DNA from: an uncultured Sulfitobacter sp.
GTDB lineage: Bacteria > Pseudomonadota > Alphaproteobacteria > Rhodobacterales > Rhodobacteraceae
Assembly: GCF_947500075.1 (NCBI RefSeq)
Contig: NZ_CANMQS010000001.1
Coordinates: 744,001-808,000, forward strand
Length of the DNA: 64,000 nt
Direction: 5' to 3'
The notes beneath the pieces were generated by a model. The model ran no database searches, had not been told where the DNA came from, and saw only the letters and a program-made list of their open reading frames with translations. Of this stretch, positions 1-64,000 are shown piece after piece. Position numbers and translations under genes: made by a program. The number at the start of each line of letters is the position of its first letter. The first letter of the stretch is position 1.

Positions 1-2
1 CG

Positions 3-371
3 CCGGGGATGCCCTGTGTCCTGACCCATCAAAGCGGCGATGTTGCCGTCACCTTGACCTATGACCCGGTGACACCGCTTTATTCCATCTCGCTGAAGCA
101 GACCGAAGGGTTCCCCGCCGCCCCGACGTTCGGCCTGCGCTTTGACGGGGATCTGCCGATTGCCATCGGCACCGACCGCCACCAGTTCACCGATGACCGC
201 CGCCGCGTGACGGTTGAGGACAGCGGTTTTGGCAATGTCCTGAACGGCCTGCAGTTCAACAAACTGATGACCGCCTTTGTCGGCGCACAGGTGATTTCCG
301 TCCCGCTCAACGGCGCTGCCGAACCGGTTGCGGCATTCCGGGCATGCGAAGCGCCGCTTCCCACCAGTTGA
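3..371 (+). CDS. Hypothetical protein, 5' end outside window
   Basis: The reading frame is open to the left edge, so the first ATG in the track (position 9) is probably internal and the true N-terminus, perhaps with a signal peptide, lies outside. The visible 120 or so residues are rich in short beta-strand-like stretches and include 'DSGFGNVLNGLQFN' near the middle. From memory this resembles a family of small secreted Rhodobacteraceae proteins that is sometimes wrongly labelled excinuclease ABC subunit B; I see no nuclease motif. Function unknown. Confidence 0.6.
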   Translation, partial: PGMPCVLTHQSGDVAVTLTYDPVTPLYSISLKQTEGFPAAPTFGLRFDGDLPIAIGTDRHQFTDDRRRVTVEDSGFGNVLNGLQFNKLMTAFVGAQVISVPLNGAAEPVAAFRACEAPLPTS

Positions 372-456
372 CGCCACATAATTACCCTGCTGCGCGCCTA
401 TCCTTTGCCGCATTGGCCGTTAGAACAGGCCCACGTCTGTTTGAGAGGTCCGCACC

Positions 457-972
457 ATGCCCATCGTTATTGCAATCCTAACCGCCCTTGCCGGCGCCGT
501 ATGGTGGTGGGTCCGCCAGAACCCAAGGGAGGCCATCCACACCGCGCAGGACGTGGCCACGACGCTCAAGAACGCGCCGCGCAGGCTCGCCTTTCGGCGT
601 CAGACAAACGCCCATCCGGTTGAAGGGATCGATGACCCGCGGATCGCCATCTGCGCGATTGCCCAGTCCTTTCTGGAGCTTGATACCCTCCCGACCATTG
701 AGCAACGCGATCGCCTGCACATGCTCCTGCGCTCAAAACTGCGCTGCACTGAAGCGGAAGCCGAAGAGATGGAAGTGCTGGGCCGCTGGCTGGTCACCCA
801 ATGCAACGGCGCCCGCGAAGCGGTCCCCCGCCTAGGGCGCAGGTTAAGGAAAATCGACGACGGATCGGCATGGGACAGAATGCAGGATGTGCTCGCGTCA
901 CTTGTCGGGGATGATCTTTCCCCCGCTCAGGTGGACGCGGTCGATGACCTGCGGATTGCCTTCAAACGGTAA
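457..972 (+). CDS. TerB-like protein with N-terminal membrane anchor
   Basis: 171 residues. The first 20 residues form a hydrophobic segment ending in WWWVRQNPRE, which suggests a single N-terminal membrane anchor. The rest is helical and acidic, with the spacing of TerB/DjlA-like domains (ICAIAQSFLELD, then TEAEAEEMEVLGRW). Proteins of this fold bind metal or act as membrane-linked scaffolds; tellurite resistance itself is not implied. The ATG has a GAGAGG-like ribosome site about 10 bases upstream. A second TerB-like gene lies at 7455. Role inferred only from fold resemblance. Confidence 0.65.
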   Translation: MPIVIAILTALAGAVWWWVRQNPREAIHTAQDVATTLKNAPRRLAFRRQTNAHPVEGIDDPRIAICAIAQSFLELDTLPTIEQRDRLHMLLRSKLRCTEAEAEEMEVLGRWLVTQCNGAREAVPRLGRRLRKIDDGSAWDRMQDVLASLVGDDLSPAQVDAVDDLRIAFKR

Positions 973-989
973 CGCGGCCCTCAACCCCT

Positions 990-1229
990 TTAGAAGTCAA
1001 ACAACTCCTCCAGGAACCCACCCCGCTTCTTCTTGCGGTAGCCCCCGTGATGTTGCTGCTGCTGGGGCGGTGCTGCTGCGGCAGGAGCCTGCTGGCCAAA
1101 AGACCGATCAATGATCTTGTCCAATTCCCCCCGGTCGAGCCACACGCCCCTGCACTGCGGGCAATAGTCAATTTCCACGCCACTGCGATCTGTAATGACA
1201 AGCTCGGTTCCGTCGATTGGACATTTCAT
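990..1229 (-). CDS. Zinc-ribbon (zf-TFIIB) protein
   Basis: 79 residues. The N-terminal half carries a zinc ribbon: a single Cys at residue 3 (MKCPIDGTEL), then CPQC about 20 residues later followed by RGVWLDRGELDKII, the signature of the zf-TFIIB family (COG3809). The expected fourth ligand of a classic ribbon is not clear, since the first knuckle is C-x-x-D. The C-terminus is a low-complexity Ala/Pro/Gln/His stretch, then a basic patch RKKKRGG and a conserved-looking acidic/aromatic tail (LEELFDF). Function of this family is not established. It converges on the TerB-like gene at 457. Confidence 0.8.
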   Translation of the reverse strand: MKCPIDGTELVITDRSGVEIDYCPQCRGVWLDRGELDKIIDRSFGQQAPAAAAPPQQQQHHGGYRKKKRGGFLEELFDF

Positions 1230-1436
1230 CGGGGTCTCCTCAATTGGTTCCCCGAATAGATAGGTATTCCGGCCGCAATTTCACCGGGCATGGATCCGAA
1301 TATCCTGCAAATTCGCGGGTTTTTGCCCAAACTGCGCTCGGTGCTGACAGACCCGCATCCGACCGCGCCACAAAATCACAACATATCTACAAAAATGCCT
1401 GCCACCACGACTGCGCTCCATGGGAAATCAGTCCCG

Positions 1437-1451
1437 TTAATCTTTTGTTAA
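1437..1451. promoter_or_regulatory. Possible CtrA box
   Basis: TTAA-N7-TTAA (TTAATCTTTTGTTAA) fits the alphaproteobacterial CtrA consensus exactly. It lies about 38 bases before the GTG of the gene at 1489, a plausible promoter position. The rest of the 1230-1488 gap shows no other convincing site. Confidence 0.4.
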
Positions 1452-1488
1452 CCAATTACCCGCCACCGTCCTCGTCTGGAGGGTTCCC

Positions 1489-2160
1489 GTGCGGAAAAAT
1501 CTATATGTTTCATTCTGTTTGCTCGCGCTCTCTGCCGGTTCGGCAGAGGCTGGCGCCTGGTTGCGCGAAAAGGGCAAGACGTTCAGTTCCACGGCGTTTA
1601 CCATCACGGCGGATCAGGACATCGCCAACACATCATATCTGGAATACGGGCTGCGCCCTGACCTGACGCTCGGCGCGGATGTGCGCATTGCCCATGACCG
1701 ATTGGGGGTGCAGGACGGCTTTGCGACCCTCTTCATGCGCCGCCCGCTGGGTGATCCCGACAAGACCAGCAAATGGGCCTATGAACTCGGCCTTGGCGCC
1801 ACATGGGACGACAGCGTTGTGCAACCCCATGTGAAAATCGGGCTCTCCTGGGGTCGGGGTCTGCAATGGGGGGACCGGTACGGCTGGGTGTCGGTGGACA
1901 GTTCCTACCGCTGGGACATCACAACGTCGCAGGGCACGCTAAAGGTCGACAGCACCATCGGCATGGGGTTTACAGAAGTCACCACGGGGATGTTGCAACT
2001 CTACCTGACAGACTTTGACGGCACCGCATCCGCCAGCATCGCCCCCTCCCTCGTTCTGCAACCGCGCGGCAGGGAATACCGCATTCAAATCGGCGCCGAG
2101 ACCCCGCTGGACGATACCGGCAGTACCGCCCTCAAGCTGGGCCTCTGGCGCACTTTCTGA
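1489..2160 (+). CDS. Secreted beta-rich (outer-membrane-like) hypothetical protein
   Basis: 223 residues starting at GTG, preceded by TGGAGGG at a good distance. An N-terminal signal peptide ends near SAEAGA. The mature part alternates polar and hydrophobic residues and ends in an aromatic C-terminal strand (ALKLGLWRTF), as in outer-membrane beta-barrels. Several strands carry paired aromatics (WGDRYGWVSVDSSYRWD). No enzyme motif was recognised. A CtrA-like box lies just upstream, so expression may be tied to the cell cycle or motility programme (inference). Confidence 0.7.
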   Translation: MRKNLYVSFCLLALSAGSAEAGAWLREKGKTFSSTAFTITADQDIANTSYLEYGLRPDLTLGADVRIAHDRLGVQDGFATLFMRRPLGDPDKTSKWAYELGLGATWDDSVVQPHVKIGLSWGRGLQWGDRYGWVSVDSSYRWDITTSQGTLKVDSTIGMGFTEVTTGMLQLYLTDFDGTASASIAPSLVLQPRGREYRIQIGAETPLDDTGSTALKLGLWRTF

Positions 2161-2198
2161 GGCGTTTCCGGGTCTCCCCCGAAACGCGATGGAGCGCC

Positions 2199-4487
2199 TT
2201 AGCGCGCGTCCATCCGGACCACAGCCATCACACTGCCGCGCACATCGGAGGGCCAGACGACCTGGATGCTGCGCCTGTCCGCGCCCCGTGCCACGTCAAC
2301 GTAAGGCATATCGTACTGGCGCACGTTGTTTGCATTGCGGATCCCACCCATCGGCGTGATGCTGTCCACCTTCAAGGCCTGCCCCCCGAACGGCAGATAA
2401 TCCGACGCATCAATCTGCCAGGCGTTGCTCTCGGTGTTTTGCGTGAACTCGATATGCGCCGGGGTTTCGACCTGCGCGGTGACACCGTGATATGAATTCC
2501 CGGTCATCACCACGTTCTTGCACCGTGCAATATCAAGATCGGCAAAGGTGGTATCCACCCGGTCCACCCGGTCAATGGTCCCGTTGATGCTGCGGAACCG
2601 GTTGCCGGTGATCAACACGCCGCTCAGGAAATGCCCCACCCCATGCGGCTTCACCACCAGATAGCTGAACCACGGCGCGACATCACCGGACAAAAAGACA
2701 TTGTCCGTGATGCTGAGTGCCGAAAAGGAGAACTCGGTGTTAAACTCAGGGGCCGGATCCTGTTCGTTGGTCCATTCGATAAAGCAGTTGTCGACGTAGT
2801 TGCCCGACACAATGGAGCTGGTGTGTTGCGCACACAGGATCAACCCGGCAGACCGGATACCGCCTGCTATCGCGTCCCCCTGAAAGAAGTGATTGCCAAG
2901 GATCAGGTTGTTCGCACCAGCCAGCAACCCAAAATGCCGGAACCGGGTGGCGCGGTTATCGCGGACTTTCACATCATTGGCATTGGTGTTGAACCCGATC
3001 GTCCGGCGGTTCGCCACAGGCAGTGCGTCCTCTGCCGACAGGAACTGACAACGGTCGATGAACATTCCCTGACACCCCGTCCCGATAGAGGTAATCCCGC
3101 GATCCGCAGGACGGCTGATGAAGCTGTCGCGCACATGGAAGGTACTGCCGGTCTGCGCCAGCATGATGCCACTGCACCGATCGTTACACTGAAACTCCAT
3201 GTCTGCCATGACGAATTTGCCAAGCTGGGTGAAGCCGGAGAAGTCGATCAGATACTGGAACTTCCGGAAGGTGAAGTTCTGCGTCCCCGCCGCGTCAAAC
3301 AGCGGCGCGCTCAGCGTCACTTCCTGAAGTGCAACGTTCTTGGCACGCACATATACCTCACGGCCCACCCCTGTACCCTCAACCAGCGCACCGACGGGCA
3401 CATTGGCCACGTTGGTCACATTGCTCAGGGTCCGGGCATCACCGGGCGAATAGGTGGCTTGCGACGTTACCTCCTCGGTATCCCACGCGGCAGAATTTGC
3501 GGCCTCCAACTGCCCGCCCCGAACAACCCGCCGGGTGGCATAACTGGTGCGATCCGGAACAGCCGCCTGCATATCCAGCGGTGCGGTCACATTCACCTTG
3601 CGCCCCTTGAGGTCGAGCGTTTCATGATCCGAATTGTTCAGCAGCGCCTGGAACGCCTTCAGAAAGGCCAGCTCTTCATCCTCGAAGGCATCGATGTAAT
3701 TGGGCAAATCAAAGTTGCAGCGCAGCAAAAGCACTGCCGCCGTCGGCATCGTCACATGGCCGACGAAACGAATGTCCGTATCAATTGTGACATCCCCGTT
3801 TAAACGAAAAACCCCGTCAGGGACGAGGATGGTCCGACCTTCTGCCGCGATGTTTGCAGCTTCGAAGGCGGCCGTGTTGTCCGTGGTCCCGTCGCCAATC
3901 GCGCCATAGTCAACCACATCGACCGTGGCCAGCACCTCTCCGCGAAACGCGGCTGTGACGTCTTCGATCACCAGATCATCAACCCGCACAATGCCTCCGT
4001 TGGGCCCTGACAGGTCGATGCCAAAGTGCCCGTAGACCGCATCTGTGCCCCAGACCATATCAACACCGTCGCGCGCCCCTGCCCCGACAATCGCGCTGAT
4101 CTCAACCACCTCACCGTAGCTGGTCAGCTGGATGGGCGGCGCGTTCTGCAAGACATCCGGCACGACACTGCCGTTGCCTTGCGCCGGATACCCGGCAATG
4201 CGCACCAGCGGCAGTGTGCCACTGACCGCCTTGACCCGCGCCGTGATCCGCAGATAGCACCCCGGCTCCAGCGGCGTCTGCCCCATGAAGCGCAAGCGGG
4301 TCACGGTTTCGGATTTGAAAATCTCCAAAGCCCCGCCAAAGTCCTGATCCGCAGGCACAAAGGCAGCATTTGGTGCGCTTTGATAGGTATCTGTTCCCGG
4401 TGTGCCGTTGCCCCTTGAATAGACATCCAGACCATCGGCGTAGGGTGCAGGCATCAGGGCCGCACCGTTGATTGTCGCATTGCTCAT
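2199..4487 (-). CDS. Right-handed beta-helix protein (pectate lyase superfamily-like)
   Basis: 762 residues. The start was moved 59 codons inward to the ATG at MSNATINGAA, which follows GAAGGGATTTGAG; the upstream extension looks non-coding. Residues about 1-190 form a beta-sandwich-like N-terminal part. Then VDYGAIGDGTTDNTAAFEAA marks the start of a pectate-lyase-3/GH28-type beta-helix, continuing with ladder-like turns (SGNYVDN, ITGNRFRSING, MTGNSYHG). No signal peptide is seen. Such proteins include polysaccharide lyases, epimerases and phage tailspikes; catalytic residues cannot be assigned by eye. Confidence 0.75.
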   Translation of the reverse strand: MSNATINGAALMPAPYADGLDVYSRGNGTPGTDTYQSAPNAAFVPADQDFGGALEIFKSETVTRLRFMGQTPLEPGCYLRITARVKAVSGTLPLVRIAGYPAQGNGSVVPDVLQNAPPIQLTSYGEVVEISAIVGAGARDGVDMVWGTDAVYGHFGIDLSGPNGGIVRVDDLVIEDVTAAFRGEVLATVDVVDYGAIGDGTTDNTAAFEAANIAAEGRTILVPDGVFRLNGDVTIDTDIRFVGHVTMPTAAVLLLRCNFDLPNYIDAFEDEELAFLKAFQALLNNSDHETLDLKGRKVNVTAPLDMQAAVPDRTSYATRRVVRGGQLEAANSAAWDTEEVTSQATYSPGDARTLSNVTNVANVPVGALVEGTGVGREVYVRAKNVALQEVTLSAPLFDAAGTQNFTFRKFQYLIDFSGFTQLGKFVMADMEFQCNDRCSGIMLAQTGSTFHVRDSFISRPADRGITSIGTGCQGMFIDRCQFLSAEDALPVANRRTIGFNTNANDVKVRDNRATRFRHFGLLAGANNLILGNHFFQGDAIAGGIRSAGLILCAQHTSSIVSGNYVDNCFIEWTNEQDPAPEFNTEFSFSALSITDNVFLSGDVAPWFSYLVVKPHGVGHFLSGVLITGNRFRSINGTIDRVDRVDTTFADLDIARCKNVVMTGNSYHGVTAQVETPAHIEFTQNTESNAWQIDASDYLPFGGQALKVDSITPMGGIRNANNVRQYDMPYVDVARGADRRSIQVVWPSDVRGSVMAVVRMDAR

Positions 4488-4596
4488 CTCAAATCCCTTC
4501 TCCGGCACCTGCGGCCACCCCGGCCCGCAGACATCCGTCTGATTGCGCTGAAGCCCGACAGCCGTCGGGACGGAACAGGGAAATAACGGGAAGGGG

Positions 4597-5178
4597 TTAA
4601 GTGGGCCGCACCGCAGCGCGCGTATGCCGCGCAACACCCAATGCGCGACGGCGGCGCAGGCCAAGCAGGCTCACGCTCAGGCCCAGCACAAGCATCCCGA
4701 GCGCAGGCGGCAGTGGCACAGGTTGTACAGGCGCTCTGACGCGCACCACATGCGCAGACCCACGCCTTGTCGTGCGCTGCCAGCAGTTCCCGTTGCAAGG
4801 CGCCCACAAGATACCCTGCCTGAAGGACGTTGGCGGAACCCGAAAGACAGACTGCGCAAACACACCGCGCCTGCGGCCCCAGTGTCCTTCCACGCGCGGC
4901 AAAAGGCGCGCTCTCAGAGCCTTGCCTGTGATGTCTGTGCGCTGCGCATAGGCCGCGCAGAACGCGTCACAATGACACAAATCACCAAAGGCATCCGACC
5001 CCCTTGCATACAGCCCGCCTGAGGAAACGGACCAGTGACAATATGTTCTGCCCGGCACTTCTTGCTCCAACGGGACATCCGTCGCCTGCAAAGTCGTTGC
5101 ATGGCCCGCCGCGCCAAATGCAGCGCAGACAAAAGCCGCCAAAACGATCACCATCACAGATGGAATTCTATAGCCCAT
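4597..5178 (-). CDS. Secreted protein with VPLPA-CTERM-like sorting tail
   Basis: 193 residues. A signal peptide (MGYRIPSVMVIVLAAFVCAAFGAAGHA) is followed by a Cys-rich middle (CHWS, CHCDAFC, CNGNC) and then a PVPLPPALGMLVLGLSVSLLGLRRRR segment. A VPLP motif, one hydrophobic helix and a basic cluster is the architecture of the VPLPA-CTERM variant of PEP-CTERM sorting signals common in Rhodobacteraceae. About 15 extra residues follow the arginines, which is unusual, so the stop may be displaced. No exosortase gene is in the window. The product would be handled at the inner membrane and exported (inference). Confidence 0.6.
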   Translation of the reverse strand: MGYRIPSVMVIVLAAFVCAAFGAAGHATTLQATDVPLEQEVPGRTYCHWSVSSGGLYARGSDAFGDLCHCDAFCAAYAQRTDITGKALRARLLPRVEGHWGRRRGVFAQSVFRVPPTSFRQGILWAPCNGNCWQRTTRRGSAHVVRVRAPVQPVPLPPALGMLVLGLSVSLLGLRRRRALGVARHTRAAVRPT

Positions 5179-5280
5179 GCCGTCAGGACTAGGGGCTAAC
5201 CCCTTAACAAAGCGTAAAGTTTGAAAGGGATTTTAGGAGATTTGTCTTAAGTGCCGTGCCCCTGCCCGAACGGGAGCATC

Positions 5281-5694
5281 TCAGGCTGTCACACTCTCCG
5301 AATCCAGGATCTGCACCCCTCCGATACGCCAACCTGCATCTGTCTTGATCATCCGGTAGGCCAGCAGGTGCTTGAACCCCTTGGCATCCACGATCTGCAC
5401 TTTCTGGATCAGCGCGCCGCGCTGTTCGGCCAGCTCCAGATAGGTCACCTCGGCAGGACGCCAGACCATGGGATAGCCCTGCGTCACCATGCGCTCAAAG
5501 TTCTGCGGTGTCTTGAACAGCCTCTGCAAGGTGGGCGTGGCATAGGTGAACGCCTGCTCGAAATCGTCCACTTTGAACGCTTCAAGCTGGCTGGTGATGG
5601 TGCCTTCAATCTCTGCCTGCTGCGCGGTCGCGGTGACGGCCAGAAACACCGACATCAGCAGCCCGCCAAGCATGGCAATCAAACCTTTACGCAT
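5281..5694 (-). CDS. DUF4864 family secreted protein
   Basis: 137 residues from the ATG preceded by GGAGACAGGAT; the ORF track start nine codons earlier lacks such a site. A signal peptide ends near ATATAQQAE. The remainder (ITSQLEAFKVDDFEQAFTYATP, then the GYPMVWRP and GGVQILDS strands) matches the NTF2-like fold of DUF4864, found widely in Rhodobacteraceae. These proteins have no known enzyme activity. It lies downstream of lysS on the same strand with a 60-base gap, so co-transcription is possible. Confidence 0.75.
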   Translation of the reverse strand: MRKGLIAMLGGLLMSVFLAVTATAQQAEIEGTITSQLEAFKVDDFEQAFTYATPTLQRLFKTPQNFERMVTQGYPMVWRPAEVTYLELAEQRGALIQKVQIVDAKGFKHLLAYRMIKTDAGWRIGGVQILDSESVTA

Positions 5695-5754
5695 ATCCTG
5701 TCTCCCCATGTGCGATGCCATGATGGTAAGGCGCGCACAAAGGGAGGCAAGAAA

Positions 5755-7335
5755 TCAGGTTGAGAGAAGCTCTCCGGCAAGGGCCGCATCGATGAGCGCA
5801 ATCGTCTCTTCCACGCCATAAAGCGCGATAAAGCCCCCAAACCGCGGCCCCTGCGATGCGCCCAGAAGCACTTCATACAGCGCGGTAAACCAGTCGCGCA
5901 ACGGCTCGAACTTCGGCTTGCCCACGGCGAAAACCATGCTCTGCAAGGCTTCGGCATCCAACCCGCCGTCCCAGGTCTTGAGATTGTCCCGCAGTTCTTC
6001 AAGCGCTTCACGTTCCAGATCACTTGGCGCCCGGAACACCTTCTGCGGCTTCACGAAGTCATTGAAATACCGCACCGCATGCCCTGCCGCCGCATCCATG
6101 CCCGGATTGGTCTCGGGTGAGGCCTCCGGCGCATATCGCTGGATGAAGCCCCAAAGCTGCGACTTGTCCTCAGCCGACGACACAGACGCCAGATTAAGCA
6201 GCATCGAAAACGGCACAACCATATCCGAGGTCGGCACATCACCACCGTGAATATGCCATACCGGGTTGTTCAGACGCGCTTTTTCGTCCTGCGTCTCATA
6301 GGCGCGCAGCTGCTGGTGATACTCATCCACAGCCTTGGGGATGACATCAAAATACATCCGCTTGGCCGTCTTGGGCTTGAGATACATGAAATAGCTCAAC
6401 GATTCCGTGCTGGCGTAGGTCAGCCACTGGTCAATCGAAATGCCATTGCCGGAGGATTTGGAAATCTTCTGCCCATTCTCGTCCAAAAACAGCTCATAGC
6501 TGAAATGCTCAGGCTTCTTGCCCCCAAGGATCTCGCAAATTCGGTCATAGATCGCCGTGTTGGTGGCGTGTTCCTTGCCGTACATCTCAAAATCGACGTC
6601 CAGCGCCGCCCAGCGCGCGCCAAAGTCAGGCTTCCACTGGAGCTTCACATTACCCCCGGTCACAGGAAGGGTCATCTCAACCCCGTCTTCGGTGTCGAAG
6701 GTGATGGTCCCGTCTTTGGCATTCACCTCTTTGATCGGCACATACAACACACGGCCCGTTTCCGGGTGGATCGGCAGGAAAATCGAATAGGTCTGGCGGC
6801 GCTCTTCGCGCAATGACTTCAGCATCACGGCCATGATCTCGTCATACCGCTCTGCCGCGCGCAGCAGGATCTCGTCAAACTGCCCGCTTTCGTAGAACTC
6901 CTTGGCAGAATAGAACTCATACTCAAAGCCAAAGGTGTCCAGAAACCGACGCAGCATGGCGTTGTTATGATGGCCAAAACTCTCATGCGTGCCAAACGGG
7001 TCCGGCACGGCGGTCAAAGGCTTGTGCATATGCTCGGCCAGCATCTCCTGCTGGGGCACATTGCCCGGCACTTTGCGCATCCCGTCCAGATCGTCCGAAA
7101 AACAGACCAGCCTGGTCGGAATATCGGAAATCTCTTCAAAGGCGCGCTTGATCATCGTGGTGCGCAGCACTTCGCCAAAGGTGCCGATATGCGGCAAGCC
7201 GGACGGGCCATAGCCCGTCTCGAACAGGACATACCCCTTCTGCGGCGGTTTTGATGCGTAGCGTTTGAGGACGCGGCGCGCCTCTTCAAAAGGCCAGGCC
7301 TTGCTGCTCATCGCTGCATCGCGCGTCTCAGACAT
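5755..7335 (-). CDS. lysS: Lysyl-tRNA synthetase, class I
   Basis: 526 residues, normal length for the archaeal-type class I enzyme used by many alphaproteobacteria in place of class II LysRS. The Rossmann-fold HIGH motif is [10 protein letters not shown] near residue 50, and the KMSKS loop reads KISKSSGNG near residue 290. A C-terminal helical anticodon-binding region follows. It charges tRNA-Lys with lysine in the cytoplasm. The ATG at MSETRDAAM has only a weak ribosome site; the internal methionine eight codons later is an alternative start. Confidence 0.95.
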
Positions 7336-7454
7336 ATCGGATCATCCATATTCCGCCAGGGCGCCCCATGCGCCAGACTGCCCGCGTACCTATTGCGTCA
7401 CCGGGGAAGGGTCAATATTCTGCACCGCAACATCCCTCCCCCAAAGGACACCTC

Positions 7455-7877
7455 ATGCAAGACAGCCCCTCCCTCTCGCTCAGCGCGCAAGATTGCCTTG
7501 TCGCCCTCATGGTGGCTGTTTCCGTCTCAGACGCCGATATCGGGACCGTAGAACTGCTCAAGATCCAGTCTTCGGTCAGTACATTGCCGATTTTCGCCGA
7601 CTACGACGAGGACCGCCTGAGCATCGTCAGCAAAACCGTCTTTGACCTGTTTGAGCAGGAAGACGGGCTTGATGCGCTCTTTGGTCTCATCAAGGCAGCA
7701 CTGCCCCAACGGCTGTTTGAAACCGGGTATGCGCTGGCCTGTGACGTGGCGGCCGCCGATGGCACGCTGGAGGAAACAGAACTGCGCCTGCTGGAAGAAA
7801 TCCGGTATGAGCTTGAGATCGACCGCCTGCATGCCGCCGCAATCGAACGCGGGGCACGGGCGCGCCACCTGTCCTGA
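7455..7877 (+). CDS. TerB-like protein
   Basis: 140 residues. The start was placed at the ATG preceded by AAAGGACACCTC; the ORF-track start 29 codons earlier overlaps the lysS promoter region. The protein is all-helical and acidic: CLVALMVAVSVSDADIGTVELLKI, then GYALACDVAAADGTLEETELRLLEEI. The second segment matches the metal-binding helix pair of the tellurite-resistance TerB family (COG3793). It is soluble and has no signal peptide. It diverges from lysS and converges on the carboxypeptidase gene with a 3-base gap. Confidence 0.8.
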   Translation: MQDSPSLSLSAQDCLVALMVAVSVSDADIGTVELLKIQSSVSTLPIFADYDEDRLSIVSKTVFDLFEQEDGLDALFGLIKAALPQRLFETGYALACDVAAADGTLEETELRLLEEIRYELEIDRLHAAAIERGARARHLS

Positions 7878-7880
7878 TCT

Positions 7881-9398
7881 TTAAAGCTGCGTGGTCTGCT
7901 CGCTGCCGTAAAGCGCGGCCCAACGTTCAATGAGACCTTGCTGCACGCGCTTGGCGCGCCTGTTCCAGGTCCGTGCGCCGGGCGGGCGTTCACGATCTTC
8001 GGGGCGCACCTTGGCGCGGGCGTCCCCGTCTGCGGCAAAAATCGCAAAGGCCATCACCTGCCCGGTGGGCGCAGTGATATAGCCCGCAAGGGATGAGACG
8101 AAGTTCAGCGTTCCCGTCTTGGCATCAACGGTTATGGCCCCATCCGTCATCGGCCGCCCCTCTTTGTCGCGCAACCGGAAGGGTTTCAGGATCGGCCGCA
8201 AAGGCCCTTCCTGCACCTTGAGCAAGGCCTTGGCCATGTCCAAGGCCGTCAACCTGCTGTCATCCCCCAACCCGGAGTGATCCACCAAGGCGGGGCGCGC
8301 CATGCCCAACGTCTCAGCCGCCCAGACGTTCATTTCCGCCGCAGAGGCGCGCAATCCCGCCAATGGTCCCGCCCGCCGCGTTGACGCGGCAAGCCCGACC
8401 ATTTCAGCGGTCAGATTGGTTGAATACTTCAGCATATCGCGCAGGATCCCGCGCAACGGGCCGCTTTCCCACCGCACCAGAACGTCCCCGCCCTTGGGCA
8501 AGCTGTCGATGAGTTCAGGCTGTTTCAGCCGAATACCGTGCGACCGGGCCAATGTGGCAAAGACATCGCCCGCATAAAGCCCCGGCTTGCGCACCGGCAA
8601 CCAACGCGCCCCGCCTTTGCCCAGCGCGCCGCGCGCGACTGTCCAACGGTCTTTGCCGCCCTGGTTCTCATAGGTATAGACCGGCACGCTCCGGTCCTTG
8701 ACCTGAATCGCAGCCATGGCCACAGCGGGACGATACTTCGCCGTCCGGGCATCCATGGTGACCCCATAGCCATTGCTTCCGCGCTTCCATTCAAAATGCA
8801 CCCGGTTGTAATTTAGCGCCAGCGCCGAAACCGCAGGGTTGTAGCCAACGTGATCGGGCTGATCGGGGTCAATCTCAACCGTAACGGGCAGCGCCGCTTC
8901 GTAAATCTTGAAACCGCCTTTGACCTCGCGCACACCGGCTTCTTTCAACGCTGCCGCCATACCGGCCAGCCCGTCCGTGTCCAGTGTGGGATCACCGCCG
9001 CCGATCAGGACCAGATCGCCCTGCACCACGCCGTCGACAAGCCCCCCCAGCGCACACACCCGCGTCTCAAACCGGTGCTCCGCCCCCAAGGTGTCGAGCG
9101 CATAAAGCGCTGTTACAGCCTTTGTTACACTGGCAGGCGGCGTGCCCGCATGTTCATGGGCGCACTCCAGCCAATCCCCGCTTGCCGCATCCGCCACGGC
9201 AAAAGCCACCCGCCCGGTCAGCTTCTCGCCCCGAATAATCGCTTCTGCGTCCGGGATCGCGCGTTTGAAAAGGTCATCTGCCCGCAGCACCGGGCGCAGT
9301 GACGTATCAGGCGGCGAGGCGTAAGCCGCAGTAGGCGCGCACGCCATCAACGCCGCACCGCTGCGCAAAAATCCCCGCCGTGACATCCCTCTTCCCAT
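7881..9398 (-). CDS. dacB: D-alanyl-D-alanine carboxypeptidase/endopeptidase (PBP4, peptidase S13)
   Basis: About 505 residues. The N-terminus has a Tat-type signal (SRRGFLRSGAALMA) cut near AAYASPP. All three serine-penicillin-binding motifs are present: SxxK as PASVTKAV near residue 90, SxN as YSTNLTAEM near 330 and KTG as DAKTGTLNF near 420. The enzyme trims or opens peptidoglycan cross-links in the periplasm. The ATG at MGRGM was chosen over the upstream one, which runs into the divergent gene; the next ATG (MSRRGF) is equally possible. Confidence 0.92.
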   Translation of the reverse strand: MGRGMSRRGFLRSGAALMACAPTAAYASPPDTSLRPVLRADDLFKRAIPDAEAIIRGEKLTGRVAFAVADAASGDWLECAHEHAGTPPASVTKAVTALYALDTLGAEHRFETRVCALGGLVDGVVQGDLVLIGGGDPTLDTDGLAGMAAALKEAGVREVKGGFKIYEAALPVTVEIDPDQPDHVGYNPAVSALALNYNRVHFEWKRGSNGYGVTMDARTAKYRPAVAMAAIQVKDRSVPVYTYENQGGKDRWTVARGALGKGGARWLPVRKPGLYAGDVFATLARSHGIRLKQPELIDSLPKGGDVLVRWESGPLRGILRDMLKYSTNLTAEMVGLAASTRRAGPLAGLRASAAEMNVWAAETLGMARPALVDHSGLGDDSRLTALDMAKALLKVQEGPLRPILKPFRLRDKEGRPMTDGAITVDAKTGTLNFVSSLAGYITAPTGQVMAFAIFAADGDARAKVRPEDRERPPGARTWNRRAKRVQQGLIERWAALYGSEQTTQL

Positions 9399-9483
9399 GG
9401 TTCTTTTAAACCCCACAGAGGGTTTGCACACAACCGCCCACGATACACATTTTCACCAACACACCGACATGTTAGGGCGCGTC

Positions 9484-10308
9484 ATGCAACGCGCCGTCCT
9501 GATCATGTTTGTTGCCATGTCGCTGATCCCCGCCGGGGATGCGGCAGGCAAGGTCCTGAGCTCTGAAATGGGCGTTTCCCCGGTGTTTGTCGCATGGTCC
9601 CGCTTTGCCTTCGGTGCGCTGATGGTGCTGCCCTTTCTGCCAAGCGGCACATTGGCCTTGCTGCGGGACAAGCGGGTCTGGCTCCGCGCGCTCAGCCTGA
9701 CCTGCGGGCTGACGTCCATCCAGTTCGCCCTGCAAAAAGCCGAGATCGCAACCGTCTTCGCCGCCTTCTTCATCGGTCCGATGATCAGCTACATCCTTGC
9801 CGCGATCTTTCTGCGGGAACCTGTCACCTGGATACGCAGCGGCCTGATTTTAATGGGATTCATGGGCGTCTTGATGGTTGTCCGCCCCGGTATAGGCGGC
9901 GAACCGGGCGTGATCTGGGCGGTGGTTGCAGGCCTTTTCTACGGGGCCTTCCTGACCATGTCGCGCTGGTTGTCGGACGTGGGCAAGCCCATGGCCCTGA
10001 CCTTCAGCCAGCTCTTCATCAGTGCGCTGGCCCTTCTTCCGTTCGGCCTCAGCACCCTGCCGCCGCTGACCACGGCAACCGCCACGCTCACCCTGACCTC
10101 CACACTGTGTTCGATGCTGGGCAATCTGCTGCTGCTCTATGCCTACCGCCTTGCGCCAGCAACACGGCTGGCACCACTCGTCTATTTCCAGCTGATTGCT
10201 GCGGTCCTGTTGGGCTGGATCGTCTTTGCCGATCTGCCGGACGTCTGGACATGGGCAGGCCTGATCGTGATCATCAGCGCAGGGCTTGCCTCAACCCGGC
10301 TCCGTTGA
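9484..10308 (+). CDS. DMT-family (EamA) transporter
   Basis: 274 residues from the chosen ATG (MQRAVLIMF); the track start would overlap dacB and adds a hydrophilic, His-rich head that is unlikely in a transporter. It contains about ten hydrophobic helices in two homologous halves, each ending with the EamA signature (for example [23 protein letters not shown]). The family exports metabolites or amino acids through the inner membrane; the substrate is unknown. It diverges from dacB and its last 18 bases overlap the convergent nadD gene. Confidence 0.85.
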
Positions 10309-10890
10309 CCAATCGCCCCGCGCCCGGATCGCGGTCGACGACGCGTCGTTCATCGGCACATTCACAAAGCACCACGCAGGTGCCTCCGCTTGCGCCAGCA
10401 GATGCCCGAACCGCCCCGGTATCCGGTACGGTGCATAGAGCGCCGCAGCCCGGCTCATCCGTGCGGAAATCCGCTGGCCGGGACGCGCCAACACGCCAAT
10501 CGGCACGCTCTCCATGATCTGTCGCCAGTCCTGCCACAAATGCAGTTGCGCCATGTTATCGGCCCCCATCAACCAGACAAAACGCACATGGGGGTACAGC
10601 ATCTGCAACGCTTTCAGCGTCTGCGCGGTGTAGCGGGTGCCCAGCTGCGCCTCGATCCCGGTCACTTCGACACGCGGATGCTGCATCACCGCACGCGCCC
10701 GCGCAATCCGCTTGGCCATCGGCGCAGGCCCCCGGTCTTTCAGCGGGTTGCCGGGACTGACAAGCCACCACACCCGGTCCAACCCGAACCGTTTGAGCGC
10801 CTCGCGCGTGATATGCGCATGGCCCGCATGGGCCGGATCAAACGATCCGCCCAGTAGCCCGATCACCTGACCGGGCGTGGCATATGGCAT
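10291..10890 (-). CDS. nadD: Nicotinate-nucleotide adenylyltransferase
   Basis: 199 residues. It has the nucleotidyltransferase motif [14 protein letters not shown] near the N-terminus, FVWLMGADN in the middle and the C-terminal SSTAIR (family ISSTxIR). It adenylates nicotinate mononucleotide to deamido-NAD in NAD biosynthesis. The ATG at MPYATP was preferred over an upstream TTG; neither has a strong ribosome site. In many alphaproteobacteria nadD sits beside proA and rsfS, but here it stands alone. Confidence 0.93.
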
Positions 10891-10957
10891 GGTATGGCGC
10901 AACTACGGGGCTCCGACTGACTTCAAAAGCCGAAAGGAGGGGGATTGCCGCCCTTTG

Positions 10958-11440
10958 TCAATGACCCGTCACCGGCAACGGCACCACCGCGACGCCCAGA
11001 CTCACAACCCCGGTTGACACCACCGACGCACACCAGCCGCCATGCCCCCGCATCGCGGCATAGCCCCCTTGGCCCAGCGCGGTCTCCATCCGGCTGCACG
11101 GCGCACAGATTGTGCTGATCTCAAGCACAGCATCCCCGATCTGCAAGTGCCGCCCCTTGAGCGCATTCAGGTTCAAACCGGCAACAACAAAATTCCGCCG
11201 AAGGCGGGCAGGATCAACCGCCTGCTGGCCCAGCATCGCACCGATCACCGCCAGATGTTCTGCCTGTATCAACGTGACCGCGCGTTTTCCCGCACGCCCG
11301 TGATCCCCTTCCAAACCACCCTCCGTGAGCAGCGCCTGCTCCACACACACCGGCTCAATCAAACGCGCCGGGCGCAGCCAGATGCCCTGCACCACACCGG
11401 GCCGGGCATACCGATTGATCATCTCCTGAAACGCACTCAC
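10958..11440 (-). CDS. MOSC domain protein
   Basis: 160 residues. It carries a single MOSC domain with the conserved cysteine in CAPCSRMETALG and the motif LEGDHGRAGKRAVTLI. MOSC domains bind molybdenum cofactor or carry sulfur to metal enzymes. It lacks the N-terminal beta-barrel of mARC-type proteins, so it is a stand-alone domain. Its ATG overlaps the stop of the upstream hydrolase gene (ATGA), so the two are translationally coupled. Confidence 0.85.
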   Translation of the reverse strand: MSAFQEMINRYARPGVVQGIWLRPARLIEPVCVEQALLTEGGLEGDHGRAGKRAVTLIQAEHLAVIGAMLGQQAVDPARLRRNFVVAGLNLNALKGRHLQIGDAVLEISTICAPCSRMETALGQGGYAAMRGHGGWCASVVSTGVVSLGVAVVPLPVTGH

Positions 11441-12747
11441 TGCCCCGGCTCGATCTCCAGATCCGGCAGCCGGTCAAGGGGGTAATTCGGCTGCAACCGC
11501 CAGAACAGATCCGCGTCTTCCTCAAGCGGGCGTAATGTGCCGCCAGGAAAGGCGCGGGTCCTGAGCGCCAACACGATATCGGACAGGACAGCCGGGTTTT
11601 GCCGGAAATACGAATGGCTGTGCGACCCGCTGGCCCCCTCCACCCGGATAAAATGCACCAGTCCTTCCTTGCGCAACTGTGCAAGCTCACCCGGACCGAA
11701 GTCCTGTTTCTCCGCGGCACCGATACGCGGGTACTTGGTCAGAAACGACGACAACCGCAGCGCGGTATCGTCGGGGTTCACATAGATATTGACCTGCTCA
11801 AATGCCTCCGACACACGCTCTGATGCGATCCGCTGGCGCGCCACACCGGTGTCCAGATCGGGAGCCGCAAGGATCAATGTGCCCGTTTTCATCGCCAGCT
11901 TTGGTGGCACACCGCGCCCCTGATGATAAATGACCGTTTCCCGCAGGGCCTGCGTCATCACACTGGTGCCGCGCGAATGGGCGACAATGTCGATGTCCTC
12001 CACCTCCGGTATCTCGGCAATCAGCCGCAGAAACTCCTTGGCGTGAAACACACTGAAATCAGCCGCCTCTCGGTCCCGGAAGTAGCCAAGCGCACCGCCA
12101 TTCCCCGCAGGCCAGGTAAACGCCACAGGCGTCGACCGCCGACCGGAGAAATGCCAAAGGCTCGCCAATGTCTGGAGGGCGTTGTCAAAATCATTGCCCA
12201 CGCCATGCACATAGACCAGCACCCGGCCATTGCCGGTGCGCTTCACCTCCGCCTGCACGGCCGCCTTGAACGCATCCTCCTGCGCGCCATAGGCACGCTG
12301 CGCTTCGTCGGTCACCCGCAATCCGCCGTCCGACCGCCGCATCTGCAACGGGATCAGCGGGAACCGAACGATTTCCTCAACCCGCGCCACATCCAGCCGC
12401 GACATCCGCCGACCGCGGTCCACATAGGTGCGCTCCACAAGGTCTGCCCAGCCGCCGGCCTGAAACTGCACATCTGCGCGGCCAAAGGCCATCGCATCCG
12501 ACCGTCCGGCCCCATAGCCTGTCACCCGCCCCTGCCCGCCAAGGGGCATGCGATCCGTGACAAAGAACATCGGCGGATCAATAACCTGCAAAACCGCAGG
12601 CACGGCCTTGTCCGGATAGGTCCGTCCCCCCAGATACAGATTAGGCGTCTGCGACAGCCCCACCGCGGTGGAGCATCCACACAACAAGACAACGCCCAGA
12701 AGCTGCGCCACCACGGCCCAAAGAGGTCTGCGTTGATCTTGTTCCAT
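11437..12747 (-). CDS. Alpha/beta hydrolase lipoprotein (DUF900 family)
   Basis: 436 residues from the ATG at MEQDQRRPLW; the 142 extra codons in the track overlap ettA on the other strand and are not credible. The lipobox LLCGC at about residue 25 predicts a lipoprotein. The hydrolase core shows YVHGVGNDFDNAL, the nucleophile elbow VAHSRGTSV (AHSRG, as in COG4782/DUF900) and a late His. These proteins are esterase-like with unknown substrates. It overlaps the MOSC gene by 4 bases and diverges from ettA. Confidence 0.85.
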   Translation of the reverse strand: MEQDQRRPLWAVVAQLLGVVLLCGCSTAVGLSQTPNLYLGGRTYPDKAVPAVLQVIDPPMFFVTDRMPLGGQGRVTGYGAGRSDAMAFGRADVQFQAGGWADLVERTYVDRGRRMSRLDVARVEEIVRFPLIPLQMRRSDGGLRVTDEAQRAYGAQEDAFKAAVQAEVKRTGNGRVLVYVHGVGNDFDNALQTLASLWHFSGRRSTPVAFTWPAGNGGALGYFRDREAADFSVFHAKEFLRLIAEIPEVEDIDIVAHSRGTSVMTQALRETVIYHQGRGVPPKLAMKTGTLILAAPDLDTGVARQRIASERVSEAFEQVNIYVNPDDTALRLSSFLTKYPRIGAAEKQDFGPGELAQLRKEGLVHFIRVEGASGSHSHSYFRQNPAVLSDIVLALRTRAFPGGTLRPLEEDADLFWRLQPNYPLDRLPDLEIEPGQ

Positions 12748-12798
12748 CGCCGCGATATTGCGAGAGCCAACTCCATTTGACCAGACAGGAATCGTCCC

Positions 12799-14454
<1,656 letters not shown>

Positions 14455-14456
14455 AC

Positions 14457-14480
14457 GTAGGATGGGTGCTTGCACCCATC
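14457..14480 (+). repeat. REP-like palindrome, copy 1 (CTTG loop)
   Basis: It starts with the tetranucleotide GTAG, followed by GATGGGTG-CTTG-CACCCATC, an 8-base stem with a 4-base loop. A 5' GTRG followed by an imperfect palindrome is the definition of REP elements mobilised by RAYT transposases. It forms an inverted pair with copy 2 between the convergent ettA and RAYT genes and may also serve as a bidirectional terminator. Confidence 0.85.
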
Positions 14481-14503
14481 TTCCTTCCCGGCTGAACCAA
14501 TGT

Positions 14504-14527
14504 GATGGGTGCAAGCACCCATCCTAC
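14504..14527 (-). repeat. REP-like palindrome, copy 2, overlapping the RAYT stop codon
   Basis: Read on the minus strand it is identical to copy 1 over all 24 bases. The TAG inside its leading GTAG is the stop codon of the RAYT gene (14524-14526). Together with copy 1 and a 23-base spacer it makes a BIME-like inverted pair. Confidence 0.85.
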
Positions 14528-15048
14528 GGTTCTCCAAATTCGCCTTCCGCAACTGCGCACCATTCCGGTGGCACACGACCTTCGCGCATATCCCTGTGGA
14601 TCGACGAATACGGCCACGCCGCAGGCTGCGCGACCAGGCCATGTTTCACCGGATTGCCCCAGCAATACATCACATGCTTGCGAAGATCGGTCTCATCTCG
14701 GATGCGGTGCTCCCAAAACCGTCTTTGCCAGACACCCCGTTCCTGCTTTTTTCGCTGTGACGCGCCGCGTGGCCTCGAAATCCCGGTCGCCCGTGAGAAC
14801 CTCGACTTGATCAAGCGCCAGCGCGTTGAAAACGCTGCATCACCGGGCGGTAAAGTCCACATTGCATGCAAATGGTCAGGCAGAATAACCGCCGCTGCGC
14901 AATGGAAGGGCCGTTCTCTCATCGTCAGCTCAAAGGCATCGCGCAGTGCATCAATCTCTCTCAACAGCAAAGAAGAAGAGCGATCCGCCAGCGCGACGGT
15001 AAAGAAGTACGTGGCACCCGATTTACGCAGGCGGCGATAGTTCGTCAT
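14524..15048 (-). CDS. REP-associated tyrosine transposase (RAYT)
   Basis: 174 residues, normal for RAYTs. It has the HUH metal-binding motif DHLHAMWTLPPGD near residue 60 and the catalytic tyrosine helix MYCWGNPVKHGLV near residue 130, matching the family's YIHLNPVRAGLV-type motif. The N-terminal TYFFTVALADR strand also fits the Y1_Tnp domain. RAYTs nick single-stranded REP DNA after a GTRG tetranucleotide. Here REP palindromes lie on both sides, one overlapping the stop codon and one 29 bases upstream of the ATG. The HUH and Tyr residues are intact, so it may be active. Confidence 0.9.
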   Translation of the reverse strand: MTNYRRLRKSGATYFFTVALADRSSSLLLREIDALRDAFELTMRERPFHCAAAVILPDHLHAMWTLPPGDAAFSTRWRLIKSRFSRATGISRPRGASQRKKQERGVWQRRFWEHRIRDETDLRKHVMYCWGNPVKHGLVAQPAAWPYSSIHRDMREGRVPPEWCAVAEGEFGEP

Positions 15049-15076
15049 ATTACAAGTCTTGTCGAAGATGGTTAAT

Positions 15077-15100
15077 GATGGGTGAAATCACCCATCCCAC
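15077..15100 (-). repeat. REP-like palindrome, copy 3 (ATTT loop), upstream of RAYT
   Basis: On the minus strand it reads GTGG-GATGGGTG-ATTT-CACCCATC. It has the same stem as copies 1 and 2 but a different loop and GTGG instead of GTAG. It lies in the leader or promoter of the RAYT gene and in the same orientation as copy 2. Confidence 0.8.
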
Positions 15101-15142
15101 AGCAAACTTGCAAATCATTCGCAACAACCCCACATCTTCCCC

Positions 15143-15577
15143 ATGAAACGCCGCACCTTCCTCACCGCCCTCGCCACGCTCACCGCATCCCCTGCCCTTC
15201 CCGCAGGCGCATTCTCCCCGACGGCGGCCAAACACCTCCCCCTCGCAACGCTCCTCGCCCGGTCACACAACCACTGCACCACCGACATGCTCGCGCGGCA
15301 CCTGAAAGTCCCGCCTGACATGGCCGCGCAGGTGCATGCGCTCCTTCTGAACAAGAACATCATCACCCGGCCCATAAACGGCATCTCCATGGCCACGGCC
15401 CCCACCAACACCCATTGCGTGCCCAAACAAGCGCTCAAACCCAGCAACCTCATCCGCCGCGCCAACGATCTGCGCAGCCGCCTGCGTGATCTGTTGCAAG
15501 ACGATACCCCCGAAACAGAAAAGGACGCCCCGAGGGACGTCCTTCACAACTCAGTCGAAGACGTTAAAGAACCTTAA
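15143..15577 (+). CDS. Tat-signal hypothetical protein
   Basis: 144 residues. The N-terminus KRRTFLTALATLTASPALPAGA is a twin-arginine-like signal peptide. The mature part is short, basic and helical (MLARHLKVPPDMAAQVHALLLNKNII, then NLIRRANDLRSRLRDLL), with two cysteines. No family recognised. Its stop overlaps the convergent response-regulator gene by 4 bases. It lies next to the RAYT/REP locus. Confidence 0.55.
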   Translation: MKRRTFLTALATLTASPALPAGAFSPTAAKHLPLATLLARSHNHCTTDMLARHLKVPPDMAAQVHALLLNKNIITRPINGISMATAPTNTHCVPKQALKPSNLIRRANDLRSRLRDLLQDDTPETEKDAPRDVLHNSVEDVKEP

Positions 15578-16551
15578 CGCTCGTCCTCAATCGCGGTTTC
15601 CAGACGGTCAAACAACGCATCTTCGTTGTCCTCCGCAGGCAAGCCGGACAGCGTATCGTTGTTCTCCAGATGCTCGCGGATCTTGTCGCTGGCCGACAGG
15701 CCCGACCACAAACGCTGCTCGGTGATCTTGTTGAGCCGCAGGACAGGCGGTTGCGGGGTGGAACTCTGCTCCACATCCCAGGTCAGCGCCAATGTCGCGT
15801 TGATCTCATCCAGAACCACATCGCGGTTGAAACGCGCGCGTCCCATCACCACGCCCACATACCGTCCGCTGCCCACATAGGCCAAACGCCACGCCCGGCC
15901 TTCCAGCCCTTCGGTTGCGGCAAGACCCACGGTTTCCAGATGATAGCGGAACGCAGAAGGACAGACCGCCTTGTGGATCCCGCGCAGCCCGACAATGTCG
16001 AGGGTGAACAGGCTCATCGCGTAACACCCGTCGGGCATCCGCAGCAGGGCATTTTCCAGCGACAGCGAGTCGCCGATCCCCGGCACGTCCAGATCAATCT
16101 CTTCGTCAAAGCGCAAACGCAGGCGTTGCGAAAGCTCTGCCAGAGTATGTTGCGCCGCGCGCTCGCGGTGCAGGCTGGCGTTTAGCATGGCAGCGGCATT
16201 GATCCGCGCCTGCAATTCAATGCCATCCAGCGGCTTGGACAGGAAATCCGTCGCACCTGCATGAAACGCGCGTTCCATCAGGTCTGCCTCACGGCTGGCG
16301 GTGATCATGATGATCGGCGTGGTGCGATAGCGCTTGCTCTGGCGGAAGTTGTCACACAGGGCAATGCCGTCAATGCCGGGAAGCATCACGTCCAGCAACA
16401 GGCAATCAAACGGCTGATCATCCGATCTTGTGATCGCCAAAGCCTCTTCGGCAGAACTGCAAACCACCAGATCAATATCCCGACCATTCGGCAGGCATTC
16501 CTCTAGCATTTCGAGAATCACCGGATCATCGTCAACTGCAAGTATACGCAT
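15574..16551 (-). CDS. Response regulator with unclassified output domain
   Basis: 325 residues from the ATG preceded by AGAGGAAA. Residues 1-120 are a receiver domain: acidic pocket VDDD, phospho-acceptor Asp54 in LLLDVMLPG, Thr84 (MITAS) and Lys106 (FLSKP). A helical linker (LHRERAAQHTLAELSQRLR) follows. Residues about 165-270 form an alpha/beta domain with YAMSLFTLDIVGLRGIHKAV and LAYVGSGRYVGVVMGRA, which recalls a degenerate GGDEF-like cyclase fold without a GG(D/E)EF signature. No helix-turn-helix was found. No partner kinase is adjacent. Confidence 0.8.
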   Translation of the reverse strand: MRILAVDDDPVILEMLEECLPNGRDIDLVVCSSAEEALAITRSDDQPFDCLLLDVMLPGIDGIALCDNFRQSKRYRTTPIIMITASREADLMERAFHAGATDFLSKPLDGIELQARINAAAMLNASLHRERAAQHTLAELSQRLRLRFDEEIDLDVPGIGDSLSLENALLRMPDGCYAMSLFTLDIVGLRGIHKAVCPSAFRYHLETVGLAATEGLEGRAWRLAYVGSGRYVGVVMGRARFNRDVVLDEINATLALTWDVEQSSTPQPPVLRLNKITEQRLWSGLSASDKIREHLENNDTLSGLPAEDNEDALFDRLETAIEDER

Positions 16552-16694
16552 CAAATTTCCTCTTCACTCTACATCCGCCTGCCGGACCCCCCTGCAAACG
16601 GCATTAAACCTCAATCGAAAAGGCATGCGCAGAAGGCGCGTTCGCGGCTGATTTGTGTCAATTTGAAGATGTACGGAAAATATTTGGCAATCAT

Positions 16695-16737
16695 GGCAAC
16701 AGCTTGCCGAACACCCCTCAATCGGCAAGCTGTTGCC
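16695..16737. other. Perfect 16-bp inverted repeat in divergent intergenic region
   Basis: GGCAACAGCTTGCCGA, 11 bases, then its exact complement. It sits in the 366-base gap between the divergent response regulator and cold-shock gene. No T-run follows on either strand, so a plain intrinsic terminator is unlikely. A small RNA hairpin or a protein-binding palindrome are the alternatives. Apart from this and the csp leader hairpin I see nothing else in 16552-16917. Confidence 0.7.
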
Positions 16738-16872
16738 TGAATTTGTGCCCTAAATGGTCCCTCTTGCCCTGAGCATCACAACCTGTCATGGCTAACAGTG
16801 CTTACGTGACTCATGGCCGACCCCTGTCTCCCTTACCGGCGCTCAGTTCGATCTTGACGAAAACGACGCCAA

Positions 16873-16894
16873 GCCACCGCACGACGCGGGTGGC
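16873..16894 (+). promoter_or_regulatory. csp leader hairpin, copy 1
   Basis: GCCACCGC-acgac-GCGGGTGGC forms a stem with a single bulged G, ending 23 bases before the csp start codon. A matching hairpin with compensatory base changes precedes the second csp gene at 43844-43863. It probably belongs to the structured 5' leader that tunes cold-shock translation (inference). Confidence 0.55.
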
Positions 16895-16917
16895 ACACTA
16901 AAACGGAGAATACGGAT

Positions 16918-17124
16918 ATGGCCACTGGCACCGTAAAATGGTTCAACGCAACAAAAGGCTTCGGCTTTATCGCACCCGATGGCGGCAGCAAGGACGTGTT
17001 TGTGCACATTTCTGCTGTTGAGCGCGCAGGCCTCACAGGTCTGGCCGACGACCAGAAAGTGACTTTCGACATCGAAGCAGGCCGTGATGGCCGCGAGAGC
17101 GCGACAAACATCGCCCTCGCCTGA
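16918..17124 (+). CDS. Cold-shock protein (CspA family), copy 1
   Basis: 68 residues, a single cold-shock domain. RNP1 is KGFGFIAP and RNP2 is DVFVHISAV, with the usual aromatic RNA-binding face. It binds single-stranded RNA/DNA and melts mRNA structure. GGAGAA precedes the ATG at a good distance. It is about 90 percent identical to the second copy at 43888, differing at a handful of positions (for example N11-A/T, F15-Y). A terminator follows directly. Confidence 0.95.
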
Positions 17125-17158
17125 AGCCACGCGCTTCAGCACTGATTACGCGAATGTG

Positions 17159-17190
17159 ACCGACCAATGGGCAACTATTGGTCGGTTTTT
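17159..17190 (+). terminator. Intrinsic terminator of csp copy 1
   Basis: ACCGACCAAT-gggcaact-ATTGGTCGGT is a perfect 10-base stem followed by TTTT, 34 bases after the csp stop codon. Confidence 0.85.
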
Positions 17191-17264
17191 CGCATCTTAG
17201 GCTTGCGACGAATCCCAATATTGGGAAAATCGCAGCGTCCTTTAGCCAATTTATGGAGCATCCA

Positions 17265-17816
17265 ATGCGCCGCCGTACTTTCCTCGCCAGCACGCTTGCC
17301 GCGACTGCCCTGCCACAGGTTCTCTCTGCCCGGACCGCCGCCTTTGACGCCACCCCTCAGGAAGTGTCGATCAAAAGCCAGTATCAGCCCGGTCAGTTGC
17401 TGATTCTGCCACGCAGCCACTACCTCTATTTCGTCACCGCCCCCGGACGCGCGTTGCGCTACGGTGTGGGTGTTGGCAAAGCCGGCCTTGAATTCACCGG
17501 GACCGCGACCATTGACGTCAAAAAGGAATGGCCCACATGGCGCCCGACCAATGAGATGATCGAGCGTGACCCACAGGCCTACAAGCGCTTCATCGGCAAC
17601 ACCGACGCGCAACCCGGTGGCCCCGGCAACCCTCTGGGCGCCCGCGCGCTTTATCTGTTCCAGAACGGCAAGGACACCTACTTCCGCATCCACGGCACAA
17701 CGCAGCCCAATTCCATTGGCCGCTCCGTCTCCAATGGCTGCATCCGGATGATGAATGAGCATGTCAAAGACCTGTATGAGCGGGTGCCACTTGGCACCGT
17801 GGTCACCGTACTCTGA
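17265..17816 (+). CDS. L,D-transpeptidase (YkuD domain), Tat-exported
   Basis: 183 residues from the ATG preceded by TGGAGC; the track start 29 codons earlier lies inside the csp terminator. The signal MRRRTFLASTLAATALPQVLSA looks Tat-type. The YkuD catalytic motif HGTTQPNSIGRSVSNGCIRM is complete (His, then Ser-x-Gly-Cys-x-Arg). The enzyme makes 3-3 peptidoglycan cross-links or attaches lipoproteins in the periplasm. It lacks a LysM or peptidoglycan-binding domain. A strong terminator follows. Confidence 0.92.
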   Translation: MRRRTFLASTLAATALPQVLSARTAAFDATPQEVSIKSQYQPGQLLILPRSHYLYFVTAPGRALRYGVGVGKAGLEFTGTATIDVKKEWPTWRPTNEMIERDPQAYKRFIGNTDAQPGGPGNPLGARALYLFQNGKDTYFRIHGTTQPNSIGRSVSNGCIRMMNEHVKDLYERVPLGTVVTVL

Positions 17817-17843
17817 TCCGGGCTCAAACCTGAATATCAAGTG

Positions 17844-17873
17844 AAGGGCTGTCCTACGGGGCGGCCCTTTTTC
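17844..17873 (+). terminator. Intrinsic terminator of the L,D-transpeptidase gene
   Basis: AAGGGCTGTCC pairs with GGGCGGCCCTT (two G-U pairs) around a UACG tetraloop closed by C-G, a very stable cap, followed by TTTTTCC. Confidence 0.8.
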
Positions 17874-17909
17874 CTTGAGGGTTGAAACAACCGGTGCTGC
17901 GCCATGTCT

Positions 17910-18935
17910 TCACTGCGATGGATCAGTCCTGTTCCTGCAAAACGGCCTGTGATCGCCGATGGCCTCCTCGCTCGGCAAACGGCCAAAGCGTGTCTTGTAG
18001 GCTTGCGAAAACCGCCCCAGATGGGAGAAACCGGCCTGATAGGCCGCGTCGCTGACGCTTGGCGCATCGCTCCTTACCGACAGATAGTAGTGCGCCGCAT
18101 CCATCCGTGCCTCTCTCAGCACCTGCATGGGGGATTTGCCAAACGTGCGCTGGAAGCCCTTTTGCAAGGTGCGGACATTCATACCGGTATTCTCGGCGAT
18201 GTCGCGTAACCTGATCGGCTCGGACAGGTTGTCATGAATGTAGGAGACAGCACGTTTGATCTCAGCAGGCAGCGCCCGCTGATCCGCCGCGTCAAGCATG
18301 TGAGAGATGTTGCTGGACTGGTGGTTCAGCAGGGTCGAAACCAGTTCCATCTCGGTCCACAGATCCTGCGCCTGCCCTGCCTTGCCAAAAAGCGCCCCCT
18401 CGCTCGCCATCTGAGCGGCGCGCGTCAGGATGCGGCGTATGTGCTGGCCGGGACCGCTGCGCAGATCAACCGCCGGGTCAAAGCGAACCGGGCCGGGCGG
18501 TGGCCGCCCCAACAGATCCTCTGCCATCCGTGCCAGAAACCCCTTATCAATCTGCAACAGCAGTTTGCGACAATCCCCGTGCCACTCCATCTGGGTCTCC
18601 CGGTCCGGGTTCAGCAGCGTCGCCTTCTGCGGCCCCGCGATGATCTCCCGGCGTCGATGCCGCACAAAGGCCGACCCGCTGAGCGGCAATTGCAGCAAAT
18701 AGAAACCTTCCAGCATGCCGGGGTCGATCTTCACGTCTGCGCCGTAATGCAGGTAATTGATTGAAACGTGCTGGCCCGCGATATGGTTGTGCCGCACCGC
18801 CAGATCATCAAAGCGCGATGACTTGTCCAGCTTGTGATCACAGAATTTCTCCGTGACACGGAAACGCGCTTCGTCCAGATCATCGGTCCGCAACAGCGGA
18901 TACTCCGTCAGGTATTCCGTCGTCTGCACATCCAT
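17910..18935 (-). CDS. AraC-family transcriptional regulator
   Basis: 341 residues. The N-terminal half is an AraC-binding-like beta-rich sensor (DPGMLEGFYLLQLPLSGSAFVRHRRREI). The C-terminal 100 residues hold two helix-turn-helix motifs: LRDIAENTGMNVRTLQKGFQRTFGKSP and VSDAAYQAGFSHLGRFSQAYKTRFG. It diverges from the cupin-monooxygenase pair, so it most likely activates that operon in response to a pathway substrate (inference from position). Confidence 0.9.
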   Translation of the reverse strand: MDVQTTEYLTEYPLLRTDDLDEARFRVTEKFCDHKLDKSSRFDDLAVRHNHIAGQHVSINYLHYGADVKIDPGMLEGFYLLQLPLSGSAFVRHRRREIIAGPQKATLLNPDRETQMEWHGDCRKLLLQIDKGFLARMAEDLLGRPPPGPVRFDPAVDLRSGPGQHIRRILTRAAQMASEGALFGKAGQAQDLWTEMELVSTLLNHQSSNISHMLDAADQRALPAEIKRAVSYIHDNLSEPIRLRDIAENTGMNVRTLQKGFQRTFGKSPMQVLREARMDAAHYYLSVRSDAPSVSDAAYQAGFSHLGRFSQAYKTRFGRLPSEEAIGDHRPFCRNRTDPSQ

Positions 18936-19068
18936 CTGGCGTCTCCCACCGGAAATACTGGCCGATGCGGGTTTTTATTTCAAGCCTAAAGCATTTCGGT
19001 TCGTTTTTTGGATAAGCGCCCCTCGCAGCTTGGCGCAGGATGACGCGACACATCAAGGAGGACCAACA

Positions 19069-19509
19069 ATGGAAAAAGGGATTACACCTGCATCCGAAGG
19101 AATAATCGACAAGTCATGGAACGTCGTGGGGCAAACCTACACACCCAAACTTCTCAGCAACAACGCCTTTGTCTGGCACGCCCACATCCCCGCAGACAGC
19201 TTTGTCCCCCCACATATTCACCCCACGCAGGATGAATGGATCAACGTGCTGACCGGCAATCTGGAGATCGAATTTCTGGGCGATGTCCACAAGGCAGGCC
19301 CCGGTGACCTCGTCCGGATGCCGATGGGCGAAGCGCATGGCATTTTCAACCGCTCCGGCAGCGAGGCGACCTGCGTGTTCGGCGTCGCACCTGCGCGCAA
19401 GCTGTTTGATCTTTTCACCAAACTCGATGGCGTCACCGACCCTGACGAACTGGTGCGGATCTCTGCGATGCACGAAGTCGACTTCCTCCCACCCCCGGCA
19501 GAGGCATGA
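19069..19509 (+). CDS. Cupin-domain protein
   Basis: 146 residues from the ATG preceded by AAGGAGGACC; the longer ORF-track frame lacks a ribosome site. A single cupin barrel: motif 1 is VPPHIHPTQDEWINVLTGNLEIEF and motif 2 is GDLVRMPMGEAHGIFNRSG, giving a His/His/Glu/His metal site. It is probably a small metal-binding dioxygenase, isomerase or sensor. Its stop overlaps the start of the monooxygenase gene (ATGA), so the two are co-translated and may act on the same substrate. Confidence 0.85.
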   Translation: MEKGITPASEGIIDKSWNVVGQTYTPKLLSNNAFVWHAHIPADSFVPPHIHPTQDEWINVLTGNLEIEFLGDVHKAGPGDLVRMPMGEAHGIFNRSGSEATCVFGVAPARKLFDLFTKLDGVTDPDELVRISAMHEVDFLPPPAEA

Positions 19510-21008
19510 GGGGCGATCAGATGGTAGCGCGCAAGAAAGTCGCCGTCATCGGCGGTGGTGTCAGCGGCCTGGCAGCGGCCAAGGTGTTTGACGAAAAGGG
19601 CCATCGCGTTTGCGGGTTTGAGCGCAGCCATGATTTTGGCGGCGTCTGGGAGCTGTCGCGCTCCTACCCCGATGTGCAGACCCAGTCGCCCAAGGATCTG
19701 TATTGCTACACCGATCATCCGATGCCGGATGACTATCCTGAGTGGCCCAAGGGGCCGCAGGTTCATGCCTATCTTCATTCCTATGCTGAAAAGCACAGAC
19801 TTGCCCGGCTGTTTCGGCTGAACACAAGCGTCAAAACGATGGAACGCCGCGCGGATGGCGCCCCCGGATGGACCCTGACACTGGAAGCAGGTGACATGAC
19901 CTGGACGGAGGATTTCGATTTCGTCTCAATCTGCACGGGCCAGTTTTCCGAGAAGAACATCATCACCCACCCCGGTCAGGACGCATTTATCGAACGCGGT
20001 GGCAAAGTCCTTCATTCATCCGAATACACCGATCCATCGATTTGTGCCGGCAAGGATGTTGTTGTGCTGGGTGGCTCCAAATCCGCAACAGACATCGCAG
20101 TCAACGCCGTGAAGAACGGCGCAAAGTCGGTCAAACTGGTCTATCTGGAAAACGTCTGGCGGGTGCCGTACTTCGTCGGCGGGATCAACTTCAAGCGCCT
20201 GCTCTACATGCGCGCGCAGGAACAGCAGTTCAATCAATGGGGCAAGAACCCGTTACAACGCATGATCGCCGCAGCCCTCAAACCATTGGTCTGGGCGAAT
20301 TTCCGGGGGCTGGAAACCCTGCTCAAAACGCAGCTCAAACTGAAAAAACACGGCATGGTGCCCAAGACCCCGATCGAGAAAGAGGTCTCATGCTCTGTCC
20401 CCATCGTGACGCCGGGGCTGATCGAGTGTCTGGACAAGGGCCAGATCACCCCGGTGATTGGCACCTTCGACAGCTACACGGACGCGGGGCTGAAACTCTC
20501 GACCGGGGAGGTTGTGCCCTGCGATGTGGCCATCCTCGCGGTGGGCTGGAAACTTGGCGTGCCCTATCTGCCGCAGGCCTATCAGGACAAGCTGATAGAA
20601 AGCGACGGTCAATACCGCGTCTACCGGCTGGCCGTGAACCCTGATCTGCCGGACATGGGTTTCGTTGGTTTCAACTCCAGCTTCTGCACGGTGCTCTCGG
20701 CTGAGATGATCGCCAATTGGCTGGTGCGCTATGCCGACGGGCAGCTCAAGCACCAGCCGACAGCGGCAGAGATGAACGCAAACATCAATATGATGCTGAA
20801 CTGGAAGCGCACAGAACGCCCGGCGGCCCAAATCTATGGCGGCCTGTGTTCGGCACCATTCCACTTCAAGCATTTCGACGAACTGCTGAGCGACATGGGC
20901 GCGTCAAAAAGGAAACGGACAAATCCGTTGGCTGAGCAGTTCTCCTATCCGAATGCTGCTGCATATGGGTCGTTCCTTGCATCCACACCGCAGTATCAGG
21001 CGGGCTAG
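19506..21008 (+). CDS. Flavin-containing monooxygenase
   Basis: 500 residues. The FAD-binding Rossmann motif is VAVIGGGVSGLAAAK at the N-terminus. The NADPH-binding site is VVVLGGSKSATDIAV near residue 185. The FMO-type linker FSEKNIITHPGQDAF and a VLHSSEY strand fit class B flavoprotein monooxygenases or Baeyer-Villiger-like enzymes. It would insert one oxygen atom into a carbonyl, amine or sulfur substrate with NADPH. Translationally coupled to the cupin; nearby dehydrogenase and hydrolase genes suggest a catabolic route. Confidence 0.88.
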   Translation: MRGDQMVARKKVAVIGGGVSGLAAAKVFDEKGHRVCGFERSHDFGGVWELSRSYPDVQTQSPKDLYCYTDHPMPDDYPEWPKGPQVHAYLHSYAEKHRLARLFRLNTSVKTMERRADGAPGWTLTLEAGDMTWTEDFDFVSICTGQFSEKNIITHPGQDAFIERGGKVLHSSEYTDPSICAGKDVVVLGGSKSATDIAVNAVKNGAKSVKLVYLENVWRVPYFVGGINFKRLLYMRAQEQQFNQWGKNPLQRMIAAALKPLVWANFRGLETLLKTQLKLKKHGMVPKTPIEKEVSCSVPIVTPGLIECLDKGQITPVIGTFDSYTDAGLKLSTGEVVPCDVAILAVGWKLGVPYLPQAYQDKLIESDGQYRVYRLAVNPDLPDMGFVGFNSSFCTVLSAEMIANWLVRYADGQLKHQPTAAEMNANINMMLNWKRTERPAAQIYGGLCSAPFHFKHFDELLSDMGASKRKRTNPLAEQFSYPNAAAYGSFLASTPQYQAG

Positions 21009-21015
21009 ACGCAAG

Positions 21016-21040
21016 ACCCGCGGCCGTTCGGGTCGCGGGT
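21016..21040 (+). terminator. Possible hairpin terminator after the monooxygenase
   Basis: ACCCGCG and CGCGGGT flank an 11-base loop 7 bases after the stop codon. There is no T-run, so termination is uncertain. Confidence 0.35.
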
Positions 21041-21090
21041 GACCAACGCGCTTCGGAGGCACCTGCCCCACCCCGCACCACGCCCGCGCT

Positions 21091-22581
21091 TCAGGTTGGC
21101 GTTTCGATCCATATCGTCTTGGTTTGCAAGTATTGCTCCAGTGCCTCGGTTCCGTTGTCCCGCGCAAGGGAGCCGGATTGCTTGTAGCCACCGAAGGGCG
21201 TCTTGATGTCGCCTTCGGAAAACCCGTTCACCGAAACGGTGCCGCAGGGCAAAGACCGCGCCATGTGCAGCGCCCGGTCGATATCCTGGGTGAAAACACT
21301 CGCGTGCAGCCCGTAATCCGTGTCACTGGCCACCGCCAGCGCTTCTTCCACACTCTGCATCGGCATGATGCCAAGCACCGGCCCAAAAATCTCTTCGCGC
21401 GCGATCTTCATATCGGGGGTGACATTCTGAAACAGCGTGGGCTGGATGAAGTATCCCGGCAGATCGCTGTCCCCGCCCATCACCATGCCGGCACCTTCGT
21501 CGATGCCGCTTTGGATATAGCGCATGACCATTTCCTTGTGATCCTTGGTGATCATCGAGCCGATGTCCGTTGCGGGATCGAGCGGGTCGCCCAGCTTGAA
21601 GGCTTTGACCCGTTCGCAGATCCGCCCGGTAAATTCCTCAACCAGCGGCGCTGCAATCAACTGCCGCATGTTGGCCGAACAGTTCTGCCCGCCGTTCCAG
21701 AACGCCGACATGGCGGCATGTTCGATCAGGTCATCGGTCAGCCGCGCATCATCCAGAACAATAAACGGGCTCTTGCCGCCCATTTCCAGCCCCACACCTT
21801 TCAGATTGCTGTCCCCGGAATAGCGCATGAACATCCGGCCAACCTCGGTCGAGCCCGTAAAGGACACGGTGTCGATGTCGTTGTGCAGGCCAATCGCCTT
21901 GCCTGCCGTCTCACCAAAGCCCGGCACGATGTTGATCACACCCGCAGGCACCCCCGCTTCCTGCATCAGTTCCGCTAGCCGGATCGTGGTCAGGGGCGTT
22001 TGTTCCGCCGGTTTGATCACCGCCGAACACCCCACCGCAAGCGAGGGCGCGATTTTCCAGGCGGCCATGACCAGCGGGAAGTTCCACGGCAGCACGGCAC
22101 CGGCAACACCTGCCGGTTCCTTGGTGATCAACGCCATTGTGCCGGGTCCGGTCGGGGCAATCTTGCCGAACGTCTTGTCCGCCAATTCGGCATACCATTG
22201 GAAGAACTTCGGAACCTCGCACCCGATCTCTTCCATGCAGTCGTTGATCGTCTTGCCGGTATCGAGGCTTTCCAGCACCGCCAGCTCATGGGTGTGCTCC
22301 CGCACCAGTTGTGCGACTTTCAGCAAGACCTCCTTGCGCTCCTCGGGTTCGGCCCGTGACCAGGTCCCTTCATTGAAAACACGCCGCGCGGCTGTCACGG
22401 CACGGTCCACATCCGCCGCTTTACAATGGGCGACCTCGGCCAGAACCTCACCGGTTGCCGGATTGACGGTCTCAAACGTCGCCCCATCCGCCGCGTCACA
22501 GAATGCGCCGTCGATATAGGCCTGACCGCCCGGTTTCAGTGTTCTGGCAAGGGCCTGATACTCGGCATGCGAAAGCGTCAT
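21091..22581 (-). CDS. NAD(P)-dependent aldehyde dehydrogenase
   Basis: 496 residues from the ATG preceded by GGAGACCAAA. The general base Glu is in GLEMGGKSP and the catalytic Cys in NGGQNCSANMR. The cofactor-binding motif is VSFTGSTEVGR. The sequence resembles the gamma-glutamyl-gamma-aminobutyraldehyde/betaine-aldehyde group (PuuC-like), but substrate cannot be fixed by eye. It oxidises an aldehyde to the acid in the cytoplasm. Only 16 bases separate it from the epoxide hydrolase upstream, so they form an operon. Confidence 0.92.
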   Translation of the reverse strand: MTLSHAEYQALARTLKPGGQAYIDGAFCDAADGATFETVNPATGEVLAEVAHCKAADVDRAVTAARRVFNEGTWSRAEPEERKEVLLKVAQLVREHTHELAVLESLDTGKTINDCMEEIGCEVPKFFQWYAELADKTFGKIAPTGPGTMALITKEPAGVAGAVLPWNFPLVMAAWKIAPSLAVGCSAVIKPAEQTPLTTIRLAELMQEAGVPAGVINIVPGFGETAGKAIGLHNDIDTVSFTGSTEVGRMFMRYSGDSNLKGVGLEMGGKSPFIVLDDARLTDDLIEHAAMSAFWNGGQNCSANMRQLIAAPLVEEFTGRICERVKAFKLGDPLDPATDIGSMITKDHKEMVMRYIQSGIDEGAGMVMGGDSDLPGYFIQPTLFQNVTPDMKIAREEIFGPVLGIMPMQSVEEALAVASDTDYGLHASVFTQDIDRALHMARSLPCGTVSVNGFSEGDIKTPFGGYKQSGSLARDNGTEALEQYLQTKTIWIETPT

Positions 22582-22597
22582 TTTGGTCTCCGTTGAA

Positions 22598-23788
22598 TTA
22601 GGTGCGCAGGCTGCGTGCGAATGCGCGAATGTCATTCAAGAGCATCTCGGGCTCTTCCATCGCGGCGAAGTGACCGCCGCGCGGCATCTCTGTCCAATGG
22701 GTGATGTTGTAGATGCGGTCGGCGTAGGATCTGGGCGGCCAGCGCAGCATTTCCGCCGGGAAAACGGCGCAGCCGGTGGGCACTTCCACACGTTTGCCTT
22801 CGGGCGACAACACGCGCCCGCCCTCCTCGCGCCGCCCATAGTAAATCCACGACGCAGAATTGAAGGTCCGCGTCACGATGTAGATCATGATATTGGTCAG
22901 CAGCTCATCCTTGCTATGCGCATCCTCAATCCGCCCGGTGGGCACATCGGACCAGTCGTGGAACTTCTCCACCAGCCATGCCGCGATCCCCACGGGGCTG
23001 TCCATCATCGCGTAGCTCAGCGTTTGGGGCCGGGTGGCCTGCTGCGTGCGATAGCCGTTCTGCATGACCTGATCCGCGTCGAACTGCGCAGCCCAGGCGA
23101 CTTCCTCGGGTGTCTGCGGACCATCGGGATGGCGCATGGTAAGAACATTGATGTGAATGGCCGCACAGGCGGGTGCGTGCTCAAAGCCCAGCCAGGAACA
23201 GATCGCCCCGCCCCAGTCGCCGCCCTGCGCCAGATAGCTGTCAAAGCCCAGCGTCTGCGTCATCAGCGCGTTCAGAACACCGGCCATCTTGCGCGGTCCA
23301 TAGGGCCGCGGGGGACGCCCGGAAAAACCGAAACCCGGCAAGGACGGCGCGATCACGGTGAACGCATCCTCTTCCTTGCCGCCAAAACGCTCTGGATGGG
23401 CGAGTGGCTCAATCAGATTCAGGAATTCCGCGACAGAACCGGGCCAGCCGTGGCTGATCATCAGCGGCATGGGGTTCGGGCCGCTGCCGACCTCTTGGAT
23501 AAAGTGCATGTCGATGCCATCGACCTGCGCGCGAAACTGCGGAAAGGCATTCAGCCGCGCCTCTTGCGCGCGCCAGTCAAAGCCGTCGACCCAATAGGCG
23601 CACAGCTCTTTCATGTAGTCGAGGTTCGCCCCGTAGTCCCAGCCCCCATCATCCGGCATCTCATGCCAGGGAAAGGCGGCGACACGGGTGCGGATGTCTT
23701 CCAGCAGCGCATCGGGAACATGGTGGGTGAAGGTGCGCACGGTTTGATTTTGGTCCGTTCGGTCCTTCAAGATTGGATTTCCCGACAT
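22598..23788 (-). CDS. Epoxide hydrolase (EHN-type alpha/beta hydrolase)
   Basis: 396 residues. The N-terminal 110 residues match the EHN domain (FTHHVPDALLEDIRTRVAAFPW). The oxyanion motif is HGWPGS and the nucleophile Asp is in AQGGDWGGAI, with the late His in MPRGGHFAAMEEPE. Such enzymes open epoxides to diols through an alkyl-enzyme ester. It is first in an operon with the aldehyde dehydrogenase. The gene starts 112 bases from the MocR stop. Confidence 0.92.
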   Translation of the reverse strand: MSGNPILKDRTDQNQTVRTFTHHVPDALLEDIRTRVAAFPWHEMPDDGGWDYGANLDYMKELCAYWVDGFDWRAQEARLNAFPQFRAQVDGIDMHFIQEVGSGPNPMPLMISHGWPGSVAEFLNLIEPLAHPERFGGKEEDAFTVIAPSLPGFGFSGRPPRPYGPRKMAGVLNALMTQTLGFDSYLAQGGDWGGAICSWLGFEHAPACAAIHINVLTMRHPDGPQTPEEVAWAAQFDADQVMQNGYRTQQATRPQTLSYAMMDSPVGIAAWLVEKFHDWSDVPTGRIEDAHSKDELLTNIMIYIVTRTFNSASWIYYGRREEGGRVLSPEGKRVEVPTGCAVFPAEMLRWPPRSYADRIYNITHWTEMPRGGHFAAMEEPEMLLNDIRAFARSLRT

Positions 23789-23900
23789 GTCATGCCTTGC
23801 GTATTGTTGCTTCCTTGCAGTGCTGACACGCTACCTGAAGTGGCCAAGCCCGGACGAGAGACAGGTCTGGCAATTCGAAGGGACAGATGCCGCAACCGCG

Positions 23901-25364
23901 TCACAGCAGCGCTTTCACTTCTTCTGCGATGACCCGAACGCCTGCTTCCAGCTTTGACACCGGAACATAGGCAAACCCCAATCGGAAACTGCGTTTGTCG
24001 TTCATGCCCAGATAGTAATCCTGCCCCCGGTCGACCAAGACCCCCTTTGCCCGCAGCCGCACCGCCAGTTCGGAGGCATCAAACCCCTCCGGTCCGGTCA
24101 GCCAGAACGATGTCCCCCCTTCGGAATCGGTCCGTTGCAACATGCCCAGGTGCCGGGTGATCGCATCATTCATCGCATGCCAGCGCTTGTCATACCGCCG
24201 TTCGATATTGCGCAGGTGGGAATCGTAATGCCCCAACTGAAAGAACAGCGCGACGATCTCCTGCACGATCGTCGGCGGATGCCGCATCATCACGCCACGC
24301 GCGATGCGCGCTTCGCGGATGATATCACGGTGCGCCACGATAAAACCAAGGCGAATACCGGGTGAGATGGTCTTTGACAGACTGCCGACATAGATCACCC
24401 GCCCCGTTTCATCCATCGACCGCATCGACGGCGATGATTTGGCGACATAGTTCATCTCCGCCTCGTAATCGTCCTCAATGATGAGGAAATCCTTCGCAAC
24501 CGCCGCCTCCAGCAGCTCTTCCCGCCGTTTCTGGCTCATGGTGACCATGGTGGGAAACTGGTGGCTGGGGGTGGTGAAGACCAACTGACAGCCTGACGGG
24601 ATGGCACTTGGGATGATGCCGTTGTCATCAATGGCAACGCCGATCAACTCGGTCCCGGCGAGACGAAAGGCATTGCGCGCCCCAAAGAAGCCCGGATCTT
24701 CGAGCGCGACAGGTTTGCCGGATTTCGCAAAGATCGTACCCAGAATATATAGTGCGTTTTGCGAGCCCAGCGTGATCAGGATTTCATCATCATCGGCATA
24801 GATGCCACGTGTGTTCAGCAGCCTCTGCCGCAATTGCTGGATCAGTTGCGGGCTGTCGCTTTCGACTGAATCACTGGCCCAGATAGGCATCTGCTTGCGC
24901 CCCAACGCCTGCCGCGTGCATTCGCGCCAGCCATCCACGGGGAACAGATCCGGGTCGATCTGGTTGTAGATGAACGGATAAGGATAGGCATTCCAGTCCA
25001 GCGGATTGACCACCGGCATCAGATTGTTCTGACCAAAGGAAACAGGGCAAGGCACAGTCCGGCGCCCCGCATCCGCGCTTGCCGATTGCGCCGCCTGCAA
25101 GGATGCTGCCTGTGGGGCCACGAAATATCCCGACCGATCCCGTGATACCAGAAGCTCCAGATCAACCAGCCGGTTGTAGGCTGCAAACACCGTGTTCCGG
25201 GACACGTCCAACTGCTCGGCCAATTCGCGGCAGGATGGCAGGGGTCTGTCGTGCGCAAGGGATTCCGACGTGATCGCGGCACTCACGACTTCGCAGATCT
25301 GATCGCGCAGGCTCAGCGGAGAATTTTCGGGCAGCTTCATGAATCTCGGGGTCACGGACGCCAT
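23901..25364 (-). CDS. MocR-type GntR/aminotransferase regulator
   Basis: 487 residues. It has an N-terminal GntR winged helix (PLPSCRELAEQLDVSRNTVFAAYNRLVD) joined to a type I aminotransferase domain with the PLP lysine in YVGSLSKTISPGIRLGF. MocR proteins use PLP plus an amino ligand to sense amines or amino acids and bind direct repeats. It diverges from the TRAP transporter genes, and such repeats are present in between, so the transporter is its likely target. The ligand may be an amine or amino acid (inference). Confidence 0.92.
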   Translation of the reverse strand: MASVTPRFMKLPENSPLSLRDQICEVVSAAITSESLAHDRPLPSCRELAEQLDVSRNTVFAAYNRLVDLELLVSRDRSGYFVAPQAASLQAAQSASADAGRRTVPCPVSFGQNNLMPVVNPLDWNAYPYPFIYNQIDPDLFPVDGWRECTRQALGRKQMPIWASDSVESDSPQLIQQLRQRLLNTRGIYADDDEILITLGSQNALYILGTIFAKSGKPVALEDPGFFGARNAFRLAGTELIGVAIDDNGIIPSAIPSGCQLVFTTPSHQFPTMVTMSQKRREELLEAAVAKDFLIIEDDYEAEMNYVAKSSPSMRSMDETGRVIYVGSLSKTISPGIRLGFIVAHRDIIREARIARGVMMRHPPTIVQEIVALFFQLGHYDSHLRNIERRYDKRWHAMNDAITRHLGMLQRTDSEGGTSFWLTGPEGFDASELAVRLRAKGVLVDRGQDYYLGMNDKRSFRLGFAYVPVSKLEAGVRVIAEEVKALL

Positions 25365-25429
25365 TTGATCTCCTTTCCGCGCAGGGGTGCAGGTTCAAAG
25401 TTTAGGTCCTTGAAGGGCTGTCTGTCAGG

Positions 25430-25467
25430 TTCAAACTGATCTGTCCCCTTCTTTCAAACTATCTGTC
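25430..25467. promoter_or_regulatory. Direct repeats, probable MocR operator
   Basis: TTCAAACTGATCTGTC and TTCAAACTATCTGTC lie 23 bases apart, start to start, i.e. about two DNA turns. They sit in the 171-base gap between the divergent MocR and TRAP genes. A third partial TTCAAAG lies near 25394. Direct repeats are the usual target of MocR regulators. Confidence 0.55.
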
Positions 25468-25535
25468 ACTTTCTTTGACCTGACCCCCGATGAAAGATGA
25501 GCCCAACCAAGAAACCATCCATGGGAGCAATACAC

Positions 25536-26576
25536 ATGAGACTGAGAACTGTTGGAAAGATGCTATGTCTGGCAAGCGCACTCGCCTTGTCAGCAGGTGC
25601 GGCCAGCGCCGAAAAAGTCCTGAAACTGGGCACCGTCGGCTTCATCGGCATGCCGATTGGCGACGCGATTGATCAGGCGCTGATCCCGACACTGGAAGAA
25701 GTGTCCGGCGGCAAGCTGAAGATCGAACCACACTACCGCCGCTCGCTGTGCAGCGAACAATCCTGCGGAGAGCAGGCCAATCAGGGGCTTCTGGCGCTCT
25801 GGACCAGTTCCACCGCGAATTTCGGCAACTTTGGCACATCACTGGCAATCTTCGATCTGCCCTACATCTTCAAGAGCATCGAGGACGCCGACCGCATCTC
25901 ATCCGAATGGTTGGCCGAGATGCAGTGCGAGATCGCAGCCGAAGAGGCAGGCCATGTCTGCCTGACGGTCTATTCCTCCGGTGGCTTCCGCCAGTTGGGC
26001 AATGCGCATGGTCCCGTTCAGGTGCCCAGCGACATGGAAGGGCTGAAATGGCGCGTGACCAAAAGCCCGATTGAATACACGCTGGTGAAAAACTGGGGTG
26101 CCGTACCGGTGCCATACGACTGGGCGCAGCTCTATCAGGGTCTGCAAACCGGCGTTGTCTCCGGTCAATACGTGGCCACCCCCTGGCAGCATGTCGCCAA
26201 ACTGCACGAAGTCGCCCCCTACTTCACCGAAATCGGCGGATCATGGTCCGGCAACCAGCTGTCCATCGACAAACGCCAGTACGACGCATTGAGCGATGAG
26301 GAAAAAGGCTGGTTGCGGACCGCGGCCAAGGCCTTTGGCGAAAAGGTGCAGGAACTGGACCGGGAGTGGGTCGAAGCCGGTGAAGCCGCGATCAAGGAGA
26401 CCGCGAAAGACTGGTATGTCCCCAATGAGGAACAGCTGGCCCTGTGGCGTGCAGGCGCGATTGACGCATGGCTGAACGCCAAGGGCACCTATGATCCCGC
26501 TGTCGCACGCCGTGTTCTGGAAGAGCAAGGCATGACAGGCTTCATTGCCCAATTGGAAGAAGCAGGCGCGCTCTAG
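25536..26576 (+). CDS. dctP: TRAP transporter substrate-binding protein (DctP)
   Basis: 346 residues from the ATG preceded by GGGAGC. The signal peptide ends at GAASAEKV. The DctP fold is supported by LTVYSSGGFRQLGN, the substrate arginine region GLKWRVTKSPIEYTLVKNWGAVPVPYDWAQLYQGLQTGVVSGQ and the length. Four cysteines (CSEQSCGE; MQCEIAAEEAGHVC) hint at periplasmic disulfides. It delivers a carboxylate- or amine-bearing ligand to the DctMQ permease. Substrate unknown; the neighbourhood suggests an amine, amino acid or a product of the nearby oxygenase route. Confidence 0.9.
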   Translation: MRLRTVGKMLCLASALALSAGAASAEKVLKLGTVGFIGMPIGDAIDQALIPTLEEVSGGKLKIEPHYRRSLCSEQSCGEQANQGLLALWTSSTANFGNFGTSLAIFDLPYIFKSIEDADRISSEWLAEMQCEIAAEEAGHVCLTVYSSGGFRQLGNAHGPVQVPSDMEGLKWRVTKSPIEYTLVKNWGAVPVPYDWAQLYQGLQTGVVSGQYVATPWQHVAKLHEVAPYFTEIGGSWSGNQLSIDKRQYDALSDEEKGWLRTAAKAFGEKVQELDREWVEAGEAAIKETAKDWYVPNEEQLALWRAGAIDAWLNAKGTYDPAVARRVLEEQGMTGFIAQLEEAGAL

Positions 26577-26599
26577 ACGTCGGACTTCCCTAAAGACAG

Positions 26600-26632
26600 G
26601 ATCAGGCGCGGGATGATGTTCCGCGCCTGATC
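26600..26632 (+). terminator. Intra-operon hairpin after dctP
   Basis: GATCAGGCGCGG, a 9-base loop and its exact complement form a 12-base stem followed by GTAAAAAG. The T-run is missing, so it more likely causes partial termination or protects dctP mRNA from 3' decay, giving more binding protein than permease. Confidence 0.65.
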
Positions 26633-26674
26633 GTAAAAAGACCAGATTTACATATTGGAATGGGGTTCATCTGA

Positions 26675-27964
26675 ATGGAAAGCGTCGCGCTCCTGATCGT
26701 GCTGGTCATCCTGATCATGCTCGGCGCACCGGTTGGTTTCACGATGATCCTGATCCCGGTGATCTATATCCTGATCACCGATGCCGCCCCGATGATCCTG
26801 ATCCCCAGCCAGATGTTCAGCGCCATCGACTCGGTGCCCCTGACCGCCATCCCGTTCTTCATGCTGACGGGCGAGCTGATGACATCCGCCACCATCACCG
26901 ACCGGCTGGTAGACCTCAGCCAGCGGATCATCGGACGGATGCGCGGCTCCATGGCGCAGGCCAATGTGCTGGTCAGCATGTTCTTTGCCGGGATGAACGG
27001 GTCCGTCGTGGCCGACACGGCAACGGTCGGGTCACTGCTGGTGCCGGGTATGAAAAAGGCCGGTTACCCACCCGAATTCGCCGCCGCCATCACCGCTGTC
27101 AGCTCCACCATTGGCGGCATCATCCCACCGTCGATCATGATGATTGTCCTGGCCAACGCAGGCGGCATTTCCGTGGGTGCCTTGTTTGCGGGCGGCATCA
27201 TCCCCGGCATGATGATCGGCGGCCTGTTGATGGTGATCAACTACATCATTGCCCGGCGCAACAACTTTGAGCGCAGCGATGAACCCTTCAGCCTCAAAGG
27301 CATCGCCGTTGCCGGATACAAATCCTCCTTCGCCCTTCTCATCCCCGCTGTGCTGGTGGGGTCGGTCGTCTTTGGCATTGCTGGCGTGGTCGAAGCAGGC
27401 GCGTTGACCGCGACCATCGCGCTTTTTGTCGGCCTCTTCGTTTACCGCACAATCACCTGGGACAATTGCCAAAGCGCCTTTGTCCGCGCCTTCCGCAACT
27501 CCGCCATGGTGTTCATCATCATCGCAGCCTCCGGTCCGTTCAGCTGGCTTCTGACCTCGCTTGGCGCCATTGGCCAGCTGGAGGAATGGCTGCTCAGCTA
27601 TACCTACAACCCGCTGGTCTTCGCACTGGTGCTGGTGCTGTTCATCTGCCTTCTGGGCATGGTGATGGATTCAGCGGCCAATATCATCGTCGTCGGCCCC
27701 GTGCTGGTCGATGTCATGGTCAAGGCGGGATACGCCGACGTGCAGGCCGCGTTGGTGGTCGTCGTGGGTTTCCTGATCGGATCGGTCACCCCACCTGTCG
27801 GTGTCGCCTTTTTCACCGCCGGCGCCATCGCCGAAGTCAGGCTTGAGAAAGTCGCCATCGCCATGCTGCCCTACCTCGCGGCACTTTTTGTGCTGCTCTT
27901 CGTGCTGATCGTGGTGCCCGAATTCACCATGTTCCTGCCGCGGGCCTTGGGCTTTGCCAGTTAA
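26675..27964 (+). CDS. dctM: TRAP transporter large permease (DctM)
   Basis: 429 residues, the usual length for DctM. Around 12 hydrophobic helices are visible, with conserved stretches MNGSVVADTATVGSLLVPGMKKAGYPPEFAAAITAVSS and GMVMDSAANIIVVGPVLVDVMVKAG, typical of the DctM/SiaM subunit. It uses the sodium or proton gradient to import the solute bound by DctP. It lies between dctP and dctQ; the P-M-Q order with the large subunit before the small is less common than P-Q-M. Confidence 0.93.
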   Translation: MESVALLIVLVILIMLGAPVGFTMILIPVIYILITDAAPMILIPSQMFSAIDSVPLTAIPFFMLTGELMTSATITDRLVDLSQRIIGRMRGSMAQANVLVSMFFAGMNGSVVADTATVGSLLVPGMKKAGYPPEFAAAITAVSSTIGGIIPPSIMMIVLANAGGISVGALFAGGIIPGMMIGGLLMVINYIIARRNNFERSDEPFSLKGIAVAGYKSSFALLIPAVLVGSVVFGIAGVVEAGALTATIALFVGLFVYRTITWDNCQSAFVRAFRNSAMVFIIIAASGPFSWLLTSLGAIGQLEEWLLSYTYNPLVFALVLVLFICLLGMVMDSAANIIVVGPVLVDVMVKAGYADVQAALVVVVGFLIGSVTPPVGVAFFTAGAIAEVRLEKVAIAMLPYLAALFVLLFVLIVVPEFTMFLPRALGFAS

Positions 27965-27976
27965 GGGGACCAAGAC

Positions 27977-28531
27977 ATGATCGCTGCAATCAAATTCATC
28001 GACCGCGCCGTCAAGAAAACCCTGACCGCGTTTTGCGGTGTGTTCCTTTTGGCCATGGTTGCCTTCACCGTCTATTCGGTGGTCATGCGCTATGTCTTCA
28101 AGAACCCGCCCATCTGGGGCGATCTGCTGACCGTGCTCAGCAACATCTGGCTGGTCTTCTTTGCGCTGGCCCTGACGGTGCGGGACAAGGACCACATCGC
28201 GCTTGACCTGATCTATACAAAACTGCCGAAGAAGGCCGCCTTCGTTGTGCAACAATTCTGGACAGCGGTGATCTTCTGCCTGGGGATCGTGATGATCATC
28301 TGGGGAATTGAGGCCGTCACCACCATGGGCGGCAAGTACTGGGAGATGTGGTATTTCGCCTGGGAAGACGGCGGCATCGTGTTCAAACCCAACTACATGC
28401 CAAAGAAATACGCCATCGCCATTGTGCCGATCTCAGGATTTCTCGTCTGCGTGGCGGCGGTGGCTTCGATTATTGAGGACAGTCTGCGCTTGAAAGCAGG
28501 CACCTACGCAGCATCGAAGGAACTGGAGTAA
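27977..28531 (+). CDS. dctQ: TRAP transporter small permease (DctQ)
   Basis: 184 residues with four hydrophobic helices. The motif VVMRYVFKNPPIWGDLLTVLSNIWLVFFALALTVRDKDHIALDLI is characteristic of DctQ subunits, which clamp DctM in the membrane. GGGG and GGGACC precede the ATG, 12 bases after the dctM stop, so it is the last gene of the operon. Confidence 0.9.
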   Translation: MIAAIKFIDRAVKKTLTAFCGVFLLAMVAFTVYSVVMRYVFKNPPIWGDLLTVLSNIWLVFFALALTVRDKDHIALDLIYTKLPKKAAFVVQQFWTAVIFCLGIVMIIWGIEAVTTMGGKYWEMWYFAWEDGGIVFKPNYMPKKYAIAIVPISGFLVCVAAVASIIEDSLRLKAGTYAASKELE

Positions 28532-28601
28532 CCCCGAAAGGGACATGTTGCATGGCAGCGGCGGGCGGGGACGAACCTGCCCAACCGGGCCCACCGCAAG
28601 C

Positions 28602-29075
28602 CTATGCAACAAAGGTCCCAAGATACGCATCCAGCCGTTCCGCAGGACGCCCCACCCCGGACAACATCGTCCGTTGCCAGGCTGCGACTTCAAACGCCAC
28701 GATCTCCATCTCCCAGACACAGCCCAGAACGTTGGGCACACCATCTTCGAACACCGAAGGCGTCTGCCACTGCGCCCGCATCTGAGGGAGACGGGCCAGC
28801 ACACTCCCCCATTGCCAATAGAAGACCGGGGACACCACCGCGACCTGCGCGAAGTGAACGATCTGTACCCCGACGCCATGATTGCCCGTCTGATCCGCCA
28901 ACGCACCCGGCGCTGGCAACCGGGCGCAGGCCTCCGACAGCGCAGCGGTCATGACCCCATCGTCACTCTCCCGGCCTTCGGCCAGGATCGCATAGCGCTT
29001 GAGCAGCCACCCGTTTTGCCGGGCCACCGGGAAAGCCGATATCGGGCGGGGCTTGAAAGCCTGAAGGTGGTCCAT
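28602..29075 (-). CDS. Conserved hypothetical protein
   Basis: 157 residues from the ATG at MDHLQAFKP, preceded by CAGGAGCG. Soluble with no signal peptide. Motifs include GWLLKRYAILAEGR, the HFAQVAVVSPVFYWQWGS strand region and a Trp/Glu-rich C-terminal half (VWEMEIVAFEVAAWQRTML). The layout suggests a small alpha/beta ligand-binding protein, but I do not recognise the family. It lies between the TRAP operon and the GFA gene on the minus strand. Confidence 0.65.
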   Translation of the reverse strand: MDHLQAFKPRPISAFPVARQNGWLLKRYAILAEGRESDDGVMTAALSEACARLPAPGALADQTGNHGVGVQIVHFAQVAVVSPVFYWQWGSVLARLPQMRAQWQTPSVFEDGVPNVLGCVWEMEIVAFEVAAWQRTMLSGVGRPAERLDAYLGTFVA

Positions 29076-29202
29076 GTGACGCTCCTGCACTGCCACCTCT
29101 TGATAGCGGTAAAAGCAGCGCGCGCCATGCCCCTCTTCTCAAAAAAGCCGCGGCGGCCCCATCAATACACACTCCCGCGCTGTTCAGGGTCCGTGAGCAG
29201 GG

Positions 29203-29601
29203 TCAAGCCTCCGGCAACCCGTCCGCCAGATGCAGCCAGGCCACCCGTTCTGCCGCATGAAAGTGCTCTGCCGGTTCGACCGATGCAGGATCGTCCAGCA
29301 ACGCGGCGTAAAAGTGCATCTCATCGGGATAGCGGTCTGACTTGAAGTAGAGCGGCGAGCCGCAGGTGCCGCAAAACCCACGGGTGTTGCCGGGACTGCT
29401 CTGGTAGCTGCGGATCTCTGGCCCCGTCAGCTCCCAAGCCCCGTTTGGCTGCCCGACCCATGTGGTGAAGGGCGAGGCTGTGGCGCGCCGACAGCTCTCA
29501 CAATGACAATGGCCGACCCAGTTGTGCGGGCCGACCAGCCTGAACCGCGCGGCCCCACACAGGCAATGCCCGCGCAAGACGGATGGATGTTCCGCACCCA
29601 T
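29203..29601 (-). CDS. GFA-family zinc protein (CENP-V/GFA domain)
   Basis: 132 residues. The zinc-binding pattern is GHCLCGAARF, GHCHCESCRRATASPF and FCGTCGSPLYF, which defines the GFA (glutathione-dependent formaldehyde-activating-like) family. Most members do not act on formaldehyde; they are probably glutathione- or thiol-handling proteins. It sits 41 bases downstream of the last puc-operon gene on the same strand, but there is no evidence of a role in photosynthesis. A second GFA gene occurs at 63555. Confidence 0.9.
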   Translation of the reverse strand: MGAEHPSVLRGHCLCGAARFRLVGPHNWVGHCHCESCRRATASPFTTWVGQPNGAWELTGPEIRSYQSSPGNTRGFCGTCGSPLYFKSDRYPDEMHFYAALLDDPASVEPAEHFHAAERVAWLHLADGLPEA

Positions 29602-29642
29602 GGCACATACCCTATCCGACGACCCGCCAGACCTGCGGACTG

Positions 29643-30311
29643 CTAGCTGATCAGTTTCATGCCCATACGACGGGAGAACGGCGTACCACCGCCGGGGATC
29701 ACGGATTTCCGCCGCTCCGCCGTCGACAGCAGCTTCATCGGCCAGAACATCTTTGACATATGCCGCCCGCCACTGATCACGGAGGAGGAGCGCTGTTTTT
29801 TCGACACCAGAGGCATCGGCCAGAACATCCGTGACATCCGGCGATCATGGTCCATCAGCGGCCGTTTGGTCTTGTGATCTTTCAGCAACCGCATCCCGAA
29901 CATGGTGGAGACCCGGCCGGGCATCTCCATCCCCGGCAGGGTCAGGAAAAGCGGGTGGTCTTTCAGCACACTTGGCGCTTTCTCCGGCTCCCAGGCGACC
30001 TTGGCTTCTTCCACCACATCGCCCATGTCGATTGTATCGGCGTTCTCGAAAATCTCGCGGGTCAGACGGGCGACGCCAAGGGGCTTGTAGGTTGCGGCAA
30101 CGGCAACAACGGCATTGCCTGCCGCCAGCTTCTTTGCATAGGGCCCCATGGCTGTTTCATGCACCCCCGCGCGCTGCATCTCCATCTCCGCCTTGTCGCC
30201 CGCCACGATGATCTGACGGTTGCGCTTGGGCAATCCCTTGAAGTCGAGCCGCTTCACCGCTTTTTCCGCTGCCGCGACATCGGGGAACACACGTGTAATG
30301 ATTGTTGTCAT
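29643..30311 (-). CDS. Fourth puc-operon protein with C-terminal MFWPM repeats
   Basis: 222 residues; the start was set at the ATG overlapping the pucC stop (ATGA), not 80 codons earlier. Residues 1-110 (ITRVFPDVAAAEKAVKRL, then VVAVAATYKPLG) resemble the YflT/DUF1269-like stress domain. From about residue 145 a 25-residue unit recurs: STMFGMRLLK, SRMFWPMPLVS, SKMFWPMKLLS and a short RRMGMKLIS, each followed by a basic stretch and, in two units, a Gly-Gly turn. Translational coupling to pucC suggests a role in LH2 assembly or stability, like PucD/PucE of Rhodobacter, but homology is not established. Confidence 0.7.
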   Translation of the reverse strand: MTTIITRVFPDVAAAEKAVKRLDFKGLPKRNRQIIVAGDKAEMEMQRAGVHETAMGPYAKKLAAGNAVVAVAATYKPLGVARLTREIFENADTIDMGDVVEEAKVAWEPEKAPSVLKDHPLFLTLPGMEMPGRVSTMFGMRLLKDHKTKRPLMDHDRRMSRMFWPMPLVSKKQRSSSVISGGRHMSKMFWPMKLLSTAERRKSVIPGGGTPFSRRMGMKLIS

Positions 30312-31738
30312 GATGCTTCCACTCCGTTGGTGTTCGAATTGTTGATCTTTGGGTGTCTCGCGACGCGTCTTGCAATGGGCCACATCACCGCGACAGCTGC
30401 CAGCAGGCTGATCGCTTCGATGCCGAAAACAACATTGTAGGGCGTCTGCACCGCATTTCCAGTTGCCCCCTGCAGCCCCACCAGAACGTCCCGGACAATC
30501 CCGGCAAGGGCCACGCCCACGCCTGCCGCGCAGGCCTGCGCGGCGCCCCACGCGCCCAGCGCAAGTCCAATGCGTTCCTTCGGCGCGCTGCGCATGGTGG
30601 CGGTCAACGTCGCGTGTCCAAAGAGCCCGGTGCCCAGACCCACAAGGAAGATGCCTGCCAGAAAGCTCACCACACCACCGCCCATGGAGGCGAAGATGAT
30701 CAGCGCAAACCCCGGTATCCCGATGGTGGCCCCGGTCAGCGCAAGATTGACAGGTACCGTGTCACCGCTCAGCAATCGCGACGCGATGCCAAAGCCCACA
30801 AGTGTGCCCGTTGCAAACAAGGCCGTCAGCTTGGTGGTGTCGGCCACCGACAGCCCCAACGCCTGTCCGCCGTAAGGCTCCAGCAGCACATCCGCCATGC
30901 CAAAGCCGAAGGTGCCCAGACAAATCACAACCAGCAACCGCATGATCCCATCGGTCTGCGCCAGCTGCGCCCATGCCTGCCTAAACGGTTGTGGCCGTGC
31001 GACTTTCATCTGCGCCGCCCGTTCGCGGCTGCGCGTCTCTTGTTTCCAGACGGCGATCAGGTTCAACGCCACGGTCACCACCGCACTGCCCTGAATGACC
31101 TGTATTAACCGACCCGGCGTGTAATTCTCCAACAACGCCCCATACACCAGCGCGCTCAAGACCATGCCCAGCAGGAGCATCACATACATCAGCCCCACGA
31201 CCTTGGGCTGATCGGCCTCTTCCACCAGATCCGTCGCCAACGCCAACCCGACCGTCTGCACGATATGGACACCGGCACCCACCAGCAGGAAGGCCAGTGC
31301 AGCCGCACTCAACCCGATCCACCTGGGCGCGTCGACCGCTTCGCCATAGCCAGACAGAACCAGCAGCGCGAAGGGCATGATCGCAAAGCCACCAAACTGA
31401 CACAACGTGCCTTTCCAGATGTAGGGAATGCGCCTCAGCCCAAGGGCAGAAACGTGCACATCAGACTTGTAGCCAATCAGCGTGCGGAAGGGCGCAAACA
31501 CCAGCGGCAGCGCCAGCATCACCGCAACAAGGGTCGCGGGGACGTTCAACTCGACAATCATCACCCGGTTCAGCGTCCCCACCAGCATGACAAGCGCCAT
31601 ACCAACCGTGACCTGAAACAGCGACAGCCGGAACAACCGCGACAGCGGCACCTCTGCCGTGGCCACATCCGCAAACGGCAGATACTTCGGCCCCAGCGCA
31701 GCCAGCTTCTGCGTCGCATATTTCCGATAGTCGAACAT
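30308..31738 (-). CDS. pucC: LH2 assembly protein PucC (BCD-family transporter)
   Basis: 476 residues with about 12 membrane helices. Typical PucC features are LFRLSLFQVTVGMALVMLVGTLNRVMIVELNVPATLVAVMLALPLVFAPFRTLIGYKSD and the LGLRRIPYIWKGTL motif. PucC proteins are needed for LH2 assembly and probably handle bacteriochlorophyll. It follows pucA after about 98 bases, and its stop overlaps the ATG of the fourth puc gene. Confidence 0.95.
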   Translation of the reverse strand: MFDYRKYATQKLAALGPKYLPFADVATAEVPLSRLFRLSLFQVTVGMALVMLVGTLNRVMIVELNVPATLVAVMLALPLVFAPFRTLIGYKSDVHVSALGLRRIPYIWKGTLCQFGGFAIMPFALLVLSGYGEAVDAPRWIGLSAAALAFLLVGAGVHIVQTVGLALATDLVEEADQPKVVGLMYVMLLLGMVLSALVYGALLENYTPGRLIQVIQGSAVVTVALNLIAVWKQETRSRERAAQMKVARPQPFRQAWAQLAQTDGIMRLLVVICLGTFGFGMADVLLEPYGGQALGLSVADTTKLTALFATGTLVGFGIASRLLSGDTVPVNLALTGATIGIPGFALIIFASMGGGVVSFLAGIFLVGLGTGLFGHATLTATMRSAPKERIGLALGAWGAAQACAAGVGVALAGIVRDVLVGLQGATGNAVQTPYNVVFGIEAISLLAAVAVMWPIARRVARHPKINNSNTNGVEAS

Positions 31739-31836
31739 CTAAGATTTCACGCACCGCGCGCAGGTCTGCGCAAGCGGCAACATGTCCTGAAATTTCATGG
31801 AATTGAGCCCGCGCACCGCAGCCGCAGGCTCAATCT

Positions 31837-32193
31837 CTATTGTGTGATCGTCGGCGGCAGATGATCTGCCTGTAACGAAACGTGCTTTTCAGGCATCTGA
31901 ATGATGGCCTGCGCACTTGTCCCGTCAGGAAGGATCACTGTCACTTCGAGCCCGTCCGCTGTGGGCAGGGTGTATGACGCCGTTGCGGCTTCAACATCCG
32001 AAGGCTCAAGCACAGCTGCTGCTGCAACCCGGTCGCCTGTTCCCATAGGAACGCCTTGCAGGAAATCAGAGACCCAAGAGGTATTCTTGACCACCTGAAG
32101 GTGCACGGCAAATGAACCAACTGCGACAGCACCCAGGAAAATGGGAACGCCGACTGTTGGCGAAACAACAAGCCACATTTTTGCATTGTTCAT
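31837..32193 (-). CDS. pucA: LH2 alpha subunit with C-terminal extension
   Basis: 118 residues, about twice the usual 50-60. The first 50 are a normal LH2 alpha chain: MNNAKMWLVVSPTVGVPIFL, then the bacteriochlorophyll-binding His in GSFAVHLQVVKNT. The extra 65 or so residues (from about RVAAAAVLEPSD onward) are hydrophilic and lie on the periplasmic side if the topology is standard. R. sphaeroides Puc2A also carries a long C-terminal extension. AGGGGGCAG precedes the ATG, 12 bases after the pucB stop. Confidence 0.93.
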   Translation of the reverse strand: MNNAKMWLVVSPTVGVPIFLGAVAVGSFAVHLQVVKNTSWVSDFLQGVPMGTGDRVAAAAVLEPSDVEAATASYTLPTADGLEVTVILPDGTSAQAIIQMPEKHVSLQADHLPPTITQ

Positions 32194-32205
32194 GGTGTCT
32201 GCCCC

Positions 32206-32358
32206 CTATCCGAGCCACGGGGTCGCGATAGCGACCAATACGTGAGCAATGAGCGCGATCGCTCCGAAAACGCGCGTACCATCGATGAGATAGCTATGCA
32301 CTTCTTCAGCTTCTTCGAGCGTCAATCCGGTAGGCCAGACTTTGTCTTCGTCTGCCAT
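32206..32358 (-). CDS. pucB: LH2 beta subunit
   Basis: This gene is too short for the ORF track. 50 residues beginning [19 protein letters not shown], then [19 protein letters not shown] and a PWLG tail. This matches LH2 beta chains: an acidic N-terminus with a VWPTGLT motif, the conserved His near residue 21 that binds B800, the bacteriochlorophyll-binding His39 in IAHVL and the terminal PWL. AGGAGGA lies eight bases before the ATG. It pairs with PucA to build the peripheral antenna. Confidence 0.95.
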
Positions 32359-32457
32359 GTGAGTCCTCCTCTTCTAATTGGAGGAAGCAAACCCACAAAT
32401 TGGCATCAAAATTGACTTCAACGAAACAAGTAGGATTGCTTCCTATGTGCGACATGG

Positions 32458-32500
32458 TGTCACTGTTACTTGACACCGTCAATGTAAATTTTTGTTGACA
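32458..32500. promoter_or_regulatory. Tandem PpsR/CrtJ sites of the puc promoter
   Basis: TGTCACTGTTACTTGACA (32458-32475) and TGTAAATTTTTGTTGACA (32483-32500) each fit the TGT-N12-ACA consensus exactly. They are 7 bases apart, close to the spacing that lets PpsR/CrtJ bind cooperatively. A TTGACG that could be a -35 box lies between them on the minus strand. A 9-base stem (AGGAAGCAA with TTGCTTCCT) in the leader brackets 32382-32444. Together with the terminator at 32631 this accounts for the 32359-32695 gap. Confidence 0.8.
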
Positions 32501-32630
32501 TATTGCGCACTTCGTCTCATCGCCGCCAATCCGCGCCTTCCCGCGCAGCTGCCCAGAGGGTCGAATCGACGCCAGCACGCCGCACAGGTGCCTGACCACA
32601 ACCCTCACGGCCCAACGCACCGCCAACAGA

Positions 32631-32660
32631 AAAGGGCCCACGCCACGGCGCAGGCCCTTT
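32631..32660 (-). terminator. Terminator of the pyrimidine-transport operon
   Basis: AAAGGGCC and GGCCCTTT flank a 14-base loop, with TTTTCT following on the minus strand. It sits 36 bases after the stop of the substrate-binding protein gene and separates that operon from the puc promoter. Confidence 0.7.
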
Positions 32661-32695
32661 CACCCCTTCGGGTCGCGTCAAAACGTCAAAGCGCC

Positions 32696-33685
32696 TTAGT
32701 TCAACGCCTTGTCCGTGATCTGATGGGTCCAGGCCCCTTCGGGCGCCTTGGAGATGACCGGATCAGAACCACCCGCCAGCAGCGAAGCCACCGTGCGCTC
32801 GTAATCCGCCACGTCCAGCGCGCCATTCGACCCGGCGGTCAGTTTGGCCACTTCCCCCATCATCCGGCGCTGGTGCTTCTCGGTCTGCGCGCCGGAGGCA
32901 TCGTTTTCCAGCACGATATCCGCCGCTTCGTCCGGGTTCTCCTCTGCATACTTCCAGCCCTTCATGGACGCGCGCACGAACCGCACCATCCGGTCTTCAA
33001 ACGCCGGATCGGCAAGGTTCTCTTCCAGCACATAAAGACCGTCTTCCAAGGTCGCCACGCCCTGATCTTCGTATTTGAACACCTGCAGATCATCCGGGCT
33101 CAACCCCGCGTCGATCACCTGCCAGTATTCATTGTAGGTCATCGTTGACACACAGGCCGCCTGCTGCTGCAGCAAGGGGTCGACGTTGAAACCCTGCTTG
33201 AGCACCTCAACACCATCCGCACCGCCGGTTGTCGGAATGCCCAACTGCGACATCCAGCTCAGGAACGGGAATTCATTGCCAAAGAACCAGACGCCCAGTG
33301 TCTTGCCTTTGAAATCATCCGTGCTGGCAATGCCTGCGTCCTTGCGGCAGGTCAGCATCATGCCCGAGGATTTGAACGGCTGCGCGATATTGACCATGTT
33401 CAGGCCTTTCTCCCGCGCCGACAGCGCCGCTGGCATCCACTCCACAGTGACATCCGCACCGCCACCGGCCAGCACCTGTGTGGGTGCAATATCAGGCCCG
33501 CCGGGCTTGATCGTCACATCCAGCCCCTCTTCCTCGTAAAACCCCTTGTCCAGCGCCACATAGTAGCCCGCAAACTGCGCCTGCGTGACCCACTTGAGCT
33601 GCAACGTCACGTCGTCCGCTGCCTGGGCCAACGTGCCCCAGAGGCCAACGGCAACCGTCGCCGCTGCTTTTGATACAAAATTCAT
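32696..33685 (-). CDS. ABC transporter substrate-binding protein (NMT1/THI5-like)
   Basis: 329 residues from the ATG preceded by AAGGGAGTACG. A signal peptide ends at AQAADDV. The NMT1-like core is LQLKWVTQAQFAGYYVALDKGFYEEEGLDVTIKPGG, the fold used for pyrimidine-like and thiamine-precursor ligands. It is the last gene of the run hyuC-hydA-orf-ATPase-permease-permease-binding protein, which points to uptake of uracil, thymine, hydantoin or related rings (inference from operon). Confidence 0.88.
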   Translation of the reverse strand: MNFVSKAAATVAVGLWGTLAQAADDVTLQLKWVTQAQFAGYYVALDKGFYEEEGLDVTIKPGGPDIAPTQVLAGGGADVTVEWMPAALSAREKGLNMVNIAQPFKSSGMMLTCRKDAGIASTDDFKGKTLGVWFFGNEFPFLSWMSQLGIPTTGGADGVEVLKQGFNVDPLLQQQAACVSTMTYNEYWQVIDAGLSPDDLQVFKYEDQGVATLEDGLYVLEENLADPAFEDRMVRFVRASMKGWKYAEENPDEAADIVLENDASGAQTEKHQRRMMGEVAKLTAGSNGALDVADYERTVASLLAGGSDPVISKAPEGAWTHQITDKALN

Positions 33686-33720
33686 GGTCGTACTCCCTTC
33701 ATACTTCTCTTCTTTTGTTG

Positions 33721-34560
33721 TTAGTGCCTCTGACTTGGATGCCAGAAGGTGACCGATCTCTCGATCAATGCCATCGCGCCATAAAAGGCAGAGCCGGTGA
33801 TGGCCGCGACAACAATCTCTGCCCACACCAGATCAAGCGCAAGCTGACCCACCGATGTGGAGATCCGAAAGCCCATCCCCTTGACGGGAGAGCCGAAAAA
33901 TTCAGCAACAATCGCCCCGATCAGCGCCAGCGTGGTGCCAATCTTGAGCCCGTTGAAGATAAACGGCATCGCCGCAGGCAGCCGCAGTTTGGCGAGCGTG
34001 GACCAATAGCCTGCCGCATAGGTCCGCATCAGGTCACGCTGCATGGCCGACGTGTCCTGTAACCCCTGCACAGTGTTCACCAGCATCGGAAAGAACACCA
34101 TGACCACCACAACCGCCGCTTTGGATTGCCAATCAAATCCGAACCACATCACCAGTATCGGCGCCATCCCGATGACAGGCAAGGCCGCGACGAAATTCCC
34201 CACCGGCAGCAATCCGCGCCGCAGGAAATCGTAGCGATCCACCAGCAATGCCACCAGAAACGCCGCCCCACAGCCGATGATATATCCTGTCAAAGCGCCC
34301 TTGATCACCGTCTGCACGAAATCCACCCACAGGATGTCCAGCGATGCCGCAAACCGCGCTGCAATGGCAGAGGGGGCCGGCAACAGCACCTGATTGATCT
34401 CGAACCCGCGCACGATCCCTTCCCAGATCGCAATCAACGTCGCCCCAAACACAATCGGCGCGCCCAGCCCGGTCCACTTCGACGCAGGCCGCCGCGACAA
34501 CCAGACATTCAGCGCCCAGCCTGCCGCCCAGACCGCGATGGCAAAGACCAGCCAGCCCAT
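33721..34560 (-). CDS. ABC transporter permease, pyrimidine-type
   Basis: 279 residues with about six membrane helices. The coupling-helix EAA motif is DLMRTYAAGYWSTLAKLRLPAAMPFIFNGLKIGTTLALIGAIVAEF, as in SsuC/TauC-like permeases. The start is either the ATG used here, sharing one base with the upstream stop, or the GTG one codon earlier. It pairs with the next permease to form a heterodimeric channel. Confidence 0.9.
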   Translation of the reverse strand: MGWLVFAIAVWAAGWALNVWLSRRPASKWTGLGAPIVFGATLIAIWEGIVRGFEINQVLLPAPSAIAARFAASLDILWVDFVQTVIKGALTGYIIGCGAAFLVALLVDRYDFLRRGLLPVGNFVAALPVIGMAPILVMWFGFDWQSKAAVVVVMVFFPMLVNTVQGLQDTSAMQRDLMRTYAAGYWSTLAKLRLPAAMPFIFNGLKIGTTLALIGAIVAEFFGSPVKGMGFRISTSVGQLALDLVWAEIVVAAITGSAFYGAMALIERSVTFWHPSQRH

Positions 34561-35423
34561 CACGCCATCCCCATCCGTCTAAGCGTGACCCGCTGCACAA
34601 ACCCGATGATCCCGACCAAAGCCGCCGCCAGGGCTGCCGCCATGATCAGCGCCGACCAGATCTGAATGGTCTGCCCGTAATAACTCCCCGCCAGCAACCG
34701 CGCGCCCAATCCGGCCACAGCCCCCGTCGGCAATTCCCCCACAATCGCCCCCACAAGCGAGGCCGCCATCCCGATCTTCAGCGAGGTAAACAGATACGGC
34801 ATCGACGCAGGCAGGCGCAGCTTCCAGAACATCTGGCTGCCGCTGGCATGCCAGGTCCGCATCTGGTCGAGCTGCATCTGATCCGGGCTGCGCAGCCCCT
34901 TCACCATGCCGACAACCACCGGGAAGAACGACAGATACATCGAAATCATCGCCTTGGGCAGCAGCCCCGAAATTCCCACCGCGTTCAGCACCACGATGAT
35001 CATCGGCGCAATCGCCAGAATGGGAATGGTCTGACTGGCAATGACCCAGGGCATCACGCTCATGTCCATGGTGCGGTTGAAGACAATCCCCACCGCCAGC
35101 AGAATGCCCAGCGCCGTGCCCAACGCGAACCCCAACAAGGTGGCACTCAGGGTAATCCAGGAATGATAGATCAACGACCGCTTGGAGGTAATCTTCTTCT
35201 CCACCGTCGTCTTCCAGATCTCCGCCCCCACCTGATGCGGTGCCGGCAGCTTCGGCTTCTCCTGAGACCAGGTATCCTCCACAACGCGGCCAAACGTCAG
35301 CACCTCCCCCGACCTTGTCGCCTTGTCATAGGCCCAGGGCGCGTTCAGCCAAACCGCGGCGGCGTACCACAGCACAAAGATGCACCCCACAACGGTCAAG
35401 ACAGGCACGACGGATGCTCTCAC
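34560..35423 (-). CDS. ABC transporter permease, pyrimidine-type
   Basis: 287 residues starting at GTG. It has an N-terminal helix, then a periplasmic loop of about 50 residues, and five further helices; the EAA motif is QMRTWHASGSQMFWKLRLPASMPYLFTSLKIGMAASLVGAIVGE. It belongs to the same BPD-transport family as its neighbour and forms a heterodimeric channel with it. A 69-base gap with a dispersed repeat separates it from the ATPase gene. Confidence 0.9.
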   Translation of the reverse strand: MRASVVPVLTVVGCIFVLWYAAAVWLNAPWAYDKATRSGEVLTFGRVVEDTWSQEKPKLPAPHQVGAEIWKTTVEKKITSKRSLIYHSWITLSATLLGFALGTALGILLAVGIVFNRTMDMSVMPWVIASQTIPILAIAPMIIVVLNAVGISGLLPKAMISMYLSFFPVVVGMVKGLRSPDQMQLDQMRTWHASGSQMFWKLRLPASMPYLFTSLKIGMAASLVGAIVGELPTGAVAGLGARLLAGSYYGQTIQIWSALIMAAALAAALVGIIGFVQRVTLRRMGMA

Positions 35424-35436
35424 ACACCACCCCCTG

Positions 35437-35460
35437 CTTCCAAATGGTTCAAAAACCTCC
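35437..35460. repeat. Dispersed CTTCCAAATGG repeat, short copy
   Basis: CTTCCAAATGGTTCAAAAAC in the gap between the ATPase and permease genes. It matches the start of the elements at 56483 and 61836. The rest of this copy has diverged or is truncated. Confidence 0.55.
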
Positions 35461-35492
35461 CCGAAGGGCCGATCCGCAAAAAGCGCCCCTCG

Positions 35493-36266
35493 TTACTCAT
35501 CCAGATGCCCCGCCCGCAACCCTTCCCGCACCCGATGCGCCACTTCCAGAAACGCAGGTGTGTCGCGAATATCGAGCGGCCGCTCCTTGGGCAGCGGACT
35601 GTCAATCACATCCGTGATCCGTCCCGGCCGGGGTGACATGACGACAATCTTGGTGCTCAGATACACCGCCTCAGGGATCGAATGGGTGACAAAGGCAATC
35701 GTCTTCTCTGTCCGTGCCCACAGCTTCAACAACTGCTCATTGAGGTGATCGCGCACAATCTCATCCAGCGCCCCGAAAGGTTCATCCATCAGCAAGATAT
35801 CCGCGTCAAACGACAACGCCCGCGCAATGCTGGCGCGCTGCTGCATGCCCCCGGACAATTGCCACGGGAATTTCTTCTCAAACCCTGCAAGCTCCACCAG
35901 TTCCAACACCCGCGCAACCCGCTCCGCCTGCTCCGCCTTGGAAATCCCCATGATTTCCAACGGCAGACGAATATTCCCCCCAATCGTCCGCCACGGATAG
36001 AGCCCCGCCGCCTGAAACACATAGCCATAGGCCCGGTTCTTCCGCGCGTCCTCAGGCGAGACCCCATTGACGGTGATCTGCCCCCCCGTCGGTTGCTCCA
36101 GATCCGCCATCACCCGCAGAAAGGTGGTTTTGCCACAGCCCGACGGGCCAATGAAGGAAACGAAGTCGCCTGCATCAATGTCGAGGGTGACGCCTTTGAG
36201 AGCGTCAACAGGACCGTCGTTCGTCTGAAACGTGAGGTCGAGATCTTTGGCCGCAATTACACTCAC
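35493..36266 (-). CDS. ABC transporter ATP-binding protein, pyrimidine-type
   Basis: 257 residues starting at GTG. Walker A is GPSGCGKTT, the signature is LSGGMQQR, Walker B is ILLMDEPFGALDE and the switch His is FVTHS. Typical of the nitrate/sulfonate/taurine-type ATPase family. Four bases separate it from the upstream small orf, so it is in one operon with hydA. Confidence 0.93.
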   Translation of the reverse strand: MSVIAAKDLDLTFQTNDGPVDALKGVTLDIDAGDFVSFIGPSGCGKTTFLRVMADLEQPTGGQITVNGVSPEDARKNRAYGYVFQAAGLYPWRTIGGNIRLPLEIMGISKAEQAERVARVLELVELAGFEKKFPWQLSGGMQQRASIARALSFDADILLMDEPFGALDEIVRDHLNEQLLKLWARTEKTIAFVTHSIPEAVYLSTKIVVMSPRPGRITDVIDSPLPKERPLDIRDTPAFLEVAHRVREGLRAGHLDE

Positions 36267-36270
36267 GTAC

Positions 36271-36711
36271 TCAAGCCTCCACTGTGATCATGCCACGCCC
36301 CTGTGCCACGAGGCGCTCCAGACCGCTCTCGAACACCTCCGCGTAGGGACCAATGTACCGGATGCCATCCTCCTTGGTATCGCCGTCCGCAAACGGAGAG
36401 ATTTTACCCACAATCTCTGACTGCCAATCGACCTCAGCGAGCCTCTCGCTTGGGGGGCAGTCCTGCATCCTGCGCAGAAACATCGCCGCATCTTCCGGCA
36501 TGAAGCCCCTCAACGCCGCGTCCCCCAAGTCAAGGCATTCCGAGCAATAGAGCGGCCGCCTGCCCGCATCCGCACCAATCAGATAGCTGAGGACCGGCAC
36601 CGCCCTATCCAGCTCTGTCGGGTCTTGCAGATCAAAATCCGTGTCCTCGGCCTCGATGAAGGAAACCACTGCGTCGCGGTCGACAGAGTAAAGCGTTGTT
36701 CTGATACCCAC
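36271..36711 (-). CDS. Hypothetical protein in the hydA operon
   Basis: 146 residues, beginning MGIRTTLYSVDRDAVVSFIEAEDTDFDL; acidic and soluble, with two cysteines in LYCSECLDLGD. The start has a faint resemblance to YfbM/DUF1877-type proteins, but I cannot support that. It is packed without gaps between hydA and the ATPase gene. A role in pyrimidine use is possible, or it is a passenger. Confidence 0.6.
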   Translation of the reverse strand: MGIRTTLYSVDRDAVVSFIEAEDTDFDLQDPTELDRAVPVLSYLIGADAGRRPLYCSECLDLGDAALRGFMPEDAAMFLRRMQDCPPSERLAEVDWQSEIVGKISPFADGDTKEDGIRYIGPYAEVFESGLERLVAQGRGMITVEA

Positions 36712-38172
36712 TCAAATCCCCGCCGGAATATTCAACGGATCCCGCTTGATCATCTTGGGCGAGGTCAACGCCTTCCACTTCGACAACGCCACATTCGCTG
36801 ACGGGAACGCGGGCCTCGGCACAAACTTCCCCCGCCCCGGATTGGCCTGCGAATTCTGCCCCCAGGCCCAGATCACATCGCCCCGGCTCAGTGTATAGCG
36901 CGCATTCGCCGTCACCTCGAACCCCTCGAACACATTGTAATCCAATACCGAATGATGGTTCGCAGGCGAAATCGACTTGGTGATCTTCGGATCCCACACC
37001 ACAATATCCGCATCCGCCCCCTCAACAATCGCCCCCTTGCGCGGATAGATGTTCAGGATCTTCGCCACATTGGTGGAGGTCGCCGCCACAAACTCATTCG
37101 GCGTCAACCGTCCCGTCTCAACCCCTTCCGTCCAGAGAACGCTCAAGCGCTCCTCCAACCCATTGGACCCATTGGGAATGATCCGAAAATCATCCCGCCC
37201 CGCCCGCTTCTGCTCGGTGGAAAACGCCGCATGATCCGTCGCCACAACCTGCAACGACCCCGCCTGCAACCCCGCCCAAAGCGAGTCCTGATGGTCCTTG
37301 GACCGAAACGGTGGCGACATGACCCTTCGCGCCGCATGGTCCCAGTCTTTGTTGAAATACTCACTCTCATCCAGTGTCAGAAACTGGATAAGCGGCTCTC
37401 CATAAACCCGCATCCCCTTCTGCCGCGCCCGCCGGATGGCCTCGTGCGTCTGCTCGCAGGACACATGCACGATGTACAAGGGCACCCCTGCGGTATCGGC
37501 AATCGTAATCGCCCTGTTCGCCGCTTCGCCCTCCAACTCAGGCGGACGGCTGTAGGCATGCCCCTCCGGCCCGGTGATCCCCTGATCCATGTACTTCTGC
37601 TGCAATTCCGCAACCAGATCGCCGTTCTCCGCATGCACCATCGGCAGCGCACCCAGCTCCGCACAGCGCTTGAAAGAGGCGAACATCTCATCATCCTCAA
37701 TCATCAGCGCACCCTTGTAGGCCATGAAATGCTTGAAGGAATTGACGCCCATATCCACAGCGTCCTTCATCTCGTTGAAAACAGTCTCATCCCAGCCCGT
37801 GATCGCCATGTGGTATCCCACATCCGAACAGATCTGCGGCGCCGACTTCCGGTGCCACTCGTTGATGGCGTTCTTGATCGACCCATCTTCCCCCGGCAGA
37901 CAGAAATCCACAATCATCGTGGTCCCGCCACAGGCCGCCGCCCATGTGCCACTCTCAAAGGTCTCCGCCGCCGTGGTCCCCATGAAAGGCATCTCAAGAT
38001 GCGTATGCGGATCAATCCCGCCGGGGATCACATAGGCCCCCTCGGCGTCGATATATTCATCGCCCACCAGATCCTCACCAATGCGCACGATCTTCTCACC
38101 CTCAATCAGCACATCCGCTTTCCATGTCCGGTCCGCCGTACAGACCATCCCACCTTTGATCACCTTGCTCAT
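36712..38172 (-). CDS. hydA: Dihydropyrimidinase
   Basis: 486 residues, normal length. The amidohydrolase metal ligands are in GIDPHTHLE (His56, His58), the carbamylated lysine in HFMAYKG (about Lys153) and later ligands in LYIVHVSCEQTH and VVATDHAAFS. It opens dihydrouracil or dihydrothymine to the N-carbamoyl-beta-amino acid, the second step of reductive pyrimidine breakdown. It lies between hyuC and the ABC transporter. The ATG follows GGGAGATACGGC. Confidence 0.95.
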   Translation of the reverse strand: MSKVIKGGMVCTADRTWKADVLIEGEKIVRIGEDLVGDEYIDAEGAYVIPGGIDPHTHLEMPFMGTTAAETFESGTWAAACGGTTMIVDFCLPGEDGSIKNAINEWHRKSAPQICSDVGYHMAITGWDETVFNEMKDAVDMGVNSFKHFMAYKGALMIEDDEMFASFKRCAELGALPMVHAENGDLVAELQQKYMDQGITGPEGHAYSRPPELEGEAANRAITIADTAGVPLYIVHVSCEQTHEAIRRARQKGMRVYGEPLIQFLTLDESEYFNKDWDHAARRVMSPPFRSKDHQDSLWAGLQAGSLQVVATDHAAFSTEQKRAGRDDFRIIPNGSNGLEERLSVLWTEGVETGRLTPNEFVAATSTNVAKILNIYPRKGAIVEGADADIVVWDPKITKSISPANHHSVLDYNVFEGFEVTANARYTLSRGDVIWAWGQNSQANPGRGKFVPRPAFPSANVALSKWKALTSPKMIKRDPLNIPAGI

Positions 38173-38220
38173 GCCGTATCTCCCATCCGCCTATCTTTTC
38201 TCCAAAAATATCCCGGGGTC

Positions 38221-38327
38221 CGGGGCAGAGCCCCGAAAGAAAGCAACACTCAACTCAAGCACGTCATATCCAACCAAGCACCCCGGAATTTTTCAAAAAT
38301 TCCGATCGTTTTCTTTCAAAGAAAACG
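38221..38327. repeat. Three hairpins between hyuC and hydA
   Basis: CGGGGC-AGA-GCCCCG (38221-38235), GGAATTTTTCAAAAATTCC (38285-38303) and CGTTTTCTTTCAAAGAAAACG (38307-38327) lie in one 163-base gap. They may reduce or stabilise transcription between the two genes, or derive from a small repeat element. The two AT-rich ones are near-perfect palindromes with a single-base centre. Confidence 0.6.
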
Positions 38328-38335
38328 CCTCCACC

Positions 38336-39586
38336 TCACCCGACAACCTCAGCCGTCTCCACCACCGCATGCAGCAGCACATCCGCGCCCGCCATGGCCC
38401 ATTCCTTCGAAATCTCTTCCGCCTCGTTATGGCTCAAACCATCCACGCAGGGACACATCACCATCGCCGTCGGTGCCACCCTGTTGATCCAGCAGGCATC
38501 ATGACCCGCCCCGGAAATCAGGTTCATGTGGGAATACCCAAGCCGCTCCGCCGCATCCCGCACGGCAGACACACAGCCCTCATCAAAGGTCACCGGATCA
38601 AACCCGCCAACCTTCTCGAACGCCACCTCAAGCCCCATTTCATCGGCAATCTTCTGCCCCTCAATGCGCAGCCGCTTCTCCATATCCTCGATCACGCTCA
38701 GATCAGGGGACCGGAAATCAACCGTGAACACCACCCGTCCGGGGATCACGTTGCGGGAGTTCGGATAGACATCAATATGCCCCGCGGCCCCCACCGCATG
38801 GGGCGCATGCCTCCAAGCGATCTCGTCCACCTTCTCCAACATCCGCGCCATGCCCAGACCGGCATTCCTGCGCATCGGCATCGGCGTGGAACCGGTATGC
38901 GAATCCCGCCCCGTCACCGTCACCTGCGTCCAGCTCAAGCCCTGCCCATGGGTCACCACGCCAACGTCAACGCCCTCGGCTTCCAAAATCGGGCCCTGCT
39001 CAATATGCAACTCAAAGAACGCATGCATCTTGCGCGCGCCCACTTCTTCTTCCCCCCGCCAGCCGATGCGTTTGAGCTCATCGCCAAAGGCCTTGCCCTC
39101 CGCATCCGTCTGCGCGTAGGCCCAATCCTGCGTGTGCACGCCCGCAAACACACCCGAAGACAGCATCGCGGGCGCGTATCTTGTCCCCTCTTCATTGGTG
39201 AAATTCGTGGCCACAATCGGGTGCCTGGTCTTGATGCCCAGATCATTCAGCGTCCGGATCAATTCCAGCCCCGCCAGCACCCCCAGCACACCGTCATATT
39301 TGCCCCCCGTCGGCTGCGTATCCAGATGCGAGCCCACATAGACCGGCAGCGCATCGGGGTCGGTGCCCTCACGACGGGCAAACATGTTGCCCATCTGATC
39401 AAGGCCCATGGAACACCCCGCCTCCTCGCACCAGCACTGAAACAACGCCCGCCCCTCGGCGTCCTCATCGGTCAACGTCTGGCGGTTGTTGCCACCGGCA
39501 ACACCGGGGCCGATCTTGGCCATCTCCATCAGGCTGTCCCACAAACGGTCCGGGTTGATCTTGAGGTTCTGGCCGGGCGCGCTCAT
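38336..39586 (-). CDS. hyuC: N-carbamoyl-beta-alanine amidohydrolase (Zn-dependent)
   Basis: 416 residues from the ATG preceded by AAAGGAGCC; the track's extra 29 codons come from the operator region. Metal ligands are seen in VGSHLDTQPTGGKYDG, NFTNEEGTRY, ELHIEQGP and a late SHNEAEE, the pattern of the M20-type carbamoylase family. The enzyme releases beta-alanine (or its methyl form), CO2 and ammonia, the third step of reductive pyrimidine breakdown. First gene of the operon; a RutR-type palindrome lies 40 bases before the start codon. Confidence 0.93.
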   Translation of the reverse strand: MSAPGQNLKINPDRLWDSLMEMAKIGPGVAGGNNRQTLTDEDAEGRALFQCWCEEAGCSMGLDQMGNMFARREGTDPDALPVYVGSHLDTQPTGGKYDGVLGVLAGLELIRTLNDLGIKTRHPIVATNFTNEEGTRYAPAMLSSGVFAGVHTQDWAYAQTDAEGKAFGDELKRIGWRGEEEVGARKMHAFFELHIEQGPILEAEGVDVGVVTHGQGLSWTQVTVTGRDSHTGSTPMPMRRNAGLGMARMLEKVDEIAWRHAPHAVGAAGHIDVYPNSRNVIPGRVVFTVDFRSPDLSVIEDMEKRLRIEGQKIADEMGLEVAFEKVGGFDPVTFDEGCVSAVRDAAERLGYSHMNLISGAGHDACWINRVAPTAMVMCPCVDGLSHNEAEEISKEWAMAGADVLLHAVVETAEVVG

Positions 39587-39625
39587 GGCTGGCTCCTTTA
39601 TCAGGCTGGCGTCTTCGCAAAAAAT

Positions 39626-39641
39626 TTTACCATTTGGTAAA
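39626..39641. promoter_or_regulatory. RutR-type operator upstream of hyuC
   Basis: TTTACCATTTGGTAAA, a perfect 7-base inverted repeat with 2 central bases. E. coli RutR recognises TTGACCAnnTGGTCAA, of which this is a close variant. It lies between the divergent hyuC and rutR genes; a second copy precedes preT. Confidence 0.75.
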
Positions 39642-39748
39642 TACACGATTGCGGTTAGGGTTGCCTCTGTCAAGAACTGCTTTATGGCCTTCGGGCAAGC
39701 TTAACCGATCTGCCCTTTTCTGCGGCACGTGCACCGGAAAGACCCTGC

Positions 39749-40384
39749 GTGACCAAACAGACACCCCCGGCCAAGAAACCCAGCCGCATCCAGACGCGCA
39801 ACCGCAAAATGATCCTGGACGCCGCGCTGGAGGTTTTTTCCCGCCACGGCTACCGGGGCACCACGCTGGACCAGATCGCCGCAGAGGCCGGGATCAGCAA
39901 ACCCAACATCCTCTATTACTTCGACGGCAAGGAAGACATCCACGTCACCCTGCTGAACCGCCTGATGGAAAGCTGGCTGGATCCGATGATCAAGCTGGAC
40001 GCCGCAGGCGATCCGCGCAGCGAAATCCTCAGTTACGTGCAGCGCAAACTGGACATGGCCCGCGACCTGCCACAGGAGAGCCGCCTGTTTGCCGGTGAGA
40101 TCCTGCAAGGCGCGCCGCGCATGTCGCCGCATCTCGAACGCCACCTCAAGCCGCTGTTTGACGAAAAATGCGCACTGATCCAGCGCTGGATCGACCAGGG
40201 CGCGCTGCCGCCGCTAGACCCGCAGCACCTGATCTTCTCCATCTGGGCCACCACACAGCACTACGCCGACTTTGACGCACAGGTCCAGGTGCTGGCATCC
40301 CACGCCAGTGATACCCACGCGCAGGCCAGCGCCCACCTCGCCCAGATGTTCGGCGCACTGCTTGCGCTGCCCAAAACACCCTGA
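39749..40384 (+). CDS. rutR: TetR-family pyrimidine regulator RutR
   Basis: 211 residues starting at GTG. The N-terminal TetR helix-turn-helix reads GTTLDQIAAEAGISKPNILYYFDGKEDIHVTLL. The ligand domain contains ESRLFAGEILQGAP and LDPQHLIFSIWATTQHYADF, which matches E. coli RutR almost word for word. RutR is released by uracil or thymine. It diverges from hyuC and lies between the two pyrimidine-breakdown operons, both of which carry its operator-like palindrome. Confidence 0.93.
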   Translation: MTKQTPPAKKPSRIQTRNRKMILDAALEVFSRHGYRGTTLDQIAAEAGISKPNILYYFDGKEDIHVTLLNRLMESWLDPMIKLDAAGDPRSEILSYVQRKLDMARDLPQESRLFAGEILQGAPRMSPHLERHLKPLFDEKCALIQRWIDQGALPPLDPQHLIFSIWATTQHYADFDAQVQVLASHASDTHAQASAHLAQMFGALLALPKTP

Positions 40385-40491
40385 GCGTTAACCTTTTGGA
40401 TCGAAGCCTGACGCGCGTTAGCACTCTGTTAACACCTCCCCCGCAAATTTGACGCGGGTGGTGGGCTCCCTCGCAATCGACAGGAGCAGAC

Positions 40492-40917
40492 ATGAGTGTA
40501 CTTTTGCTGACAAATCCCTACGCCTCGCAGGCGCAACCGCCAACCCTGGGCAGCCTGTCCACCGGGTTTGAGGCGCCGGGCACCCTGACCCCGCAGGCCG
40601 TCACCCCAACCGAAAGCAGCGCGGACACCCGCAACAGCGGATCGTCCACATCCTATGACGGCAGCGGCGCCGGTGCCGGAGGGGCGGCTGCGCAACAGCC
40701 CCTGAAACAGGACGCGGCAACCGCCCGGCCCATTGATGCCACACCCCGCTCCATCGTGACCGCACAGGCCGAAAGCGCGGCACAAACAGCAGAACCCGTG
40801 CGTGCCGAACCACCCGCAGACCCGCCGGAGATCGTAGACATGGCAGAAAAGACACGTCAGCGGGCGCAGGAAATGCCCCTGCCCCTGCCCACACTGCCGT
40901 TTCTGATGCGGGCCTGA
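40492..40917 (+). CDS. Disordered hypothetical protein
   Basis: 141 residues, preceded by CAGGAGCAGAC. It is dominated by Ala, Pro, Thr, Ser, Gly and Gln (for example DTRNSGSSTSYDGSG) and has no signal peptide or fold signature, apart from a C-terminal helix AEKTRQRAQEMPLPLPTLPF. It could be a flagellar or surface-linked adaptor, but I do not recognise it. It converges on preA with a 19-base gap. Confidence 0.55.
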   Translation: MSVLLLTNPYASQAQPPTLGSLSTGFEAPGTLTPQAVTPTESSADTRNSGSSTSYDGSGAGAGGAAAQQPLKQDAATARPIDATPRSIVTAQAESAAQTAEPVRAEPPADPPEIVDMAEKTRQRAQEMPLPLPTLPFLMRA

Positions 40918-40936
40918 TCAGACCCGCATCACAACA

Positions 40937-42241
40937 CTACTCCGCAGCCTTCGCTGCCGGATTGTTGGGGTGGGTTGTCCAGTTGGCATACTCCGGCTGG
41001 ACAACCTTGCCCGTGCGGGGATCCACCGCACCGGGCGTCATCGCCTCCATGGTGATGCAGTCCTCCACCGGGCAGACATTCACACACAAGTTACAGGCCA
41101 CACATTCTTCGTCGATCACCGTAAACGTGCGGTCCTCCGACATCGCAATCGCCTGATGTGAGGTATCCTCGCAAGCCGCAAAACACCGCCCGCAGGAAAT
41201 GCACAGGTCCTGATTGATCACCGCCTTGGCCACGTAATTGAGGTTCAGATACTGCCAGTCGGTGACATTGGGCACCGCAGCACCCTTGAAATCCGCAATG
41301 CTGGTGTGCCCCTTCTCATCCATCCATTCGGACAGACCGCTGATCATCTCCTGCACCACCTTGAACCCATAGGTCATCGCTGCCGTGCAGACCTGCACAT
41401 TGCCGCAGCCCAGCGTGATGAACTCCGCCGCATCACGCCACGTCGTGATGCCACCAATGCCGGAGATTTCCATCCCCCGCGTGTGCTCCCCGCGCGCAAT
41501 CTCCGACACCATCGACATGGCAATCGGTTTGACCGCCGGGCCGCAATAGCCGCCGTGCGAGCCCTTGCCGTCAATCGACGGCTCAGGCGACATCGTGTCG
41601 AGGTTCACGGAGGTGATCGAATTGATCGTATTGATCAGGCTCACCGCATCCGCGCCGCCCGCGCGCGCCGCTGCCGCAGGTTTGGTGATATCGGTGATGT
41701 TCGGCGTTAGCTTAACGATGACAGGTTTCGAGTAATACTGCTTGCACCACCGCGTCACCATCTCGATGTACTCGGGCACCTGCCCCACAGCAGCGCCCAT
41801 CCCCCGCTCGCTCATCCCGTGCGGACAGCCAAAGTTCAGCTCAATCCCATCCGCGCCCGTGTCCTCCACCAGCGGCAGGATCGCCTTCCACGCGGCTTCC
41901 TCACAAGGCACCATGATCGATACGATCATCGCGCGGTCCGGGTAATCGGCCTTCACGCGTTTGATCTCTTCCAGATTGGTGTAGAGGTCGCGGTCAGTGA
42001 TCAGCTCAATGTTGTTGAGCCCCAACAACCGCCGATCCGCCCCATAGATCGCGCCGTACCGCGGCCCGTTCACATTCACGACCGGAGGCCCCTCGGACCC
42101 CAGCGTCTTCCACACAACACCGCCCCAGCCCGCATCAAATGCGCGGCGGACGTTGTATTCCTTGTCCGTCGGCGGGGCCGAGGCCAGCCAGAACGGGTTT
42201 GGGGATTTAATGCCCAGAAAGTCAGTTGTCAGGTCAGCCAT
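40937..42241 (-). CDS. preA: Dihydropyrimidine dehydrogenase subunit PreA
   Basis: 434 residues from the ATG at MADLTTDF; the extra 13 codons in the track are translated REP DNA. An FMN-binding TIM barrel (LASAPPTDKEYNVRRAFDAGWGGVVWKT, then ELNFGCPHGMSERGMGAAVGQ) is followed by two [4Fe-4S] clusters, CISCGRCFAAC and CVACNLCVNVCPVEDC. With PreT it reduces uracil or thymine with NADH, the first step of the pathway. Its start codon lies 13 bases beyond the REP element at 42255. Confidence 0.95.
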   Translation of the reverse strand: MADLTTDFLGIKSPNPFWLASAPPTDKEYNVRRAFDAGWGGVVWKTLGSEGPPVVNVNGPRYGAIYGADRRLLGLNNIELITDRDLYTNLEEIKRVKADYPDRAMIVSIMVPCEEAAWKAILPLVEDTGADGIELNFGCPHGMSERGMGAAVGQVPEYIEMVTRWCKQYYSKPVIVKLTPNITDITKPAAAARAGGADAVSLINTINSITSVNLDTMSPEPSIDGKGSHGGYCGPAVKPIAMSMVSEIARGEHTRGMEISGIGGITTWRDAAEFITLGCGNVQVCTAAMTYGFKVVQEMISGLSEWMDEKGHTSIADFKGAAVPNVTDWQYLNLNYVAKAVINQDLCISCGRCFAACEDTSHQAIAMSEDRTFTVIDEECVACNLCVNVCPVEDCITMEAMTPGAVDPRTGKVVQPEYANWTTHPNNPAAKAAE

Positions 42242-42254
42242 AGTGCCACTCCTC

Positions 42255-42278
42255 GTAGGATGGGTGATTTCACCCATC
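42255..42278 (+). repeat. REP-like palindrome, copy 4, between preT and preA
   Basis: GTAG-GATGGGTG-ATTT-CACCCATC, the same type as copy 3. The preT stop codon (TGA, 42270-42272) lies inside it. In the preT-preA message it would form a hairpin around the stop codon and just before the preA ribosome site. Confidence 0.85.
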
Positions 42279-43601
42279 ATCCCCCATCAAAACCCGGTGC
42301 ATGTCTTCCGCCGCATCGCGCCCTTCGGCCACGGCCGTCACCGTCAGGTCATCACCGCCTGACGCGCAATCCCCGCCAGCCCAGACATCATCCACGGATG
42401 TCCGCCCATTGGCATCCACCTTGATCTTGCGCCCGTCCAGCACGGGCAATCCCTCACCCTCCAGCGTCTGGCCAATCGCCTTGAACACCTGATCCGCCGC
42501 CAGCTTGAGCGTCTGGCCCGTGCCCTGCATCGCATCATCGACGTACTCAAATTCAATCTCCCGCACCGCGCCATTGCCATGCACCGCAACCGGCACCGCA
42601 TGGGTCACGATCCGCACGCCTTTGGAGGCCGCCAGATCCTGCTCGAACACGCTCGCATTCATCCGGTCCCGCCCGCGCCGGTAGACCAGCGTCACGTTCA
42701 GCGCGCCCAACAACTTGGCCTGCACCGCTGCATCCACCGCCGTCATGCCACCGCCGATCACCACCACATCGCGCCCAATCGGCACCTGTGCCACATCGGA
42801 CGCCTGCCGCAGCTCCGCGATAAAATCCACCGCGTCGGAGACACCGTCCTTATCCTCGCCTTCGGCACCCAGCGCGTTCACACCCGCCAGACCAATCCCC
42901 AGGAACACCGCGTCATAAACCGCGCGCAGCCCGTCCAGCTTCACACCATCGCCCAGCGCCAAGCCATGTTTGATCTCGATCCCGCCGATCTTGAGCAGCC
43001 AATCCACTTCGGCCTGGGCAAACCCGTCCGGTGTCTTGTAGGCCGCGATCCCGTATTCATTCAGCCCACCGGGCTTGGGCCGCGCATCATGCACCACCAC
43101 GTCATGGCCCAGCATCGCCAGCCGGTGTGCGCAGGCCAGCCCTGCGGGCCCCGCGCCAACCACGGCAATCCTCTTGCCCGTTGTCGCGCCCCGGCTGAAA
43201 GGATGGATGCCCTGCGCCTGCAAATGATCCGTCGCATAACGCTGCAACTGCCCGATCAGCACCGGCTTGCCTTCGGCCGCCTCCCGCACACAGGCTTCTT
43301 CGCATAAGGTCTCTGTCGGGCAGACGCGCGCGCACATGCCGCCCATGATGTTCTGGGTCAGGATCGTCTTGGCCGCCGCATCCGGCGTGCCCGTGGCGAT
43401 CTGGCGAATGAACAGCGGAATGTCGATGTCCGTCGGACAAGCCGTGATGCAGGGCGCGTCATGGCAGAAATAGCACCGGTCTGCGGCCACCAAGGCCTCA
43501 TGCCCGTCAAGCGCGGGATGCAGATCTGAAAACTGCGCCTCATACGCCGCGGCGGGCAGACGGCCCGGCATTACCCCTGGTTGAAACACATCTGACGACA
43601 T
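42270..43601 (-). CDS. preT: Dihydropyrimidine dehydrogenase subunit PreT
   Basis: 443 residues; the start was chosen at MSSDVFQPG, preceded by GAGGGTGCGTCAG, rather than 14 codons upstream. N-terminal iron-sulfur ligands are CYFCHDAPCITACP and CARVCPTETLCEEAC. FAD and NAD(P)H Rossmann motifs are VVGAGPAGLACAHRL and VVIGGGMTAVDAA. It passes electrons from NADH to PreA. The last codons and the stop lie in a REP palindrome, which may have replaced the original C-terminus. Confidence 0.93.
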   Translation of the reverse strand: MSSDVFQPGVMPGRLPAAAYEAQFSDLHPALDGHEALVAADRCYFCHDAPCITACPTDIDIPLFIRQIATGTPDAAAKTILTQNIMGGMCARVCPTETLCEEACVREAAEGKPVLIGQLQRYATDHLQAQGIHPFSRGATTGKRIAVVGAGPAGLACAHRLAMLGHDVVVHDARPKPGGLNEYGIAAYKTPDGFAQAEVDWLLKIGGIEIKHGLALGDGVKLDGLRAVYDAVFLGIGLAGVNALGAEGEDKDGVSDAVDFIAELRQASDVAQVPIGRDVVVIGGGMTAVDAAVQAKLLGALNVTLVYRRGRDRMNASVFEQDLAASKGVRIVTHAVPVAVHGNGAVREIEFEYVDDAMQGTGQTLKLAADQVFKAIGQTLEGEGLPVLDGRKIKVDANGRTSVDDVWAGGDCASGGDDLTVTAVAEGRDAAEDMHRVLMGDDG

Positions 43602-43654
43602 CTGACGCACCCTCATGCTTGCTGGATGGTCAAACGCTCTCACGGATCAAAAAT

Positions 43655-43670
43655 TTTATCAACTGGTAAA
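43655..43670. promoter_or_regulatory. RutR-type operator upstream of preT
   Basis: TTTATCAACTGGTAAA matches the hyuC operator at all but three positions, with one mismatch in the left arm; extended arms AAT/ATT continue the symmetry. It lies 54 bases before the preT start codon. Confidence 0.7.
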
Positions 43671-43843
43671 ATTATTGCAGTTTTGCGAAGTTTGCGCTGC
43701 AAAGCGCCAATTGGGACGGTGGCGCAGGGTAAATATCTTGCGAAAAACACGCCTTTCGGCCACTATGTCGGCGCTGCACGAAAGAATTTCGACACCACCT
43801 GCCTGAGGGCCACTGGGCCGAAGACACATTCGTCCACGCCACG

Positions 43844-43863
43844 CTGCCGCATACTGCGGGCAG
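43844..43863 (+). promoter_or_regulatory. csp leader hairpin, copy 2
   Basis: CTGCCGC-atact-GCGGGCAG, with the same bulged G as copy 1 at 16873. Two stem pairs differ from copy 1 and both changes are compensated, so the structure rather than the sequence is conserved. It ends 24 bases before the csp start codon. Confidence 0.55.
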
Positions 43864-43887
43864 ACCTAAGACAGGAGAAATGGGGTC

Positions 43888-44094
43888 ATGGCAACTGGCA
43901 CCGTGAAATGGTTCAACACGACAAAAGGCTACGGCTTTATCGCGCCCGATGGCGGCGGCAAGGATGTATTTGTCCACATCTCTGCGGTTGAACGCGCAGG
44001 TCTGACCGGGCTTGCAGACAACCAGAAGGTCACCTTCGACATCGAAGCGGGCCGGGACGGGCGCGAAAGCGCGGCGAACATCGCACTGGCCTGA
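43888..44094 (+). CDS. Cold-shock protein (CspA family), copy 2
   Basis: 68 residues, with RNP1 KGYGFIAP and RNP2 DVFVHISAV. It binds RNA through the cold-shock domain. Nearly identical to copy 1 at 16918. ACAGGAGAAA precedes the ATG. It is transcribed away from preT and followed by a terminator. Two near-identical copies with similar leaders suggest a duplication, possibly with different induction. Confidence 0.95.
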
Positions 44095-44126
44095 CACAAG
44101 GCCGACCAAAGCCTGAGTTTTTTGAG

Positions 44127-44146
44127 GCGGACGCTGCGGCGTCCGC
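44127..44146 (+). terminator. Intrinsic terminator of csp copy 2
   Basis: GCGGACGC-tgcg-GCGTCCGC, an 8-base perfect stem followed by TTCTGTGTCT, 32 bases after the stop codon. Confidence 0.75.
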
Positions 44147-44179
44147 TTCTGTGTCTGACACCCCCGCTGAAAGCCGCCC

Positions 44180-44773
44180 ATGCCCAAGACCATTGCAATC
44201 GTGATTTTCGACCATGCCGAAGAGATGGATTTTGTCGGTCCCTGGGAAACGCTGGGCGCCGCCGCTGAGAAAGACCCCGACTGGCAGGTTATTCTGGTGG
44301 CCGAGACACCCGATCCCGTCACCTGCGAGAAAGGCATGTGCGTCTTTCCCACCCATACCTACGCCGACATCCCCACGCCTGATGTCATCATCGTGCCGGG
44401 GGGCGACGGGGCTAAGGAACAGCTGGAGAACCCCGCCACCGTGCAATGGCTCCAGACCGCTGCCCCCACCTGCACCTGGATCACCAGCGTCTGCACCGGC
44501 ACCTTCCTGCTGGTGGGCGCGGGCCTGACAACAGGCCGACGTGTCACCACGCATCATTGGTTCCTCAAGGAGCTGCGCGACACCACCGATGCCAATGTGG
44601 TCGAAGGCGTCCGCGTCCTGCGGGATGGCAACCTTGTGACCGCAGGCGGGGTGACCTCCGGCATTGAAATGTCGCTGTGGCTGGTCGAACAGATCTGGGG
44701 CGCGGCACATCTGGACTACGTCAAAGGCTACATCGCCTATGACACCCCACCCCGCACCGTGATGGAGGTGTGA
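44180..44773 (+). CDS. DJ-1/PfpI-family protein
   Basis: 197 residues. The nucleophile elbow is SVCTGTFLLVGAGL with a Cys, and IVPGGDGAKEQLENP is the usual preceding loop; Glu in the N-terminal strand (HAEEMDFVGPWE) is likewise conserved. This resembles the isonitrile hydratase / glutamine-amidotransferase-like subgroup that sits beside AraC regulators, but here there is no such regulator domain. Substrate unknown. It is 97 bases from the next regulator gene. Confidence 0.88.
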   Translation: MPKTIAIVIFDHAEEMDFVGPWETLGAAAEKDPDWQVILVAETPDPVTCEKGMCVFPTHTYADIPTPDVIIVPGGDGAKEQLENPATVQWLQTAAPTCTWITSVCTGTFLLVGAGLTTGRRVTTHHWFLKELRDTTDANVVEGVRVLRDGNLVTAGGVTSGIEMSLWLVEQIWGAAHLDYVKGYIAYDTPPRTVMEV

Positions 44774-44870
44774 GGGGCCGCACAGGCTGCCCGCTGCCGC
44801 AATCGGTGCGCAGGGCGCCCCTCGCGCAAACCACCCTTGCAAACCCCGCAATCCTTCGTAGGTTTCCACT

Positions 44871-45437
44871 ATGACGGAAAACACTGACAGTATCTTAAAT
44901 GCCCTGCCGCGCCGGCTGAAAGAAGCCCGCAAGGCGCAAGGCCTCTCCCTTGATGCAACGGCGAACCTCAGCGGCGTGTCGCGCTCCATGGTCAGCCAGA
45001 TTGAGCGGGGCGAAAGCAGCCCGACCATCGCGACCCTGTGGAACCTGACCCGCGCGCTGAACGTCGATTTTGCCGGCCTCATGGCGCAGGGCGAAAGGGG
45101 CGACAGGATTGACGTCCTACAGGCCGCAGAGGTCCCCACGATTGAGAACATGGGCAAAGGCTGCCGCATCGCGATCCTCTCTCCGCCCGAGGAGGCAGGC
45201 GGGCATGAGGTCTATGACATCTCCTTTCAGACGGGCGGTTCTCTCAGCAGCCAGCCGCATGCGCGCGGCGCGGTGGAGCAACTGACCGTGTTGGAAGGCC
45301 GCATCCGGATCATGTCCGGCACGGCGGACAGCATCCTGTCCATGGGCGACACCGCCCGCTATGCGGCGGACGTCCCCCATGAAATCACCGCCGTGGACGG
45401 CGCAGCCCGCGTGTTTCTGATCGTGAAATCAAGCTGA
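44871..45437 (+). CDS. XRE-family regulator with cupin sensor domain
   Basis: 188 residues. The N-terminal helix-turn-helix is LSLDATANLSGVSRSMVSQIERGESSPTIATLWNLTRAL. The C-terminal cupin is VYDISFQTGGSLSSQPHARGAVEQLTVLEGRIRIMSG. This layout (HTH-3 plus cupin-2) is common in regulators of amino-acid and amine metabolism. It lies directly upstream of kbl-tdh with a palindrome in between, so it is the likely regulator of threonine breakdown. Confidence 0.9.
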   Translation: MTENTDSILNALPRRLKEARKAQGLSLDATANLSGVSRSMVSQIERGESSPTIATLWNLTRALNVDFAGLMAQGERGDRIDVLQAAEVPTIENMGKGCRIAILSPPEEAGGHEVYDISFQTGGSLSSQPHARGAVEQLTVLEGRIRIMSGTADSILSMGDTARYAADVPHEITAVDGAARVFLIVKSS

Positions 45438-45460
45438 TGGCGATTTAGCGGAAATCTGTA

Positions 45461-45505
45461 TGTCATAACGGAATTTATCATTGCGGAAATCCATCCGTTA
45501 TGACA
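45461..45505. promoter_or_regulatory. Long inverted repeat upstream of kbl
   Basis: TGTCATAACGGA (45461-45472) and its exact complement TCCGTTATGACA (45494-45505) are 21 bases apart, i.e. centre to centre about three DNA turns. A direct repeat GCGGAAATC occurs at 45448 and 45483. It is a good candidate operator for the adjacent XRE-cupin regulator, in the promoter of kbl-tdh. Confidence 0.6.
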
Positions 45506-45534
45506 GATACGGGGGGCGTCAGAGGAGTCGTCCC

Positions 45535-46722
45535 ATGCCCGATCCGTTTCTTGCCCATATCAATGATACACTGGCCCAGATCACATCTGATGGCCTCCAT
45601 AAACGCGAACGCCTGATCACCTCTGAACAGGCGGGCACGGTCACCGTCGGGGCGCGTGAGGTCATCAACCTGTGTGCCAACAACTACCTTGGCCTCGCCA
45701 ACCACCCCGCCCTGATCACGGCGGCAAAAAACGCGATGGACGCCCATGGTTACGGCATGGCCAGCGTCCGCTTCATCTGTGGCACGCAGGACATCCACCG
45801 CGACCTCGAACAGCGCCTCGCGCGCTTTCTGGGGATGGACGACGCGATCCTCTTTGCCGCGTGCTTTGACGCCAATGGGGGGCTCTTTGAACCGCTCCTG
45901 GGCCCTGAAGATGCAATCATCTCGGACAGCCTGAACCACGCCTCGATCATTGATGGCATCCGGCTGTGCAAGGCGCAGCGCTACCGCTATGCCAACAACG
46001 ATATGGCCGCACTGGAAGGCTGCCTGAAAGAGGCCAGAGCCGCCGGCGCGCGCCACATCATGATCGCCACCGACGGCGTGTTCTCAATGGATGGCACCTT
46101 GGCTGATCTGCCGGGCATACGGGCGCTGGCGGACCAATATGACGCGATTGTCATGGTGGATGACTGCCATGCCACCGGCTTCATGGGGCCGCGTGGCGCG
46201 GGAACGCCGGATCACTTCGACACCTCCGTTGATATCCTGACCGGCACGCTGGGCAAAGCCCTTGGCGGCGCGATTGGCGGCTATATCGCAGGCCCCCAGC
46301 CTGTGATTGATCTGCTGCGGCAACGCGCCCGGCCCTATCTCTTCTCAAATTCGCTGCCCCCCGCCGTGGTGGCTGCCGGAATTGAAGCCATCCAGCTGGT
46401 CGAAGACGGGGCCGCCCTGCGCGCACAGCTGTTCAAAAACACCGCCTATTGGCGCGCCGGACTGACCAAACTGGGCTTTGACCTTTTGCCGGGGGAGCAT
46501 CCGATTGTGCCGGTGATGCTGGGCGATGCCAATCTGGCGCAGGACATGGCCGCCAAGCTGTTTGAGGAAGGCGTGCTTGTCTCCGGTTTCTTCTTTCCGG
46601 TTGTCCCCCATGGTCAGGCCCGCATCCGTACCCAGATGAACGCGCGTCTCAGCACCGCTGACCTCGACCACGCGCTGGCGGCTTTCGGCAAAGCGGGCCG
46701 TGCCTTGGAGCTGATTCCATGA
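45535..46722 (+). CDS. kbl: Glycine C-acetyltransferase (2-amino-3-ketobutyrate CoA ligase)
   Basis: 395 residues from the ATG preceded by GAGGAGTCGTCCC. A PLP-dependent alpha-oxoamine synthase fold: [32 protein letters not shown] and the PLP lysine in [15 protein letters not shown]. It cleaves 2-amino-3-ketobutyrate with CoA to glycine and acetyl-CoA. Its stop overlaps the tdh start (ATGA). Confidence 0.95.
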
Positions 46723-47762
46723 TCCCCAACACCATGACCGCGCTGGCCAAAACGAAACCTGCCGAAGGGCTGTGGCAGATCAACGCCCCGGTGCCGGAAA
46801 TCGGGCCGGAGGACGTGCTGATCAGCATCAACATGACCGGGATTTGCGGCACCGACATTCACATCTGGAACTGGGACGACTGGGCCGCCGCCACCGTCCC
46901 GGTGCCCATGATCACCGGCCATGAATTCGCCGGAGAGATCGTGGACATGGGCCGCAACGTGACCGGCCTGACGCGCGGCCAGCGCTGCTCGGGCGAAGGG
47001 CACCTGATCGGCACGGAAAGCCGCCAGTCACGGGCCGGCAAGTTCCACCTGGATCCCGGCACGCGCGGGATCGGCGTGAATGAACAGGGCGCCTTTGCCC
47101 AATATCTCAGGCTGCCCGCGTTCAATGTGGTGCCCCTGCCGGATGATATCCCCGATGAGATCGGCGCCATCCTCGACCCGCTCGGCAACGCGGTGCACAC
47201 AGCGCTCAGCTTTGACTTGCTGAGCGAGGATGTCCTGATCACCGGCGCAGGCCCCATCGGCATCATGGCCGCAGCCGTCGCCCGCCATGCCGGGGCGCGC
47301 AATGTCGTGCTGACCGACATCAACGCAGACCGCCTGACGCTGGCCGAACATGTGGTGCCCAGCGTGCGCACCGTGAACGTGGCTGAGGAAGACCTCAACG
47401 ACGTCGCCCATCAGCTTGGCCTGACCGAAGGCTTTGACGTCGGGCTTGAAATGTCCGGCAGTCAGGCAGCACTCGACCAGATGGTCGAAGCGCTGGTGAT
47501 GGGCGGCAAGATCGCCCTGCTGGGCATTCCGCCCGGTCAATCTCCCGTCAACTGGAGCAGCATCGTCTTCAAGGCGATCACCATCAAAGGCGTCTACGGT
47601 CGGGAGATGTTTGAAACCTGGTACAAGATGATTGCCATGCTGCAAAACGGGTTGGACGTCAGCCGTGTGATCACCCATCGCTACGACGTGGCCGATTTCG
47701 CCGAAGGGTTCGCGCAGATGAAATCAGGCCGCTCCGGCAAGGTGGTGCTGAACTGGCGCTAG
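46719..47762 (+). CDS. tdh: L-threonine 3-dehydrogenase, lacking the structural zinc site
   Basis: 347 residues, MDR family. The catalytic zinc ligands are present: Cys in [14 protein letters not shown] and His-Glu in [10 protein letters not shown]. The NAD-binding motif is [15 protein letters not shown]. The lobe that normally holds four zinc cysteines reads [22 protein letters not shown]: all four are replaced, by Gly, Ser, Ser and Asp. The product is probably still active, as this lobe is structural. It makes 2-amino-3-ketobutyrate for Kbl. Confidence 0.92.
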
Positions 47763-47764
47763 GG

Positions 47765-48382
47765 TCACGGCCCGTCCCAATCCACCCCAACCGCCTCTTC
47801 CACCGCCAGACGCCCGTCGGGCCAGGGCCGCATCAACGGTGTGACCGTCTCCACATCGCCGTCCAGCCACAGCGGGACATCAGCCACCTCAAGAAACACG
47901 CCCATCCGGTGATGGATGTCCACCACATCCGCACTCGGCGGGCAGGTCACCGTCGCCACCTGCGGCACTTCAATGCCGCCGGGGCCTTTCCAGACATCCG
48001 TGATCGCCGCGAACCACAACAGCCCCCCGCCTTTGGGCGCGATGCGCCAGGCGGTCTTGCTCCGCTTCTCTCCGGTCCATTCATACCAGCCATTGGCAGG
48101 CACCACCGCGCGGCCCGTGCCCTCATAGGCGGATTTGTCAAACACCGTTTCCGAGCGTGCATTGACCAGCGTCTCCATCACCGGGCGACCCCGCGCGTTC
48201 ACGCGCCCCACCGGGATGATGCCCCAACGCATATGGCCAAACCCGCCGGGCCCGAAGGTCACGATCTGCTGGCCGGGGGCGATGTTGTGGCGGGCCGGTT
48301 CATTGCCCAGCGCCCCGGCGTCCACACCCAACGCGGCCGCCACCTCCCGCATCGGCGTGGTGAGGAAAAACCGCCCCGGCAT
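47765..48382 (-). CDS. SRAP-family protein (YedK/HMCES) with Pro in place of Cys2
   Basis: 205 residues. SRAP-domain motifs are present: ETLVNARSETV, VPANGWYEWTGEKRSK and DVVDIHHRMGVFLE. Normal members begin Met-Cys-Gly-Arg, where Cys2 forms the thiazolidine link to abasic sites. Here the start reads MPGRFFLT, so the crosslinking nucleophile is missing while the fold and the other active-site residues remain. It may be a non-catalytic DNA-binding paralog. No alternative start with Cys2 is visible. Confidence 0.9.
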   Translation of the reverse strand: MPGRFFLTTPMREVAAALGVDAGALGNEPARHNIAPGQQIVTFGPGGFGHMRWGIIPVGRVNARGRPVMETLVNARSETVFDKSAYEGTGRAVVPANGWYEWTGEKRSKTAWRIAPKGGGLLWFAAITDVWKGPGGIEVPQVATVTCPPSADVVDIHHRMGVFLEVADVPLWLDGDVETVTPLMRPWPDGRLAVEEAVGVDWDGP

Positions 48383-48385
48383 CGC

Positions 48386-49036
48386 TCACTCCGCCCCGAT
48401 CGTGTCGATCAACACCAGCACCTCTGGCCCGATCCCTTCGACGATCCTGGCAACCCCTGCTGCATTCGGGTGAATGCCGTCTGATTGAAACCACTGCTGC
48501 AAGGCAGCCGGGTTCATATCCTCTCCCTCGGCCACCAAGCCTGTGAAAAAGCTCTCCAGAAACCCGGTGCCATAGGTGCCCGCCAGTTCCGGATAAAGCG
48601 CATCGAACTGCGCCTTGTAGTCCGGCCCGTAATTCCCCGGCGCCTCCATCCCGATCAGAAGCACCTCAACCTCCGCCGCATCCGCCGCCTGAAGAATCCC
48701 CTCGATGTTCCCCCGCGCCTCCGCCGGATCGAGCCCACGCAGCAGGTCATTGCCGCCCAGCGCCACGATCATGCCGTCCACCTCCGGCGTCAGGGTCCAG
48801 CCGACACGGGCCAAACCGCCCGCAGTCGTATCCCCCGACACCCCCGCATTGATCAACCGCACATCAGCGCCCTGCGCGTCCAGCCAACGCTGCAACTGCG
48901 GAACAAACCCCTCCTCCACTGGCAGGCCATATCCTTGCGTCAGACTATCGCCCAGTGCCGCAATGACCACGTCATCGGCCTGTGCCGCGCCTGCCATCAG
49001 CACCATAATCGCACCCAGCGCCTTGCACCTGATCAT
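48386..49036 (-). CDS. tesA: SGNH-family arylesterase/lysophospholipase (TesA-like)
   Basis: 216 residues from the ATG preceded by GGAGTTCTT. The signal peptide ends near GAAQADD. SGNH blocks: IAALGDSLTQGYGLP (Ser), INAGVSGDTTAGG (Gly), VALGGNDLLRG (Asn) and DGIHPNAAGV (Asp/His). It is a periplasmic esterase or thioesterase. It is divergent from the ybbA/ybbP-like ABC genes, the same neighbourhood as tesA in E. coli. Confidence 0.92.
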   Translation of the reverse strand: MIRCKALGAIMVLMAGAAQADDVVIAALGDSLTQGYGLPVEEGFVPQLQRWLDAQGADVRLINAGVSGDTTAGGLARVGWTLTPEVDGMIVALGGNDLLRGLDPAEARGNIEGILQAADAAEVEVLLIGMEAPGNYGPDYKAQFDALYPELAGTYGTGFLESFFTGLVAEGEDMNPAALQQWFQSDGIHPNAAGVARIVEGIGPEVLVLIDTIGAE

Positions 49037-49080
49037 AAGAACTCCATATCCAGACGGGACAGGGACAAGGGCCACCATCC

Positions 49081-49760
<680 letters not shown>

Positions 49761-49764
<4 letters not shown>

Positions 49765-52277
49765 GCCTCGCGCAAGCCAGCCGCTTTGCCCGCCGCGAAA
49801 TGCGCGGGGGGCTGCGGGGCTTTCGCCTGTTCCTCGCCTGTCTCGCCCTCGGTGTCGCCGCCATCGCCGCGGTCGGTTCCGTCCGCGCCGCGATTGAAGC
49901 AGGCCTTGAACGCGAAGGCGCAGCCTTGCTGGGCGGTGCGGCCGAGCTTGATTTCACCTACCGCTTCGCCACGCCCGAAGAGCGCGTCTGGATGGCCGCC
50001 CGCGCGCAGGACATCTCCGAAATCGTTGAATTCCGCTCCATGGCCGTGGTCGGCGACGCGCGCGCTTTGACCCAGGTCAAAGGCGTCGATGAGGCTTATC
50101 CGCTGGTGGGCGACATGGTGCTCGCCCCCGATATCCCCTTGGCAGAAGCACTGGAAGGCACCGCCGCCGCCCCCGGCGCTGTGATGGAACGCGCCCTGTC
50201 TGATCGCCTCGGCCTGCAACCCGGTGACACCTTCGACCTTGGCACCAAGACCTTCACCCTCACCGCCCTCATTGAACGCGAACCAGACAGCGCCGCCAGC
50301 GGCTTCGCCCTCGGCCCCCGCACGCTCCTCAAGCGCGCGGACCTCGAAGGCGCTGGCCTCCTCGCCCCCGGCACGCTCTTCAACAGCAAATACCGCCTTA
50401 CGGTCCGCCCCGGCACCGACCTGCAAGTGCTGGAGGACGAAGCCGCAGAAACCTTCGCCAATGCCGGCATGCGCTGGACCGATGCCCGCAACGGCGCGCC
50501 GGGCGTGGCGCAATTCGTTGACCGTCTCAGCGCGTTCCTTGTGCTTGTGGGCCTCTCCGGCCTTACGGTGGGCGGCGTCGGTGTCTCCGCCGCTGTCCGC
50601 GCCTACCTCGCCAATAAAACCGGCACCATCGCGACCCTGCGCGCACTGGGCGCAGACCGCGCAACGGTCTTCCAGACCTACTTCCTCCAGATCGGCGCCC
50701 TCAGCCTGCTGGGTGTCTTCATCGGCGTCCTGCTGGGTGGCCTCGCCCCGCTCCTGCTCGCCCCGCTGATCGAAGCCCGCCTGCCCGTGCCCGCCGCCTT
50801 CTCCCTCTACCCCGCGCCGCTGTTCGAAGCCTCCCTCTATGGCCTGCTCACCGCCCTCGCCTTCACCCTCTGGCCACTGGCCCGCAGCGAGGACGTGCGC
50901 GCGGCAACCCTCTTCCGCGACGCATGGGCCGGTGCCAAAACCCTGCCCGCCCCGAAGTACATCCTCGCCGTCGTCGCCGTCGCCGCCGCCCTGATCGCCA
51001 CTGCCGGCTGGTTCAACGGCTCATGGATGCTGACCCTCTGGACGCTGGGCGGGATCGCAGGGGCACTCCTGATCCTCGCCCTCGCCGCGTTGCTGCTGCG
51101 CATGATCGCACGGCAACTCGCCCACCGCACCCGCGGCTATCCCCGCCTGCGATGGGCCATGGCCGCGATCAGCGGACCGGGCGAAGGCGCAGGCGCCGTG
51201 GTGCTGTCGCTCGGCCTCGGCCTGTCGGTCCTGGCCGCCGTGGGGCAAATCGACGGCAATCTCAGACAAGCCATCTCCGGCAACCTCCCCGACGTCGCCC
51301 CGTCGTATTTCTTCATCGACATCCAGAAGGACCAGATGGCAGGCTATACCGAGCGGCTGGAGAACGACCCCGCCGTCAGCAAGATCGACAGCGCGCCCAT
51401 GCTGCGCGGCGTGATCACCCAGATCAACGGTGGCCCCGCCAAAGACACCGCAGGCGATCACTGGGTCCTGAACGGCGACCGGGGCGTGACCTATGCCGCC
51501 ACGCCGGATGCCGATACCAATCTGACCGCCGGGGAATGGTGGCCCACCGATTACACCGGCCCCACCCAGATCAGCTTCGCCGCTGAGGAAGCCGAAGAAA
51601 TGGGCCTCACCCTTGGCGACACCCTCACCGTCAACATCCTCGGCCGCGACATCACCGGAGAAATCACCAGCTTTCAGGAGGTCGACTTCTCCACCGCCGG
51701 GATCGGCTTCATCCTCACCATGAACCCATCGGCGCTGGAAGCCGCCCCCCATACCTTCATCTCCACCGTCTACGCCACGCCCGAAGCCGAAGCCGCGATC
51801 CTGCGCGATCTGGCCAGCGCGTACCCCAACATCACCGCCGTCCGCGTGCGCGACGCCATCGACCGTGTGGCCTCCGTCCTCGCCGGTCTGGCGGCCGCCA
51901 CCTCCTACGGGGCCCTCGCCACGCTGTTGACCGGCTTCATCGTCCTGATCGGTGCCGCCGCCGCAGGCACTTCCGCCCGCACCTATGAAGCGGCCTTGCT
52001 GAAAACCCTCGGCGCCTCCCGCCGCATGATCGCCACCAGTTTCGTGCTGCGCGCGATGCTGCTGGGCCTCTTTGCCGGGGTGGTTGCATTGGCGGCTGGC
52101 ATACTTGGCGGCTGGGCTGTCAGCCGATATGTGATGGAGACGGAATTTAGAATCATCTGGCCCTCGGCACTGATGATCGTCAGCGGCGGGGTGCTGGCGA
52201 CAGTGCTGTCAGGGCTGGGCTTTGCCCTTGGCGCTCTGGGCGCACGACCCGCACAGGTCCTGCGTGCCCGCGAATGA
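49761..52277 (+). CDS. FtsX-like permease (YbbP-type)
   Basis: 838 residues. It has an N-terminal membrane helix (GFRLFLACLALGVAAIAAVGSV), a large periplasmic domain, several central helices, a second periplasmic domain and a C-terminal FtsX domain. The repeated FtsX motif is AVRAYLANKTGTIATLRALGADRATVFQTYFLQIGAL and AGTSARTYEAALLKTLGASRRMIATSFVLRAMLLGLFAGVVA. With the ATPase it probably moves lipids, lipoproteins or an envelope signal by mechanotransmission; function in E. coli is unknown. Confidence 0.92.
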
Positions 52278-52313
52278 AGGCAGGCCACCACATATGAACA
52301 ACAAAGGCGCGAC

Positions 52314-53174
52314 ATGACCGACACCCTCCCAGCCACGCTGCCCCGCGCGGTGACGCCCGCCCAGCAGCAACAGATCATCAACATCGTCCGCCGCGCCGCC
52401 CGTGCTGAGATCACCTCCCGTTTCGGCATTCTGGAACCCGATGAGGTCTTCACCAAAACCCGCAGCGATGACCTTGTGACCATCGCAGACCTCGCGGCAG
52501 AGGCGATGATGACCCGCGCCCTGCAAATCGCCTTCCCCCATGCGCTGATCGTGGGAGAGGAAGCCGCCGCCAAGAACCCGGCCATCGTGGAAGAGATCGC
52601 CGATGCGCCGCTGGCTTTCGTCCTCGACCCCATCGACGGCACATGGAACTTCGCCAACGGTCTGGCGGTCTTTGGCACGATCCTGGCCGTAACCCAGTTT
52701 GGCCGCCCCGCCTTCGGCCTGATCTATGATCCCGTCTCGGATGACTGGGCCATCGCCGATGACGAAAGCGCCGCCCGCATCGACCGCCCCAGCGGGGTGG
52801 AAACCCCGCTCAAAGCCTCCATGGGCAAACAGCTGGAAAACCTGACAGGCTTCATCGGCTATGACATGTTCCCCGCCGACAAGCGCGCAGAACTGCTGGC
52901 CACCTTCCCCTCGCTCGGCCGCACCCACGCCCTGCGTTGCTCGGCCCACGAATACCGCATGATCGCGCAAGGCCGCGCCGACTTCCTGCTGTCGGCTGAG
53001 CTGAAACCCTGGGACCATCTGGCAGGCGCTTTGATCTGCGAACGCGCCGGCTGCCATGTGGAAATGCTCGACGGCGGCCCCTACGACGCCAGCCGCACCG
53101 ACGGCCACCTGCTCGTGGCCCCCGATCGGCCGACGTGGAACCGGCTGAAGAAGGTGTTTTCGTTTTTGACGTGA
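52314..53174 (+). CDS. Inositol monophosphatase-family phosphatase (HisN-like)
   Basis: 286 residues. The metal-binding motifs are GEEAAAKNP, DPIDGTWNFANGL and a C-terminal KPWDHLAGALICERAG. Members hydrolyse inositol phosphate, histidinol phosphate or 3'-phosphoadenosine phosphate; the sequence cannot decide, though histidinol-phosphatase is common in this group. The stop codon TGA overlaps REP copy 5. Confidence 0.85.
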   Translation: MTDTLPATLPRAVTPAQQQQIINIVRRAARAEITSRFGILEPDEVFTKTRSDDLVTIADLAAEAMMTRALQIAFPHALIVGEEAAAKNPAIVEEIADAPLAFVLDPIDGTWNFANGLAVFGTILAVTQFGRPAFGLIYDPVSDDWAIADDESAARIDRPSGVETPLKASMGKQLENLTGFIGYDMFPADKRAELLATFPSLGRTHALRCSAHEYRMIAQGRADFLLSAELKPWDHLAGALICERAGCHVEMLDGGPYDASRTDGHLLVAPDRPTWNRLKKVFSFLT

Positions 53175-53195
53175 TGTGGGTTTCACCCACCCTAC
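53173..53195 (-). repeat. REP-like palindrome, copy 5 (variant), at the HisN-like stop codon
   Basis: On the minus strand it reads GTAG-GGTGGGT-GAA-ACCCACATC, one base shorter and with a changed stem. It overlaps the last two bases of the stop codon. It lies between convergent genes and faces copy 6. Confidence 0.65.
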
Positions 53196-53239
53196 AGCCC
53201 GATACCAACGGCGCGCAATCAATGCGCACCCGACGGCCC

Positions 53240-53263
53240 GTAGGATGGGTGCTTGCACCCATC
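53240..53263 (+). repeat. REP-like palindrome, copy 6 (CTTG loop)
   Basis: It is identical to copies 1 and 2, more than 38 kb away. It sits 18 bases from the gcvP stop between convergent genes and may act as a terminator or mRNA-stabilising hairpin. Confidence 0.85.
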
Positions 53264-53280
53264 ACGCCAGCCGCAAATCC

Positions 53281-56127
53281 CTACTCCGCCGCTTCCACAT
53301 ATTCCTCCATCGGCGGACAGGTGCATACCAGATTCCGGTCGCCATGCACATTGTCCACGCGGTTCACCGGCGGCCAATACTTGTCGATCCGGTAGGCGCC
53401 GGGCGGGAAACAGCCCTGCTCGCGGGTATAGGGCCGCTCGCCCCATTCCAGCACCAGATCCTCCACCGTATGCGGCGCGTTCTTCAGCGGGTTGTTCTGC
53501 GGATCAATCTCGCCCTTCTCAATCGCCGCGATCTCCTCCCGGATGGCCAGCATCGCGTCACAGAACCGGTCCAGCTCCGCCTTCGTCTCACTCTCTGTCG
53601 GCTCCACCATCAGCGTGCCTGCCACCGGCCATGACATCGTCGGCGCGTGGAAGCCACAGTCAATCAACCGCTTGGCAATGTCATCCACCGTCACGCCCGC
53701 ACTTTCCTCAAAGGGGCGCACATCAAGAATGCACTCATGCGCCACGCGGCCTGTGGGACCGCGATAGAGCACGTCAAACGCCCCCTCCAACCGCTTGGCG
53801 ATATAGTTGGCGTTCAAAATCGCCACCCGCGTCGCCTGCGTCAAACCCTCTCCGCCCATCATCAGGCAATAGGCCCATGAGATCGGCAACAGGGAAGGCG
53901 AGCCAAAGGCCGCCGCCGACACCGCATTGCCCCCCGCATTGGGGTCGCCCGGCAGATGCGGCACCAGATGCGCCTTCACGCCAATCGGCCCCATGCCGGG
54001 CCCGCCGCCACCGTGGGGAATGCAGAAGGTCTTGTGCAGGTTCAGATGGCTCACGTCCCCACCCAGATCACCGGGCCGGGACAATCCAACCATGGCGTTC
54101 ATGTTGGCCCCGTCAATATAGACCTGCCCGCCGTGATCATGGGTGATCCTGGTAACTTCCGTCACCGTCTCCTCAAACACACCGTGCGTGGACGGATAGG
54201 TGATCATGCAGCCCGCGAGGTTCTCGCTGTGCGCTTCCGCCTTGGCGCGGAAATCCTCCAGATCAATGTCGCCATTCTCTGCCGACTTCACCGCAACGAC
54301 TTTCCAGCCGACCATCTGGGCGCTCGCCGGATTGGTCCCATGCGCGCTCATCGGAATGAGGCAAATGTTGCGATGCCCCTCTCCCCGCGCCCGGTGATAG
54401 CCCGCAATCGTCAAGAGCCCCGCATACTCCCCCTGCGCGCCCGAATTGGGCTGCATCGAAATCGCATCATAACCAGTGATGTCACAGAGCTTCGCCGACA
54501 GATCGTCGATCATATGGGCATACCCCTCGGCCTGATCGGCCGGCGCATAAGGGTGCATCAACGAAAACTCCCGCCAGCTGACCGGCATCATCTCCGCGGC
54601 TGAATTCAGCTTCATCGTGCAGGATCCCAGGGGGATCATCGCCCGGTCCAGCGCCAGATCACGGTCGGCCAGACGGCGCATATAGCGCATCATCTCTGTC
54701 TCGGCCCGGTTCATGTGGAAAATCGGATGGGTCAGATAGGTGGTCTCACGAATGAGCTTTTCGGGCATATGATAATGCGGCGTATAATCCTTGTCCGCCT
54801 TGTCAATCCCGAACGCCCGCCACACCGCTTCAATCGTCGCAGGTTTGGAACGTTCATCCAGCGTGATCCCGACCTTTGTCTCACCAACAGCGCGCAGGTT
54901 GATCCCCTCATCCACCGCTGACTTCAGAACAGCGGACTGCAACGGCCCGACCTCGACGGTAATCGTGTCAAAGAAAGTCGCAGGCCGCACGTCAAAGCCC
55001 GCCATCTTCAGCCCCTCGGCCAGCCGCACCGTCTTGCGATGGATCCGCTGCGCAATCGCCTTCAGCCCCTCCGGGCCATGGAACACCGCATACATGCTGG
55101 CCATCACCGCCAACAACGCCTGCGCCGTGCAGACGTTCGAGGTCGCCTTCTCCCGCCGGATATGCTGCTCGCGGGTCTGCAAAGACAACCGGTACGCCCG
55201 GTTGCCGTGCGCATCAATCGACACGCCCACAATCCGCCCGGGCATCGAGCGTTTATAGGCATCCTTGCACGCCATATAGGCCGCATGTGGCCCGCCATAG
55301 CCCTCCGGCACGCCAAACCGCTGGGTCGAGCCCACCGCGATATCCGCCCCCATGGCACCCGGTTCCTTCAGCACCGTCAGCGCCAGCGGATCAGCAGACA
55401 TGACCGCCACGCCCTTATGCGCATGCAATGCCGCAATCACCGGCGTGAAATCCCGCACATGCCCATGCGTCCCCGGATACTGGAAAATCGCCCCGAAGAC
55501 GGCGCTCGCATCCATCTCCGACGGATCACCGACAACAACCTCAATCCCCAAAGGCACCGCCCGCGTCCGCATCACCGCAATGTTCTGCGGATGGCAATCC
55601 TGATCCACAAAGAACGCCGTGCACTTCGACTTCGACACCCTTTGCGCCATCGTCATCGCCTCGGCACAAGCCGTCGCCTCATCCAGCAACGACGCATTCG
55701 CTACCGGCAACCCGGTCAGATCACAGACCATCGTCTGGAAATTCAGCAAAGCCTCCAGCCGCCCCTGCGAAATCTCCGGCTGATAGGGCGTATAGGCGGT
55801 ATACCACGCCGGGTTTTCCAGAATGTTCCGCTGGATCGCGGGCGGCGTCACCGTCCCGTGATACCCCTGCCCGATCAGCGAGGTCAGAACCTTGTTCTTG
55901 GACGCCACCTTGCGCATGTGCTCCAGCACCTCGCGCTCCGACATCGCCCGGCCAAAATCGAGGCTCCCTTCCATCCGGATCGCAGGCGGCAGCGTATCAT
56001 CCATCAACGCGGCCAATGACTTGGCCCCCACCACCTTCAACATATCCGACATCTCCGCCGGCGACGGCCCGATGTGCCGCCGATTGGCAAAATCATACGG
56101 CAAATACTCTGTTGGCTTGAATGTCAT
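53281..56127 (-). CDS. gcvP: Glycine dehydrogenase (decarboxylating), P protein
   Basis: 948 residues, the usual single-chain length. The PLP lysine is in [22 protein letters not shown]; other P-protein landmarks are [13 protein letters not shown] and [20 protein letters not shown]. It decarboxylates glycine and transfers the aminomethyl group to GcvH. Last gene of the gcvT-gcvH-orf-gcvP operon that starts behind the glycine riboswitch. Confidence 0.97.
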
Positions 56128-56130
56128 TTT

Positions 56131-56469
56131 TCACCTCTTTGGGTCTGCGTAACGCGCTGTAATTTTGAGACTCAATCCATTGTCCGGATCAGCTGCGAAG
56201 TCTTTGAACCTGAAAACCCCGACATACCCATCGCGAGCGAGCGTTTCGGGATCTTTGTCTCGCTGCATGACTACTAAGTCGTATTTTTTTAGAGCCGAAA
56301 TGAGGTTCTGAACTTTAAAACTCTCAAAATCAGCCTTCAAGAACGGGTGCCTGTAAGAGCCATCGGGCCTGTAGAAGGTTTGATGAATGACCCCCAACTG
56401 GCAGCCGTCAACATCAGCCGTATAGCTGCCAATGGATCCCACAATCTTTACCAGTTTGGGCTTACTCAT
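56131..56469 (-). CDS. Hypothetical protein inside the gcv operon
   Basis: 112 residues: MSKPKLVKIVGSIGSYTADVDGCQLGVIHQTFYRPDG, basic and rich in Lys, Asp and Tyr. Its base composition is more AT-rich than gcvP or gcvH, and a dispersed palindromic repeat lies immediately upstream. I do not recognise the family. No transposase is nearby, but the composition suggests recent entry into the operon. It ends 3 bases before gcvP. Confidence 0.6.
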   Translation of the reverse strand: MSKPKLVKIVGSIGSYTADVDGCQLGVIHQTFYRPDGSYRHPFLKADFESFKVQNLISALKKYDLVVMQRDKDPETLARDGYVGVFRFKDFAADPDNGLSLKITARYADPKR

Positions 56470-56482
56470 CCCGTTTTTCCTG

Positions 56483-56548
56483 CTTCCAAATGGTTCAAAA
56501 AACCCTGCCAGAGGCCTGAAATCTGTTTTGGTGAAACAGATGCAAAAC
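56483..56548. repeat. Dispersed CTTCCAAATGG repeat, second copy
   Basis: CTTCCAAATGGTTCAAAAAA, then CCAGAGGCCTGAAATCTGTT and a GGTGAAACAGAT end. It matches one arm of the inverted repeat at 61836 over most of its length. It occupies the gap between gcvH and the small orf. Confidence 0.6.
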
Positions 56549-56568
56549 CCCCGACAGTCCTGTTCATC

Positions 56569-56928
56569 TCACCCGATAAACTTCTGATACCCGGCTTCAT
56601 CCATGAACTCGTCCATCTGGGACGCGTCACTCACCGTCATCCTGAAGAACCACGCCTCGCCTTGCGGGTCGTCATTTACCATGCCCGGATTGTCCGCCAA
56701 TGCGCTGTTCACTTCCGTGATTTCCCCGTCGATCGGCGCCAGAATGTCCGAGGCCGCCTTGACGCTTTCAATCACCACCACTTCGTCATCCTTGCTGACT
56801 GTGGTGCCCTCGTCGGGCAGTTCCACAAACACCACATCGCCCAGCTGCTCTGCCGCGTGGGCTGTGATGCCCACCACAACTTCATCGCCCTCAACGCGCA
56901 GCCACTCATGTTCTTCAGTAAATTTCAT
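56569..56928 (-). CDS. gcvH: Glycine cleavage system H protein
   Basis: 119 residues. The lipoyl-lysine hairpin is DDEVVVIESVKAASDILAPIDGEITEVN, with Lys in SVKA. It shuttles the aminomethyl group between GcvP, GcvT and lipoamide dehydrogenase. It follows gcvT after 21 bases. Confidence 0.97.
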   Translation of the reverse strand: MKFTEEHEWLRVEGDEVVVGITAHAAEQLGDVVFVELPDEGTTVSKDDEVVVIESVKAASDILAPIDGEITEVNSALADNPGMVNDDPQGEAWFFRMTVSDASQMDEFMDEAGYQKFIG

Positions 56929-56949
56929 CTGTCTTTCCCTGTCTTGAAG

Positions 56950-58065
56950 TTATCTTTTGAAACCTGCTGCCACGAAGGGCAGCGGTGCTGTGGCAACCGG
57001 CAACCGCTTGCCGCGTACCTCACCCCAGAGCGGTTGATCCACGGCGGCCGCATCCAGCATGGCCATCGCCACAGGCCGCTCCACCGAGGGGCCAAACCCG
57101 CCCGAGGTCACAACCCCGACCTGCGCACCGCCCTCTGCCGCGTCAAACAATGCCACCCCTTCGCGCATCGGCGCACGGCCCTCAGGCAGCAACCCGACGC
57201 GCTTGCGTGCCGCACCATCCGCCAGCTGCGCCAACACCACATCCGCACCCGGAAACCCGCCAGCCCGCGCACCGCCCGTGCGGCGCACCTTCTGGATGGC
57301 CCAGTTCAGGGCCGCTTCTGTCGGTGTCGTCTCCGCATCCATGTCATGCCCATACAGGCACAACCCGGCTTCCAGCCGCAGGCTGTCCCGCGCCCCCAGA
57401 CCAATGGGCGCCACTTCCGCATGATCCAGCAGCGCCTTTGTCAAACCTTCAACCGCCTGCGCAGGCACCGACAACTCATAGCCATCCTCACCGGTGTATC
57501 CCGACCGCGAGGCCCAGACCGCCACGCCGCCCAGATCCAGATCGCGCACATCCATGAACCGCATCTCCGCCGCCGCGGCATCCATGCCCGACAGCACCGC
57601 TTCCGCCCCCGGCCCCTGCACTGCAATCAACGCGCGATCCTCAATCAACTCGACCGTCACGCCCGGCTCCAGTGCCGCCCGCATCCGCGCCACATCCGCG
57701 TCCTTGCAGGCCGCATTCACCACGACAAACAACGCATCCCCGCGCCGCGCGAACATCAGATCATCCTCGATCCCGCCCGCCGCGTTGGTGAAAAACCCAT
57801 AGCGCTGACGCCCATCGGCCAGCCCCAGCACGTCCTGCGGCACCATCGCTTCAAACGCCAGCGCCACTGCGTCCCAGGACGCACCCGTCAGCATCACCTG
57901 GCCCATGTGGCTCACATCAAACAGCCCGGCCTTTTGCCGCGTCTGCACATGCTCCGCCATCACGCCTTCAAACTGCACGGGCATGGAATAGCCCGCAAAA
58001 GGCACCATGCGCGCACCAAGGGCCACATGCAGATCATAAAGCGGTGTCCGTTTGAGATCACTCAT
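56950..58065 (-). CDS. gcvT: Aminomethyltransferase, T protein
   Basis: 371 residues from the ATG at MSDLKRTPLY; the earlier codons in the track lie in the riboswitch region. Folate-binding motifs include GLFDVSHMGQVML and GYTGEDGYELSV. It transfers the one-carbon unit from GcvH to tetrahydrofolate and releases ammonia. It is the first gene of the glycine cleavage operon. Confidence 0.96.
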   Translation of the reverse strand: MSDLKRTPLYDLHVALGARMVPFAGYSMPVQFEGVMAEHVQTRQKAGLFDVSHMGQVMLTGASWDAVALAFEAMVPQDVLGLADGRQRYGFFTNAAGGIEDDLMFARRGDALFVVVNAACKDADVARMRAALEPGVTVELIEDRALIAVQGPGAEAVLSGMDAAAAEMRFMDVRDLDLGGVAVWASRSGYTGEDGYELSVPAQAVEGLTKALLDHAEVAPIGLGARDSLRLEAGLCLYGHDMDAETTPTEAALNWAIQKVRRTGGARAGGFPGADVVLAQLADGAARKRVGLLPEGRAPMREGVALFDAAEGGAQVGVVTSGGFGPSVERPVAMAMLDAAAVDQPLWGEVRGKRLPVATAPLPFVAAGFKR

Positions 58066-58145
58066 CGCGTCCCTGTCCCTTCCAAAGGCCGGGCGCATCC
58101 CTGCGGGAACCGGCATCATCAGACCGCGTGATTGCGGTCCCATAA

Positions 58146-58298
58146 TGCCCCCTCTGTCCTTTCGCCTGAGATCGTTATCCCTTCGGCGGGCGCCTCACGC
58201 GCCACTCTCCAGAGCTGTCCTGCCCGTTACGGTCCTTTGGCCTGAGAGTTTCCGGGGCGGTTGCTCCTTCGGCATCGGCGTGCAACCGATTCTCCCAT
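58146..58298 (-). ncRNA. Tandem glycine riboswitch upstream of gcvT
   Basis: On the minus strand two aptamer cores are visible: GGGAGAATCGGTT with CGCCGATGCCGAAGGAGCAA and CTCTCAGGCCAAAGGACCG, then TGGAGAGTGGC with CGCCGAAGGGATAACG and TCTCAGGCGAAAGGACAG. This is the classic two-aptamer architecture with the GCCGAAGG and CTCAGGC-N-AAAGGAC motifs. Glycine binding turns on the downstream gcv genes. It fills most of the 58066-58396 gap. Confidence 0.93.
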
Positions 58299-58396
58299 AA
58301 CGGTGCCTATTGGTATGCGCGGGTATACGACCACGTCAAGCACACTTGTGCATAGTCCCCTCACATGGTTGTTTGCCCCAAAACGGAGCCACCGGC

Positions 58397-58957
58397 ATGA
58401 CACCCTATTTCTTTGGCTACGGCAGCCTTGTGAACCGCCAGACCCACGCCTACCCCGATGCGCATCCCGCGCAACTGAACGGCTGGCACCGCGCATGGGT
58501 CCGCTGTGCCGGACGCGACACCGTTTTCCTCAGCGTTGTGCCCGATACAACCACCACCATCGACGGTCTGATCGCCGCTGTGCCGCAGAACGACTGGGCC
58601 GCCCTCGATGCGCGCGAAAGCGGCTATACCCGCATCGGTTCAGGCGATGCGGTTGCCCACCCGCTGACGCTGCAACCCTTGGTCGCCCACTATCAGGTGC
58701 CCGAAGACACCCATGTGGACACCGGCGATCACGTGATCCTGCTCAGCTATCTCGACGTGGTGGTACAGGGCTTCCTGCGCGAGTTCGGAGAGGTCGGCGT
58801 CACCCGATTTTTTGAGACCACCGCAGGCTGGGAAACACCCGTCCTGAATGACCGCGCGGCCCCGCAATATCCCCGCGCCCAAAGCCTCAGCAAAGACGAA
58901 ACCGATCTGGTCAACGACCACCTGAGCACGCAAAAAGCGACCCTGGTTCAGCCCTGA
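58397..58957 (+). CDS. Gamma-glutamylcyclotransferase-like protein
   Basis: 186 residues from the ATG preceded by ACGGAGCC. YFFGYGSLVNRQTH is the YGSL substrate loop of the GGCT superfamily; the acidic catalytic residue may be Glu in DARESGYTRI. Such enzymes release 5-oxoproline from glutathione or gamma-glutamyl amino acids. It converges on gltX with a 10-base overlap. Confidence 0.82.
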   Translation: MTPYFFGYGSLVNRQTHAYPDAHPAQLNGWHRAWVRCAGRDTVFLSVVPDTTTTIDGLIAAVPQNDWAALDARESGYTRIGSGDAVAHPLTLQPLVAHYQVPEDTHVDTGDHVILLSYLDVVVQGFLREFGEVGVTRFFETTAGWETPVLNDRAAPQYPRAQSLSKDETDLVNDHLSTQKATLVQP

Positions 58958-60288
58958 CGCGCGCGCACCTTCTGCAACAACGGCATCACCGCCGCCATCT
59001 CCGGTCCGCTCTCCTGCCCCGTCAAGGCCAGCCGCAGCGGCCGGAACAACCCGCGCCCCTTGCGCCCCGTTGCCTCCTTCACGGCTGCGGTCCACATGCC
59101 CCAGGTGCCTTCGTCAAAGGGCATCGCCGGCAACATCTCCATGGCCTGTGCCACAAACGCGGCATCCTCATCCGCAATCACCGGCGCGGCCCCATCGCGG
59201 AACATCGCCCACCAGCCGTCCAGATCGTGCAACGTCTCGATGTTCTCCCGCGTCACCGCCCAGAACTGCGCCGCCTTGTCGGCAGGCACGCCCAGATCGG
59301 CAATCTTGTCCGCAACATCCGCTGCCTCAAGCGTCTGCAAAAACCGCCCTGTCAGCGGGAACAGATCCTTCACATCGAACTTCGTGGGGGCAGAGCCAAA
59401 GCGCTCAATATCAAACCCGTCAATCAATTCCGCCATATCCGTGCGCAGCTCCACCGGGTCCGACGACCCCAGCCGCGCCATCAGGCTCAACAACGCAAAG
59501 GGATGCACCCCCTGCGCCCGCAAATCGCGCAGCGCCAGCGTGCCCAGACGTTTCGACAACGCCTCCCCCTGCGGCCCGGTCAGCAACGAATGATGCGCAA
59601 ACGACGGCACCGCACCTCCGCCCAGCGCTTCCATGATCTGGATCTGCGTCGCGGTGTTGGTCACATGGTCCGAGCCGCGCACAACATGGGTCACCCCCAT
59701 CTCCGTATCATCCACGACTGAGGCCAGCGTATAGAGGATCTGCCCATCGCCCCGGATCAGCACCGGATCCGATACCGAATTGGAATCAATGGAGATATCC
59801 CCCAGGATACCATCCACCCACTCGGTCCGCTGATTGTCCAGCTTGAACCGCCAGACCCCATCGCCCCGCTCCGCGCGCAGCGCATCCTTCTCCGCATCCG
59901 ACAACGCCAAAGCAGCCCGATCATAGACCGGCGGCTTGCCCATATTCAGCTGCTTCTTGCGCTTCAGATCCAGTTCCGTCGGCGTCTCGAACGCCTCGTA
60001 GAACCGCCCGATCTCGCGCAGCTTGTCTGCTGCTGCATGGTACTTTTCCAACCGCTCCGACTGCCGCTCGACCCGGTCCCAATGCAGCCCCAGCCAGGTC
60101 AGGTCTTCCTTGATCCCGTCAACATATTCTTCCTTGCTGCGCTCAGGGTCCGTGTCGTCAATCCGCAGGATGAACGTGCCGCCCGCCTTGCGCGCGATGA
60201 GGTAGTTCATCAACGCCGTGCGCAGGTTGCCCACATGGATGAAACCGGTGGGGGACGGGGCAAAACGGGTGACGGTCGGGCTGGACAT
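58948..60288 (-). CDS. gltX: Glutamyl-tRNA synthetase
   Basis: 446 residues from the ATG at MSSPTVTRF. The HIGH motif is PSPTGFIHVGNLRTAL and the KMSKS loop is EALSKRLGT. The length and absence of a zinc motif fit the shorter alphaproteobacterial GltX group, which often occurs in two copies; this could be the Glu-charging or the tRNA-Gln-charging form. It loads glutamate onto its tRNA in the cytoplasm. Confidence 0.93.
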   Translation of the reverse strand: MSSPTVTRFAPSPTGFIHVGNLRTALMNYLIARKAGGTFILRIDDTDPERSKEEYVDGIKEDLTWLGLHWDRVERQSERLEKYHAAADKLREIGRFYEAFETPTELDLKRKKQLNMGKPPVYDRAALALSDAEKDALRAERGDGVWRFKLDNQRTEWVDGILGDISIDSNSVSDPVLIRGDGQILYTLASVVDDTEMGVTHVVRGSDHVTNTATQIQIMEALGGGAVPSFAHHSLLTGPQGEALSKRLGTLALRDLRAQGVHPFALLSLMARLGSSDPVELRTDMAELIDGFDIERFGSAPTKFDVKDLFPLTGRFLQTLEAADVADKIADLGVPADKAAQFWAVTRENIETLHDLDGWWAMFRDGAAPVIADEDAAFVAQAMEMLPAMPFDEGTWGMWTAAVKEATGRKGRGLFRPLRLALTGQESGPEMAAVMPLLQKVRARQG

Positions 60289-60341
60289 CGGTAGGGCTCC
60301 TTTTGCCGCGTGGCTTGTCACAGCGCGCCCAAATTGTCCAG

Positions 60342-60728
60342 TTAGCTGGGGTGCACCGGCCAATGGGTCGCCAGATCATCCAGCCCTGCGCGAATGAGCG
60401 CTGCCAGAACGTCCTCATCCGCATCCGCCAGCTTGTTGAGATACAGACACGACTTGCCTTTGGTGTGTTTGCCCAGCCGCGCCAGAATGCCACCGAAATC
60501 GGCATAGCCCGGCATAATGTAAATGCTCAGCTTCGCCTTGCGCGGCGCAAAGCCGGTGACAAACCACGTGCCGGTCCGCCCCGACTTATAGGTGTAATCA
60601 TAGCTGCCATAACCCAGCATCGCACCCGACCACAGCACCGGCTGCCAGCCCGTAACCCGCTGAAACAACGCATCCAACCGGGCCGCCTCCCCGTGACGCC
60701 GCGCAGGGCTCACCTCCTGAACATCCAT
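60342..60728 (-). CDS. DUF1801 protein
   Basis: 128 residues from the ATG preceded by GGAGGGTGGTGTG. The family signature is GWQPVLWSGAMLGYGSYDYTYKSGRTGTWFVTGFAPRKAKLSIYIMPG. A small alpha/beta fold with unknown function, related to YdhG/frataxin-like proteins. It is upstream of gltX on the same strand with a 53-base gap. Confidence 0.85.
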   Translation of the reverse strand: MDVQEVSPARRHGEAARLDALFQRVTGWQPVLWSGAMLGYGSYDYTYKSGRTGTWFVTGFAPRKAKLSIYIMPGYADFGGILARLGKHTKGKSCLYLNKLADADEDVLAALIRAGLDDLATHWPVHPS

Positions 60729-60883
60729 CACACCACCCTCCCTTTGCCCCAGTATACAGCAAATCGCACCGGCTTGCGGCCCCCCGTCTCACGATAAAAT
60801 GAACGCGGATCCCGGTCGCAAACTTGGCCCGACGCGCCGCCGCACTAGCTCTTTGGGATCAAGCCCAACCAAAGGAGCCCCCC

Positions 60884-61798
60884 ATGACCCTCACCCGCCG
60901 TCAAACCCTGCTCACCGCCGCCGCCCTGCCCCTTGCCGCCACCAGCGCGACAATCGCCCGTGCCGGCGCGCCGATGATGGGCGTGTCTCCCGCCCCGTTC
61001 AACCGCGTGAAGCTCGGCGGGTTTGAAGTGACAACCCTGCTCGCTGGCACCCGCTCCGTGCCCGATCCGCAAAACATCTTCGGCATGAACGTCGATGCAG
61101 ACACCTTCGCTGCCGCCTCCGCTGCGGCCAATCTGCCCACCGATGCCGCGCAGTTCTTCTTCACGCCGACGCTGGTCAACACCGGTGCCGAACTGGTGCT
61201 CTTTGACACGGGCCTCTCTGCCGCTGGCACCCTCGCAGCGGTCACCGCCGCTGGCTACACCGCCGATCAGGTCGACATCGTGGTGATCACCCACATGCAC
61301 GGCGACCACATCGGCGGCATGATGAACGACGGCGCGGCCACCTATCCCAACGCCCGCTATGTCACCGGTCAGGTCGAATACGACACATGGGCAAAGGCAG
61401 AGAACGAGAACTTCGACAACAACATGCGCCCCATGGCCGAGATGACAACCTTCCTCGACGCAGGCCAGGACGTGGTCACCGGCATCACCTCCGTCGGCGC
61501 CTTCGGCCACACGCCGGGCCACATGACCTACCGCCTGACGTCAGAGGGCAAATCCATGCTGCTGGGTGCCGATTTCGCCAACCACTACGTCTGGTCCCTG
61601 GCCCATCCCGACTGGGAAGTGAAATTCGACATGGACAAATCCGCCGCCGCCGAGACCCGCCGCGCGCTGCTGTCGATGATGGCGGCCGAAAAGATGCCCT
61701 TCGTCGGCTACCACATGCCCTGGCCCGGCATCGGCTATGTCGAAACCCGTGGCGACGGCTTCCACTACGTCCCCCACAGCTACCAGCTGATGCTCTGA
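60884..61798 (+). CDS. Metallo-beta-lactamase-fold hydrolase, Tat-exported
   Basis: 304 residues from the ATG preceded by AAAGGAGCC. The signal TRRQTLLTAAALPLAATSATIARA is Tat-like. The metal motif is VVITHMHGDHIGGMM with later ligands in FGHTPGHMTY and LLGADFANH. This matches quorum-quenching lactonase or AidC-like enzymes as well as other periplasmic hydrolases. The substrate is unknown. A stable terminator follows within 10 bases. Confidence 0.87.
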   Translation: MTLTRRQTLLTAAALPLAATSATIARAGAPMMGVSPAPFNRVKLGGFEVTTLLAGTRSVPDPQNIFGMNVDADTFAAASAAANLPTDAAQFFFTPTLVNTGAELVLFDTGLSAAGTLAAVTAAGYTADQVDIVVITHMHGDHIGGMMNDGAATYPNARYVTGQVEYDTWAKAENENFDNNMRPMAEMTTFLDAGQDVVTGITSVGAFGHTPGHMTYRLTSEGKSMLLGADFANHYVWSLAHPDWEVKFDMDKSAAAETRRALLSMMAAEKMPFVGYHMPWPGIGYVETRGDGFHYVPHSYQLML

Positions 61799-61807
61799 AC
61801 CAAGCGC

Positions 61808-61832
61808 GGGCTGTCTCCTCAAAGGACAGCCC
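61808..61832 (+). terminator. Terminator of the metallo-hydrolase gene
   Basis: GGGCTGTC and GACAGCCC form a perfect 8-base stem with a 9-base loop, 9 bases after the stop; CCTCTT follows, a weak T-run. Confidence 0.65.
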
Positions 61833-61835
61833 CCT

Positions 61836-61937
61836 CTTCCAAATGGTTTCAAAAACCCCCGCGGAGCGTTAAAATCTCTGTCGGCGCACCAAAAGAGATT
61901 TCAGACCTCCGGTGGGGTTTTTTAGACCATTTGGAAG
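61836..61937. repeat. Long imperfect inverted repeat (MITE-like)
   Basis: Arms of about 44 bases, beginning CTTCCAAATGGTTTCAAAAA on the left and CTTCCAAATGGTCTAAAAAA on the right (reverse strand), are separated by about 14 bases. No coding capacity. Partial copies occur at 56483 and 35437. It lies between convergent genes. Confidence 0.7.
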
Positions 61938-61976
61938 ACCAGAATGGCGCAGGCGTCTGCACATCCAAAGCAGAGG

Positions 61977-63383
61977 TCACCCACCTTGCTGCAACGCCCC
62001 GTTGTCCCACTGGCCCGAGGCCTCTTCCCCCGTCGCATAGCGCATCGTACCGGCCCCCTGTCGTTTGCCGCCCGTGAACGCGCCCTCATAGACGTCGCCA
62101 TTGGCGTAGGTGGCGATACCGTTGCCCTCAATCGCGCCGCGCTCCCACTGGCCTACATAGGTGAAACCGCTTGGCATGGTGATCTTGCCCTCGCCATGGC
62201 GCTGGCCCGCCTCGAACTGGCCCTCGTAGATCGTGCCATCAGGGTAGGTTGCAATCCCGGTGCCAGCGCGTTCGCCCTCTGCCCATTCCCCCTCATAGCG
62301 GTAGCCATCCGCATAGGTCATCACCCCCTGCCCATGGTTGCGGGCGTTTTTGAACCCGCCCTCATAGACCACGCCATTGGCGTAGGTGGCGCGGCCTTCC
62401 CCCTCGATCACGCCAGCGGCCCAGCCGCCTTCATAGGTCGCGCCATCGGGGTAGGTGATCTTGCCCTGCCCGTCAGCCAGATCGTTGCGGAAACTGCCCA
62501 GGTAGACCGATCCGTCGGGATAAGTCACCTGTCCCTGCCCCTCGATCTGGCCTGCCACCCATGAGCCGGTGTAGACATAGCCATCCACCCCGGTAAACGT
62601 GCCCTGCCCGTCGCGGCGGTCATCGCGGAAATCACCCTCATAGGTGTCGCCATTGGCATAGGTGACCTTGCCCTTGCCCTCGCGCCGCCCGGCGGCCAGC
62701 TGGCCTTCGTAGACATCGCCATTGGGTTGGGTCAGCGTGCCCGTGCCGTCAATCTGGCCATCCTTCCACAGCCCCACATAGGTCAGCCCGTCCGGCATGG
62801 TCAGCGTGCCTTGCCCGGCGCGTTTGCCCACGACAATCTCCCCCTCATAGACCGCGCCATCGGGATAGGTGATCACACCCGCCCCCTGTTTGATCCCGTC
62901 AATCCAGTCGCCCTTGTATTCATAGCCGCCGGGGCTCTGCATCACGCCTTTGCCGTGGTGTTTGGCATTGCGGAACGTCCCCTCGTAGCGCACCCCGTTG
63001 GCATAGAGCGCCACCCCCTGTCCGATGATCGCGCCGCCCTGCCAGTCGCCTTCATAGGTGCCGCCATCGGCAAAGGTGATCTTGCCAAACCCATCCGGCT
63101 TCCCCTTGGAGAAATTCCCCTGATAGACCGACCCGTTGGGAAAGCGCGCAACGCCTTCGCCCCTGATCTCACCATCCACCCACTGGCCGGTGTACTCATA
63201 GCCGTTGGGCAGCTTGTAGGTGCCTTCCCCGTGCTGCAAACCGCCCTTGAAGGTGCCCTCATAGACCCCGCCATCGTCATATTGCTTGGTGATCACCTGC
63301 CCCTCGTCCTGCGCAGTGGCGGGCAAGGCAATGAGGGCAAGCAAAACAGATACAGCAGATGTCAGGCGCGTCAGGGGTGTCAT
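61977..63383 (-). CDS. Secreted MORN-repeat protein
   Basis: 468 residues from the ATG at MTPLTRLTS. A signal peptide ends at ALPATAQDE. The rest is 18 MORN repeats of exactly 23 residues plus a degenerate 19th, with the consensus YxGxWxxGxxxGxGxxxxPDG. Repeats 1-9 and 10-18 match one another at an offset of 207 residues. MORN proteins bind lipids or act as scaffolds; this one would be periplasmic or outer-membrane-linked. The W/F residue at position 10 of each repeat largely alternates. Confidence 0.9.
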   Translation of the reverse strand: MTPLTRLTSAVSVLLALIALPATAQDEGQVITKQYDDGGVYEGTFKGGLQHGEGTYKLPNGYEYTGQWVDGEIRGEGVARFPNGSVYQGNFSKGKPDGFGKITFADGGTYEGDWQGGAIIGQGVALYANGVRYEGTFRNAKHHGKGVMQSPGGYEYKGDWIDGIKQGAGVITYPDGAVYEGEIVVGKRAGQGTLTMPDGLTYVGLWKDGQIDGTGTLTQPNGDVYEGQLAAGRREGKGKVTYANGDTYEGDFRDDRRDGQGTFTGVDGYVYTGSWVAGQIEGQGQVTYPDGSVYLGSFRNDLADGQGKITYPDGATYEGGWAAGVIEGEGRATYANGVVYEGGFKNARNHGQGVMTYADGYRYEGEWAEGERAGTGIATYPDGTIYEGQFEAGQRHGEGKITMPSGFTYVGQWERGAIEGNGIATYANGDVYEGAFTGGKRQGAGTMRYATGEEASGQWDNGALQQGG

Positions 63384-63554
63384 ATCTCTACCATTGTTGC
63401 CGCGCGCGGGGGAGGACCGCGCAGGGAGGGTCACCATTTGGGGGCAAGCCTAAGCAAGGACGCCATGGGGGGCAATCCACTTTTGCCCCCCTCTCGCCTT
63501 GCTGTGGCCATGACCCCTGCCTACAGTCATCACGAATGCGAACAGGAGACCCTG

Positions 63555-63968
63555 ATGCCCACACCCACGGATCTTACCGGGCGCTGCTATTGCGGTGCCT
63601 TGCAATATGCGGCCACCGGCCCGGTGCAGCTCAAGGCGCAATGCCACTGCCGGGAATGCCAGTATATCTCCGGTGGCGGGCCGAACTACTTCATGATCCT
63701 GCCGCGCGACGGCTTCACCTGGACCAAAGGCACGCCCCAAACCTTCACCCGCAGCGATCTGGACAGCCCCGTCACCCGCTGCTTCTGCGGCACCTGCGGC
63801 ACCCATATCACCACCGAACTCACCGATGGGGAACGCATCGTGCTCAAAGTCGGCACGCTGAATGACCCGCTGGCCTATGGCGGGCCGAAAATCGCCATCT
63901 ACACCTGTGACGAACAGCCCTTCCACGTCACCCCCGGCAACATCGCGCGGTTCGAACGCCTGCCCTGA
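63555..63968 (+). CDS. GFA-family zinc protein
   Basis: 137 residues from the ATG preceded by ACAGGAGACC. Zinc motifs are GRCYCGALQY, AQCHCRECQYISGGGPNYFM and RCFCGTCGTHI. Same family as the gene at 29203 but otherwise different, for example in the second motif. Probably a thiol-handling or formaldehyde/glutathione-related protein. The frame extending leftwards into the MORN gene is only a shadow of its repeats. Confidence 0.9.
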   Translation: MPTPTDLTGRCYCGALQYAATGPVQLKAQCHCRECQYISGGGPNYFMILPRDGFTWTKGTPQTFTRSDLDSPVTRCFCGTCGTHITTELTDGERIVLKVGTLNDPLAYGGPKIAIYTCDEQPFHVTPGNIARFERLP

Positions 63969-64000
63969 ACCGCCACCCGCTGCGCCAAAATGCCGTTGCG

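Follow-up and report, generated by a model that had tools for sequence, protein, structure and literature searches.

Does the gene for a REP-associated tyrosine transposase (RAYT) in this stretch of DNA, a 64-kb window, belong with the palindromes scattered around it, and how old are the places that those palindromes occupy? The open reading frame (positions 14524 to 15048, minus strand) is whole and encodes 174 amino acids followed by a TAG stop codon. Its HLH motif and tyrosine are present, which agrees with the sequence-only reading of an intact HUH/Tyr RAYT. In a profile search, the protein matched NF047646 (E = 3.9e-56, 189 bits against a cutoff of 80), and its nearest solved structure was that of Escherichia coli TnpAREP (4ER8; E = 3.4e-42, 147 bits), while a Pfam search assigned it to no family. 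By alignment, the histidine pair of the HUH motif, the tyrosine, and the asparagine of Y---NP correspond to E. coli H59, H61, Y115, and N119, leaving the catalytic residues intact. E. coli residues Q95, E100, and R104 are kept as well, as is the C-terminal Gly-Glu tail, which falls in the columns of E. coli residues 160 and 161. The gene is single copy; a paralog in the same genome is only 61% identical.

The RAYT is flanked by 24-base palindromes led by GTAG or GTGG, as had been claimed for the copies starting at 14457, 14504, and 15077. The copy at 14504 to 14527 (minus strand) marks the 3' end of the RAYT gene, and the TAG inside its GTAG is the RAYT stop codon. Together with the copy at 14457 to 14480 (plus strand), which lies between ettA and the RAYT gene, it forms an inverted pair, a candidate REPIN, at 14457 to 14527. 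Upstream of the gene, the copy at 15077 to 15100 (minus strand) begins 52 nt before the start codon and is the only real REP with a GTGG lead. Two further copies of this family, which we call REP1, are found elsewhere in the window. One lies between preT and preA (42255 to 42278, plus strand), where its minus-strand reading gives preT its TGA stop, and the other (53240 to 53263, plus strand) has an inositol-phosphatase-like gene on one side and a glycine dehydrogenase gene on the other. The sixth palindrome (53173 to 53195, minus strand; GTAGGGTGGGTGAAACCCACATC), earlier listed as a variant, belongs to a second family, REP2. Allowing up to one mismatch, the 12-mer GTRGGATGGGTG is present at six places in the window, where 1.14 are expected, and 0 of 100 shuffles reached six. 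The window also holds a tandem glycine riboswitch of an ordinary kind (58144 to 58307, minus strand; Rfam RF00504) near glycine cleavage genes.

The overlap between stop codon and palindrome is shared by the RAYT orthologs of two other genomes (G055 and G056) and by the 61% paralog, and in a survey of RAYTs with short REPs the stop lay inside GTAG in 26 of 51. We considered this arrangement as a novel trick and rejected the idea, since published work already describes open reading frames that take their TAG stops from GTAG REPs, as well as REPs directly behind rayt stops (PMC3733652, PMC2817692). RAYTs of a second clade (RAYT2), among others, have lost the Gly-Glu tail, and the protein ends at GTAG. 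At three further loci (L088, L095, and L103), the C terminus reads through an inverted REP, giving an ending such as MGEDHPSYG; part of the protein is thus encoded by the REP.

Across the genome of the window (G000; 4.86 Mb in 28 contigs), exact matches to GTRGGATGGGTG numbered 27, and a reversed control pattern gave 0. The matches comprise 23 short palindromes, two long bulged ones, and two that are not palindromic (L022 and L023) and look like chance matches. The short form reads GTRG-GATGGGTG-4 nt-CACCCATC, with a single mismatch in one copy; copies were located by exact pattern, which undercounts degenerate ones. Many copies are identical over all 24 nt. Folded as single-stranded DNA, the short hairpin has an energy of −7.6 kcal/mol (z of about −3.5 to −3.8). 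The arrangement expected of a REPIN, in which two inverted REPs with GTAG outermost move as one unit, occurs at 14457 to 14527 and at C4:134687; the other REP1 copies are single or tail to tail. The two long copies (L014, C4:274659; L015, C4:382121) have the same outer stem, which encloses an inner hairpin set off by a GTT/GTT internal loop. They resemble the bulged REPs of group 2 and share the genome with the short form.

The center of the short hairpin had been divided into two loop classes, CTTG and ATTT. That division did not hold up. Of the 23 short copies, 15 have C-G and 8 have A-T as the ninth stem pair, without a mismatch, around a TT, TC, or TG dinucleotide. CTTG and ATTT are thus more plausibly two states of one structure, a 9-bp stem closed by a 2-nt loop, in which one covarying pair has undergone a compensated change. 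The energy model instead draws 8 bp and a 4-nt loop, and two sublineages would yield the same counts.

We next compared 62 genomes of the genus, which is most likely Sulfitobacter, as one of them (G037) is Sulfitobacter sp. HGT1 (L033 lies within L108). At a threshold of at least 69% identity, orthologs of the window RAYT were present only in G000, G055, and G056. The REP1 12-mer was found 27, 21, and 4 times in these genomes, respectively, the last count being of exact copies in a fragmented, 84% complete assembly, and 0 to 2 times in each of the other 59. The association is significant (Fisher's exact test, P = 2.6e-5), a value that is optimistic because the three genomes are related by ancestry. 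Counting palindromes in relatives that lack the RAYT was the check proposed in the sequence-only reading, and the numbers did not refute it. A second pairing emerged in the same genome. The stop codon of the 61% identical paralog, RAYT2 (G000:C1:623664), lies within GTAGGGTGGGTGAAACCCAC, the REP2 sequence, of which G000 has 13 exact copies, including the one at 53173. REP2 was present in eight of eight genomes with the RAYT2 clade versus 7 of 54 others (P = 1.9e-6). All six coordinates were right, but 53173, assigned to the same family as the others, belongs to this second RAYT/REP pair. The term "self-contained" is only partly apt, as G000 holds two such systems.

Taken together, a single-copy gene of the RAYT family with HUH and Tyr motifs, GTRG-led flanks, a dispersed palindrome that tracks the gene, a shared place after ettA in three genomes, and a REP type that follows RAYT phylogeny (below) suggest a cognate RAYT/REP system, or REPtron, of a known kind in variant form (probability of roughly 0.85). 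Several observations weigh against this reading: about 25 copies, counted by exact match, is low for a REP family; G056 has only four; and the REP1-bearing genomes are related, such that the co-occurrence partly reflects ancestry. We also asked whether the palindromes might have nothing to do with the RAYT and be ordinary hairpins or terminators of mRNA, alike by convergence on a stable stem. Many copies do lie between co-oriented genes, and relatives have unrelated hairpins at the same junctions. However, the 24-nt identity extends over the unpaired GTAG and the loop, copies are confined to genomes with a RAYT ortholog, and they stand on both sides of the RAYT itself. We consider convergence very improbable.

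The REPtron would then consist of the RAYT gene just downstream of ettA and its short GTRG-led hairpins. By analogy with TnpAREP of E. coli, Stenotrophomonas, and Marinomonas, the protein would recognize single-stranded GTAG together with the hairpin and cleave next to this target using an HUH-bound metal and the tyrosine, and cleavage and strand transfer would renew or disperse REP1 and REPIN copies. Binding, cleavage, strand transfer, and movement are all inferred from the enzymes of E. coli, S. maltophilia, and Marinomonas, and for the studied systems, too, the mechanism of REP dissemination is stated to be unknown (PMC8266576). RAYT2 and REP2 would run in parallel as a second pair. Some REP sites appear to predate the REP type now occupying them: at orthologous junctions, species differ in which of REP1, REP2, and a third family stands there in the same register.

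Evidence on the age of the sites came from orthologous positions. The RAYT follows ettA in G000, G055, and G056, and in other genomes ettA has no RAYT behind it. At the same position, G009 has a distant RAYT (L196) and G049 and G052 have remnants (L180 and L185). The region downstream of ettA is a recurrent RAYT position; the RAYT tree does not join the G009 gene to the window RAYT. When about sixteen REP1 loci of G055 were compared with the REP loci of G000, at least five sites coincided, with flanks only about 70 to 85% identical. These are the RAYT locus, L307/L016, L073/L021, and two sites at which the families differ. Before rpsP, REP1 of G055 and REP2 of G000 stand at the identical base, and between atpB and atpE (gene names as read here) the same two families occupy the same position. 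Two other candidate pairs (L081/L007 and L078/L007) were rejected as shared sites, since their register differs. Between preT and preA, where the window has REP1, G039 carries GTAGGGTGGGTTTCAACCCACC in register with it, and the hairpins of G019, G056, and G008 are decayed. The copy at 53240 had no counterpart in the relatives aligned.

Copies identical over 24 bases had been taken as a sign of recent spread. The identity of distant copies is real, but several REP sites must be old, because they are shared with a species whose flanking sequence has diverged by 15 to 30%, which leaves recent spread unsupported. Identity of distant copies may instead reflect continual renewal. Alternatively, the RAYT and its REPs could be relics, with an enzyme that no longer moves REPs and copies left over from an old expansion. 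The low copy number, the sites shared with G055 across such divergence, and the RAYT remnants that follow ettA at this position in G049 and G052 all fit this idea. Yet the catalytic residues are intact, many copies are identical over 24 nt, others lack a counterpart at the same place in relatives, and REP1 is almost absent where the RAYT is missing. On balance, we regard relics as unlikely.

To examine the change of family at shared sites, we read the aroH-rpsP junction in 60 genomes, with gene names taken from our reading of the sequences and site types assigned by eye. The junction holds REP1 in G055; REP2 in G000, G014, G036, and G059 (one mismatch); REP2-like hairpins in G022, G023, and G049; and a third family, REP3 (GTAGGGTGCGCA), in G025, G033, G035, G038 (one base short), and G058. 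Other hairpins occur in roughly half of the remaining genomes, and about 18 have none. On a tree of ettA, the three families require at least four changes among the 13 REP-bearing genomes, compared to a mean of 4.5 after shuffling. Four changes are no fewer than in most shuffles, and the site type thus does not track the species tree. A species tree from DNA downstream of rpsP proved unreliable (long branches, with 19 genomes skipped), and the ettA tree was used instead. In genomes with a live RAYT and a REP at the junction, the family mostly matches a RAYT that is present; G022 is an exception. Upstream of G000 aroH, we also observed a repeat of about 45 nt rich in GTACA/TGTGCACAGG (L317, about 1140 to 1185), which recurs at several further places in G000 and at a few in relatives.

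Overwriting and repeated insertion at hot spots are both possible explanations for this pattern. Under overwriting, a RAYT would replace the hairpin present at a fixed junction by one of its own REP type, keeping both register and orientation, rather than mainly inserting at new sites, and REP positions would outlive REP families. If this were true, orthologous junctions would change REP family when the RAYT of the genome changes, as at aroH-rpsP in G055, G000, and G058. We advance this proposal tentatively and think it rather doubtful. Independent insertion into hot spots, such as CGTA stop codons, has about an even chance of being correct. REP3 of G058 sits among relatives that are free of hairpins at aroH-rpsP, which favors insertion at least once. 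In addition, at the place of CGTAG in filled sites, relatives that lack a hairpin often have CGTAA, and the base before GTRG is C in 19 of the 23 REP1 copies. What hot spots explain less well are the decayed or odd hairpins that many relatives carry in the same register, which are expected if an old hairpin is overwritten or drifting. Several small RAYT/REP pairs can be told apart in this genus, which also includes genomes without them and orthologous junctions with differing families, so that strain comparison could separate hot-spot insertion from overwriting.

The genome also contains a third RAYT-like gene (L030; C2:313863-314294), which belongs to a family that includes L045, L047 to L059, L241, L243, L244, L248, and L249. 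The catalytic Tyr and Asn are absent from the members examined, and the first His of the HUH motif is absent from most. The family is nevertheless under purifying selection (dN/dS of roughly 0.1 to 0.25 in the pairs measured), and at 15 of 15 loci in the genus the gene faces, in convergent orientation, one for a class I glutamine amidotransferase-like protein. It is modeled with a TnpAREP fold (mean pLDDT, 79; Foldseek match to 4ER8, E = 3.7e-14), and the residues aligned to Q95 and E100, which contact GTAG, are mostly kept. We infer that these proteins may be host-owned binders of hairpin DNA, and such catalytically dead relatives suggest that the host has reused the REP-binding fold. Four other relatives without the catalytic tyrosine (L242, L245, L247, and L251) retain at the stop codon a hairpin led by GTAG or GTAA, and GTAA in place of GTAG might mark a loss of cleavage.

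We then mapped REP type onto a RAYT phylogeny, a quick tree with many weak branches. For the 88 RAYTs with a recognized flanking REP, stem type required 22 changes compared to a mean of 56 (minimum, 51) with shuffled labels. The distinction between short and bulged REPs required five changes compared to 29 (minimum, 22), with the bulged class undercounted, as the automatic REP caller overlooks some bulged REPs such as those of E. coli. Within a clade of 52 rows, most of them from Rhodobacterales, all recognized REPs were short except for one borderline case; RAYT relatives from Bradyrhizobium and most of those from gammaproteobacteria had bulged REPs. Corneloup et al. (PMC8266576) associate group 2 with bulged REPs and group 3 with short perfect ones. 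Judged by sequence, the Rhodobacterales clade is outside this published rule, combining E. coli-like proteins with short perfect REPs. The window RAYT resembles group 2 in its protein, being nearest to E. coli TnpAREP and having the Gly-Glu tail, but not its long, bulged REPs (23 short perfect copies versus 2 long bulged ones). Conversely, its REPs are the short, generally perfect palindromes of group 3, but the protein has no N-terminal extension relative to E. coli and retains the tail. We call it group 2-like and do not file it under group 2, because its REPs are short and perfect. Loss of E. coli K82, which touches the bulge, was considered as a cause of perfect REPs and dropped, since Ser, Thr, or Ala is found there in RAYTs with bulged REPs, too. 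As an enzyme close to group 2 that is paired with short perfect REPs, it offers a natural system for finding what recognizes the hairpin.

Among the closest known systems is the E. coli TnpAREP (RayT, b0228) REPtron of group 2, subclass 2.2. It provides the nearest structure, its gene is flanked by GTAG-led REPs, and it shares with the window RAYT the HUH motif, the tyrosine, Q95, E100, R104, and the C-terminal Gly-Glu tail. In contrast, E. coli REPs are long and bulged, whereas those of the window are short perfect palindromes with a stem of 8 to 9 bp, and K82 is Ser in the window RAYT. REPtrons Sm of Stenotrophomonas maltophilia and Mb of Marinomonas, both of group 3, have a similarly short perfect palindromic REP, about 23 nt long and immediately behind GTAG (PMC8266576). 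Relative to these, with group 3 compared by description, the window protein is of E. coli type by sequence and carries the group 2 tail. Members of the GTAG REP super-family share the GTAG-led palindrome, REP termini that often give flanking open reading frames their TAG stops, and repeat-specific REPtrons where genomes hold several families; the super-family is found mostly in gammaproteobacteria, and the text makes no mention of Rhodobacter, Roseo-, or Sulfitobacter (PMC3733652). The REPINs of Pseudomonas fluorescens SBW25 are likewise inverted pairs with GTAG outermost, and that genome also holds several RAYT/REP pairs, each with its own REP type (PMC3116915). Copies there number in the hundreds, as opposed to tens in the genome of the window, where singles and tail-to-tail pairs are common. 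Finally, the "orthoswitch" of REP orthogroups parallels our findings in that REP class differs among relatives with orthologous RAYTs and abundance depends on the cognate RAYT (PMC3686654). In an orthoswitch, old REPs reportedly persist and decay as new ones spread; in the present genomes, one orthologous junction can hold different families in register.
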